Below, one piece after another: positions 1 to 33,457 of a stretch of 33,457 bases of DNA. Position 1 is the first letter of the stretch. The number at the start of each line of letters is the position of its first letter. A model generated the notes under the pieces. That model was not told the DNA's origin. It did not search any database and worked only from the letters and a program-made list of their open reading frames with translations. The stretch comes from a virus. Both the position numbers and the translations under genes were made by a program. The stretch spans positions 1 through 33,457 of IMG/VR virus record IMGVR_UViG_3300045733_000458; one strand, given 5' to 3'.

Positions 1-50
1 TGCATGGAGCGGCTGTAACGGATCATGAAATTAAAAAATATGAGTCATAA
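1..50 (+). CDS. Possible 3' end of an unidentified gene (partial)
   Basis: One forward frame is open from the window edge and ends HEIKKYES followed by TAA at 48-50. The same frame continues open after this stop for another 16 codons (IPAWLMHGFKLVGNPE) to a second TAA at 99-101. The composition looks coding, so this may be the end of a real gene or a decayed gene with an in-frame stop. Too little is visible to assign a family. It would lie convergent to the helicase gene, with the 171-221 hairpin and the long inverted repeats between them. Confidence 0.25.
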   Translation, partial: HGAAVTDHEIKKYES

Positions 51-170
51 ATTCCGGCATGGCTCATGCATGGATTTAAGTTGGTCGGAAATCCCGAATA
101 ACTGAAAAACATTCCGCTGCGGATATAAAAAGTATAGTTTTCAAAGGATTTAAATCAAAGGCAACTTTTA

Positions 171-221
171 AAAGAAAAATATCTAAAACCTAAAATCTTT
201 TGACCTTAGATATTTTTCTTT
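171..221. terminator. Bidirectional terminator-like hairpin
   Basis: A perfect 16-bp inverted repeat (AAAGAAAAATATCTAA at 171-186, its complement at 206-221) encloses a 19-nt loop. The arms are A/T-rich, so each strand gives a U-rich 3' side. It lies downstream of the minus-strand helicase and of the possible plus-strand gene end at 50, which fits termination from both sides. The right arm runs directly into a copy of the dispersed CTTTAATAAGC repeat (218-228). The arms resemble those of the hairpin at 10627-10674. Confidence 0.6.
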
Positions 222-249
222 AATAAGCTTCTTTTGATTTAAAATTCAA

Positions 250-318
250 AAGGCACTACTTTGGAAAATCGTAATGCACCACTGTTTTTTTCTTTACAAT
301 TGTCCAATATAGTGCCTT
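250..318. repeat. Diverged member of the tandem hairpin family
   Basis: A 9-bp arm (AAGGCACTA, 250-258) pairs with 310-318. After a two-base mismatch, TTGG (261-264) pairs with CCAA (304-307). The left arm continues into TTTGGAAAATCGTA, the same string as in the hairpin at 338-401, but the loop is longer (39 nt) and has lost the TATATATAATAGG core. I read it as a decayed or variant third copy of the element. It also holds a direct repeat of ACAATTG (296-302 and 324-330). Confidence 0.5.
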
Positions 319-337
319 ATATTACAATTGGAAAAAT

Positions 338-401
338 TTACAAGGTCGCACTTTGGAAAATCGTATATATAATAGGGATTTTCCAAAGTGCGACCTTGTA
401 A
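338..401. repeat. Long perfect hairpin A, 25-bp stem, conserved loop
   Basis: Bases 338-362 and 377-401 are a perfect 25-bp inverted repeat around the 14-nt loop GTATATATAATAGG. The stem reads TTACAAGGTCGCACTTTGG and then AAAATC next to the loop. The inner part of the stem and the whole loop are identical to hairpin B at 440-487, while the outer stem differs in sequence yet remains fully paired. The right arm is not followed by a T tract, so it is not a textbook terminator. The loop contains a TATAAT string but no well-placed -35. Confidence 0.85.
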
Positions 402-531
402 TAAATGGTAATAGATATTATAATATGTTTAACTTATATCACCATTTCGGAAAATCGTATATATAATAGGGATTTTCCGAAATGGTGCGTGGGACTAAAT
501 GGTAATAGATATTATAGTATGTTTAACTTAT
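402..531. repeat. 36-bp direct repeats flanking hairpin B
   Basis: The 36-bp string beginning TAAATGGTAATAGATATTAT occurs at 402-437 and again at 496-531 with one difference. Together with the hairpins this gives a unit of hairpin plus flank, duplicated in tandem. The second copy overlaps the last codons of the minus-strand helicase, which ends KLNIL, so the first copy looks like a duplication of the 3' end of that gene together with its downstream hairpin. Confidence 0.8.
440..487. repeat. Long perfect hairpin B, 17-bp stem, same loop as A
   Basis: Bases 440-456 (CACCATTTCGGAAAATC) pair perfectly with 471-487 around the 14-nt loop GTATATATAATAGG, which is identical to that of hairpin A. The outer stem is unrelated to that of A, so both arms have changed together. 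It starts 25 bases beyond the helicase stop codon on the downstream side. The function is unknown. Confidence 0.85.
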
Positions 532-2668
532 CGTCAATCTTGTCCATATTTCTTTTTTTTAGCTGTCTAAAAGCTTTTTCAGATATGCCGAAATCAGCTT
601 TTAGCAACGGTTTTATATCTTTGTCAGTGGCAAATCTGAGCCGATACCTGCAATATGCATTCACTATCTCAGCTTCGTCGTACTTCTTTCTCCCATCTTC
701 TTTGTACAAATTATCATTGTCGTATGTGTATATGTCCGAAACCTCACCAAGATTGCAATTACTGTGCCTGTCTTCAACGTGTTTTAGTATGCTGCCTGTT
801 ATAATTTCCCTGTCATTTTTATTTTTGACTTCTTTGACATGAATCATTTTTGTATCTACTCCGTACTTTTTGAGATACTCAGACAAATATTCAGCCATGT
901 CTTCTTCCTCTTCGGAATCCAAAAATAAAACGATAGCCTTGTATTTATAATCGCCCCTGAGTATTCTAAGAGCCGACTGAGTTATACTTTTTTTCATAGC
1001 ATCTAGATAATCGATTATCTCAATACTCTCGTCTACGGTCGGCACGATGCGTTCTACGATATCAATTTTAATATGGCAGTCCTGCAATGCCATGACATGA
1101 CCTGAAAAGTTAGTTCCTTGCGTTTGATTGCCTTTTTGGTACACATAAGTTACGTTCTTGTCGTCCCTGCTTACCTCGCTTGCTTCTCTTCCGGTATCAA
1201 TTATTACGTCTGCCAGAACCGGATTGACGTTGCTGAACGAATTATTCTCTTTATTGTCTGTCGTAAAGTCTTCGACAACGTCTTTTTTATTTGCGATTGC
1301 AAGCATCTGCATGTCCTGCTTTTCTTTTAATTGTCTGAAAAACAATTCCATATCAGAGGAGCAATTTGCTTTGTTTGGGAAAATAAATATATCCATTTCC
1401 TTGATTTTGCATGGAGTACTGAATTGCCTATCTGTTTTCAGCTTATACCCAAGTTTTTCAAGGACTCCAGGAGTGGCTGTAACATAATGATTCTTAGAAC
1501 CCATGAATTCAAATTGTTTTTTTCTTAATATCATTCTGGTGATGTATAGCTTCTTGCCCTCGGTCGAAAAAGTATTGTAGTAGTTTATCCAATCTTTCTT
1601 TAATAATTTATTTCTGGCGAACTCAATGACATCCTCACGTGTATCTAGAACTGCAAGGCTGCATCCGTCTTCGTCAAATACTTCTAATTTTTGAGTTATA
1701 AGAATTATTGAGTCATTTATTTTCAGAAACTTTGAAGTTATTCCCTCATCCTGAAAAACGTCTGTATTTATTTTGTATCTTACTATTTCGTCAAATCTCT
1801 TAATATAATAGTCTCCAACTTTTTTGCCGCGTCTATTGCAGTATTCAATTATGGATTCCGAAACTTCGATTAAATTATTAAGTATGAGTATTTTGAAATC
1901 ATACTTGCCGCCAATGCTATTACTAAAATATTTTATACCCTCCGAGTTGTTTTCCAGCTTTTTATTAAAACTTTCGTAAGGTAATTTGTAATAGTAGTCA
2001 GTATCAAAATCGTCAGCCGCACATTCTTTGCTACAAGATTCGACATACGACTTATGGCAATACCTGAACGCATGGTCGGCAATATACACTTGGTTTCGAT
2101 TTTGGTCGACAAGATTTTTGCCTATAAAAAAATTGACCGGAATAGTTTCGATCCCCATTTTGTGGAATTGGTCAAATTCGTCAAAGACGCAAACAAGGTT
2201 CTTGCCGCTTTCTTTTTGGAATTCTTGTATTTTATAGCAATTATTGTTATAATTAGAATCGTGACCATGAGGGAAAAAATAAGCGTGATTCGTAACAATC
2301 ACTTTTGCATCCTTGAGGTCGTCAATGCTTAAAGGGTTATGAGTGTTCAAGATTACGACTCCAAGTTTTTTTAATAACTTAGAGTTATTTTTTTCGAAAT
2401 TTAGTATATTTTCAATCAAGTCCAAATCTTCGAAGTCTGTATAAATCTTTAAGCATTTGCATATTTCTTTTATTATTCCGTTTATCAATGCATTAGACAT
2501 AGTAGACACTAGCAGAATATCACTAGTGTCTTGGTATATTCGTTCAACCGATATCCTGCCACAACTATGCGTTTTGCCCGTTCCTATTGCAATGATATTG
2601 ACTTCGTTTTCGACAAATATTTCTCTTAAACTCTCTGACATTTTAAACTGAGTTCTAGTTTTTGTCAT
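512..2668 (-). CDS. Phage SF2 (DinG/XPD-like) DNA helicase
   Basis: This 718-residue protein has the landmarks of a superfamily 2 helicase: Walker A AIGTGKTHS (residues 27-35, very near the N-terminus), a VTNHAYF stretch (about 125-131) and Walker B FDEFDQ (162-167). TATPG follows (397-401), then a late QGTNFSG motif. An NH motif shortly before the DExD box is typical of DinG/XPD-type helicases. A Cys-rich patch (about 204-216) follows, but a full iron-sulfur set is not clear. The ATG at 2668 is preferred over a GTG at 2677 because an AAGGAG site overlapping the stop of the small AbrB-like gene lies eight bases ahead of it. The two genes form one transcript from the divergent promoter. It likely unwinds DNA in phage replication or recombination. 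The exact family is uncertain. Confidence 0.75.
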   Translation of the reverse strand: MTKTRTQFKMSESLREIFVENEVNIIAIGTGKTHSCGRISVERIYQDTSDILLVSTMSNALINGIIKEICKCLKIYTDFEDLDLIENILNFEKNNSKLLKKLGVVILNTHNPLSIDDLKDAKVIVTNHAYFFPHGHDSNYNNNCYKIQEFQKESGKNLVCVFDEFDQFHKMGIETIPVNFFIGKNLVDQNRNQVYIADHAFRYCHKSYVESCSKECAADDFDTDYYYKLPYESFNKKLENNSEGIKYFSNSIGGKYDFKILILNNLIEVSESIIEYCNRRGKKVGDYYIKRFDEIVRYKINTDVFQDEGITSKFLKINDSIILITQKLEVFDEDGCSLAVLDTREDVIEFARNKLLKKDWINYYNTFSTEGKKLYITRMILRKKQFEFMGSKNHYVTATPGVLEKLGYKLKTDRQFSTPCKIKEMDIFIFPNKANCSSDMELFFRQLKEKQDMQMLAIANKKDVVEDFTTDNKENNSFSNVNPVLADVIIDTGREASEVSRDDKNVTYVYQKGNQTQGTNFSGHVMALQDCHIKIDIVERIVPTVDESIEIIDYLDAMKKSITQSALRILRGDYKYKAIVLFLDSEEEEDMAEYLSEYLKKYGVDTKMIHVKEVKNKNDREIITGSILKHVEDRHSNCNLGEVSDIYTYDNDNLYKEDGRKKYDEAEIVNAYCRYRLRFATDKDIKPLLKADFGISEKAFRQLKKRNMDKIDDKLNIL

Positions 2669-2680
2669 GGCTTTCACTCC

Positions 2681-2833
2681 TTATTTTTTATCCGGTTCTA
2701 TTTTTTGTATTACAAGTTTACCATCTTCGATTGTTAGTTTGACCGTTTCTCCAAGTCCAAGTATTTCCCTTAATTCCTTTTTTAGTAGTAAATAGTAAGT
2801 GCCGTTTAACTCTCTTAATTTTATTTCCATCAT
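2681..2833 (-). CDS. Small AbrB/MazE-like DNA-binding protein
   Basis: This 50-residue protein contains the pattern LNGTYYLLLKKELREILGLG followed by ETVKLTIEDGKLVIQ. That is the layout of swapped-hairpin AbrB/SpoVT/MazE domains: strand, 'lp kelre-lgl' helix, then 'd.v.l...dg.lvi..'. The start has AAAGGAGG at good spacing; a second ATG follows at once. It is the first gene after the minus-strand promoter, and its stop overlaps the helicase ribosome site, which suggests coupled translation. A likely role is regulation of the divergent promoter pair beside it. No toxin gene is adjacent, so an antitoxin role is less likely. Confidence 0.6.
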   Translation of the reverse strand: MMEIKLRELNGTYYLLLKKELREILGLGETVKLTIEDGKLVIQKIEPDKK

Positions 2834-2856
2834 TAATTCCTCCTTTAAATTATATC

Positions 2857-2899
2857 TTGACTATATAGTAATTATATAATACAATAGCACTATAGTCAA
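2857..2899. promoter_or_regulatory. Overlapping divergent promoters with an inverted repeat
   Basis: Plus strand: TTGACT (2857-2862), 17-base spacer, TACAAT (2880-2885), directed at the RecD2-like gene. Minus strand: TTGACT (complement of 2894-2899), 17-base spacer, TATAAT (complement of 2871-2876), directed at the AbrB-like/helicase pair. The two promoters face each other, and each -10 falls in the spacer of the other. The arms TTGACTATA (2857-2865) and TATAGTCAA (2891-2899) are a perfect inverted repeat spaced about 34 bp centre to centre, so one dimeric regulator could cover both -35 boxes. The polymerases cannot occupy both promoters at once. Confidence 0.8.
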
Positions 2900-2939
2900 T
2901 CAAATCAATAAATCATATGAAAACGGGAGGCGTTAATAT

Positions 2940-5165
2940 ATGGCTAATGCAACAAATCAAACCAAAATAGTAGTAGATATAAAGAAAGAAATTTGGGCAA
3001 AAGATGATTACATAGTATATATCGGAGAAATCGAAAGTAAGCACTTTGGAGTCGATGAAATAGCGGTCAATACAAGTGGATTTGAATTGAGACCTGGAAA
3101 AACAACTTTGGTCGGTACAATGAGAACTTATAAAGGAAAACCATCTTTCAAATGCGACTATGAGGAATTTGACAGCACTTCATACGATAGCAAATACAAC
3201 CTTCTATGCTCAATCAAAGGAATCAAAGACGTGACTGCAAAGAAAATACTTGATAATATTCCGGATGCCGATATTGAGATATTCTACGGCAAAGACATTC
3301 CTAAAATTAAAGGAGTCGGAGAAAAGACAATTTCGTTAATTCATGAAGGATTAACCTTTTTGAGAAGCAACCAGACATTGCAATCGCTTATTGCTTTAAT
3401 AGGAAATAGCATTTCAAATAAAAGAATTCATAAGTTAAACACTGTGCTTATGGATGAAAATATTTCCGTGGACGAATTCAAGGCAGACCCGTATTCACTT
3501 TTAATCGACCATCTTGAAATTGCATTTAAAAAAGCCGACTTTATAGCACAAGAAAAATTAAAATGTTCCAAGAATTTAAAATCGAGACTTATATTTTTGT
3601 ATGAACAGGTAGTAAAAATGATAACTGGATTTGGAGATACTTATGCAGATATTTCAGACTTCAAGCAGAAATTAGATAAATACAATTTGCAGTATGACGA
3701 TTTGAACGACTTGATAAACGATGAACATTCTAAGATTGTTAATGATAATGGACGAGTGCAAACTAAATTGATGGCTATGTCTGAAAGTGAAATCCCAGCA
3801 TATCTCAGCGAAATTGCTGAATCGAATAAAGTTTCAGATTGGGAATTGTCAAATTTAGGTATACTCATAAACGAATACGAAGCTAAGAACAAAATATCAT
3901 TGCATGAAGTGCAGAAACAGGCTGTCAAGTCTGCTATCGAAAACAACGTCAATATGATTTGTGGAGGTGCTGGAACAGGCAAGACTACAATAATAAAATG
4001 CATAATTTATGTGCTCAAAAAACTTAATTATCAAACTCTATGCACTGCCCCAACTGGCAAAGCAAGCCGCCGCATGAGCGAAGCAACTGAGAACGATGCA
4101 TTTACTTGTCATAGATTTTATTTTGCAGAGGAGTCGGGTTCTCAGGCTTGCGATGCATGGGGTGGTAATAACACTGTAATGATTATAGACGAGTTTTCGA
4201 TGGTTGATTCGATTTTATTTTACAAAGTATTGCAATCAATGAAAATGTCAGGCACAAAGTTTACTAAAATATTAATGGTCGGCGACCCTGGTCAACTTGC
4301 GAGCGTTGGTGCTGGGAATGTCATGGCTGACTTAATTGCATCCGGTAAGATAAGTGTAATAGAGCTTACAAATACATTTAGACAATCGGAAGGAAGTAAG
4401 ATAATTGAAATTTCAAAGCTTGTTAGAAAAAATGAAACATTTGACCTAATAAAAGCAAAAGATTTTTTCGCAACTATCCAAACAAATCCGGATGATTATA
4501 TTTTGAGATGCTGGATTGCAAAACAAAACAAGTCAAACTATATTGACGGCTTATATAATGATTTCCAAATTTGCACGTCAAGTCGGAAAAGATGTAACGA
4601 AATAAATACAGTTATAAGGGCAGAAATGGGAAATCAACCAATAATGTTATTCGACAGAGACGTTGGTTTTTCGCTTGGCGACAAGGTAATGAATACCAAA
4701 AATGACTACGACAATGATATATACAATGGGGAATTTGGAAGAATACATTGCTTGAGATACGAAATTAACGGTTGTCAGTACTGTATCAAGACGAATGATG
4801 AACTTAAAAAATATTATGACAACAAAATTATTGGTAAAAATGTTGTATTTTCAGTTTTTTATTCAGGAATAAATAAGTATGTATTTTATGATTTATCATC
4901 ATTTGACGAACTTGAAAATTTTCAATTATCATACTGCTGCACTATCCATAAATTGCAGGGCAGTGAATTTGAAACAGTAATATGCGATGTAAGCGAATTC
5001 AATATGATAACCGATTCAAGATTGCTATACACCGCAATAACTAGAGCTAAAAAGCAATTTATATTAATATCTAATGAAAAAAGCACGATTGACAAGATAG
5101 TCAAAAACAAGATGTCTTCTAAAAGAAAAACGATATTGGTCGAAAAGATGCTAAAAAGGAGGTAA
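2940..5165 (+). CDS. RecD2-like ATP-dependent DNA helicase
   Basis: The 741-residue protein has the RecD2 architecture. An N-terminal OB-like part is followed by helix-hairpin-helix repeats (around residues 95-140, with IKGIKDVTAKKIL and IKGVGEKT). The SF1 core has Walker A GAGTGKT (343-349), DEFSM (417-421), GDPGQL (448-453), a TFRQ motif, a UvrD-type CTIHKLQGSEF motif and YTAITRAK (697-704). RecD2 enzymes are 5'-3' helicases on single-stranded tails. GGGAGG lies ahead of the ATG, and a consensus promoter ends about 55 bases upstream. The gene is followed five bases later by an ERCC4-type nuclease, so the two probably act together on replication or recombination intermediates. Confidence 0.9.
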   Translation: MANATNQTKIVVDIKKEIWAKDDYIVYIGEIESKHFGVDEIAVNTSGFELRPGKTTLVGTMRTYKGKPSFKCDYEEFDSTSYDSKYNLLCSIKGIKDVTAKKILDNIPDADIEIFYGKDIPKIKGVGEKTISLIHEGLTFLRSNQTLQSLIALIGNSISNKRIHKLNTVLMDENISVDEFKADPYSLLIDHLEIAFKKADFIAQEKLKCSKNLKSRLIFLYEQVVKMITGFGDTYADISDFKQKLDKYNLQYDDLNDLINDEHSKIVNDNGRVQTKLMAMSESEIPAYLSEIAESNKVSDWELSNLGILINEYEAKNKISLHEVQKQAVKSAIENNVNMICGGAGTGKTTIIKCIIYVLKKLNYQTLCTAPTGKASRRMSEATENDAFTCHRFYFAEESGSQACDAWGGNNTVMIIDEFSMVDSILFYKVLQSMKMSGTKFTKILMVGDPGQLASVGAGNVMADLIASGKISVIELTNTFRQSEGSKIIEISKLVRKNETFDLIKAKDFFATIQTNPDDYILRCWIAKQNKSNYIDGLYNDFQICTSSRKRCNEINTVIRAEMGNQPIMLFDRDVGFSLGDKVMNTKNDYDNDIYNGEFGRIHCLRYEINGCQYCIKTNDELKKYYDNKIIGKNVVFSVFYSGINKYVFYDLSSFDELENFQLSYCCTIHKLQGSEFETVICDVSEFNMITDSRLLYTAITRAKKQFILISNEKSTIDKIVKNKMSSKRKTILVEKMLKRR

Positions 5166-5169
5166 TAAA

Positions 5170-5712
5170 ATGATAAAATTAGCCGCGTCCCACGCAAAAT
5201 CAAAAATAGTAGACCTGAAAAAGTTTGTACTTATAATCGACACAATGGAAAAAGAAAACAGCCACATTGTCGAGTTTATGAAAGCGAACAACGTATCTTA
5301 TATAAGACGCAAACTTGATTTTGGAGATTACTCATTTGAGTATGACGGGAAATCGTACGAAAAGTTAATTTCAATCGAACGTAAAAATTCGCTTGAAGAG
5401 TTATCTGGGAACTTGTTTAAATGGAACGAACGTTTTGAGAATGAACATAATCGTTCAAAAGGCTCTCGGTTTTATTGGATGATTGAATCTGGAAGCGTAA
5501 CAAATATATATGCCGCGGCGTACGAAGAGCACGTAAACAAGCATGGCGAACTGGTAAAAGCTGACTCAAATGCTTTTATCGGCAAAGTGTTAGCAATGCA
5601 GTGTAGGCACGGATTTCAGATTGATTTTGTTGGCAAGGAATACATAGGCAAGCACATAATGAATGTATTCTTCTATTACTTGAGAAGTATATTAAATTTA
5701 AGGAGTGGTTGA
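5170..5712 (+). CDS. ERCC4-domain (XPF/MUS81-type) nuclease
   Basis: The 180-residue protein shows the ERCC4 nuclease signature: IDTMEKE (residues 23-29), GDY (52-54) and IERK (69-72). These are the metal-binding and catalytic positions of XPF/MUS81 nucleases, which cut branched DNA next to junctions. It is a stand-alone domain with no C-terminal helix-hairpin-helix pair, as is common in phages. Its AAAGGAGG site overlaps the end of the RecD2-like gene, suggesting coupled expression. Partner binding or strand choice cannot be read from the sequence. Confidence 0.85.
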   Translation: MIKLAASHAKSKIVDLKKFVLIIDTMEKENSHIVEFMKANNVSYIRRKLDFGDYSFEYDGKSYEKLISIERKNSLEELSGNLFKWNERFENEHNRSKGSRFYWMIESGSVTNIYAAAYEEHVNKHGELVKADSNAFIGKVLAMQCRHGFQIDFVGKEYIGKHIMNVFFYYLRSILNLRSG

Positions 5713-5713
5713 A

Positions 5714-6028
5714 ATGAGAGACATTGACGAATTAGGTATGCAGTTGACAGGAGTGGCAGATATAATTTTTCAGAGGGGCGGCAAACAAAGGGTAAAGAGA
5801 GAAATGCCGCAATCACTGGTGGATTCGCTTAAATCAGTAATTCGACAAGTATTGTATTTCGAATTACTCGAAGGTAAGACATTGATTAATTTTGCAGACG
5901 AATTTACAAATGCTTCGAAACTGCACGACTGGAAGTTTTTCTTGCAGGACGAAAAGAAACTTATTGAAGCATGGTGCGAAAATGCTACCAAGTTTGCAGT
6001 CTGGGAGGTGAGTGCTAATGAACGGTAA
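5714..6028 (+). CDS. Uncharacterised phage protein
   Basis: A 104-residue soluble protein of mixed helical appearance, rich in charged residues, with no motif I recognise. The ATG at 5714 is preferred to a GTG at 5705 because AGGAG (5701-5705) sits eight bases ahead. It starts next to the ERCC4 nuclease stop and overlaps the following membrane-protein gene by eleven bases, so it is part of the same transcript. It may belong to the replication or recombination module by position only. Confidence 0.7.
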   Translation: MRDIDELGMQLTGVADIIFQRGGKQRVKREMPQSLVDSLKSVIRQVLYFELLEGKTLINFADEFTNASKLHDWKFFLQDEKKLIEAWCENATKFAVWEVSANER

Positions 6029-6443
6029 AGCTCACTTAGTCGCAGGCGGCGTAGTTGTCGCTGGACTTGTGTACCTTGGAGACTATAACGTACTGACACT
6101 CGGCGGCGTTATGCTCGGCAGTATTTTGCCAGACATCGACTCCAAGGAAAGTACGATAAATCGATTATGTCCGCCTGCATCTGCGGCGTATAAAATGATT
6201 CATAAGTTTTGCTTTAATAAGTCGGGTTTGCTTTATAATTTTACGAAACACAGAGGCTATTTGATGCACTCATGGTTGACCATAGCACTGATTTTATCTC
6301 TATCAATGATAACGCCTTGGCTTATTAAAGAAATGTTATACGGTCTTGCAATTGGAGTTTTGAGTCATCATGCCCTTGATTGCTTGACTCCGCAAGGGCT
6401 TAGATATTTCTACCCAAATAAACTTGAAATAAAACGAAAATAA
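6018..6443 (+). CDS. YdjM/DUF457-like membrane metal-dependent hydrolase
   Basis: The 141-residue protein begins MNGKAHLVAG and contains LGGVMLGSILPDIDS, then KHRGYLMHSW, hydrophobic segments, and LSHHALDCLTPQG. This set of His and Asp motifs between membrane helices is the pattern of the YdjM family of predicted membrane-bound metal-dependent hydrolases. Substrates are unknown; related genes occur in many phages of Gram-positive hosts. The ATG at 6018 has GGGAGG nine bases upstream and overlaps the end of the previous gene. It closes the operon that starts at 2940, as the next gene has its own promoter. Confidence 0.75.
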   Translation: MNGKAHLVAGGVVVAGLVYLGDYNVLTLGGVMLGSILPDIDSKESTINRLCPPASAAYKMIHKFCFNKSGLLYNFTKHRGYLMHSWLTIALILSLSMITPWLIKEMLYGLAIGVLSHHALDCLTPQGLRYFYPNKLEIKRK

Positions 6444-6446
6444 CAC

Positions 6447-6480
6447 TTGTAAAACGTACTAGTTTATAGTATACTAGTAC
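6447..6480 (+). promoter_or_regulatory. Promoter with palindromic operator (copy 1)
   Basis: TTGTAA (6447-6452), a 17-base spacer and TATACT (6470-6475) form a promoter for the CHC2 gene. A 25-bp palindrome GTACTAGTTTAT-A-GTATACTAGTAC (6456-6480; two mismatches between the arms) covers the spacer and the -10. About 48 bp including this site (6447-6494) are nearly identical to 8348-8395. The overlap with the -10 implies repression when the operator is bound. Confidence 0.8.
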
Positions 6481-6515
6481 TAGGAGTTAAATATTAATTA
6501 TAGGAGTTGATAAAA

Positions 6516-7034
6516 ATGTCAAATAATTTCAAACTGAAAATCGAAGCGGTAAAACAAAGTATCCAAATTGACACAATTCTTGAACAATTCGGATTCTCGA
6601 AAAACTTAGAAAACAAATACGTTTGTCCATTTCATAACGACAAACGAAATTCTTTCAGCGTTTCCAAGGATGGCGGTACATGCTACTGTCACTCCTGCAC
6701 TGCGACCGGTGACGTAATTAACGTTTATATGCAACTGTCAGGCAGTACGTTTGTCGAAGCAGTTAATAACCTTGGAGGCAGTCGCGAAATATCGTCTGGA
6801 CTCAGCGAAGAACTGAGGGAAAGAGAAAATCAAAAGAAGCTTATTAAAGAAAAATATCTAAACGAACGCTTATATTTTATTGCCATGCATGACTTGATAA
6901 AAATTTACAAGCGATTAATTGCAAGCTCAAAACTATGGTCGGAGGTCAAATATTATTCCGACAAATTGAACGAAATCGAGTGCGAATTGTACAGACTTGA
7001 CGAAATTCAAGCCAGAGAGGAGGCGGCGAAATGA
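6516..7034 (+). CDS. CHC2 zinc-finger, DNA primase-like protein
   Basis: The 172-residue protein carries a CHC2 zinc finger. Cys37-Pro-Phe-His40 is followed after 17 residues by Cys58-His-Ser-Cys61, then TGDVINVY, as in the N-terminus of DnaG primases. No TOPRIM domain is present, and the C-terminal half is a charged, probably coiled-coil helix. It therefore cannot be a complete primase; it may bind template and recruit another primase or helicase. The ATG at 6516 has TAGGAG at nine bases. Its TGA overlaps the ATG of the next gene, and it contains a copy of the dispersed CTTATTAAAG repeat in frame (LIKEK). Confidence 0.8.
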   Translation: MSNNFKLKIEAVKQSIQIDTILEQFGFSKNLENKYVCPFHNDKRNSFSVSKDGGTCYCHSCTATGDVINVYMQLSGSTFVEAVNNLGGSREISSGLSEELRERENQKKLIKEKYLNERLYFIAMHDLIKIYKRLIASSKLWSEVKYYSDKLNEIECELYRLDEIQAREEAAK

Positions 7035-7303
7035 AATTAGAAACTAAAGTTACTTTTGAAATTTTAGAAGATGAATACAAAACCGAACTCAAAAGTTATT
7101 TTTCTCGGCTCTGGCACAGACTCTGCCAAGCAGAAAAGTTCTTCCAGTCTGAAAAATATCGAGAAATTCAGGAACTCGGAAAGATTGAGCAATTGCAAAA
7201 GGCTCACGAAGGAATCCTCGAAGAACTAAGAAAGATTGGGGACGTGCTAAGTGATGCGGAGATGCAATTATTAATCGATGAGTACGAAAAAAAAGAGCCT
7301 TGA
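7031..7303 (+). CDS. Small helical protein of unknown function
   Basis: A 90-residue acidic protein that appears almost wholly alpha-helical and probably coiled-coil (about residues 30-75). It overlaps the CHC2 gene by four bases (ATGA), so it is translationally coupled to it and may be its partner. The gene ends inside the left arm and loop of a strong terminator, closing the two-gene operon. No family is recognised. Confidence 0.7.
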   Translation: MKLETKVTFEILEDEYKTELKSYFSRLWHRLCQAEKFFQSEKYREIQELGKIEQLQKAHEGILEELRKIGDVLSDAEMQLLIDEYEKKEP

Positions 7304-7315
7304 TTGGCTCTTTTT
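7290..7315. terminator. Bidirectional rho-independent terminator
   Basis: AAAAAGAGCC (7290-7299) and GGCTCTTTTT (7306-7315) form a perfect 10-bp stem with loop TTGATT. It has a GC core, an A tract on one side and a T tract on the other, so it works on both strands. It lies between two convergent genes (ends at 7303 and 7351). Confidence 0.9.
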
Positions 7316-7345
7316 AATGCGAGTTTAATGCGAGTTTAATGCGAG
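7313..7345. repeat. Three tandem 11-bp direct repeats
   Basis: The unit TTTAATGCGAG is present three times without change at 7313-7323, 7324-7334 and 7335-7345, followed by a partial TTTAA. It starts in the T tract of the terminator and stops just before the stop codon of the minus-strand gene at 7351. It could be a protein-binding array or a simple slippage product. Confidence 0.9.
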
Positions 7346-7350
7346 TTTAA

Positions 7351-7527
7351 TTATGTTTTTTTATTTTTCCCTCTACCTCTTCCTGGCTTACCACCTTGGT
7401 ATGTGCTTTCGAGTGCTTCAAGCTTGCGTTTTTGCGACATTTCTTTGCTTAATTCCTCTACGCTTTTACCGTCCCAACTGTCATTAATATCTGCCCATAC
7501 GTCAAAATCCATCCAAATTTTAGCCAT
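7351..7527 (-). CDS. Small protein with basic tail, unknown function
   Basis: A 58-residue protein with an acidic, aromatic start (MAKIWMDFDVWADINDSWDG) and a basic, Gly/Lys/Arg-rich tail (KPGRGRGKNKKT) that could bind nucleic acid. The ATG at 7527 has an AAGGGG site eight bases upstream; a GTG at 7536 is less likely. It is the only clear gene behind the minus-strand copy of the palindromic operator, so it is probably controlled with the recombination operons. The reality of the gene is supported by its promoter, ribosome site and terminator. Confidence 0.65.
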   Translation of the reverse strand: MAKIWMDFDVWADINDSWDGKSVEELSKEMSQKRKLEALESTYQGGKPGRGRGKNKKT

Positions 7528-7553
7528 CTCGACCACCCCTTATAATTGTATCT

Positions 7554-7588
7554 AGTACTAGTATACTGTAAGCTAGTAACAAATACAA
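7554..7588 (-). promoter_or_regulatory. Promoter with palindromic operator (copy 2, minus strand)
   Basis: On the minus strand TTGTAT (complement of 7583-7588), a 17-base spacer and TATACT (complement of 7560-7565) form a promoter for the gene ending at 7351. The operator at 7554-7580 has one consensus arm (AGTACTAGTATAC on the plus strand) and one diverged arm (GTAAGCTAGTAAC). The position of the operator relative to the promoter is the same as in the three plus-strand copies. Confidence 0.75.
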
Positions 7589-7708
7589 CTATAATTTATT
7601 ATTTTGTCTCTGTGATTTTGATTCGACCAGCGTCCTAATGCTCCCATATAAAATCGATAATGTAATTCCGAAAAATAATACTCCTGCGATTGCCGTCAAG
7701 TTTGACAT
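7589..7708 (-). CDS. Short single-span membrane protein
   Basis: A 39-residue protein, MSNLTAIAGV then LFFGITLSILYGSI then a basic polar tail. It has one predicted membrane segment (about residues 5-24) and a cytoplasmic-type positive tail. AAGGGGATG lies ahead of the ATG, and a TATAAT lies further upstream on the minus strand (complement of about 7736-7741). Its stop abuts the -35 of the operator promoter. Small membrane proteins of this kind are common in phage early regions, some being superinfection exclusion or holin-like proteins. No function can be assigned. Confidence 0.6.
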   Translation of the reverse strand: MSNLTAIAGVLFFGITLSILYGSIRTLVESKSQRQNNKL

Positions 7709-7801
7709 CTTTCCATCCCCTTTTTATGTAACAATTATATAACGAGAGCTGGAATCTTGGAATATTAGTTTATCTTTAATAAGCAGATTTTAAATAACTA
7801 A

Positions 7802-7836
7802 TTGACGATAGTACTAGTATACAGTATACTAGTACT
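7802..7836 (+). promoter_or_regulatory. Promoter with perfect palindromic operator (copy 3)
   Basis: TTGACG (7802-7807), a 17-base spacer and TATACT (7825-7830) stand ahead of the ribbon-helix-helix gene. The operator 7810-7836 is a perfect 13-bp inverted repeat AGTACTAGTATAC around a single central A. It covers the spacer and the -10 box and is the best match of the four sites, as expected for autoregulation by the adjacent gene product. Confidence 0.85.
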
Positions 7837-7853
7837 TAAAAGGAGGTGTCGAA

Positions 7854-8087
7854 ATGAACGAAGCATGGAATAAAATGTATGGCAATAGGAAGCAGAAGGA
7901 AAAAAGGTACACTCATACCATCCAGACAAGGTATGACGACCGTACCTGGGCAGACATCGAGGAGTTATCGAATTCGGCTGAATGCAGTAAGGTCGAGTTT
8001 GTCAGGATAGCAACTCGGCTATTTATCGACCAATTAAGGGAAACTGGAGTAATTGAAAAAATAAAGGCGGGCATTGAAAATGATTAG
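7854..8087 (+). CDS. Ribbon-helix-helix (CopG/Arc-like) regulator
   Basis: The 77-residue protein contains a ribbon-helix-helix pattern. The beta strand RYTHTIQTRYDD (about residues 22-33) is followed by helix TWADIEELSNSAEC, a turn with SKVEF, and helix VRIATRLFIDQL. Such proteins dimerise and insert the strand into the major groove of short palindromic or tandem sites. AAGGAGG precedes the ATG. The perfect palindromic operator lies directly upstream, and related sites lie at 6456, 7554 and 8358. I infer that this protein is the repressor of these four promoters. It overlaps the next gene by eight bases. Confidence 0.75.
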   Translation: MNEAWNKMYGNRKQKEKRYTHTIQTRYDDRTWADIEELSNSAECSKVEFVRIATRLFIDQLRETGVIEKIKAGIEND

Positions 8088-8325
8088 ATTTTTTAGGTAT
8101 ATTCCGTTGCTTGACTCAAATGAAAATAACATCGAAAAAATAATCGAAGAATGGGAGGAGTGGAATCAGGCGTTTGGCACAAAAGAGGAGGCAGAGGAAC
8201 TCGTCGATTTGATACATAGCCTCTGCAATTATTTCGAAAACAGATTTGGATATCAAAGACTTAAAAAAGAAGACCTGAAAAATATTGAAGATATTAAAAT
8301 CAGATACTCTCATTTATTAAAATAA
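8080..8325 (+). CDS. MazG-like nucleotide pyrophosphohydrolase (tentative)
   Basis: An 81-residue protein with an EEWEEW segment, then KEEAEELVDLIHSLCNYF. ExxE followed about ten to twenty residues later by ExxD on two helices is the metal-binding layout of MazG-type NTP pyrophosphohydrolases, and short versions are common in phages. The ATG at 8080 overlaps the end of the regulator gene, with an AAGGCGG site ahead, so both are made from one message. The motif match is by eye; the protein could be another all-helical family. Confidence 0.5.
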   Translation: MIRFFRYIPLLDSNENNIEKIIEEWEEWNQAFGTKEEAEELVDLIHSLCNYFENRFGYQRLKKEDLKNIEDIKIRYSHLLK

Positions 8326-8344
8326 TTTAAATTATTTTAATAAA
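8313..8344. terminator. Perfect 32-bp A/T palindrome at operon end
   Basis: Bases 8313-8344 are a perfect palindrome of only A and T centred on TTTAAA. It includes the stop codon of the MazG-like gene and lies just ahead of the next operator promoter. It would fold as a hairpin ending in a T-rich arm, so it may be a weak terminator insulating the next operon, but it has no GC core. It could instead be a DNA-unwinding or protein-binding site. Confidence 0.5.
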
Positions 8345-8348
8345 CCCC

Positions 8349-8382
8349 TTGTAAAACGTACTAGTATATAGTATACTAGTAC
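8349..8382 (+). promoter_or_regulatory. Promoter with palindromic operator (copy 4)
   Basis: TTGTAA (8349-8354), a 17-base spacer and TATACT (8372-8377) drive the Bet/RecT operon. The operator 8358-8382 has a single arm mismatch (GTACTAGTATAT-A-GTATACTAGTAC). The surrounding 48 bp are nearly identical to copy 1 at 6447-6494, which indicates a recent duplication of the whole control region. Confidence 0.8.
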
Positions 8383-8414
8383 TAGGAGTTAAATATTTGA
8401 GGGGGTAACAAATT

Positions 8415-8738
8415 ATGAACAAATCACAAATTATGAAAGAAGCACATAGTAACACAAGCGGACTTAAAGAAACTGCATCAAGAAACAATGAAACTTTTAA
8501 CTATAGAGCAACATTTTCGGCACAATTGAAAAGAGTATATGAAAAACTTAAAGAAGTAAAAGAACAGTTAAAATCAAAGAAAACAGTAGCAAAAAGCTTC
8601 TTAGGCGGCATAATGACAGCATCACAGAAAGCAAGATTACTGGAACTAAAGGCACAAATGGGGATGTATTTTTTAGGAAGATATTCCGAAACACTTTCAA
8701 ACGTAGAAGCGAATATTTTGATTGAAAGAAATTCATAG
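8415..8738 (+). CDS. Small basic protein, unknown function
   Basis: A 107-residue Lys-rich protein, mostly helical. A central segment (FSAQLKRVYEKLKEVKEQLKSKK) looks like a charged helix, and the end is ETLSNVEANILIERNS. The opening MNKSQIMKEAH resembles a start seen on many short phage proteins but does not define a function. GAGGGGG stands ahead of the ATG. As first gene of the recombination operon it may be an accessory of the annealase further down. Confidence 0.7.
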   Translation: MNKSQIMKEAHSNTSGLKETASRNNETFNYRATFSAQLKRVYEKLKEVKEQLKSKKTVAKSFLGGIMTASQKARLLELKAQMGMYFLGRYSETLSNVEANILIERNS

Positions 8739-8749
8739 GAGTGGTAAAA

Positions 8750-8854
8750 ATGGAAAAATATGACGAATGGGAAATTGAAGAAATACTGAACTACGAAAGA
8801 GGATTAATCGCACAACCTAAAAAAATCGAGATTGAAGAGGAGGAAATATTTTGA
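8750..8854 (+). CDS. 34-residue acidic peptide
   Basis: A short frame beginning MEKYDEWEIEEILNYERG and ending in a run of Glu (IEIEEEEIF). AGGAG stands ahead of the ATG. Its stop TGA overlaps the TTG start of the annealase (TTGA), so its translation may set the level of the annealase. The strongly acidic make-up resembles DNA-mimic or linker peptides, but nothing specific is recognised. Confidence 0.55.
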   Translation: MEKYDEWEIEEILNYERGLIAQPKKIEIEEEEIF

Positions 8855-9678
8855 ACAATTTGACAGTTTACAAAACAGAAAGTGGAGAGGTCGAACTTAC
8901 GATAGACCTAGTAAGGACGTTGGCAATCGGAGACAAAATCACAGACAAAGAAGCAATGACATTTATAAATCTTTGCAAGTATCAAAAATTAAATCCGTTT
9001 TTGAAGGAAGCTTATATCCAAAAATGGGGGAATAAGCTTAGTATTACAGTTTCGAAGGACACATTTACTAAGAGGGCGGCGGCTCATCCGTTGTTCTCTG
9101 GGTACAAGGCTGGGATAGTTGTATTAAATAAATCAGACATCGTATACAGGGAGGGTTCGATGGTTCTTCCGGATGAAAAACTCGTAGGCGGATGGTGCGA
9201 GGTCTACGTAAAAGGGTATCAAGTCCCTATACGAGACGAGGTATCGATTAAGGAGTATAGCACTGGTAAAAGTAGTTGGGCTACCATGCCAGCTACGATG
9301 ATACGGAAAGTAGCCTTAGTTCACGCACTCAGAGAAGCATTTCCTACTGATTTTCAGGGGTTGTACGACTCGGCGGAAATGAAAGTCGAAATTCCTGAAG
9401 ATGACAAAATTATTGACGTTGAGTATGAAAGTTATATCACCAAAGAGCAAGCAATTGAACTTTATAACTTAGCAGGCGACAACATGTTATTTAAGATGAC
9501 GTTATGCCAGTTTGGGTATGATAAGTCGTCAATGATTAAGCAGTCAGATTTTGAGGCAATAAAAGGATGCATAGAAGTTGCTAAAAATGCAGATGATAGC
9601 GATGCGGAAGATGATTTAGATGCTATGGATAAACCGTTTCTGGACATGCCAGACGGCAAAGATGCAAGCGAGTTTTAG
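8851..9678 (+). CDS. Bet/RecT-family single-strand annealing protein
   Basis: This 275-residue protein matches the lambda Bet type of annealase. It has TDKEAMTFINLCKYQKLNPF near residues 32-51 and then AYIQKWG. Later it has SKDTFTKRAAAHPLFSGY, GGWCEVYVKG and WATMPATMIRKVALVHALREAFP, the conserved core with its helix of Arg/Lys. Annealases coat and pair single strands made by a phage exonuclease. No exonuclease is visible in the window. The start is TTG, with GAGGAGG eight to ten bases upstream, overlapping the preceding stop. The C-terminal tail is acidic (DDSDAEDDLDAMDKPFLDM), possibly a host-protein contact. Confidence 0.9.
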   Translation: MNNLTVYKTESGEVELTIDLVRTLAIGDKITDKEAMTFINLCKYQKLNPFLKEAYIQKWGNKLSITVSKDTFTKRAAAHPLFSGYKAGIVVLNKSDIVYREGSMVLPDEKLVGGWCEVYVKGYQVPIRDEVSIKEYSTGKSSWATMPATMIRKVALVHALREAFPTDFQGLYDSAEMKVEIPEDDKIIDVEYESYITKEQAIELYNLAGDNMLFKMTLCQFGYDKSSMIKQSDFEAIKGCIEVAKNADDSDAEDDLDAMDKPFLDMPDGKDASEF

Positions 9679-9691
9679 GAGGAGCAAAAAA

Positions 9692-9865
9692 ATGACAGTA
9701 AGAGAAGCATTCAGAAAGCTAATGGATGGGGACTTAAATCTTGACCAAGAAATTACAAATGAAACGTTGATTGGATTTGAATGTATCGGTTCTGGAAGAT
9801 ATCACGACCATAAGGAAATACGAATTGAATTTAGGGTAAAGGAGATAAAAAATGAAACTGATTAG
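9692..9865 (+). CDS. 57-residue unknown protein
   Basis: A small acidic protein (MTVREAFRKLMDGDLNLDQ...). The ATG at 9692 has AGGAGGAG close upstream, while longer upstream extensions would lie in the annealase gene without a ribosome site. It ends fourteen bases into the next gene. No domain is recognised. Its place behind the annealase suggests a recombination accessory. Confidence 0.6.
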   Translation: MTVREAFRKLMDGDLNLDQEITNETLIGFECIGSGRYHDHKEIRIEFRVKEIKNETD

Positions 9866-10229
9866 AAAGTTTCAACAAGAAATGGAGTGCCGTGGTTGCG
9901 GCTCTCTTTTGCTATTTAAGGAAAACGACATTAAGGTTTGGAAGCATGACAAGACTGGATTGATGTACTTATATGTCAATTGCATCTCATGCAAGACCGA
10001 GTTAACTGTTAGAATAGACTCAGTCCCAAAAAATATTTACGAGAAATTCAGTAAGCAGTATAAAAAGTTGCTCAACGACTTTAAACAAACTGACGATGCT
10101 GGGTTAATCCCGATATTCGAAATTAAAAAGAAGGAAGCTGAGAAGTCAGAACTTGAAAAAGAATTGTCGACATATAAAGATATGTGCGAATTCGAAGCGG
10201 CAGAACTGGAGGAAACATTAGAAAAATAA
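9852..10229 (+). CDS. Zinc-ribbon protein
   Basis: The 125-residue protein has Cys13-Arg-Gly-Cys16 and Cys44-Ile-Ser-Cys47, a four-cysteine zinc ribbon with short strands between (VWKHDKTGLMYLYV). The C-terminal half is a charged helix (KKKEAEKSELEKELSTYKD) likely to form a coiled coil. It overlaps the previous gene and is followed closely by a membrane-protein gene. It may bind nucleic acid or act as an adaptor; the target is unknown. Confidence 0.7.
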   Translation: MKLIRKFQQEMECRGCGSLLLFKENDIKVWKHDKTGLMYLYVNCISCKTELTVRIDSVPKNIYEKFSKQYKKLLNDFKQTDDAGLIPIFEIKKKEAEKSELEKELSTYKDMCEFEAAELEETLEK

Positions 10230-10241
10230 GGGGTTTTGGAA

Positions 10242-10610
10242 ATGGAAAAGTATTTTACCGTCGCATGTTTTATTGCAATCTCAATTATTTTGCTATCCAT
10301 CACGATTGGATATCTTTTCGCAGAGTCGAGGACTAGAGAAAATTATACTCAAATTCAGGCAGAAACGTTGAGTCGTGAATTCATTGACAGCCCAGTCGAG
10401 TCAATGAATATGATTGGAAAAAAGTTTGCCATCGAGGGCAAAGTAAAAGACGTGCTTTGCATCAAAGGGAAGTATACAACCTTGATAGACTGCGGAGAAT
10501 ACCCTCAAATTTACGTTGAAAATTGCGCCAAAAAGGAAGGAGATTGGTGCAAGATAAATATAAAAATAAAGGAATTTATTGGGTTTATCGTAGCAATTGA
10601 GATAATTTAG
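10242..10610 (+). CDS. Membrane-anchored OB-fold-like protein
   Basis: A 122-residue protein with one N-terminal membrane segment (about residues 5-27, rich in Ile/Leu). A short linker leads to a beta-rich domain (FAIEGKVKDVLCIKGKYTTLIDCGEYPQIYVEN and onward) that resembles the tRNA_anti-like OB fold of small Gram-positive and phage membrane proteins. The ATG at 10242 has AAGGGG eight bases ahead. It is the last gene of the early block and stops just before a bidirectional terminator. Confidence 0.6.
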   Translation: MEKYFTVACFIAISIILLSITIGYLFAESRTRENYTQIQAETLSREFIDSPVESMNMIGKKFAIEGKVKDVLCIKGKYTTLIDCGEYPQIYVENCAKKEGDWCKINIKIKEFIGFIVAIEII

Positions 10611-10619
10611 GTCAAAGAA

Positions 10620-10695
10620 GCTTATTAAAGAAAAACATCTATTTATTAAATAACTGTGCTAGATGTTTTTCTTTTTATATTTTTCTTTAATAAGC
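10620..10695. terminator. Bidirectional terminator built from two repeat copies
   Basis: A perfect 15-bp stem AAAGAAAAACATCTA (10627-10641) with 10660-10674 and an 18-nt loop lies between the convergent early and late genes. It is flanked by two inverted copies of the dispersed repeat (GCTTATTAAAG at 10620-10630, its complement at 10685-10695). These give alternative, larger pairings. The right arm is followed by T-rich sequence on the plus strand, and the arrangement is symmetrical for the minus strand. Confidence 0.75.
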
Positions 10696-10706
10696 AGATT
10701 TTGATT

Positions 10707-11981
10707 TTATAAGTAAGTCGAAGTAGATACTTGCAGTTCTATGATTGCCGCTCTTTGATTTGCATTAGTCGAACCGATGTAAACGTGCCCAGCCTCAGAC
10801 GTAAACCCAGTTGTTGCCGAAATATATAACGTGTCCGTTATGCCTGTCTCGGTCTCCATTTGAACCATGACTTTATCGTCAGCCTTGCTTAAATTGTAGT
10901 ATACATTTTTGCCAGCTGATAGAGTACTTCTCATCGCTTTTGTATAGGCAGTATTTGCACCCTCGAACATTACATTTACTGTAAACACATCGTTCTTGAT
11001 GCCGACCTCGATGTAATTTGCGGCATCAACGTACCAAGTCAGGCTCATTGAATATTTTGTCAATTTATTAACCTGATTCATGTAAATATAAAAATCCTGA
11101 TAAGCAATTGTTGACATTTTGAGGGCATTAACAATCATGTCCGAATTTCCAATTGTGCAAAGAGCAATATCGTTGACTTGTGCGTCCGTATCTTTGTGTA
11201 TCAAAAAATTCCATGCCGAATTTGGGAACCTTGAAATCCAAGTTGCCCCATTGTCATAACTTACTTGTTTGTCATCTGGGGCAGTCCCGGCGGCATTGGT
11301 GCGAACCAATCTTATTGAATGAAATTCAACTGTTTTATTTATTGAGTTTGCAAGTGTGTCCCAACCTAACTGAATCCACTGTATATTGTTCCAGTTCGGC
11401 GAACCGTTCACTGCAAAGTCTGACTTTTTAAGATAAATTCTGTTCCACCCAGCAACAAGTGCCGCGCCACTGCCTTGAGTATTAAAATATCTCCTGAACT
11501 GGTTGCTTGAATCCGCTCCAATCGAAATTAATATGCCATTGCCAGCCGTCACATTTAACTTCGTTACATCCTCAATCCATACCATTGCGTCGATGTAATC
11601 GTCCGTGCTTGATGCATCGCCATTAAGAAAGCTGTCTAAATATATCCTTGTACACGATTTATACCCATTTATTGTGTTTGCCGTATTGTCCGATTCCTTG
11701 AATGCTATTCCGCCGCCATGCACAAACCCGCCAGCCGCCAAGCATGTACACCCTGTCAGCGACCATCCAGTTTCGACCGATGTAGTCGGGATAGTTCCGT
11801 TATTTGTGATTTCCTTTTGATTTGTGCTGAGCATGTAAGGTCTATACAATGTCAATGAATCATAGACCTTACCCTTTTTGTCCAAATTATCAATCGCCGT
11901 TTCAAATGCATTTAAATTTGTTGCATTAAGAGCCAATCCACTCCCATTTGTCCAGACCCTTTTTGTATAATCTCTAGCCAA
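10707..11981 (-). CDS. Tail fibre / receptor-binding protein
   Basis: The 424-residue protein starts ARDYTKRVWTNGSGLALNATNLNAFETAIDNLD, the typical N-terminus of phage tail-end proteins that attach to the baseplate. A jelly-roll-like region (about residues 55-235) includes WNRIYLKKSDF, NGSPNWNNIQWIQLGW and VEFHSIRLV, as in carbohydrate-binding modules. A second beta-rich domain follows. The gene is last in the late operon, beyond the lysis genes, and ends at the bidirectional terminator. It starts with TTG (AGGTGA six bases ahead) inside the end of the amidase gene. It likely recognises a surface sugar of the host. Confidence 0.7.
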   Translation of the reverse strand: MARDYTKRVWTNGSGLALNATNLNAFETAIDNLDKKGKVYDSLTLYRPYMLSTNQKEITNNGTIPTTSVETGWSLTGCTCLAAGGFVHGGGIAFKESDNTANTINGYKSCTRIYLDSFLNGDASSTDDYIDAMVWIEDVTKLNVTAGNGILISIGADSSNQFRRYFNTQGSGAALVAGWNRIYLKKSDFAVNGSPNWNNIQWIQLGWDTLANSINKTVEFHSIRLVRTNAAGTAPDDKQVSYDNGATWISRFPNSAWNFLIHKDTDAQVNDIALCTIGNSDMIVNALKMSTIAYQDFYIYMNQVNKLTKYSMSLTWYVDAANYIEVGIKNDVFTVNVMFEGANTAYTKAMRSTLSAGKNVYYNLSKADDKVMVQMETETGITDTLYISATTGFTSEAGHVYIGSTNANQRAAIIELQVSTSTYL

Positions 11982-12630
11982 GTTTGCTCACCTCGATTTT
12001 CAAATCGTCTATCATTTTCAAAACTTTTGCCTTTTGTAAGACACTTGGATTTACTTCAAGCACTGGATAAGGCAATCCAAATTGCTTCGAAAGCGAATCT
12101 ATAATTATCCAAGCGTATTCATTCGCCAAAGCCGTTTCATTTGTTTTATATTTCTGGACATCGTTTGCGTTTGAATGAAAAAATGTTTCAATCAAAATTG
12201 ACTCCCAATTAATCGTATCGACATGATATAACCCGCCTGCATCGACTGAGGTCTTTGCTCCTCTATTTGAAATGCCCAGCACTAACGCTGTCCTTTCGCA
12301 TAGTCTAATCGATATATTTTTGGTAAAATTATCTCCGGCATAATAGAAGCATTCGACTCCGGTCGCTTGCGGCATTCCGGCATTTGAATGTAATGCCGCA
12401 AGCAAATTTGGCTTAAATACGTCTGCTTGATTTGATACAAGTTTAAGACTGTCCGTCTTGTCTTCGCCAGTAATCACGACATCAAATGAGGTGCAGTATT
12501 TACTCCCCATTATCGAAGATTTAATTTTCAATGCAAACGCTCTCATTCTTGCCGCTTCTGATATTCCATCCGTACCAATATTTGAAAATTGATTAGACGG
12601 ATTTAGCATTATTCTTAATTTTTCAGCCAT
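11974..12630 (-). CDS. Endolysin, N-acetylmuramoyl-L-alanine amidase (Amidase_3-like)
   Basis: The 218-residue protein carries the Amidase_3 features LLAALHSNAG (metal-binding His) and ILIETFFHSNANDVQKY (catalytic Glu). An early Glu stands in ISEAARMRAF. The usual first motif D-x-GHG is replaced by LNPSNQFSN, so the first His ligand is absent. A related PSxQ form occurs in some clostridial amidases, as far as I recall. It cleaves the amide bond between N-acetylmuramic acid and peptide. No signal peptide is present, so it depends on the holin encoded just upstream. I chose ATG 12630 because AAGGG is nine bases ahead; ATG 12639 is possible. It has no separate wall-binding domain. Confidence 0.8.
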   Translation of the reverse strand: MAEKLRIMLNPSNQFSNIGTDGISEAARMRAFALKIKSSIMGSKYCTSFDVVITGEDKTDSLKLVSNQADVFKPNLLAALHSNAGMPQATGVECFYYAGDNFTKNISIRLCERTALVLGISNRGAKTSVDAGGLYHVDTINWESILIETFFHSNANDVQKYKTNETALANEYAWIIIDSLSKQFGLPYPVLEVNPSVLQKAKVLKMIDDLKIEVSKLG

Positions 12631-13018
12631 TGTCTCCATCCCTTCTGTTCATTACTCTGTCGAACATTTGCTTTACTGAGTCAGGTACAACCCCCATCTT
12701 TGAGGCGTTTTCAAGTATGCTTCCACACTCTCGAAAACACATTGCGAGGCAAACGAAGCTGAAAACTGGTATTTTCCATCCTTGGAGTTCTACAAGCCTG
12801 CCAAGAAGTATGGCAGTTGCAACGACTATTAATTCAAATGATTTTTTAATTATCCCTGCGACCATCATTTTTTTTGTGAACTCCCTCTTTGATATTGCAG
12901 ATACAGTCCCCGAAGTTATGTCAACAACTCCGAGGTATGCCCATAATAAAAATATCTCCCAGTTGATGCAATCCATATATTTCATATTATTGTTTATTGC
13001 TTTTATGACAGCCTCCAT
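12623..13018 (-). CDS. Holin (phage_holin_4/toxin-secretion type)
   Basis: A 131-residue membrane protein with WEIFLLWAYLGVVDITSGTVSAI, then KKSFELIVVATAILLGRLV and IPVFSFVCLAMCFREC GSILENASKMG. This matches the class of holins with a conserved D-x-x-x-G segment and an EC(G)SI(L)EN motif near the end. It would form membrane lesions to release the amidase. The start may be ATG 13018 or GTG 13027, which lie within one G-rich ribosome site. Its stop overlaps the amidase start. Confidence 0.85.
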   Translation of the reverse strand: MEAVIKAINNNMKYMDCINWEIFLLWAYLGVVDITSGTVSAISKREFTKKMMVAGIIKKSFELIVVATAILLGRLVELQGWKIPVFSFVCLAMCFRECGSILENASKMGVVPDSVKQMFDRVMNRRDGDNG

Positions 13019-13035
13019 CTTCGCCACCCGCCCTA

Positions 13036-13521
13036 TTAAATCTTTCTTATTGTGTCAACCCTTTCGACTTGCACTTCTTTGTCTCCTGCGGATTTATCAT
13101 AGTTCCAGAGAATCCGGCTTATTAAAGTCCCACTATTTGTTATCATGCTTGCGGCATATCCCCCGAATATCCCAACTTCTTGAATTATTGATTGAGTTGC
13201 TTCGAGTGGCAGAATGTAGAAATATGTCTTAGCCTGCCCCGTCCCTGACTTGGTTTGTGCCGCAACGGGAGTCCTGAAAAACTCTGCCCCTAACTGACTT
13301 TGTGTAGTGTAAATGCTTGCCGTGCTAGTTCCGACTGCCATATATTTTATCTGGATGTCAGGCAATACTCCAAGCAGTGGAGCAATAAGTTGGTCTAGTG
13401 TATTATTCATAATTGTATTAAATTCTTCAAAATGCTCAATTTCTCCAGTCATTTTATTGACTACGGTTATGTTATACCGTCCTTCGTGCGGCATTGGCGA
13501 ATCTGATACCGACGTCTTCAT
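13036..13521 (-). CDS. Phage tail appendage/baseplate protein
   Basis: The 161-residue protein has a pattern common in phage tail regions. YMAVGTSTAS is followed by LGAEFFRTPV, a beta strand YFYILPLEA, SIIQEVGIFGGYAASM and GTLISRILWNYDKSAGDKEVQVERVDTI. These proteins follow the hub genes in siphoviruses of Gram-positive hosts and are thought to be structural. The upstream leader contains the dispersed repeat and an AAAGGA ribosome site. The exact role is not known. Confidence 0.6.
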   Translation of the reverse strand: MKTSVSDSPMPHEGRYNITVVNKMTGEIEHFEEFNTIMNNTLDQLIAPLLGVLPDIQIKYMAVGTSTASIYTTQSQLGAEFFRTPVAAQTKSGTGQAKTYFYILPLEATQSIIQEVGIFGGYAASMITNSGTLISRILWNYDKSAGDKEVQVERVDTIRKI

Positions 13522-13551
13522 CTTTTCAAATCCTTTCTTTAATAAGCTTCT

Positions 13552-15444
13552 TTAATCCTGAAAATCGACCTCTAATATTTTTGCCAAATTAGGATATAGT
13601 GAATCGCTCGGGTATAGCGAATTACTCGGGAACATTTGATTCGTTACACTAATACTAGTAATGCAATACTCCTGCACTGCTTCATTTTGCGAGACATTAT
13701 GAACCAATGTCTCATCTCCCGAGACGTCAAATCCTTCCGCACTCAATCTTAGCTTCCTGAAAAATTCAACCCAGCTTCCCTTTGACTCTCCGCTCAGAAA
13801 TTTATAACTATACCAAAACTCCCCAACCTCGTACGACAACGACGCCGATTCAAGCAGAAAATTATCATTGATTCCAAGTTTGCTCGAGACGATACTTACT
13901 ATGCTCCCGACCTGGAACTTAGTCTGACTCTTGACTTCGACAACCTTTTCAAGCGAGCCGTATTTTACCAGCAATCCATTTGCGTATTCGGTAGCCGCCG
14001 CCCTGCTGTCCATATTTGGTTGACTTTCAACATTCTCATAGATTCCACTGCCACCTTCGAGCGAACGCATATACTCAATGCCTGCCGAATCCTGACAAGC
14101 AACGATTACCTTGACAAGTCCCTTGTAACTCACCGATAGAGACTGAGTGCTTAACAATGCACCTTGGCTATTGTCTTGGTATACCGACTTATCACCCTTT
14201 GACCAATACCACCATTTATTTGTATCCAGCCCATTGATTCCAACGCTTGTCCCTGACACTGTAGTCCCTTGCTGGATAATAGTAGGTTTTTCAGCAATCG
14301 GATATCTGACAAAAAACTGCTTGCTTGAACCGTCACCCTTTGGCGTTGGCGTCTCTGATTGCGTTACGGTCGTATCATACCCAGCAATTATTACCTGACT
14401 ATTTCGATAGTCCTTTTTATTCCCAGACTCTTTGATATCCATGATGTCAGCGTCTGTCAAATATCCTCCGAAATAATCCTCTCTGAAAAATAAGTTCAAA
14501 ATGCCCTCATTATTTATTGTCCAATTCAATTGAGCAGTGTCTCTTATTGTATTCAAGACGTCTGAAACATATCTATAATTGCTGATTATTTTTGTAAATA
14601 TTGCCGTATCTGGGCATGTTCCGAGCGTGACTCCGTCTTGAGAGAGATAATTTGTTACAAGTATTGTTGCTATTTGAGCCGCCGTCTTTGAAATAAATGA
14701 CTCAGCACAAAGGTGTCTATCTGCAATACTATTGTTGTCAACGCATTCTACTTTATATCGATGCTGACCATTGACCCAAGTCGGATTTTCCTTGTTATAA
14801 TCATGCACAAATCCAGCGAACAAAAGTTGCCCTGTCGAATCGTCAATTAATTCGACCCTTGACCCTGTCTCAATTGAGGTTGAACCATTCGGGACGTAAT
14901 ATCTAAACCATTTTAGGTGCAGGCTTGATGCTCCTCCATTATTTTCAATGTATATTGCTAAATTCGTAAAGTCCGACCAATCCGGAGAATTGTGCGGCAG
15001 GAAATCAGCTTTGACATATTCGTGCTTGACCCAGCTATTGTCTGCGGCAGTCAATGCCTTATAGTAAAAATTAGTCGCATTCGTTTGTAATTCAATGTCA
15101 CTATTTGAGCCAAAATAATTATAATTGTCGACCTTTTTCCAGAACTCTATCTTGGTTGCAAGTAACATATTTTCAGTTATAGGCAGATGAACATTTGCTC
15201 CATACTCAGCCCCATTGATGACTGAAAACTTTATGCCATCATCGACACTTATGTCTGCATTGTAATCATTGACCCATCCAGTCGCATCAATAGACGACAT
15301 TGCATCATAAATATCATATCCAGTTATATTGCTTGCATCAATTTCAAAGGACATAGAGTTTCGGTCATTGATTGATTGCGGCAGGTCTAAGCTTCCTTCT
15401 AAAAATGGCAGAATTTGACCATTAACCATTAAAATTAATGCCAT
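13552..15444 (-). CDS. Tail hub/tip protein with an inserted jelly-roll domain
   Basis: The 630-residue protein follows the tape measure and has the hub plan. Strands SMSFEIDAS and GSRVELIDDSTGQLLFAGFVHDY form the first barrel. YKVECVDNNSIADRH and AAQIATILVTNYL follow, then YVSDVLNTIRDTAQLNWTINNEG and a late KVVEVKSQTKFQVGSIVSIV. The first barrel is interrupted at about residues 45-165 by a domain with WVKHEYVKADF, HNSPDWSDFTNLAIYI and LHLKWFRYYV, similar to the jelly roll in the receptor-binding protein at 10707. The end repeats SLYPSDSLYPN. It likely forms the tail-tip ring through which DNA passes and may bind sugars. Confidence 0.75.
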   Translation of the reverse strand: MALILMVNGQILPFLEGSLDLPQSINDRNSMSFEIDASNITGYDIYDAMSSIDATGWVNDYNADISVDDGIKFSVINGAEYGANVHLPITENMLLATKIEFWKKVDNYNYFGSNSDIELQTNATNFYYKALTAADNSWVKHEYVKADFLPHNSPDWSDFTNLAIYIENNGGASSLHLKWFRYYVPNGSTSIETGSRVELIDDSTGQLLFAGFVHDYNKENPTWVNGQHRYKVECVDNNSIADRHLCAESFISKTAAQIATILVTNYLSQDGVTLGTCPDTAIFTKIISNYRYVSDVLNTIRDTAQLNWTINNEGILNLFFREDYFGGYLTDADIMDIKESGNKKDYRNSQVIIAGYDTTVTQSETPTPKGDGSSKQFFVRYPIAEKPTIIQQGTTVSGTSVGINGLDTNKWWYWSKGDKSVYQDNSQGALLSTQSLSVSYKGLVKVIVACQDSAGIEYMRSLEGGSGIYENVESQPNMDSRAAATEYANGLLVKYGSLEKVVEVKSQTKFQVGSIVSIVSSKLGINDNFLLESASLSYEVGEFWYSYKFLSGESKGSWVEFFRKLRLSAEGFDVSGDETLVHNVSQNEAVQEYCITSISVTNQMFPSNSLYPSDSLYPNLAKILEVDFQD

Positions 15445-15446
15445 GA

Positions 15447-17759
15447 CTAAACCCCCTGCCTTTTGAGCATATCAACCATATGAGGTGCGGTTGATTGTGC
15501 TACTTTTTTACCATCTAGATAAGTATTGACCTGGATAGTTTGCTTTACTTGAGTGCCGTAATTTTTCGCAACATTGCTTATATTGCCACTATATTGCAGA
15601 CCCATCATTCGACTATCAATCCCAGTTGCAATTCCCTCAGTTAGACGATTTAATTTTGGAATTTGTTTCGTCATGCCCTCGCCTAGCATATCGACGATAT
15701 TTACGCCCCAGGTCGGCAGGGTTGTCAATGCTCCTCTTTTCGCTGGTGAGTTTGGGAAAAATGATTTTATCGTACTCGCTATCGAACTAGCAGTATTTGC
15801 AACTTTGGTTGCCATTGATGATATCCCACTTATGATACCCTGTACTATATTTGCTCCCCAATTATATGCACTGCTTGCAATTCCGCCGACAATGCCAGAA
15901 ATTGAACTTGCCATCGAACTGAAATAGCCGCCAACTTTACCCGGCAATCCAGAAATTGCATTAATAATACTGCTTGCAACCTTTGAGAACCAAGACGATA
16001 CACTTGAGTAAATTCCGACCGCCGCTGAAGTTATATTCGTTTTTGCCATTCCAAATAAACTGGTCACAAAGTTTAATGCTCCTTGAATAACTGCCTTGAT
16101 TACATTAAAGGCTCCCGACACAACTAGTTTTAAGGTTGTCCAAGTGCTGGATAAAATGCTCTTGACTGCATTCCACGCACCTGACCAATCACCTTTAAAA
16201 ATTGCCATGCCGAGCCTAACGACTGCAATAATTGTATTAATTACGGCACTTATGATAGGCGTCACGGCATTATAAAGAGCAACTACGATTGGTGCTAGAG
16301 CCTCGAAGACCGCCTTGAATATGCCGTAAAATATTTTGATTGCTACCATAATTACTGAAAAAAATGTAATTATAATTGGCAATGCGACTGCCAAAAATTT
16401 CATAAAAGCCGGAATTATTTGAGTTGTCACGGTCGTAAACACAGTCTTTAAAGTGTCGAACCATGACTTGCCTGCACCCTGAGCCGATGAAAAAAACAGC
16501 ATCAATGATATCTTTATTTTGTCCCAGTTGGCAATAAATGGTTGGACGTATCCTTTGAAAGTTTCAAATATTTTCCCAAAATCGATATTTTTTACGTAAG
16601 TTATGACTTGTTTAATTATCACTCCGAGTTGTTGGAAAAATGCCTGCAACGGGGTTAAGTCGCCAGATAAATTTCCCTGAAATCCAGCTTTCAATTCTGT
16701 CCATGCTGTTTTGACTACGCCGACTACAGTTGCCATACCATTAAATCCCGGGACAACCGTGCTTACCAAAGAATCAAATCCAGCCACAAGTCCTTTTTTT
16801 TGAAATGTATCTGATATTACGCCGCCGATTTTAGTTAGTGCCGGAAGTGCCGTCTTGGATAATACATCGAAAATTGGCTTTGTAATTATTCCAGCGAATG
16901 TCCCGAAATTATCCTTCATGGTCGAAATCTGTCCATTGAAAGTCGCACTCGCCTTATCCATCGAACCGTAAAACATGCCGCCTTTGCTTGTCGCTGTCTT
17001 CATCGAATCTTCAAGCATTTTAAACGATATCTTTCCAGCTTCCATTTCCTTTCTTAGCACTGCCATGCTTTTGCCTGTTTTTTTAGACATAACTTGCAAT
17101 GGATTAAAGCCAGCCATTGCCATCTCTCTGAGGTTATCCCCCGTCAATTTACCAAGTGAGGCAACCTGCCCAAATGACATTGACAACGATTTAAACTTTT
17201 CTTTGTTGCCCATTGCCACGTCACCAATCATTTTCATGTCTGGCAATATATCTTTTTCAGCCACGCCATAAGCAAGCAATACCTTTGTTCCTGCCGTTAA
17301 GTCCGATGTCTCGAACGGAGTTTTCGCCGCCATGACTCTGATTTGAGACAACATATCCTTTGCCTTTGATGCACTCCCTAGCATCGTCTCAAATGCCGCT
17401 TGATTGTCTTCGACATTTGCATTATACTCAATCCCAGTTTTAATAAGCGAAACCATCGAATCCTTTAATACGTCTATTCCGCTTTTAACTAAGCTAAACC
17501 CTGCCCCGACTATGCTTAAAACGCCGCTGATTGCCCCCATTGCCAATCCTGCGACCGTGAACCCTGCTAGGCTTGACAATGCTCCGCCAGCCATTGAACC
17601 AAGTCCTCCAAAGCTTGTGCCAGTTGAAGTATTATTGCTTCTCATGCCTGATAGTTCTGTGTTCATGCTTGTTATCTGACTTCTTGCTTGAGCAAATGCC
17701 CTTGTCATGCCCGATAAATCAGCGGTCAGATTTACACTTAAATCTCCTACCGATGCCAT
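15447..17759 (-). CDS. Tape-measure protein
   Basis: A 770-residue protein with the tape-measure core: AAFETMLGSASKAKDMLSQI, AAKTPFETSDLTAGTKVLLA, DNLREMAMAGFNPLQVMSKK and KASATFNGQISTMKDNFGTF (about residues 115-290). Long hydrophobic stretches follow (about 455-525), then a Ser/Ala/Gly-rich repetitive part (SSIASTIKSFFPNSPAKRGA near residue 690). Length sets tail length in siphoviruses; by the common 0.15 nm per residue rule this would be about 115 nm. No peptidase or lysozyme domain is evident. It begins eight bases after the tail terminator gene. Confidence 0.92.
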   Translation of the reverse strand: MASVGDLSVNLTADLSGMTRAFAQARSQITSMNTELSGMRSNNTSTGTSFGGLGSMAGGALSSLAGFTVAGLAMGAISGVLSIVGAGFSLVKSGIDVLKDSMVSLIKTGIEYNANVEDNQAAFETMLGSASKAKDMLSQIRVMAAKTPFETSDLTAGTKVLLAYGVAEKDILPDMKMIGDVAMGNKEKFKSLSMSFGQVASLGKLTGDNLREMAMAGFNPLQVMSKKTGKSMAVLRKEMEAGKISFKMLEDSMKTATSKGGMFYGSMDKASATFNGQISTMKDNFGTFAGIITKPIFDVLSKTALPALTKIGGVISDTFQKKGLVAGFDSLVSTVVPGFNGMATVVGVVKTAWTELKAGFQGNLSGDLTPLQAFFQQLGVIIKQVITYVKNIDFGKIFETFKGYVQPFIANWDKIKISLMLFFSSAQGAGKSWFDTLKTVFTTVTTQIIPAFMKFLAVALPIIITFFSVIMVAIKIFYGIFKAVFEALAPIVVALYNAVTPIISAVINTIIAVVRLGMAIFKGDWSGAWNAVKSILSSTWTTLKLVVSGAFNVIKAVIQGALNFVTSLFGMAKTNITSAAVGIYSSVSSWFSKVASSIINAISGLPGKVGGYFSSMASSISGIVGGIASSAYNWGANIVQGIISGISSMATKVANTASSIASTIKSFFPNSPAKRGALTTLPTWGVNIVDMLGEGMTKQIPKLNRLTEGIATGIDSRMMGLQYSGNISNVAKNYGTQVKQTIQVNTYLDGKKVAQSTAPHMVDMLKRQGV

Positions 17760-17767
17760 AATTTCAC

Positions 17768-18175
17768 CTACTTTTCAAAAGCTATTATTCTATATTTTGC
17801 AGTGCCATTGACATATTCGCCCTCAATCTGAATATCCAGCATCTCGCGAATGCATTTAGTTATCACGTATTCCGTAGCATCCAGCAATGATATATTTTTG
17901 TAATCTAAAATAGAGTCAATTTCTTTGATTATTTGCTTAATAGCGTAGTACCCCATCCTATCTGGTTTGGTAAAAACATTTATGTAGTGGGTAGTATCTG
18001 CCCCTCGCTTATCATGAGTTCCTACGTTATTACTGCTTATGCCCCCCAGTTGAACATAAGGGTACGCGGCATTAACGACTGGATAAGTATATATTCTGCT
18101 ACCTACTAAATTCGACAAAGTTGTGCTTGACGTAAATGCACTTACAATAGCTTCCTGAACTACAAATTCATCCAT
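17768..18175 (-). CDS. Tail completion/terminator protein (DUF3168-like)
   Basis: The 135-residue protein has VQEAIVSAFTSSTTLSNLVGSRIYTYPVVNAAYPYVQLGGIS, then HYINVFTKPDRMGYYAIKQII and ISLLDATEYVITKCI. This is the pattern of DUF3168 tail-terminator proteins, which cap the tail tube and join it to the head. A strong AGGAGG site precedes it, and it is closely packed between the gp10-like protein and the tape measure. Confidence 0.8.
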   Translation of the reverse strand: MDEFVVQEAIVSAFTSSTTLSNLVGSRIYTYPVVNAAYPYVQLGGISSNNVGTHDKRGADTTHYINVFTKPDRMGYYAIKQIIKEIDSILDYKNISLLDATEYVITKCIREMLDIQIEGEYVNGTAKYRIIAFEK

Positions 18176-18184
18176 TTCATCCTC

Positions 18185-18526
18185 CTATCTTATTGACCTT
18201 GAAAAGGCGGCGGAAATTTTCGAATTTATTTGTGTCTTATTTGTCTCAAATGACCACGCCATATAACTGTCAAATCTATATTCTATTTTTGCGGCATAAG
18301 GTACATTAGTCGAAATCGTAGCACGTTTTATAAATGACGAGTTGTCGAGTACAGTTCTTATTGATGCTCTCAATCGTCCAGTCACGACATGCCTGTCCAT
18401 CGTTAATTTATTTTTTGCGGCAGTCTCAATTAGCGTATATGCACAAATTCCGATTTCCCTTTCAACTTCTCGACCAATTTTATTCTCAATCCTTGATAAT
18501 CCAGTCAGTATTCCAGTAATAGGCAT
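18185..18526 (-). CDS. HK97 gp10-like head-tail/tail completion protein
   Basis: A 113-residue protein with AAKNKLTMDRHVVTGRLRASI, then ISTNVPYAAKIEYRFDSYMAW. The T-G-x-L-x-x-S-I and 'N-V-x-Y-A-x-x-x-E' pattern is diagnostic of the HK97 gp10 family. It acts in joining tails to filled heads. Its ATG directly follows the TAA of the adaptor gene (TAAATG). Confidence 0.85.
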   Translation of the reverse strand: MPITGILTGLSRIENKIGREVEREIGICAYTLIETAAKNKLTMDRHVVTGRLRASIRTVLDNSSFIKRATISTNVPYAAKIEYRFDSYMAWSFETNKTQINSKISAAFSRSIR

Positions 18527-18844
18527 TTAAACCACCTCGCATTTAAATTTAATTTTTAAAATATTTCCTCTATTCGTCTTATCGACCGCACCTTCTAAGT
18601 GCAAAATTTGCTTATTAAAGATAAATCTATTATCCTTGCTGATTGTCATGCCTGCCCTGATGCAAATTACGCCGCTGTCGAATTCCTGCTCCTTTACGTT
18701 GTCAAAGGCTTCTCTTGAGTCCCAATTTACCGAGCACCAAACCGTTGATACTGTATTCCATGAAACCGTGAAACTGCCTCCTCTAAAGGCTGTCACTGTC
18801 CTAGATTGCAATACTGCTTGCTGTCGTAAAAGTCCAGTTACCAT
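18527..18844 (-). CDS. Head-tail adaptor (SPP1 gp16/HK97 joining type)
   Basis: The 105-residue beta-rich protein begins LLRQQAVLQSRTVTAFRGGS and contains WNTVSTVWCSVNWDSREAFD, then IRAGMTISKDNRFIFNKQILHLEGAVD. This is the pattern of the phage head-tail joining family (pathway ring below the connector). It carries a copy of the dispersed repeat in frame (FNKQIL). It comes after the tail tube and chaperone genes, whereas in HK97-like genomes it usually comes before them. Confidence 0.75.
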   Translation of the reverse strand: MVTGLLRQQAVLQSRTVTAFRGGSFTVSWNTVSTVWCSVNWDSREAFDNVKEQEFDSGVICIRAGMTISKDNRFIFNKQILHLEGAVDKTNRGNILKIKFKCEVV

Positions 18845-18865
18845 TTTTAATCACCTATATTCTAA

Positions 18866-18892
18866 GTCCCCACGTTCTAGATACGCAGGGAC
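18866..18892 (-). other. RNA hairpin between chaperone and adaptor genes
   Basis: In the minus-strand message GUCCCUGCGU pairs with ACGUGGGGAC (ten pairs including two G-U) around the loop AUCUAGA. It lies 16 bases past the stop of the frameshift product and 22 bases before the adaptor start. No U tract follows, so a terminator is unlikely. It could be a processing or stability element that sets the ratio of chaperone to connector products. Confidence 0.5.
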
Positions 18893-18907
18893 ATTATTAA
18901 GATTAAA

Positions 18908-19240
18908 TTACGTTTCAAAAGTGCTTCCTATCCTTGCGAAATATCCCAACAATTTCGTCGAGATTTCCTCAATCGTCTTTTGTCGCTTTTGCTCTATCTC
19001 AACTTCGAAAAAGTCACTCTCCTTAGCATTGCCTTTTTCACTAAACATATTCACGATTACGGCAATTAATCTTCCGAATCGTATATTGTCAGCAATGTAA
19101 TGCTCACGTTCTCGCTTGCTTCTTGCTTCTGCGTATCGGTTAAATCGGCTCATACTCATTGAGTAAAATTCGTCTGGCTTCAAGTTATAATGATATGCAA
19201 TCTTTTCAAGTTCAACAATTTGTTGCTTAAGTGTTAATTT
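18908..19240 (-). CDS. Tail assembly chaperone, T part made by -1 frameshift
   Basis: This frame has no good start of its own (only a TTG at 19183 without a ribosome site). It is open without a stop all the way back to the A9 run at 19238-19246 inside the end of the upstream gene. A -1 slip on A-AAA-AAA changes ...EDAKKN-stop into ...EDAKKKLTLKQQIVELEKIA and then KPDEFYSMSMSRFNRYAEAR. The product would be a 227-residue fusion of the G part (117 residues) and 110 T residues. This is the lambda G/GT arrangement, in which the fusion recruits tape measure and tail tube during tail assembly. Confidence 0.8.
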   Translation of the reverse strand, partial: KLTLKQQIVELEKIAYHYNLKPDEFYSMSMSRFNRYAEARSKREREHYIADNIRFGRLIAVIVNMFSEKGNAKESDFFEVEIEQKRQKTIEEISTKLLGYFARIGSTFET

Positions 19241-19590
19241 TTTTTTGCATCTTCTTGAATAGTTTCTTCTTTAATAAGCTTCTCTTCGACTTCAACGTCT
19301 CCGATGAATCCAGCTTCTTTATATTCTGCCATTACAATTTCAACTAATTTTTGGAGTCCTTGGGATTTCATGACTTTATATGCAATTTCACCAGAATTTT
19401 CCAGAGTTTTTTCTGGGTGCCGCTTTGATAATGCTCCGTAAAGCAGTGACCGAATTACCCTAAATCCAATATTCTTTGCGGATAAAACCTCCTCCGCTCC
19501 CTTGCCCTCGACTTCTTCAACCAAACACATTGAGTTAAAATCGACTTCAAGTTTATACATCTCTTGGTCACTAATTCTTAAAAATTTCAT
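19234..19590 (-). CDS. Tail assembly chaperone, G part
   Basis: The 118-residue protein starts MKFLRISDQEMYKLEVDFNS and contains AKNIGFRVIRSLLYGALSKRHPEKTLENSGE. This is the fold and wording of the short tail-assembly chaperones (gp13/G type) of Gram-positive siphoviruses. AAAGGAG lies ahead of the ATG at 19590; upstream in-frame extension to 19647 has no ribosome site. It sits between tail tube and, through frameshifting, the T part. The last codons are GCA AAA AAA AAT TAA, which hold the slip site. Confidence 0.8.
   Translation of the reverse strand: MKFLRISDQEMYKLEVDFNSMCLVEEVEGKGAEEVLSAKNIGFRVIRSLLYGALSKRHPEKTLENSGEIAYKVMKSQGLQKLVEIVMAEYKEAGFIGDVEVEEKLIKEETIQEDAKKN
19238..19246 (-). other. 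Slippery A9 run for programmed -1 frameshift
   Basis: The minus strand has nine A in a row in the reading GCA AAA AAA AAT TAA. A-AAA-AAA fits the X-XXY-YYZ slippery heptamer. The zero-frame stop is the second codon after the slip site. No clear downstream pseudoknot was found by eye, although the message beyond is A/U-rich and a homopolymer of this length can slip without one. Confidence 0.75.
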
Positions 19591-19607
19591 TGTGGTGTAC
19601 TCCTTTC

Positions 19608-20015
19608 TTATACCGCTGATACGGTCGGTTTGCCGCTTATTTTCCATCCAAACGAACCCTCATACAATTCGCCAACTTTACCGGAACCCATCTGGATTGC
19701 GTTGATAAATCCACTACAAACGATTCTGGTCGAACTCGGCAGAGTTGGCAGAGTAATAGTCAATGTCTGCTCTGTCAAAGTTGATACAAGTCCTTCTAAT
19801 GATATATAAGTAGCAGGGTTAAAAAGCGTTTCGAATTTCAGGTCCCCTGCTTCGATTAATCCAGGCTTGAATGTTTTGTATCTATTTACGTTGTCGTGTG
19901 TTGTTGTTTCTTGCTCGTCAACTTTATACTCGGGGATTCCGACGTCTTTTGCAAGTGTAGCAGTAATACCTCCTACTATTGCGGTAATCCCGAATGCTAC
20001 GTCTGGTGCTGGCAT
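19608..20015 (-). CDS. Major tail tube protein
   Basis: The 135-residue protein has the tail-tube pattern. HDNVNRYKTFKPGLIEAGDLKFETLF is followed by TLTITLPTLPSSTRIVCSGFINAIQ and YEGSFGWKISGKPTVS. This is the strand arrangement of lambda gpV/TP901-type tubes, with the final 'G-K-P' strand. It is shorter than many tail tubes and has no added Ig-like domain. An AAAAGGAGTG site precedes it. It is followed by the chaperone pair. Confidence 0.85.
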   Translation of the reverse strand: MPAPDVAFGITAIVGGITATLAKDVGIPEYKVDEQETTTHDNVNRYKTFKPGLIEAGDLKFETLFNPATYISLEGLVSTLTEQTLTITLPTLPSSTRIVCSGFINAIQMGSGKVGELYEGSFGWKISGKPTVSAV

Positions 20016-20028
20016 GATATCACTCCTT

Positions 20029-20676
20029 TTATAAGATGTTTTTGCCGTTATTCAAAGGCATTAACAAATTTTTAATCCCATTCGGGACGGTGCTACTGTA
20101 TTTTATGTTGAAATCAGTCTCGGAAATATCTCCTGCAAATTCTTCTCTATTCTCATATGCCCATGCCGCAAATCTTAACATTGCAGTCTTGACAAGTTTA
20201 AGACTTGGATTGGTTGAATTGGTATAGTTACTTGCAGTAAACATGCCGCAACTATAGGTAATTTTATATCCGTCTCCAAGACGACATTTGTCAAAATACC
20301 CCCCTGCATTATAAATCGTATCCCCAACAACTCTAAAATCAGTTGAAACTGTCAGCGTTGATGCAGTGACCGTATCAAAATCGGAGTAATATTCAATTGC
20401 TGGATTGCCGATAATAGGCGACTTTGCGAGTTCAAAGGTCTCGCAACCGCCTTCTTGAAGTTGTATCCATTCTTGTGTAACCAAGCATTGATTGATTTGA
20501 GATTCAACAAATGCTTGACTCGTAGCAATTATGTCATCTACCAAAGTATCATCCGCCGTAATCGAACTATCAATTTTAAGATAATTCTTAGCTTCGGTTC
20601 TTGAGACCAAAGTCAATGTCGGTGCTGATTTCAATGATAGTATTATATTTTGTCTCTCGCTATTTCCGAAAAGCAT
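20029..20676 (-). CDS. Head-tail connector (HK97 gp6-like)
   Basis: A 215-residue protein with RTEAKNYLKIDSSITADDTLVDDIIATSQAFVESQINQCLV near the N-terminus and KTAMLRFAAWAYENREEF later. This is the four-helix pattern of the gp6/gp15 connector family, which forms a ring under the portal. It is longer than the common 100-residue form, with a beta-rich part in the middle (residues about 70-150). The ribosome site GGGAGG overlaps a partial copy of the dispersed repeat. Confidence 0.8.
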   Translation of the reverse strand: MLFGNSERQNIILSLKSAPTLTLVSRTEAKNYLKIDSSITADDTLVDDIIATSQAFVESQINQCLVTQEWIQLQEGGCETFELAKSPIIGNPAIEYYSDFDTVTASTLTVSTDFRVVGDTIYNAGGYFDKCRLGDGYKITYSCGMFTASNYTNSTNPSLKLVKTAMLRFAAWAYENREEFAGDISETDFNIKYSSTVPNGIKNLLMPLNNGKNIL

Positions 20677-20704
20677 TTGAAAACCTCCCTATTAAAGAAA
20701 ATAT

Positions 20705-20935
20705 TTATTCGCCTGAACCGTACCATTCATCGATATAAGGTTCTATTGAGTCATAACCTTCCACTCCGACAAATCGCCATTGTTGCTGAGGGTCTGAATT
20801 ATAACTTACAACCCATTTGCCGTCCGTTACTCTCTGAAAAGGCTTGCCCCAGGGCCTATTTATATTTGCCATTATCGTATCTACAATTGCATTTGCTATC
20901 TCAAACGTACTGCAAACGTATGCTAAATTCTGCAT
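20705..20935 (-). CDS. Small virion-cluster protein of unknown function
   Basis: A 76-residue protein, rich in Trp, Tyr, Gly and Asp (RPWGKPFQRVTDGKWVVSYN and EGYDSIEPYIDEWYGSGE). AGGAG is at good spacing before the ATG. It is packed between the lectin-like protein and the connector, so it is likely structural or an assembly factor. No family is recognised. Confidence 0.6.
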   Translation of the reverse strand: MQNLAYVCSTFEIANAIVDTIMANINRPWGKPFQRVTDGKWVVSYNSDPQQQWRFVGVEGYDSIEPYIDEWYGSGE

Positions 20936-20945
20936 TTTATCACTC

Positions 20946-21776
20946 CTAGAAATCGTATAGTTTCATTAACTCGACCGCTGCCTTGCTAACAATTGAGTTA
21001 AAAAGCATGATAGTTTTTATTTCACCATCAAAATGCCCATACTGAGTTGCCCCAGCATTTCCTCGACAACCTATATACGTACTTGGTGCTTCTGCCAATG
21101 CCTGCGATGCGTAAGCAGTAGACCTGTCGGCGACTCCTGAATCTTGGTAAATAACGCCATTGTACCATCTAAAAAATACCCTGCTAGTAGGTGCGACCGT
21201 ATCAGTACTACATCGAGATGAGCCGTTCATAAACAGATTTGCATTGTTAAAAGGTGCAGTGCTATCTAAGTAAATGCCGTACTGCCTGCTTGCTGTATCT
21301 TCGTTATTCCTGCAAAAAAGGTATTTATTGTCAACTTGGTCAGGCTTATAAAACTGAGTATACAATGCAAGAGGGTCGCTCAAAATGTTCATCCCGGTAT
21401 ACGATGCTACGGTCAAGTTAAACGGAGAACCAAAAGAAATTCCTCGCTTCCACGTATCTGCACCTTCCCAATATCCCCATACTGGTTGCTGGTCAGGGTT
21501 AGCTTGGACTGCATTTGTCGCACCCGTAACTTGTGCCTGGTTATACCAAATTGATATGCAAGCAGTCGATACTCCCCCCAACCAATTATGCACAGTATCT
21601 AAGTCAATATACCCATTCTTAAATCCAACGTCCAAGGCTGCATCGTCATAAGCACGCCGCAACCGCAAGCATAAAGTGGCTTTTGGATGCAGTTGGTAAA
21701 AACTAAATGCCATGACGCAACCTTTTATTTGCTTTAGTATTGGTATTTTAGGTCGCAACAAATTTTTTAGATACAT
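20946..21776 (-). CDS. Lectin-like (LamG/arabinofuranosidase-type) virion protein
   Basis: The 276-residue product has LRLRRAYDDAALDVGFKNG and then YIDLDTVHNWLGG, CISIWYNQAQVTGATNAVQA and NPDQQPVW. This is the opening of the concanavalin-like domain found in arabinofuranosidase B and many phage surface proteins. The remaining strands (DNKYLFCRNNED, FFRWYNGVIYQDSG, GHFDGEIKTIMLF) complete a LamG-like sandwich. The start at 21776 overlaps the previous stop and has AGAGG. An inner ATG at 21713 (MAFSFYQLHP) removes a basic hydrophobic lead and is also possible. By position it is a head-bound or tail-neck decoration that may bind sugar. Confidence 0.65.
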   Translation of the reverse strand: MYLKNLLRPKIPILKQIKGCVMAFSFYQLHPKATLCLRLRRAYDDAALDVGFKNGYIDLDTVHNWLGGVSTACISIWYNQAQVTGATNAVQANPDQQPVWGYWEGADTWKRGISFGSPFNLTVASYTGMNILSDPLALYTQFYKPDQVDNKYLFCRNNEDTASRQYGIYLDSTAPFNNANLFMNGSSRCSTDTVAPTSRVFFRWYNGVIYQDSGVADRSTAYASQALAEAPSTYIGCRGNAGATQYGHFDGEIKTIMLFNSIVSKAAVELMKLYDF

Positions 21777-22288
21777 TTTATACCTCTTATGCTCAAGCTA
21801 AACACGGTCTGACTTGCTGGTGTAAACGCTGTATCAGTAGTCAATACTCCAAATAAAGTCGCAACTGCCGCAAGTGCCGGATAACTCAAATTAACGGATT
21901 GAGAAAATAAATTATCTCCAAAATCACTAGGTAAATCAAATTGTATATATCCTATATAATTATCCACGTCCGCCGCAATTATATTAAATGCCGCATTGTC
22001 AGCAATTGCAGTAGGTGCTGATTTAAATAAATGCAGTCTAAACCCAGACATTCCTGACGGCACTGCATTTATTTTTATTTTTAGAGTGGCTTGCGTTATC
22101 AACAATGATGTCGCCCCGACTGCCAAACTGACATTGGTTGCGGCGTTAGTCCCTACTACATCGTTGATTGCATAAGCAGTTGTGTCATCTGGTCTCGTAA
22201 ATGATGCGGTCGCAATAACGCCTTTGTCAGACAAAAGACCTAACGAATAACCTTGCTCCATGATTTCCGTCATTCTTGGAATTGACAT
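21767..22288 (-). CDS. Phage structural protein, probable head accessory
   Basis: The 173-residue beta-rich protein contains TASFTRPDDTTAYAINDVVG, then FRLHLFKSAPTAIADNAAFN and DVDNYIGYIQFDLP. This wording recurs in uncharacterised virion proteins of many phages and lies near the capsid genes there. The role may be capsid decoration. It overlaps the lectin-like gene by ten bases. Confidence 0.6.
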   Translation of the reverse strand: MSIPRMTEIMEQGYSLGLLSDKGVIATASFTRPDDTTAYAINDVVGTNAATNVSLAVGATSLLITQATLKIKINAVPSGMSGFRLHLFKSAPTAIADNAAFNIIAADVDNYIGYIQFDLPSDFGDNLFSQSVNLSYPALAAVATLFGVLTTDTAFTPASQTVFSLSIRGIKCI

Positions 22289-22300
22289 TTTGTCACCTCT

Positions 22301-23011
22301 TTAAGCGAATTCGTTAAAAATATTCTTATCCTTATTATTCTCATCTGCATAAAAAGCACGGGTCGCTTCGGTATAATGTTCCTTGCCAAATGGGACATAG
22401 CCCAAATGATGGCAATTCAACCCGAGGTCAACGTAAATCTTAAATCCTGCCTGTCGTGCTTTCATACAAAAAGTTAAGTCTTCGCCGATGCGTGGCAGTG
22501 GGAAAAACCAGTTGCCGCCATTGAGTTTTTTGAAGACATCAACTTTAATTAAGCAACATGCCATCCCTACCGCTTCGACCCGTACCAACCCTTCATTGTC
22601 CCATGTTTCAGGGGCTAAAACAGATTCCATAACTGGTATAATTGCACCCGTTTTTTCGTCCTTGCGGATGCATGCTTTAGTGTAAAAGCATGGTTGAAAT
22701 GGAGGATTTCGCTTGAAGCACATTGCCGATACTATATCTTTATCGTGACTAATTAATTGCTTTAGAGTATTTGGTGATGGCATCATGTCTGAGTCAAGGA
22801 AAAATAAGTAATCAACGTCATTTTCAATTGAATTAATTACCTGACTATCCCTCGCCTCATGCACTAGACAATTTGCAATCATGTTATACGCTACCTCAAA
22901 GCCTTCTGGCATTTGCAGATTCAGCATACTTGCTACCGTCAGAGTCAGTATTGACCCTGTATTAGGTATGCAAATATTTACTCTTTTTTTCGTTTTTTGT
23001 GGTGTTTCCAT
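22301..23011 (-). CDS. GT-A glycosyltransferase in the head gene cluster
   Basis: The 236-residue protein has a GT-A fold pattern: VNICIPNTGSILT, CLVHEARDSQVINSI, DYLFFLDSDMMPSPNTLKQL (DxD-type metal/nucleotide-sugar site near residue 75) and IGEDLTFCMKARQAGFKIYVD with an ED motif. It ends with a His pair (NCHHLG). It resembles the protein at 30060. It transfers a sugar from a nucleotide donor. Its place between capsid decoration genes suggests glycosylation of a virion protein. CTTTAATAAGGAGG, a dispersed repeat fused with the ribosome site, precedes the ATG. Confidence 0.8.
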   Translation of the reverse strand: METPQKTKKRVNICIPNTGSILTLTVASMLNLQMPEGFEVAYNMIANCLVHEARDSQVINSIENDVDYLFFLDSDMMPSPNTLKQLISHDKDIVSAMCFKRNPPFQPCFYTKACIRKDEKTGAIIPVMESVLAPETWDNEGLVRVEAVGMACCLIKVDVFKKLNGGNWFFPLPRIGEDLTFCMKARQAGFKIYVDLGLNCHHLGYVPFGKEHYTEATRAFYADENNKDKNIFNEFA

Positions 23012-23037
23012 CTTAAAACCTCCTTATTAAAGTAAAA

Positions 23038-23451
23038 TTAATTCACTGGTTCTATATTCGCACTAAGCCTTGAGACTATTGTCGAGAGGACTGTCGCTGT
23101 ACCAGCCGCACATCTTACCCCAATGTATCTCATATCATTATTTACATCCATCAATGGTGCAGATACGTCAAGAGTCTTTATGACATCCGATGCAGACGCA
23201 ATTGATGCAGTTGCAAGCAAACTTGCCCCCATAGTTACTGCTGCGGCACCATTCCAAGTACTAGCAGTGGATTGATATACAGTTGCAGTCATGACATATG
23301 TATACGTTCCTTCATTTCCTCTATGGGCAATCATAGTTATATATGCTCTTTCATAGCCCTTCATGTCATACAATGCAGAGGACGAAATCCCAGCTGATGC
23401 GGTTGGTGCAACTGCTATACTTTGAGTTGTTGATTCACTTCTTTTATTCAT
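23038..23451 (-). CDS. Probable capsid-associated protein
   Basis: A 137-residue Ala/Ser/Thr-rich beta protein (MNKRSESTTQSIAVAPTASA, GYERAYITMIAHRGNEGTYT, MRYIGVRCAAGTATVLS). It directly follows the major capsid gene with an AGGAGG ribosome site. The composition and position fit a head decoration protein. The Ser/Thr-rich N-terminal tail could be a target for glycosylation by the neighbour enzyme, which is only a guess. Confidence 0.55.
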   Translation of the reverse strand: MNKRSESTTQSIAVAPTASAGISSSALYDMKGYERAYITMIAHRGNEGTYTYVMTATVYQSTASTWNGAAAVTMGASLLATASIASASDVIKTLDVSAPLMDVNNDMRYIGVRCAAGTATVLSTIVSRLSANIEPVN

Positions 23452-23462
23452 GATTCATCCTC

Positions 23463-24701
23463 CTATACTAAAGTAACGAACGGACTTAAAGCAGTTCCGC
23501 CACGTCTTGGTGTGATGCTTGAAATAATCCAAGGTCTTGCATCTAACCGTTTTACAAATTTCCAAACTCTTGCGTCTGTATTAAACTTGTAATCAGTGGA
23601 TTCTTCGATTCTCAATCCTTTATAATCCCCTATCATATAATAGCCGAAATCTGCCAATATCATGTCTCCCTCAGTTCCAAGGGCAGACGCTTTTTCAGAA
23701 ATCTGGATTGGAATACCCAATAGAGTTCCGGGACTTGCCTTTGAAACTCCGCCAGCCAATGCAGGGAAGAATATATTATTTCCATTGTCGTCTGATAGTG
23801 CAAATAATTGAGTAATGCAAGACTGATTTACGATCCAGACTGCATTACCGAGATTTCCGGTAAATTTAGAATACATTTCAATTACATCGCCGAACCCAAT
23901 TGTACTTGCGGTAGTTCTTGAAGCCGAAACTCTGCAAGCGGCAGATAGTACTCCAAGCGGTTTTCCTATTCCGTTTCCAGTAAAGAAAACGTCATCTTCT
24001 TCAAACGCGATTGCTTCAGCAAATAGAGTCTGCAAAAGTCCCCCGATGCTAGTCATTGCATCTTCTTGGAGTTCTGATTCAGCCTCTGTATAACCTATCA
24101 TTTTATGTGCTTCTAGTTTTAATTTTCCGAATGCAGGTTTCGAAGTTCTTAATGACAGGTCTTCGCCTTCCGACGCCCAATAAGTAGTAACTCCGCCATA
24201 AATACTACCTTTGGCATTGCTAGAACTCTTGATATAAGGCATTGTAAAATTCTGACCCGGCATATTCACGACTCTTGATTTTGGTCGGATAACCGAACCT
24301 TCTAAGGACATTTTGATGATTTCATTGCTCCAATAGTCGGGTACCAAATACCCACCATCGACTCCGATATTCTCAGATAATGCCTTTAATTGCATGTCAT
24401 TTGCTCTTACTTTATGCAAAAAAGCACCGAAATTACTACCATAAGTCTTAACGTCTGGAATCACAATACCATTATTTTGCTTTAATAAGTTCTCTTTAGC
24501 TTTTAATTCCATTGTTTTTTCTAATTCTGTATATACTTTTAAAACCTCTGCGTCAATAACCGCCTTGGTTTCAATTTTCAAATCCTCTGTTCTTTTTTCG
24601 ATTGATGATTTCAATTCAAGTATTTTTGAGTCCAAAACTTCCTGAGAAACATTTTTAGAAATCAAAGACTTTATTTCATCGATGACATTAACTTCTGCCA
24701 T
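23463..24701 (-). CDS. Major capsid protein, HK97 fold
   Basis: The 412-residue protein has an N-terminal coiled-coil delta domain (about residues 1-90) and then the HK97 core. Core motifs are LSENIGVDGGYLVPDYWSNEI, GGVTTYWASEGEDLSLRTSK, EAIAFEEDDVFFTGNGIGKPLGVL, WIVNQSCITQLFALSDDNG and LLGIPIQISEKASALG. ADFGYYMIGDYKGLRIEES comes near the end. The delta domain would be removed by the protease encoded just upstream; the cut is probably shortly before LSENIG. It forms the icosahedral shell. Confidence 0.95.
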   Translation of the reverse strand: MAEVNVIDEIKSLISKNVSQEVLDSKILELKSSIEKRTEDLKIETKAVIDAEVLKVYTELEKTMELKAKENLLKQNNGIVIPDVKTYGSNFGAFLHKVRANDMQLKALSENIGVDGGYLVPDYWSNEIIKMSLEGSVIRPKSRVVNMPGQNFTMPYIKSSSNAKGSIYGGVTTYWASEGEDLSLRTSKPAFGKLKLEAHKMIGYTEAESELQEDAMTSIGGLLQTLFAEAIAFEEDDVFFTGNGIGKPLGVLSAACRVSASRTTASTIGFGDVIEMYSKFTGNLGNAVWIVNQSCITQLFALSDDNGNNIFFPALAGGVSKASPGTLLGIPIQISEKASALGTEGDMILADFGYYMIGDYKGLRIEESTDYKFNTDARVWKFVKRLDARPWIISSITPRRGGTALSPFVTLV

Positions 24702-24714
24702 TATAGCACCTCCA

Positions 24715-25362
24715 TTACTTGTTTTTGAGTTCTACAAGCAACTGGTTCCATTCGACTGAGTCGATGTTCGGGTTACTATCGGGTTTTGGCGGCTCGCTGA
24801 GGAGTGCCTTAATATTCTTTAATTCTACATCATAGGTAGTTAATTTACTATCTATTTCGAGTAATTTGTTCTTTAACTCTAGATTTTCAGCCTTGACCTC
24901 GGTTATTTTCGAGTATTCATTTGCCGCAAGCGTGACGAGTGATATCTCCCAGAGTTTAAGTTCTGAAATCATTCTTACATCATTTATGTAGTCGTCTTTA
25001 ATTGATACGAATCCTATTGAGATTTCGTCAATTACTCCATCCTTACAGAGCGTATAGGCTTCTTTGCCCATGTCGGTATCGGATATTCTTGCGGAAAAAA
25101 AGAGACCTTTCGAATCCTCCTTGAGTTCAATAACTTTTCCAATCGGGCAGGTCTGGTCATGTTGCCATAGCAATTTTACCCTGCCTGTATTTTCACTAAT
25201 TGTCTTCGTGAATGCTCCTTGAAGGATTACGTCTCTCCAAGAATCGACCACGTTAAAGACTGAGGCATACCCAGAAATAATCATTTCGCCAGACGGCATC
25301 TTATCAGCTTTTAATTCGAGAATCTGGAAGCCTGCAAAATCTTTTGTTTTAACTTTAGCCAT
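24715..25362 (-). CDS. Prohead serine protease (HK97 family)
   Basis: The 215-residue protein has ISGYASVFNVVDSWRDVILQGAF, LLWQHDQTCPIG with the catalytic His (residue 68) and VIDEISIGF with the catalytic Ser (115). LKLWEISLVTLAANEYSKI follows, as in the U35 prohead proteases. It cleaves scaffold and capsid delta domain during maturation. The C-terminal 55 residues form a coiled coil that may help scaffolding. ATG 25362 follows AGAGGAGGT at good spacing; the frame upstream to 25383 lies inside that site and the portal end. Confidence 0.92.
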   Translation of the reverse strand: MAKVKTKDFAGFQILELKADKMPSGEMIISGYASVFNVVDSWRDVILQGAFTKTISENTGRVKLLWQHDQTCPIGKVIELKEDSKGLFFSARISDTDMGKEAYTLCKDGVIDEISIGFVSIKDDYINDVRMISELKLWEISLVTLAANEYSKITEVKAENLELKNKLLEIDSKLTTYDVELKNIKALLSEPPKPDSNPNIDSVEWNQLLVELKNK

Positions 25363-25375
25363 TTCAAAACCTCCT

Positions 25376-27433
25376 CTATACATATCCTATTGCACATCTG
25401 CATCGACAAACTTCTTCCGCAAGACCGCCTTGGTCTCCGGGAAACTCTAGCATTGCCCTGCCAACTTGAAATTTTTCATCCATATTTATTGGCTTATGGG
25501 CCCCTGCCAAAACGTGACTCGGTCTAGTTTTGCCATCCAGTGTATTAATCCAAATCTTTTTCAAGCCTGCATCGTACTCATTGTTAAATCCTTTTGCTCC
25601 CGAATGACTGCCATAATTACTCATGCCTATCATTTCAGTTTGTGCAATTAACTCCGCTCTGGACTCCGAAAATAAACCGTAACTATTTTGTATTTCGAAT
25701 CCGATTGCCGCTATCGTCCAACCCTCTGCCGCTCCGAGTTCAATGATTGATTTTACTTTTAATTTTGTCGTATCGTTGATTTGGGTTATTTTTTCAGCCG
25801 CAACATTATTGATGTATGCGAGTTCCAATTCCGTCAATTCAAATTTATAGTCGCCAGCCGCCTTGGTTCTGATTAATTCTTTGACGGTCATAGTTCCGAA
25901 ATCGTAAGTTACCTTCTCATAATTCTTGACTAAAATCTTGCTTATTAAAGAAGAATCTTTATCTATAAGTTTATTACAGGCTTTCTCGGTATAATTCGTC
26001 AACTTTTCCATTTTGCTGCCTTGCTTCTTGAAGAACGCCGACATTTCTTCCTGCATCGACTTTATATATTTTTCTCTCTTAGCTTCCTCTTTTGCCAGCA
26101 TTTCCTTCCGCCAGTCAGTAGAAAAGATTTTAGTAACTTTTCTTTCATAAGCCATCATTTGACTTTTTTTTTGAGCATCTTCCAGCGTTGGAATATTTTC
26201 CTCTGGAACTGAAATATTTTCAGCTTGCTGGGTATCTTGCGGAGTGCTTGCGGATGCAGGCGTTAACTCAAAATTAAATCTATCTCCATCCGGATGAGAG
26301 TCATATCCAAGTGCTTCCCTGCCCTCATTTTGAGTTATGAGGTTTTTCTCAAATGATGCAGTTACCCTCGTTGCTTTATCATCTTGGTTTTCTGCCAATG
26401 CTGCTATATCATCCAAGTCAGGTTCTAGGCACAAGGTCGAATCGTACTTACTGCATAGAGTCATGTTTAAATTGTCTTGAATTAATCTCAAGTATTTCGG
26501 GATAATTGTGTCCTGCCATAACGATTTTAATGCTTCGCCGTAATTTGCGTATGTCTGCCCTTCTGGGTCTCCGACAACCTGACTCGGGACTCCGAAGCCT
26601 GCACAAATTTCAGTTCTGGTTAATTTTCTCTGCAAAATAAAATCCATCTCAACCGAGGTCATTCCGAAATTTACATAACTTGCCTTTTCAGCATCCAGAA
26701 CAAGTGGGATTCTGGCATTTTTATTTCCTGCATAATCTTTTCTCCAACGATTCTTAACCTGCTCAATTGCTGACGGACTTGGGTTTGAAAGCATAATTGC
26801 CCCGGGAGGTATTCCAAGATTGTCCAGAGTCGACTTATTCCAATCGATTCCAGAGTTTTCAGTATCGATTGTCCTTGCCATTGCCTTAATAGGCGACTGC
26901 CCATCAAAATAATTCAGAGGGTCGGAAAACTTTGAAAATATAATTTGATTGCCTAAAAATTCTTGATACCCTTGCGGGTTCCTGTGCTCAATTTTTATTA
27001 TCTCGTCTTGGTCGGCATACAGCCAAGTCAAATGAGGGTACGTCAATTTCATCGAAGTCGGTCTAAATGCATTGTCAAATACGACAAAGTTTTTGCCTGT
27101 CAGTGCAAGATTTAATGCCCAAAGTGTGAAAAATTCCTTTGAACTCCAATTTAATGATGCGGATTTATTAACTAAGCCCAAAATAGGATGATTTGAAATC
27201 TCCTTTTTTTTGCCACTAAATTGATTTTTGTATAAGCACCATTTGACTCCTCCGACACTGTCGGCAATCTTCGAAACGCAAGCATAAACCCAAACTATCT
27301 GGTTATAAGCTTCCTCGATATAATCCTCTTCATTCTGGCTTTTCCATTGTGGTGAATTCTGCCCAATGCCGTAAATTGCTTGATTTACAAACTTTTTTTC
27401 AAATACTTTCTTTGCAAATTCTATTAGTCCCAT
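25376..27433 (-). CDS. Portal protein fused to a MuF-type C-terminal domain
   Basis: The 685-residue protein opens as an HK97-type portal. It has IVWVYACVSKIADSVGGVKW, HPILGLVNKSASLNWSSKEF, GIPPGAIMLSNP and QRKLTRTEICAGFGVPSQVVGD, then YANYGEALKSLWQDTIIP (residues 1-400). A linker with a coiled coil follows (about 415-500). It then ends as a Mu gpF-like domain with ELIAQTEMIGMSNYGSHSGA, KIWINTLDGKTRPSHVLAGAH and LEEVCRCRCAIGY-type closing Cys (here AEEVCRCRCAIGYV). The two are separate genes in most phages. It forms the DNA entry vertex, and the MuF part acts in head assembly or is injected. Confidence 0.93.
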   Translation of the reverse strand: MGLIEFAKKVFEKKFVNQAIYGIGQNSPQWKSQNEEDYIEEAYNQIVWVYACVSKIADSVGGVKWCLYKNQFSGKKKEISNHPILGLVNKSASLNWSSKEFFTLWALNLALTGKNFVVFDNAFRPTSMKLTYPHLTWLYADQDEIIKIEHRNPQGYQEFLGNQIIFSKFSDPLNYFDGQSPIKAMARTIDTENSGIDWNKSTLDNLGIPPGAIMLSNPSPSAIEQVKNRWRKDYAGNKNARIPLVLDAEKASYVNFGMTSVEMDFILQRKLTRTEICAGFGVPSQVVGDPEGQTYANYGEALKSLWQDTIIPKYLRLIQDNLNMTLCSKYDSTLCLEPDLDDIAALAENQDDKATRVTASFEKNLITQNEGREALGYDSHPDGDRFNFELTPASASTPQDTQQAENISVPEENIPTLEDAQKKSQMMAYERKVTKIFSTDWRKEMLAKEEAKREKYIKSMQEEMSAFFKKQGSKMEKLTNYTEKACNKLIDKDSSLISKILVKNYEKVTYDFGTMTVKELIRTKAAGDYKFELTELELAYINNVAAEKITQINDTTKLKVKSIIELGAAEGWTIAAIGFEIQNSYGLFSESRAELIAQTEMIGMSNYGSHSGAKGFNNEYDAGLKKIWINTLDGKTRPSHVLAGAHKPINMDEKFQVGRAMLEFPGDQGGLAEEVCRCRCAIGYV

Positions 27434-27447
27434 GATTCACCTCGATC

Positions 27448-28707
27448 CTAGAAATAGACACTTTTTTGATACGTCATGTCACCTTCCATGGCATACCTAG
27501 TAGCATCTATTGTGTGATTATTCTTGTCTTCAAGCCTGCTTCGAATTTCTCCGAATCGGTCTATTTGATAGTCAATTGATTCGAACTCAGAACAAATGTT
27601 AGGAGTCCGCATTGTATCTATGTATATTGCATCTAATTCATCCAACCATTTCTCGCCATACTCAACGCTTCCTGCTCCTTTTTTTGCGGATGAAATATAA
27701 ATTCCCGAATCACGAAGCTGAGATATTGATTTTGGTTCGGCTGAATCTGCAATAATAGCAGTATATCTGTCATTGTAACCTTTTTTTAATATCCAGTCTA
27801 TAATTGATTTATTTGACCTTTTAATTCCATACAATTCATCGATAAAATATAACGAATTTCGAGTTTTGTCATAATGCATCCGAACAAAAGCAAAGGCATC
27901 GTTGGCATAGCCCCAGTCAATGCCCATCCTGATATTGTCAAATGATTCAATTTGCTCATCCGTTATCGTTTCAAATTTAAGACTATCAAAAGGATTGATG
28001 CCGCCACCAATCGCCCTTCCCATGAAAATCCACTTATATTTTTGTATATTGCGTTTTCTGAGGTTCTGAGCTTCCTCGACAGTCTCCTTTGATACAAACG
28101 TATTTTGTAGATAAGTTGAATGATGAACATAGACATTATCGGGAACCAAGGCAGAGTTAAAACGCTTATTGACCCAAGACATTTTTCTTTTAGGAGGATT
28201 ATAAGACATAAATACCCTATACCTCAATCCGCCTGTCAACTCTGCCCTCAGCAATGATTGCACAATTGTGTCGATTTCATCTTCGATTACAAAGTCAGCC
28301 ACTTCTTCAAGCCATAAGTCAGCAAATGGAATTCCAGCAGACACTAAGGATTTAATCTTTTCCGGCTTGTCTGCTCCTCGAAAAATAATCTTAGTGCCAG
28401 TTGGCAAATACGTAAACTTGTAAGTCGTCTTTGCAAAGTGCCAGAGATGCGAGACTCCAAGCAAGTCAATTGCATTTTGAATTTGCTCAACGCAAGAATC
28501 TTTGAGAGTGTTTCCGACTTTTCGAACAACTATTGCATTCGATTTTTCAGTCATTCGATTGCATACTATTTTAGCGGCTATGTGCCAGCTTTTACCGCTA
28601 TTTCTGCCGCCTTTGCAGATGTAATATAAGTACTGAGGATTCTTAGCTTCCTGCCAAAAGTTCCAAAAGTTAGGCAATAACAAATCTTTGAAATTAATCG
28701 TCTGCAT
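27448..28707 (-). CDS. Terminase large subunit
   Basis: The 419-residue protein has Walker A GGRNSGKS (33-40) and Walker B LWLEE (131-135). The RNase H-like nuclease motifs are GIDWGYAND (Asp264), IIADSAEP (Asp321) and HTIDATRYA near the end. It is the PBSX/Terminase_3 type. It pumps and cuts DNA during packaging. The start at 28707 (or 28713) fits AAGGCGG and overlaps the small-subunit gene by 14 bases. Upstream in-frame codons to 28851 lie within the small-subunit gene and are basic and unlike a terminase. Confidence 0.93.
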   Translation of the reverse strand: MQTINFKDLLLPNFWNFWQEAKNPQYLYYICKGGRNSGKSWHIAAKIVCNRMTEKSNAIVVRKVGNTLKDSCVEQIQNAIDLLGVSHLWHFAKTTYKFTYLPTGTKIIFRGADKPEKIKSLVSAGIPFADLWLEEVADFVIEDEIDTIVQSLLRAELTGGLRYRVFMSYNPPKRKMSWVNKRFNSALVPDNVYVHHSTYLQNTFVSKETVEEAQNLRKRNIQKYKWIFMGRAIGGGINPFDSLKFETITDEQIESFDNIRMGIDWGYANDAFAFVRMHYDKTRNSLYFIDELYGIKRSNKSIIDWILKKGYNDRYTAIIADSAEPKSISQLRDSGIYISSAKKGAGSVEYGEKWLDELDAIYIDTMRTPNICSEFESIDYQIDRFGEIRSRLEDKNNHTIDATRYAMEGDMTYQKSVYF

Positions 28708-29200
28708 CGTCATAGACCGCCTTTTCGAGTGACAAAAGTTCCTCTTTCGGAATTTTGTCAATCGAGTCAACAAAATAAATAGTCTCTTTTGGCTCTGCTT
28801 GAATTTCGCTTGAGTGTTCCTTCCATTTGTCCGATAAATTTTGAGCAACATATTTTAACATCGATTCAGACGGCGGCAATGTTTCGGTTGTAATTTTCTT
28901 CCGGACTAAAACCTCTTCTCCATCTACGATATCAAAAAATTGCTCAATCTTGGTTGATGTATATTTGCCCAACGCTCGCTTATAGATAGAGCGTTCAATC
29001 TCCTCGATTAACCCTTCACGTCCTGAGTTCAAACAGTCGGCAAACTCTGTATATTTATTTTTATATTTTAGAAATGATACATATGAAACATCGAGATATT
29101 TAGCAATAGATTTTTCAGAGTACCCAGCCTTATGATATTCCGAAATTTCTTCAAGATAAGGCTTTACTTTAGTCTGGTATATTCGGTCAACTTTAGCCAT
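28694..29200 (-). CDS. Terminase small subunit
   Basis: A 168-residue protein with an N-terminal helix-turn-helix (EISEYHKAGYSEKSIAKYLD then VSYVSFLKYKNKYTEFADCL, residues 18-60) and a central helical segment (LIEEIERSIYKRALGKYTST). TETLPPSESMLKYVAQNLSDKW follows, as in small terminases with a DNA-binding head and an oligomerisation core. It recognises the packaging site and regulates the large subunit. It is the first gene after the late promoter. Confidence 0.88.
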   Translation of the reverse strand: MAKVDRIYQTKVKPYLEEISEYHKAGYSEKSIAKYLDVSYVSFLKYKNKYTEFADCLNSGREGLIEEIERSIYKRALGKYTSTKIEQFFDIVDGEEVLVRKKITTETLPPSESMLKYVAQNLSDKWKEHSSEIQAEPKETIYFVDSIDKIPKEELLSLEKAVYDDADD

Positions 29201-29257
29201 TATAAATCACTTTAATAAGATTCCTTTGCATTTTGAAACCATCTCGCTTTTTAATTT

Positions 29258-29285
29258 ATTATACCATGCAAAAAAAGTCTGCCAA
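29258..29285 (-). promoter_or_regulatory. Strong promoter for the structural operon
   Basis: On the minus strand TTGGCA (complement of 29280-29285), a 16-base spacer and TATAAT (complement of 29258-29263) form a near-consensus promoter, with TGG next to the -10 as an extended -10. It lies about 58 bases ahead of the small terminase start. The leader carries another copy of the dispersed repeat (29210-29219). Confidence 0.75.
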
Positions 29286-29478
29286 TTGACAAACTTTTCC
29301 GCTTAACGAACCAAATATCATTTATAGGAGTAGTAACATTAATAACGTTTATTTACATCAGATACTATCACAAAGGAGCCTCAAATGCAAATTAAGCAAA
29401 TGAGACTCTTTTTGAAGGCAAAGATTGAATACACCACGTATTTATAATATCATTTAAAACCAGCTTATTAAAGTAGAA
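29286..29478. other. Intergenic stretch with imperfect hairpin and tiny frame
   Basis: No convincing gene is present. On the plus strand AAAGGAG stands ahead of a 20-codon frame (29385-29447, MQIKQMRLFLKAKIEYTTYL). An imperfect stem (29376-29388 with 29396-29408) followed by TTTTT overlaps its start and could terminate plus-strand transcription. A copy of the dispersed repeat is at 29464-29473. The region may be a termination or control zone between the methyltransferase and terminase genes. Confidence 0.35.
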
Positions 29479-30057
29479 TTACGCCTTTACCAGTACCATT
29501 GTAAATATGTTTAAGTTATATCCTTGGATTAATTCGCTCAAATCAGCCGAGTTGTCGAAGTCTGAAATTTCTCCGTCTAATTTTAACCCGATTTTATCAA
29601 TTTCGACTATTATCCAATTCGGGTCGATAGTCGGATAGTCGCAAGTCAAAAGTATTTTTCCGTCGTCCTTGACGCAATCTCGGAAGCACTCCAATGCTTC
29701 AAGGGTTTCTTCGCGGGTCAAGTGTTCCAGAACCGATACGCAAACTATCTTATCGACTTTATCTTCCCAACAAATATTGGTTATGCTTCCATGTAAATAT
29801 CTAATATTTTTGGTTAAATCAGTCTGTATCAATCCAATCCTGATATCACTATCAACGCCGAATACAAATTTACACTTTTCTGCCATTTTCCATTTTAAAG
29901 GATGCTCAATTCCACATCCTGCGTCAATTACAATGTCATTTTCTTTAATACGCTTCATTACCCAAGCGTATTCGTATGGACGACTCCACCAAGTAAGCGG
30001 CATATCCCAGTCTACTGTCTCGTGATTTTTCTTTATAAACCCATTATCTAAATTCAT
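29479..30057 (-). CDS. Class I SAM-dependent methyltransferase
   Basis: The 192-residue protein has DIVIDAGCGIEHPLKW (motif I, SAM binding), FVFGVDSD (motif II) and KIVCVSVLEHLTREETLEAL (motif IV region), then GKILLTCDYPTIDP. This is the pattern of small-molecule, sugar or lipid methyltransferases rather than of DNA methylases, which would carry an NPPY-type motif. It follows a glycosyltransferase by two bases, so it may methylate a glycan or a nucleotide sugar. It starts MNLDNGF. Confidence 0.75.
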   Translation of the reverse strand: MNLDNGFIKKNHETVDWDMPLTWWSRPYEYAWVMKRIKENDIVIDAGCGIEHPLKWKMAEKCKFVFGVDSDIRIGLIQTDLTKNIRYLHGSITNICWEDKVDKIVCVSVLEHLTREETLEALECFRDCVKDDGKILLTCDYPTIDPNWIIVEIDKIGLKLDGEISDFDNSADLSELIQGYNLNIFTMVLVKA

Positions 30058-30059
30058 AA

Positions 30060-30806
30060 TTATCCTCCATAACCTTTAATAAAAAGTTTTGCCCTGCCGA
30101 CATCCGTGTCTCTATATACATGATGGGCAGGATAATGTGTATCAATCCACATACTATATCCTGCCACGTTTGCCCTTATACTAAAAGCCCTATCCTCGCC
30201 CCAAAATGATACATTTGTGACTGGTCTATAATTTACGTTCCGGCTGTAAATGCTTGTCTTAACCAGTGTCAATGCTCCCGTGCCGCCGACTTTATACGAG
30301 CCGGGACATTTTAACTTATTCAATGATTCGATTCCTGCAAAATTATAATGGTCAAAATCCCAACAATTGGGAGTCTTGCCCATTTCAGATTCAGTCCAGC
30401 GAGTCCAGAAAATCTCGCTTATTATATCTTTCTTAGCTTCGTAAAGTTGTACTAGGGTATGAGGATGTATAATCAGGTCCGAGTCTGCCCAAAATATGTA
30501 ATCGTATTGCTTGCTTTTTGCATACTTTACAATATCCTGCTTTATCTCAACCAGCCTATCGAGAGTTCCCACGGTCCAGCCATGGGAGTCAATTGACTTA
30601 TTGTATTCATAAATAGTTTCATCGCTTGCAACATCGTACTCGGCATTTATGTTGTCAGAAATAATATGATGGTTGCAATTATGAAAAACGAAATACTTAT
30701 CAACCTGACAGTCTTTTGGCGTTTCAAGCATTGATAATGACCTGCAATATAATTCAAATATTTCAGGAGTCTGGCGGATTGGTGCGGCAATTAATATTTT
30801 AGTCAT
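30060..30806 (-). CDS. GT-A glycosyltransferase
   Basis: The 248-residue protein has KILIAAPIRQTPEIFELYCR, YDYIFWADSDLIIHPHTLVQ (DxD-type site near residue 115) and FWGEDRAFSIRANVAGYSMW with an ED catalytic pair, then HYPAHHVY. The order and spacing match the enzyme at 22301, so the two are probably paralogues or from one family (Anp1/GT2-like). ATG 30806 has AGGGAG ten bases ahead and lies inside the end of the Acb2-like gene. It likely glycosylates a virion component or the host surface. Confidence 0.8.
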   Translation of the reverse strand: MTKILIAAPIRQTPEIFELYCRSLSMLETPKDCQVDKYFVFHNCNHHIISDNINAEYDVASDETIYEYNKSIDSHGWTVGTLDRLVEIKQDIVKYAKSKQYDYIFWADSDLIIHPHTLVQLYEAKKDIISEIFWTRWTESEMGKTPNCWDFDHYNFAGIESLNKLKCPGSYKVGGTGALTLVKTSIYSRNVNYRPVTNVSFWGEDRAFSIRANVAGYSMWIDTHYPAHHVYRDTDVGRAKLFIKGYGG

Positions 30807-30972
30807 TGATTTCAATCTCCCTCTGAAACTTCATAGCCCATAATTGAGCGGTCTCGACATTTGTTACTGCGATGCTCACGTCTCTCGATTTCGGCAAACT
30901 GTTTAGCTGAATAATCATTACTTCCATATCCTCGATAATGTTATTCAATAAATTTACTTCTTTCATATCCAT
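30799..30972 (-). CDS. Small Acb2/Tad1-like candidate anti-defence protein
   Basis: A 57-residue helical protein: MDMKEVNLLNNIIEDMEVMI, a linker with LNSLPKSRD, then VSIAVTNVETAQLWAMKFQR. The block SR(D/E)-x-S(L/I)A-(V/I)TxxExAxxW is, as I remember it, the hallmark of phage proteins related to Acb2 (anti-CBASS) and Tad1 (anti-Thoeris), which bind cyclic-nucleotide signals. AGGAGG lies eight bases before the ATG. It overlaps the glycosyltransferase gene by eight bases and is encoded in the late region. The assignment rests on this block alone and could be wrong. Confidence 0.5.
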   Translation of the reverse strand: MDMKEVNLLNNIIEDMEVMIIQLNSLPKSRDVSIAVTNVETAQLWAMKFQREIEIND

Positions 30973-31015
30973 TTTTTATTCCTCCTATTAAAATCGTCTT
31001 ATTAAAGAAAAATAT

Positions 31016-31738
31016 CTAACATCCAAACCTTTCACTGTCCCACACTTTCAGATTCGGACTCGGGTCAAGTATGCTTTCGTATTGCTTCAAGCTCCCATGT
31101 TCGCCCTTGCCATCTAATTTCATATATCTATCATACTTGCTGATTCTGTCCTCGCTTCTTGACCATCCTAAGTGCTTGATTGCAACATTTTTTTGGCACA
31201 CGCCGCCAAGTGGGTATGACTCCTGAGGTATTCTGCCGCAATGTAATTCGCCGTTTAGTTGAGCATACTCAACTCCAATAAGTTTTCTAAATCCAATTGG
31301 GAACTTATTATTATGCCCTTGCCACAATACATCATCACGATATTGCCTAGACGTCCACATGTCATAGACTGGACTATAAAACGATGTATAGATAGCTGGT
31401 TCAGACAACATTACCCTTAAAATCATGCCATTGCATAGTATTTCATCTGCATCTAAGATAAATATCCAGTCGTCATACTTTGCAGCTGATAGGCATTCTT
31501 TAATAAGCAGATTTCTTGAAATGGATTCATCCTTAACGAAATAATTCTTATCCAACTTTATGATTTTCATTCTCTGTCTTAGTTTAATTTCAAAATCCTC
31601 AATGATTGAGACTGTACCGTCTGTACTGTCATTATCTACGAATACATAATCATCGACCCAGCTATCGGTCGATGCCAATATTTCCTTGAGATATCGGTTT
31701 TCTTCATTGTGCGTCATCATTCCAAGTATTATTTTCAT
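31016..31738 (-). CDS. Family 2 glycosyltransferase
   Basis: The 240-residue protein starts MKIILGMMTHNEENRYLKEI and has DDYVFVDNDSTDGTVSIIED. KDESISRNLLIKECLSAAK and WIFILDADEIL (D-x-D-E metal site near residue 95) follow. This is the classical GT2 pattern. It transfers a sugar to an unknown acceptor. The first codon overlaps the stop of the AbrB-like gene (ATGA), so both are coupled. A copy of the dispersed repeat is in frame (LLIKEC), and another lies just beyond its stop. Confidence 0.85.
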   Translation of the reverse strand: MKIILGMMTHNEENRYLKEILASTDSWVDDYVFVDNDSTDGTVSIIEDFEIKLRQRMKIIKLDKNYFVKDESISRNLLIKECLSAAKYDDWIFILDADEILCNGMILRVMLSEPAIYTSFYSPVYDMWTSRQYRDDVLWQGHNNKFPIGFRKLIGVEYAQLNGELHCGRIPQESYPLGGVCQKNVAIKHLGWSRSEDRISKYDRYMKLDGKGEHGSLKQYESILDPSPNLKVWDSERFGC

Positions 31739-31905
31739 TGTCCTATCCTCGCTTCCCTTAGAAATATTACGTAATTTTCAGTATCGATATCCAAGCTTAG
31801 GTAATCCGCATCCCAGAGTTTCAATAAATCGATTACACTTTTCGGGATGCCTATCTCATACCTCGTCTGTTTTTCAAACGTTATCTTCCTTAATTTAACT
31901 TTCAT
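31735..31905 (-). CDS. Small AbrB-like protein
   Basis: The 56-residue protein MKVKLRKITFEKQTRYEIGI then PKSVIDLLKLWDADYLSLDI shows the AbrB swapped-hairpin layout: 'IP-K-x-V-I-D-L-L' helix, then 'W-D-A-D-Y-L-S-L-D-I' strand and VIFL. AGGAG lies ahead of the ATG. Its last bases overlap the glycosyltransferase start. It may regulate this operon. It is distinct in sequence from the AbrB-like gene at 2681. Confidence 0.55.
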   Translation of the reverse strand: MKVKLRKITFEKQTRYEIGIPKSVIDLLKLWDADYLSLDIDTENYVIFLREARIGQ

Positions 31906-31916
31906 AACCTTAGCTC

Positions 31917-31976
31917 CTATCCTGTCAATCTTATTTTAAAATTTTCTTTGAGCCACTTAACTGCCTTCGGGCTATA
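31917..31976 (-). pseudogene. Possible coding remnant in an intergenic gap
   Basis: Within the gap 31906-32028 one minus-strand frame without a start codon reads SPKAVKWLKENFKIRLTG and a stop. It looks like the C-terminal end of a phage protein whose upstream part is missing behind a TAA at 31977-31979. The rest of the gap shows only AT-rich sequence. This may be a decayed gene or chance. Confidence 0.25.
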
Positions 31977-32028
31977 TTAGCGACTTAAAAATTTGAATTC
32001 TAGACATATGTTAGATATCATATTATTA

Positions 32029-32844
32029 TCAATTAAATACAATATCTAACTTATTTGAATTTCTGAAATTATATTCTTCTAGTATTGCCCTTGCGACATT
32101 AGAAGGTATTCCTTTTCCGTAAACAGCTTGATTTTTTTTAGACATACTTATAATTTTTCCAGCTGGTATTTTTCTAAATTTTGCTATAAACTTTTTTTCA
32201 TTTATTTTTCCAAACGTTTTGTTCATAAATACATTCATGCCGTACAACATTGTATTCGACAAAGCATCTGGGTCGAAAGTGCCGTCGTCATATTTCCATG
32301 TTGATACCATGATGCCTAGCAATTTATCAAGTTTATCGTAGCCTTTTGAGTTATATATGCTATATAATGCACCTATTGCATTCGTATAGCCTCTTTTTTT
32401 CGTAGACGAATCCGAATGACCTCGGCTTGATTTAAGACCGTGCTTTTGCAACAAGAATTCAATACGCGTCGTTGTATGGTCTCCTGACACTAATAAAGCC
32501 TGGTATTTTTCAAATGCATGTATGGCATTTCTGTTTATTTGGCAATTGACAAACAATCCTGCTTCCTCAGACAACGCCAAACCACTGTATACCATACAAG
32601 GGACTTCTTTATAACTTTTTCTTGTTGCCGCTACGATACGGTGCTGACCATCGATTACATAATTTCCTGAATCCCTAATATTGACTATTATAAAGCCAAA
32701 TGCCTTCCAATCAAAACTCCTAATTATATTCTTAACTTTGGCGTAACTCGCTTTTCTCTGGTAATTCCCAATATCAAACTTCAGCTCTGATATTTTCATC
32801 ATCCTTATTTCATAATTTAATTCAGGTTCTTTGGTTTTTATCAC
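32029..32844 (-). CDS. DGQHR / ParB-like domain protein
   Basis: The 271-residue protein has MKISELKFDIGNYQRKASYA near the start, then FGFIIVNIRDSGNYVIDGQHRIVAATRKSY. The D-G-Q-H-R motif with preceding 'p-v-v-v' strand is the ParB/Srx nuclease-like fold, also seen in phage DGQHR proteins. A CTPase or nuclease role is known for some relatives; here only a nucleic-acid or nucleotide-binding role can be suggested. A GTG start at 32844 is preferred (AGGGAAGG upstream) and overlaps the zinc-finger gene. No ATG is near enough. Confidence 0.65.
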   Translation of the reverse strand: MIKTKEPELNYEIRMMKISELKFDIGNYQRKASYAKVKNIIRSFDWKAFGFIIVNIRDSGNYVIDGQHRIVAATRKSYKEVPCMVYSGLALSEEAGLFVNCQINRNAIHAFEKYQALLVSGDHTTTRIEFLLQKHGLKSSRGHSDSSTKKRGYTNAIGALYSIYNSKGYDKLDKLLGIMVSTWKYDDGTFDPDALSNTMLYGMNVFMNKTFGKINEKKFIAKFRKIPAGKIISMSKKNQAVYGKGIPSNVARAILEEYNFRNSNKLDIVFN

Positions 32845-33211
32845 AATACACACCTTCCCTTTCTAATAATTCATAGACTGAAAATCTATCTTTCTTTTTT
32901 AATTTCATTTTTGCATTGTAGCAGTTTTTACAAACACTTCGATAGTAATATTTTTTATCTCGTTTGTCATAGTTTTTTTGGAAATTATCCAATGTGTACT
33001 CAATTTTACAACTTTTACACATTTTAACTTCAAGTACTACGTGTTCTTTAATTTTTTTAAGTTTTTTATTTCTTTCTTTTTGTTTTTTACTGTTGCATTC
33101 TTTGCATTTGTTTAAGCGATATCTTGCCTCCCTGCCGCCACTTTTCACGATTCGAAATTCACTAATATCTTTTTCTTTTTTACAGGCTTTACATATTTTC
33201 ACCTCGTCCAT
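32822..33211 (-). CDS. Two-zinc-finger protein
   Basis: The 129-residue Lys-rich protein has two similar Cys4 units: CKACKKEKDISEF ... NKCKECN (about residues 7-41) and CKSCKIEYTLDNF ... SVCKNCYN (about 65-99). Such treble-clef-like fingers often precede HNH or endonuclease VII domains, but no nuclease motif follows here. AAGGGAG lies before the ATG, and a TATAAT lies upstream (complement of 33248-33253). It may bind DNA and work with the DGQHR protein that overlaps it. Confidence 0.7.
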   Translation of the reverse strand: MDEVKICKACKKEKDISEFRIVKSGGREARYRLNKCKECNSKKQKERNKKLKKIKEHVVLEVKMCKSCKIEYTLDNFQKNYDKRDKKYYYRSVCKNCYNAKMKLKKKDRFSVYELLEREGVYCDKNQRT

Positions 33212-33257
33212 AATTTAACTCCCTTCAAAATGATTTCTTATTTTACCATTATAAAAC

Positions 33258-33287
33258 AAATAAGTCCACCATTTAGCAGACTTATTT
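33258..33287. terminator. Terminator after the truncated right-end gene
   Basis: AAATAAGTC (33258-33266) pairs perfectly with GACTTATTT (33279-33287) around a 12-nt loop. On the minus strand the second arm is followed by GTTTTA, a U-rich tail, just past the stop of the gene at 33297. It separates that gene from the promoter of the zinc-finger gene. Confidence 0.65.
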
Positions 33288-33296
33288 ATAGTTAGT

Positions 33297-33457
33297 TTAT
33301 TTGACTAAACCCTGATTGCTTTTTTTAACATAAAAAGTGTTTGTACCTTTTGTCACGAGTTCGTCTATTTCGTCCCTAACTTTAACCCATTTTTTCTGGG
33401 AAAGTCCAAAGGTTTCCTTGACCTCGGAGACATTAACTTTGTCTCCATCTTTGTACC
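33297..33457 (-). CDS. Truncated gene at window edge, probable winged-helix-like protein
   Basis: Fifty-three codons run into the right edge on the minus strand and end NQGLVK. The visible part includes GDKVNVSEVKETFGLSQKKW and then VRDEIDELVTKGTNTFYVKK. The order 'nvsevketfgLSqkkw-kvrdeidelv' looks like a helix-turn-helix with a following wing, as in small phage regulators. The N-terminus is outside the window, so no family can be fixed. Confidence 0.5.
   Translation of the reverse strand, partial: YKDGDKVNVSEVKETFGLSQKKWVKVRDEIDELVTKGTNTFYVKKSNQGLVK

Follow-up and report, generated by a model that had tools for sequence, protein, structure and literature searches.

Tandem palindromes beside a DinG-like helicase gene as a candidate phage replication origin

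In all six phage genomes of our sample, the gene for an SF2 helicase is directly followed at its 3' end by long palindromes with AT-rich centres (in G005 after one extra ORF). We propose that these palindromes act at the DNA level as a replication origin, or as a strand-initiation site within one, that is used by the adjoining helicase, and we put the probability of this reading, which is drawn from sequence comparison, at about 0.5.

Sample and features

The stretch of DNA analysed here (the window) is the whole IMG/VR record IMGVR_UViG_3300045733_000458, 33,457 bases, in which a protein scan of part of the ORFs found siphophage-like genes. With five further IMG/VR phages, G001 to G005 (loci L123, L124, L183, L184 and L186, in that order), it makes up a metagenome-derived sample of six genomes, whose proteins were scanned in part. 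The hairpins of the window, G001 and G002 form a near group, and those of G003, G004 and G005 a far group. The gene order of G001 suggests that ends 1 and 33457 of the window are adjacent on a circular map, with the contig break near the hairpins. The features of the window to which we refer are these:

149..243, strand not applicable: AT-rich inverted repeat, distal to the hairpins, probably a terminator
250..318, strand not applicable: hairpin C, an imperfect related copy, conserved in L123
338..401, strand not applicable: hairpin A, 25 perfect pairs, loop and inner 8 pairs identical to those of B
402..437, strand not applicable: flank 3' of hairpin A, includes the TAAATGGTAAT box and is repeated after B
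440..487, strand not applicable: hairpin B, 17 perfect pairs, AT-rich 14-nt loop
496..531, strand not applicable: flank 3' of hairpin B, reaches into the helicase gene at its 3' end
512..2677, minus strand: SF2 (DinG-like) helicase gene, 721 aa, possible C-terminal HTH, hairpin-linked in all six genomes
2940..5165, plus strand: RecD2-like helicase gene, divergent from the SF2 gene that it adjoins in each of the six genomes, and part of the same module

Results

Hairpins in the window

Hairpin A has its arms at 338-362 and 377-401 with a 14-nt loop between them, and hairpin B has arms at 440-456 and 471-487 around the same loop. A sequence-only reading of this DNA had described A and B as sharing their loop and six stem pairs, with perfectly paired outer stems and the same 36-bp flank after each; the loop identity and the perfect pairing stand, with 25 and 17 pairs in all, but the common inner stem comes to 8 pairs (GGAAAATC/GATTTTCC), and the flank copies at 402-437 and 496-531, though 36 nt long as described, differ by one mismatch. 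The longest perfect arm is 25, against a maximum of 13 in 30 Markov-1 simulated windows, and the DNA-fold z-scores are -13.6 for A, -6.7 for B and -3.9 for C. Hairpin C, which is matched by the near-group covariance model at E 0.0007, is an imperfect copy as had been noticed, but not a decayed one, its region being 88% identical in another phage where the neighbouring gene is 76% identical. We thus confirm that the hairpins exist, that chance falls far short of explaining them, and that they belong to a conserved cis-element. That the stems arose as assembly artefacts is unlikely because the same arrangement recurs in five other assemblies, of which four (G001, G003, G004 and G005) have 127-bp terminal overlaps, as in circular assemblies; in G003 the hairpin locus crosses the contig join.

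Could the hairpins simply terminate transcription of the helicase operon? They lie after its stop codon, and T-rich stretches follow A on the minus strand (AAATTTTTCC) and hairpin 2 of L123, so that the earlier statement that T tracts are missing is true of B on both strands and of A on the plus strand, but not of A on the minus strand. Most copies, however, lack a coding-strand T tract (B, hairpin 1 of G002 and all three far-group hairpins), a terminator would not typically have loops of 14-16 nt or stems of 17-26 bp, and a consensus scan that allows loops of 3-8 only found no terminator here; the short G+C-rich stem, small loop and directly following T tract of an intrinsic terminator are not what these hairpins display. 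Terminator-like repeats, separate from the hairpins and downstream of them, are present in at least two genomes, the window and G002, the latter with a canonical terminator just past its hairpin cluster (L124 6582-6646). In the window, the AT-rich repeat at 149-243 shares sequence with another at 10607-10707, which sits between the convergent early and late operons; this resemblance makes 149-243 a plausible terminator, and the two are probably a matched terminator pair. Because separate terminator-like repeats lie further downstream, and because T tracts are mostly missing, we consider it very unlikely that the hairpins are terminators.

Linkage to the helicase gene

Relatives of the helicase were found in only five IMG/VR phages: a helicase query retrieved G001 and G002 (76% and 62% identical), and a RecD2 query retrieved G003, G004 and G005, in which the adjoining gene encodes another member of this helicase family, 23-25% identical. 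INPHARED searches gave no relative (the weak matches look like chance), nor did a PLSDB search, and GTDB pattern scans found none. Other RecD2-matching records in the phage collection carry no SF2 gene of this family, look like bacterial DNA and were rejected as relatives.

In the window the hairpins adjoin the 3' end of gene 512-2677, between its stop codon and the inverted repeat at 149-243, and across the sample their distance from the last stop codon is 14-70 nt. The far group has kept this position while its palindrome sequence has been replaced. Between the window and G001 the hairpin DNA is 87-88% identical, compared with 76.4% for the adjacent helicase gene; the replication module is 76% identical in G001, and the window's terminase has no match there. 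A non-coding stretch downstream of the G001 hairpins carries about three tandem AGCAAGTTACC units (L123 6889-6923), which are iteron-like.

The motif is confined to this locus. Its exact core, TACGATTTTCC, is present in three copies per near-group genome, all at the hairpin locus, and a pattern search found it nowhere else. A looser form of the core matched 58 IMG/VR contigs, of which only the already known genomes combine long stems with an AT-rich loop, and in IMG/VR no genome other than G003 and G004 yielded the exact far-group stem. Searching with the bare loop pattern was uninformative, since the number of matching contigs was too large, and the flank box ATTACCAWTTA shows no genome-wide enrichment.

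This confinement bears on a further explanation, that the palindromes are binding sites of some other DNA-binding protein, such as a regulator or a partition or packaging factor, and stand beside the helicase gene by chance. Inverted arms do resemble paired binding sites, and ParB-like genes are present: a DUF6551/ParB-like protein is encoded at 32029-32853, near the other end of the window contig, and relatives encode a DNA methyltransferase with a ParB-like start (L208 12192-13460), which in G001 lies downstream of the hairpins. Perfect pairing over 17-26 pairs, however, is seldom required of dimer sites, the motif is found in one place downstream of the gene rather than at promoters, and the palindromes diverge together with the helicase gene, all of which makes this explanation improbable.

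Pairing kept through sequence change

Six near-group hairpins were aligned on the core and three far-group hairpins were counted separately. In the near group 93.2% of cells are paired, two-sided changes affect 13 of the 22 stem pairs, and the covariation score is 0.658 as against at most 0.161 with partners slid; in the far group pairing is 100%, with five two-sided changes, although these counts rest on six and three sequences and kinship inflates the comparison with shuffles. Hairpin B and its L123 counterpart, for example, differ in two stem pairs, each changed on both sides, with the neighbouring pairs identical. The far-group stem (GAGAGCAGTA...) is unrelated to GGAAAATC, and the near-group covariance model still finds the G004 hairpin at E ~1e-8, a rough value from which any strong hairpin would benefit. 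The earlier proposal that pairing rather than sequence has been kept thus extends across phages, and relatives that retain the loop while losing the pairing, which would have spoken against it, did not turn up.

At which level is the pairing kept? The main rival to a DNA site is that the 3' UTR of the helicase transcript contains a structured RNA, selected for its pairing as RNA and serving mRNA stability, RNase III processing or a regulatory or decoy role; it ranks first among the rivals because the position relative to the last stop codon is just as constant, at 14-70 nt even where an extra ORF intervenes (G005). The hairpins also lie upstream of a terminator-like repeat in the window and G002, and their folding is strong, as the z-scores attest. 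RNA helices, however, normally contain many G-U pairs, and in the near group only one cell is a wobble while 33 are two-sided, which suggests, without being decisive, that the palindrome is kept as DNA. The AT-rich loop is easily melted, and Rfam gave no match at or above the gathering score for the hairpins. On balance we regard an RNA element as unlikely. The pattern of changes suggests upkeep in the DNA itself, whether through selection for extrusion or through arm-to-arm correction.

Arm-to-arm correction has a known route, template switching, which turns imperfect inverted repeats into perfect ones (PMC3820800) and may be how the arms stay matched. Taken as the whole explanation, it would make the hairpins quasi-palindromes with no selected function, and two-sided changes lacking intermediates would follow from it. 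It does not account, however, for a position that is the same in six genomes, for the conservation of loop and core, or for conservation above that of coding DNA, and we judge it very improbable.

The helicase and its module

Inspection of the alignment by eye shows SF2-type motifs in the 721-aa protein (GTGKT, DEFD, TATP, QTQGTN and QSALRILRGD); Pfam, PHROGs and NCBIfam contain no significant match to the protein. Profile comparison of the six relatives with E. coli DinG plus YoaA gave 95% probability along some 146 columns of motor half 1, compared with under 4% for PriA and RecG, and a distant family member matched the PADLOC typeIV_DinG model at 3e-7. Motor half 2 gave no alignment to DinG plus YoaA. 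The profile match supports homology to DinG/XPD-type motor domains in motor half 1. The family is absent from the family databases searched, and the gene was previously unclassified.

The C-terminus possibly resembles a helix-turn-helix, on weak evidence, and this segment differs strongly between the window and L124 despite their common hairpin core motif. AlphaFold gave two models of low quality (mean pLDDT 37 and 40), which made the fold search meaningless. An AbrB/MazE-like ORF of 49 codons, read by eye, immediately precedes the helicase gene on its strand (2681-2830).

The rightward module encodes the RecD2-like helicase, an ERCC4 nuclease, a primase zinc ribbon and RecT. The zinc-ribbon protein (6507-7034, CHC2 type, 175 aa) lacks a recognised catalytic primase domain, and a relative encodes the same zinc-ribbon-only protein (L209 4308-4826). 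Among the genes scanned, which cover part of the ORFs, no phage-specific RNA polymerase, no HUH protein or nuclease, relaxase or rolling-circle Rep, and no other initiator or replicative helicase was recognised.

Discussion

Why would a phage keep long palindromes beside one particular helicase gene? The sequence-only reading, which had not drawn the link to the helicase, offered an origin, an HUH target, a structured RNA, or sites for a polymerase or regulator. Of these the best fit is an origin or initiation site, given that the hairpins are linked to the helicase gene and the replication module, their centres are AT-rich, they diverge together with the helicase, and no other initiator was recognised among the scanned genes; a structured RNA retains a place, and the polymerase and HUH options find no partner among those genes. 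Constant position, kept pairing, confinement to the locus, co-divergence with the helicase and conservation above neighbouring coding DNA are the observations behind this reading. Three points stand against it: the place after the operon's last stop codon suits an RNA element equally well, the window and L124 have strongly different C-terminal segments in their helicases but one and the same core motif, and the perfection of the palindromes could come in part from template-switch repair. GC skew tracks gene direction and therefore cannot place an origin.

From these observations we infer that the helicase would bind and melt the palindromes, which would function as an origin, and we envisage the following course. 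Two inverted recognition arms, with core GGAAAATC in the near group and GAGAGCAGTA in the far group, would flank the AT-rich centre; supercoiling, protein binding or both would melt this centre, allowing hairpins to extrude; the helicase, possibly through its C-terminal HTH, would bind the arms or the hairpin; and it would then widen the opening, upon which the host replisome could load. If true, this would be phage initiation by an SF2 helicase and DNA hairpins rather than by the usual replisome organiser and DnaB loader. Even if the origin reading is false, a helicase family and a linked cis-element have been defined that current annotation misses.

Known systems resemble this arrangement in part. 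The helicase is like DinG and YoaA (XPD group) in the profile match of motor half 1, which takes in the NH motif ahead of the DE box, and unlike DinG in that the six-sequence phage alignment has no counterpart of the Fe-S cysteine region between motifs I and II and in its possible C-terminal HTH. Plasmids, conjugative elements and phages have single-strand origins and other hairpin sites of initiation that, like the palindromes described here, are long hairpins in the non-coding DNA of a replicon, but no relaxase or rolling-circle Rep accompanies these palindromes among the scanned phage genes. The replisome-organiser origins of lactococcal TP901-1 and Tuc2009 are rich in direct repeats and lie inside the initiator gene (discussed in PMC8965321); both they and the present system would pair a phage-encoded initiator (here predicted) with a cognate origin in or near its gene, whereas here the repeats are palindromes downstream of an SF2 helicase gene.

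The most suggestive parallel is herpes simplex OriS, in which inverted boxes surround an AT-rich spacer, hairpins form, and the virus encodes the SF2 helicase UL9/OBP (PMC12543377). The phage site likewise has inverted arms flanking an AT-rich spacer, together with a virus-encoded SF2 helicase. Unlike UL9, the phage helicase is DinG-like, is encoded beside the site and is not matched by Herpes_ori_bp (UL9 family) in a Pfam search reporting hits to E 10; unlike OriS, the phage stems are longer, vary freely and stand in tandem. We treat the likeness as a functional analogy only, and not as evidence of homology. That phages initiate replication by a dedicated DinG-like SF2 helicase opening tandem extruding palindromes, as an independent bacterial counterpart of UL9/OriS, is a tentative and somewhat doubtful idea; if true, it would offer a simple bacterial model for the herpesvirus strategy.

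Follow-up and report, generated by a model that had tools for sequence, protein, structure and literature searches.

The window analysed here, a stretch of 33,457 bases that makes up a whole IMG/VR virus contig, is from a tailed phage. The plus strand carries genes for a RecD2-like helicase, an ERCC4 nuclease and RecT, and the minus strand those for the portal, capsid, tape measure and amidase proteins. On the minus strand lies a small ORF (Table 1) with an ATG start and a TAA stop, the product of which is MDMKEVNLLNNIIEDMEVMIIQLNSLPKSRDVSIAVTNVETAQLWAMKFQREIEIND and contains KSRDVSIAVTNVETAQLWAM. The initial annotation had described it as a 57-residue product with a block of the Acb2/Tad1 type and a shortened N-terminus. 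The ORF was confirmed and is served by a strong ribosome-binding site: the sequence upstream of the ATG, AATAGGAGGAATAAAAAATG, holds both the AGGAGG and an in-frame TAA directly before the start codon. Because of this stop codon, the short N-terminus, with 29 residues ahead of R30, is genuine, barring an assembly error. At its other end the gene overlaps the downstream gene in ATGACTAA, which suggests translational coupling between the two.

Table 1. Features at the hairpin gene locus, in window coordinates.
Feature	Position	Strand	Basis
57-aa Acb2/Tad1-hairpin protein	30799..30972 (coding 30802-30972 plus stop)	-	PF24729, leave-one-out profile, AF2
Shine-Dalgarno AGGAGG, 8 nt 5' of the hairpin gene ATG	30981..30986	-	Direct sequence reading
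Stop/start overlap of the hairpin gene with the downstream gene	30799..30806	-	Direct sequence reading
Conserved motif SRDVSIAVTNVETAQLWAM, residues 29-47, start of helix 2	30832..30888	-	Alignment of 52 sequences
Downstream neighbour, glycosyltransferase-like (Anp1-like, below Pfam cut-off)	ORF 30060-30815, likely ATG at 30806	-	Pfam, PHROG
Upstream neighbour, family-2 glycosyltransferase, above Pfam cut-off	31016..31738	-	PF13704 E=2.5e-11, PF00535 E=6.8e-9
Methyltransferase, next after the glycosyltransferase-like gene	29479-30057		

The gene had been placed between two glycosyltransferases. This holds for the upstream neighbour, which passes the Pfam cut-off, while the downstream one resembles a glycosyltransferase at a score below it. 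The cluster is parted by a 278-base gap from the gene at 28694-29200, which directly precedes the large terminase gene, and within the gap a promoter-like site, TTGGCA-16-TATAAT (29285-29258, minus strand), was found as a consensus match only. Since the gap and this site intervene, the hairpin cluster may form a separate unit outside the structural operon. A DUF6551/ParB-like protein is encoded close to where this cluster starts, at 32029-32853 on the minus strand (PF20188 E=4.6e-17). The 56-aa product of 31735-31905 (minus strand) has by eye the look of an AbrB/SpoVT-type DNA-binding protein and was unmatched in Pfam, PHROGs, NCBIfam and PADLOC. Elsewhere in the window, a third glycosyltransferase-like gene (22301-23011, minus strand; Anp1-like, above the cut-off) lies in the structural module just 3' of the capsid gene and shares phrog_1574 with the gene downstream of the hairpin gene. 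The minus-strand gene at 512-2677 encodes a 721-aa protein that had no Pfam match, carries a Walker A-like GTGKTHS and a Walker B-like FDEFD and may be a helicase or ATPase that has diverged strongly; directly 5' of it, 2681-2833 (minus strand) encodes a 50-aa protein with weak MazE/AbrB likeness (E=0.0014).

A late position of such a gene was regarded as unusual in the initial annotation, a view that the relatives do not bear out. Terminase_6C was detectable in 13 of 50 motif-bearing records among the matches listed, and nine of these 13 have the hairpin gene no more than about 6.2 kb from it, on the same strand. In Gordonia phage ChisanaKitsune the hairpin gene is directly 5' of the terminase gene, and in record L037 a short hairpin ORF is followed by terminase, portal and capsid genes; this ORF begins 2 bases inside the contig end and is possibly truncated. 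Other placements also occur: the short hairpins of L040 and L107 are in replication regions, and a relative in a crAss-like phage sits within a nucleotide-metabolism region. The records that carry kin of the terminase or of either adjacent glycosyltransferase, mostly short fragments, yielded no PF24729 match, and a search of genome contigs with the terminase for host assignment returned no match.

The family assignment is borne out by several lines of sequence evidence. The match to Pfam PF24729 (Acb2_Tad1_hairpin) covers residues 9-48 at E=5.2e-6, its 27.0 bits just equalling the curated cut-off of 27 bits, and in a six-frame search of the window the gene scored 25.7 bits, slightly below it. 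The match is thus borderline against the curated threshold, yet clearly significant by E-value. To collect relatives, IMG/VR was scanned with a degenerate DNA form of the motif, which returned at least 120 stretches; nearly all of the 120 listed encode small proteins with coherent sequence beyond the pattern. All members of an alignment of 52 sequences, the window protein included, matched PF24729. A profile built from the 51 homologues without the window protein gave it 44.2 bits, compared with a maximum of 13.3 bits for 20,000 shuffles of its sequence and at most 9.5 for the other window reading frames of at least 30 residues. This leave-one-out score is raised because the search pattern fixed motif positions; the Pfam E-value is unaffected. 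Against solved structures, the profile of all 52 sequences matched Acb2 homolog 43 (9ptq; E=3.8e-12), Tad1 (E=2e-7) and T4 Vs.4 (E=0.0023).

The motif, R-[ED]-x-S-[LI]-A-x-T-x-x-E-x-A-x-x-W, is present at every position in the window protein. R30, S33, A35, T37, E40, A42 and W45 are invariant in the alignment, partly by construction, as most were set by the search pattern. The substitutions that had led to the description as an unusual variant are mostly ordinary among the 120 relatives listed (N for K in 17, V for L in nine, T for E in eight), with only D for E being rare (two). Searches with the single sequence returned no close relative: there was no PDB match among solved structures, no relative at E<=1e-3 by tblastn of viral and genome contigs, only weak matches (E>=1) in a phage search, and no match in PADLOC or NCBIfam. 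Altogether, the Pfam match, the leave-one-out profile, the motif positions and the predicted hairpin support membership of the Acb2/Tad1 hairpin superfamily.

AlphaFold2 predicts two antiparallel helices (residues 3-24 and 30-56; pLDDT 93.9, pTM 0.74), in agreement with the two-helix fold anticipated from the sequence. Among solved structures, Tad1 ranked first in a Foldseek search of the PDB but with E 0.7-1.1, which is not significant. The top named matches in BFVD, 50-71 aa long and with E 0.08-0.23 and prob 0.99-1.00, were Acb2/Tad1 hairpin proteins, and VIA-align returned many unrelated hairpins, with no Acb2/Tad1 protein in the rows displayed. Helical hairpins being so generic, the fold agrees with the family but cannot decide membership.

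The functional residues were compared with those of T4 Vs.4, in which Y8 and F82 stack on cGAMP, polar contacts come from Y8, H11, K23 and R79, and mutations at L29, A66, A73 and A77 abolish oligomerisation (PMC10097602). In addition, T68M in T4 Acb2 lowers binding (PMC12657230). By ungapped mapping from the motif, the hexamer-interface alanines A66, A73 and A77 are kept as A35, A42 and A46, and T68 as T37. The positions of S74, R79 and F82 are occupied by Q43, K48 and R51, respectively, and the N-terminal arm is absent, so that Y8, H11, T12 and K23 have no counterpart. Since most of the relatives listed have A or T at the F82 position, F82 is no family-wide requirement. With the arm residues Y8, H11 and K23 absent and F82 replaced by R51, the T4-type cyclic-dinucleotide pocket should be missing. 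As judged from this mapping, the window protein appears to keep the assembly surface and not the dinucleotide pocket of T4 Acb2.

The hairpin motif is common to the window protein, T4 Vs.4/Acb2 (7uq2) and the Acb2 of Pseudomonas phage p26 (8h2j). These two proteins are longer (88-94 aa) and possess the arm, with Y8/Y11, H11 and K23/K26. In Tad1 of a Clostridium botulinum prophage (7uav / 8kbf), the C-terminal hairpin with SSRENACALTHVEEALMW fits the motif, but the N-terminal four-stranded beta domain (PMC12043709) and the Tad1-like C-terminal tail have no equivalent in the window protein, whose model is helical over the 57 residues. Lacking the arm and F82 on the one hand and the beta domain and tail on the other, it should be called neither Acb2 nor Tad1. 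Acb2 homolog 43 (76 aa), the best solved match of the family profile, has a longer N-terminal part and FF in the stretch where the window protein has the motif Trp. The motif also occurs in short hairpins of 53-55 aa that stand alone, namely phrog_15810 and phrog_14434, which were the best PHROG matches (E about 2e-4), and gp10 of Gordonia phage WilliamBoone (55 aa); all are of low identity to the window protein and give no hint as to function. Such hairpins are already in databases, uncharacterised in PHROGs and under hairpin-domain names in UniProt, so that the window gene adds a divergent new member to a kind already known.

Among the relatives, L025, L067, L073 and L121, and the longer L085 (239 aa), have the hairpin at the C-terminus of longer proteins with varied N-terminal parts; an RGVEGTH tail is conserved in most of them, and they make up a distinct group that is possibly Tad1-like. 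Two other records, those of L043 (G040) and L018 (G023), each carry two separate same-strand genes of the hairpin family, of which the second has diverged and stays under the Pfam cut-off, at 25.0 and 17.7 bits, respectively. This arrangement suggests paired sponges with different ligands.

Proteins of the Acb2/Tad1 family are viral sponges that mop up bacterial alarm molecules, and sponges of the Acb2 type normally have two kinds of site. At the trimer interface, both Acb2 and Tad1 have a channel that accommodates two cyclic trinucleotides and is distinct from the pockets for dinucleotides or gcADPR (PMC12043709). For the window protein, binding of a cyclic nucleotide is plausible, and the ligand would probably be a cyclic trinucleotide such as cA3. 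We propose, at about an even chance of being right, that the gene encodes a minimal, arm-less protein of the superfamily that acts as an oligomeric trinucleotide sponge and is without the dinucleotide pocket. The hairpins would assemble into an oligomer through A35, A42 and A46, the counterparts of the A66, A73 and A77 that T4 Vs.4 uses, and the oligomer would soak up the immune nucleotide of the host at an axis built from the first part of helix 2. The axial site would consist of R30-x-x-S33-x-A35-x-T37, a region common to Acb2 and Tad1; that this is the trinucleotide site we infer from the review cited above and from homology. As a result, a CBASS-type effector or a type III CRISPR effector using cA3 would be kept from firing during infection. 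As the hairpin is what Acb2 and Tad1 have in common, an oligomer binding trinucleotides only is the simplest reading, even if loss of the arm could weaken oligomerisation as well.

Another reading, which we consider unlikely, is a more general sponge whose ligands would still include cyclic dinucleotides, or else some other nucleotide such as a gcADPR isomer, bound through residues other than those of Vs.4. It would fit with K48 at the R79 position, with the prevalence of A or T in place of F82 and with the wide differences among the ligands of superfamily sponges (PMC12043709). Weighing against this reading is the absence of the whole arm with Y8, H11 and K23, given that Y8A alone disrupts cyclic-dinucleotide binding (PMC12657218; PMC10097602) and that an aromatic residue is kept in the arm region in 109 of the 120 relatives listed; the beta domain of Tad1 is absent as well.

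The hairpin may instead have been repurposed for a role outside immunity, for instance by forming a small oligomer that assists either the packaging module or the adjacent glycosyltransferases. Such a role would accord with the position just upstream of the terminase gene, with the frequent proximity to terminase in other phages and with the tight fit of the gene between two glycosyltransferase-like neighbours, the downstream one of which it overlaps by stop and start codon. On the other hand, the motif is shared with the proven sponges Vs.4 and Tad1, and because relatives are also found in replication and nucleotide-metabolism regions, no single virion or sugar partner is conserved; we hold this explanation to be rather unlikely, though worth some weight. 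It is very improbable that a longer Acb2-like gene has decayed here to a relic without function. The protein is one of the shortest in the family, with a marginal score against its profile, but the strong ribosome-binding site, the intact frame, the retention of all motif positions and the high-confidence fold speak against decay, as do comparably short hairpins of unrelated phages (phrog_15810, phrog_14434, L040 and Gordonia WilliamBoone gp10).

If the trinucleotide sponge were demonstrated, the novelty would lie in an arm-less hairpin that works on trinucleotides only. As a natural form reduced to the hairpin, the window protein splits the two kinds of site and lends itself to testing cleanly whether the shared hairpin can function by itself as a trinucleotide sponge. 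The very short hairpin ORFs of phage genomes that are listed as unknown in PHROGs are suggested to be good anti-defence candidates. Phages that remove cyclic dinucleotides with their Acb2 are penalised by the Panoptes system (PMC12657218, PMC12657230). More tentatively, and with doubts outweighing confidence, a 57-residue arm-less hairpin may be a self-assembling sponge with the axial trinucleotide site only, perhaps the smallest functional immune sponge, that avoids triggering Panoptes-like dinucleotide guards. If this is true, the arm-less form would represent one evolutionary escape from Panoptes.
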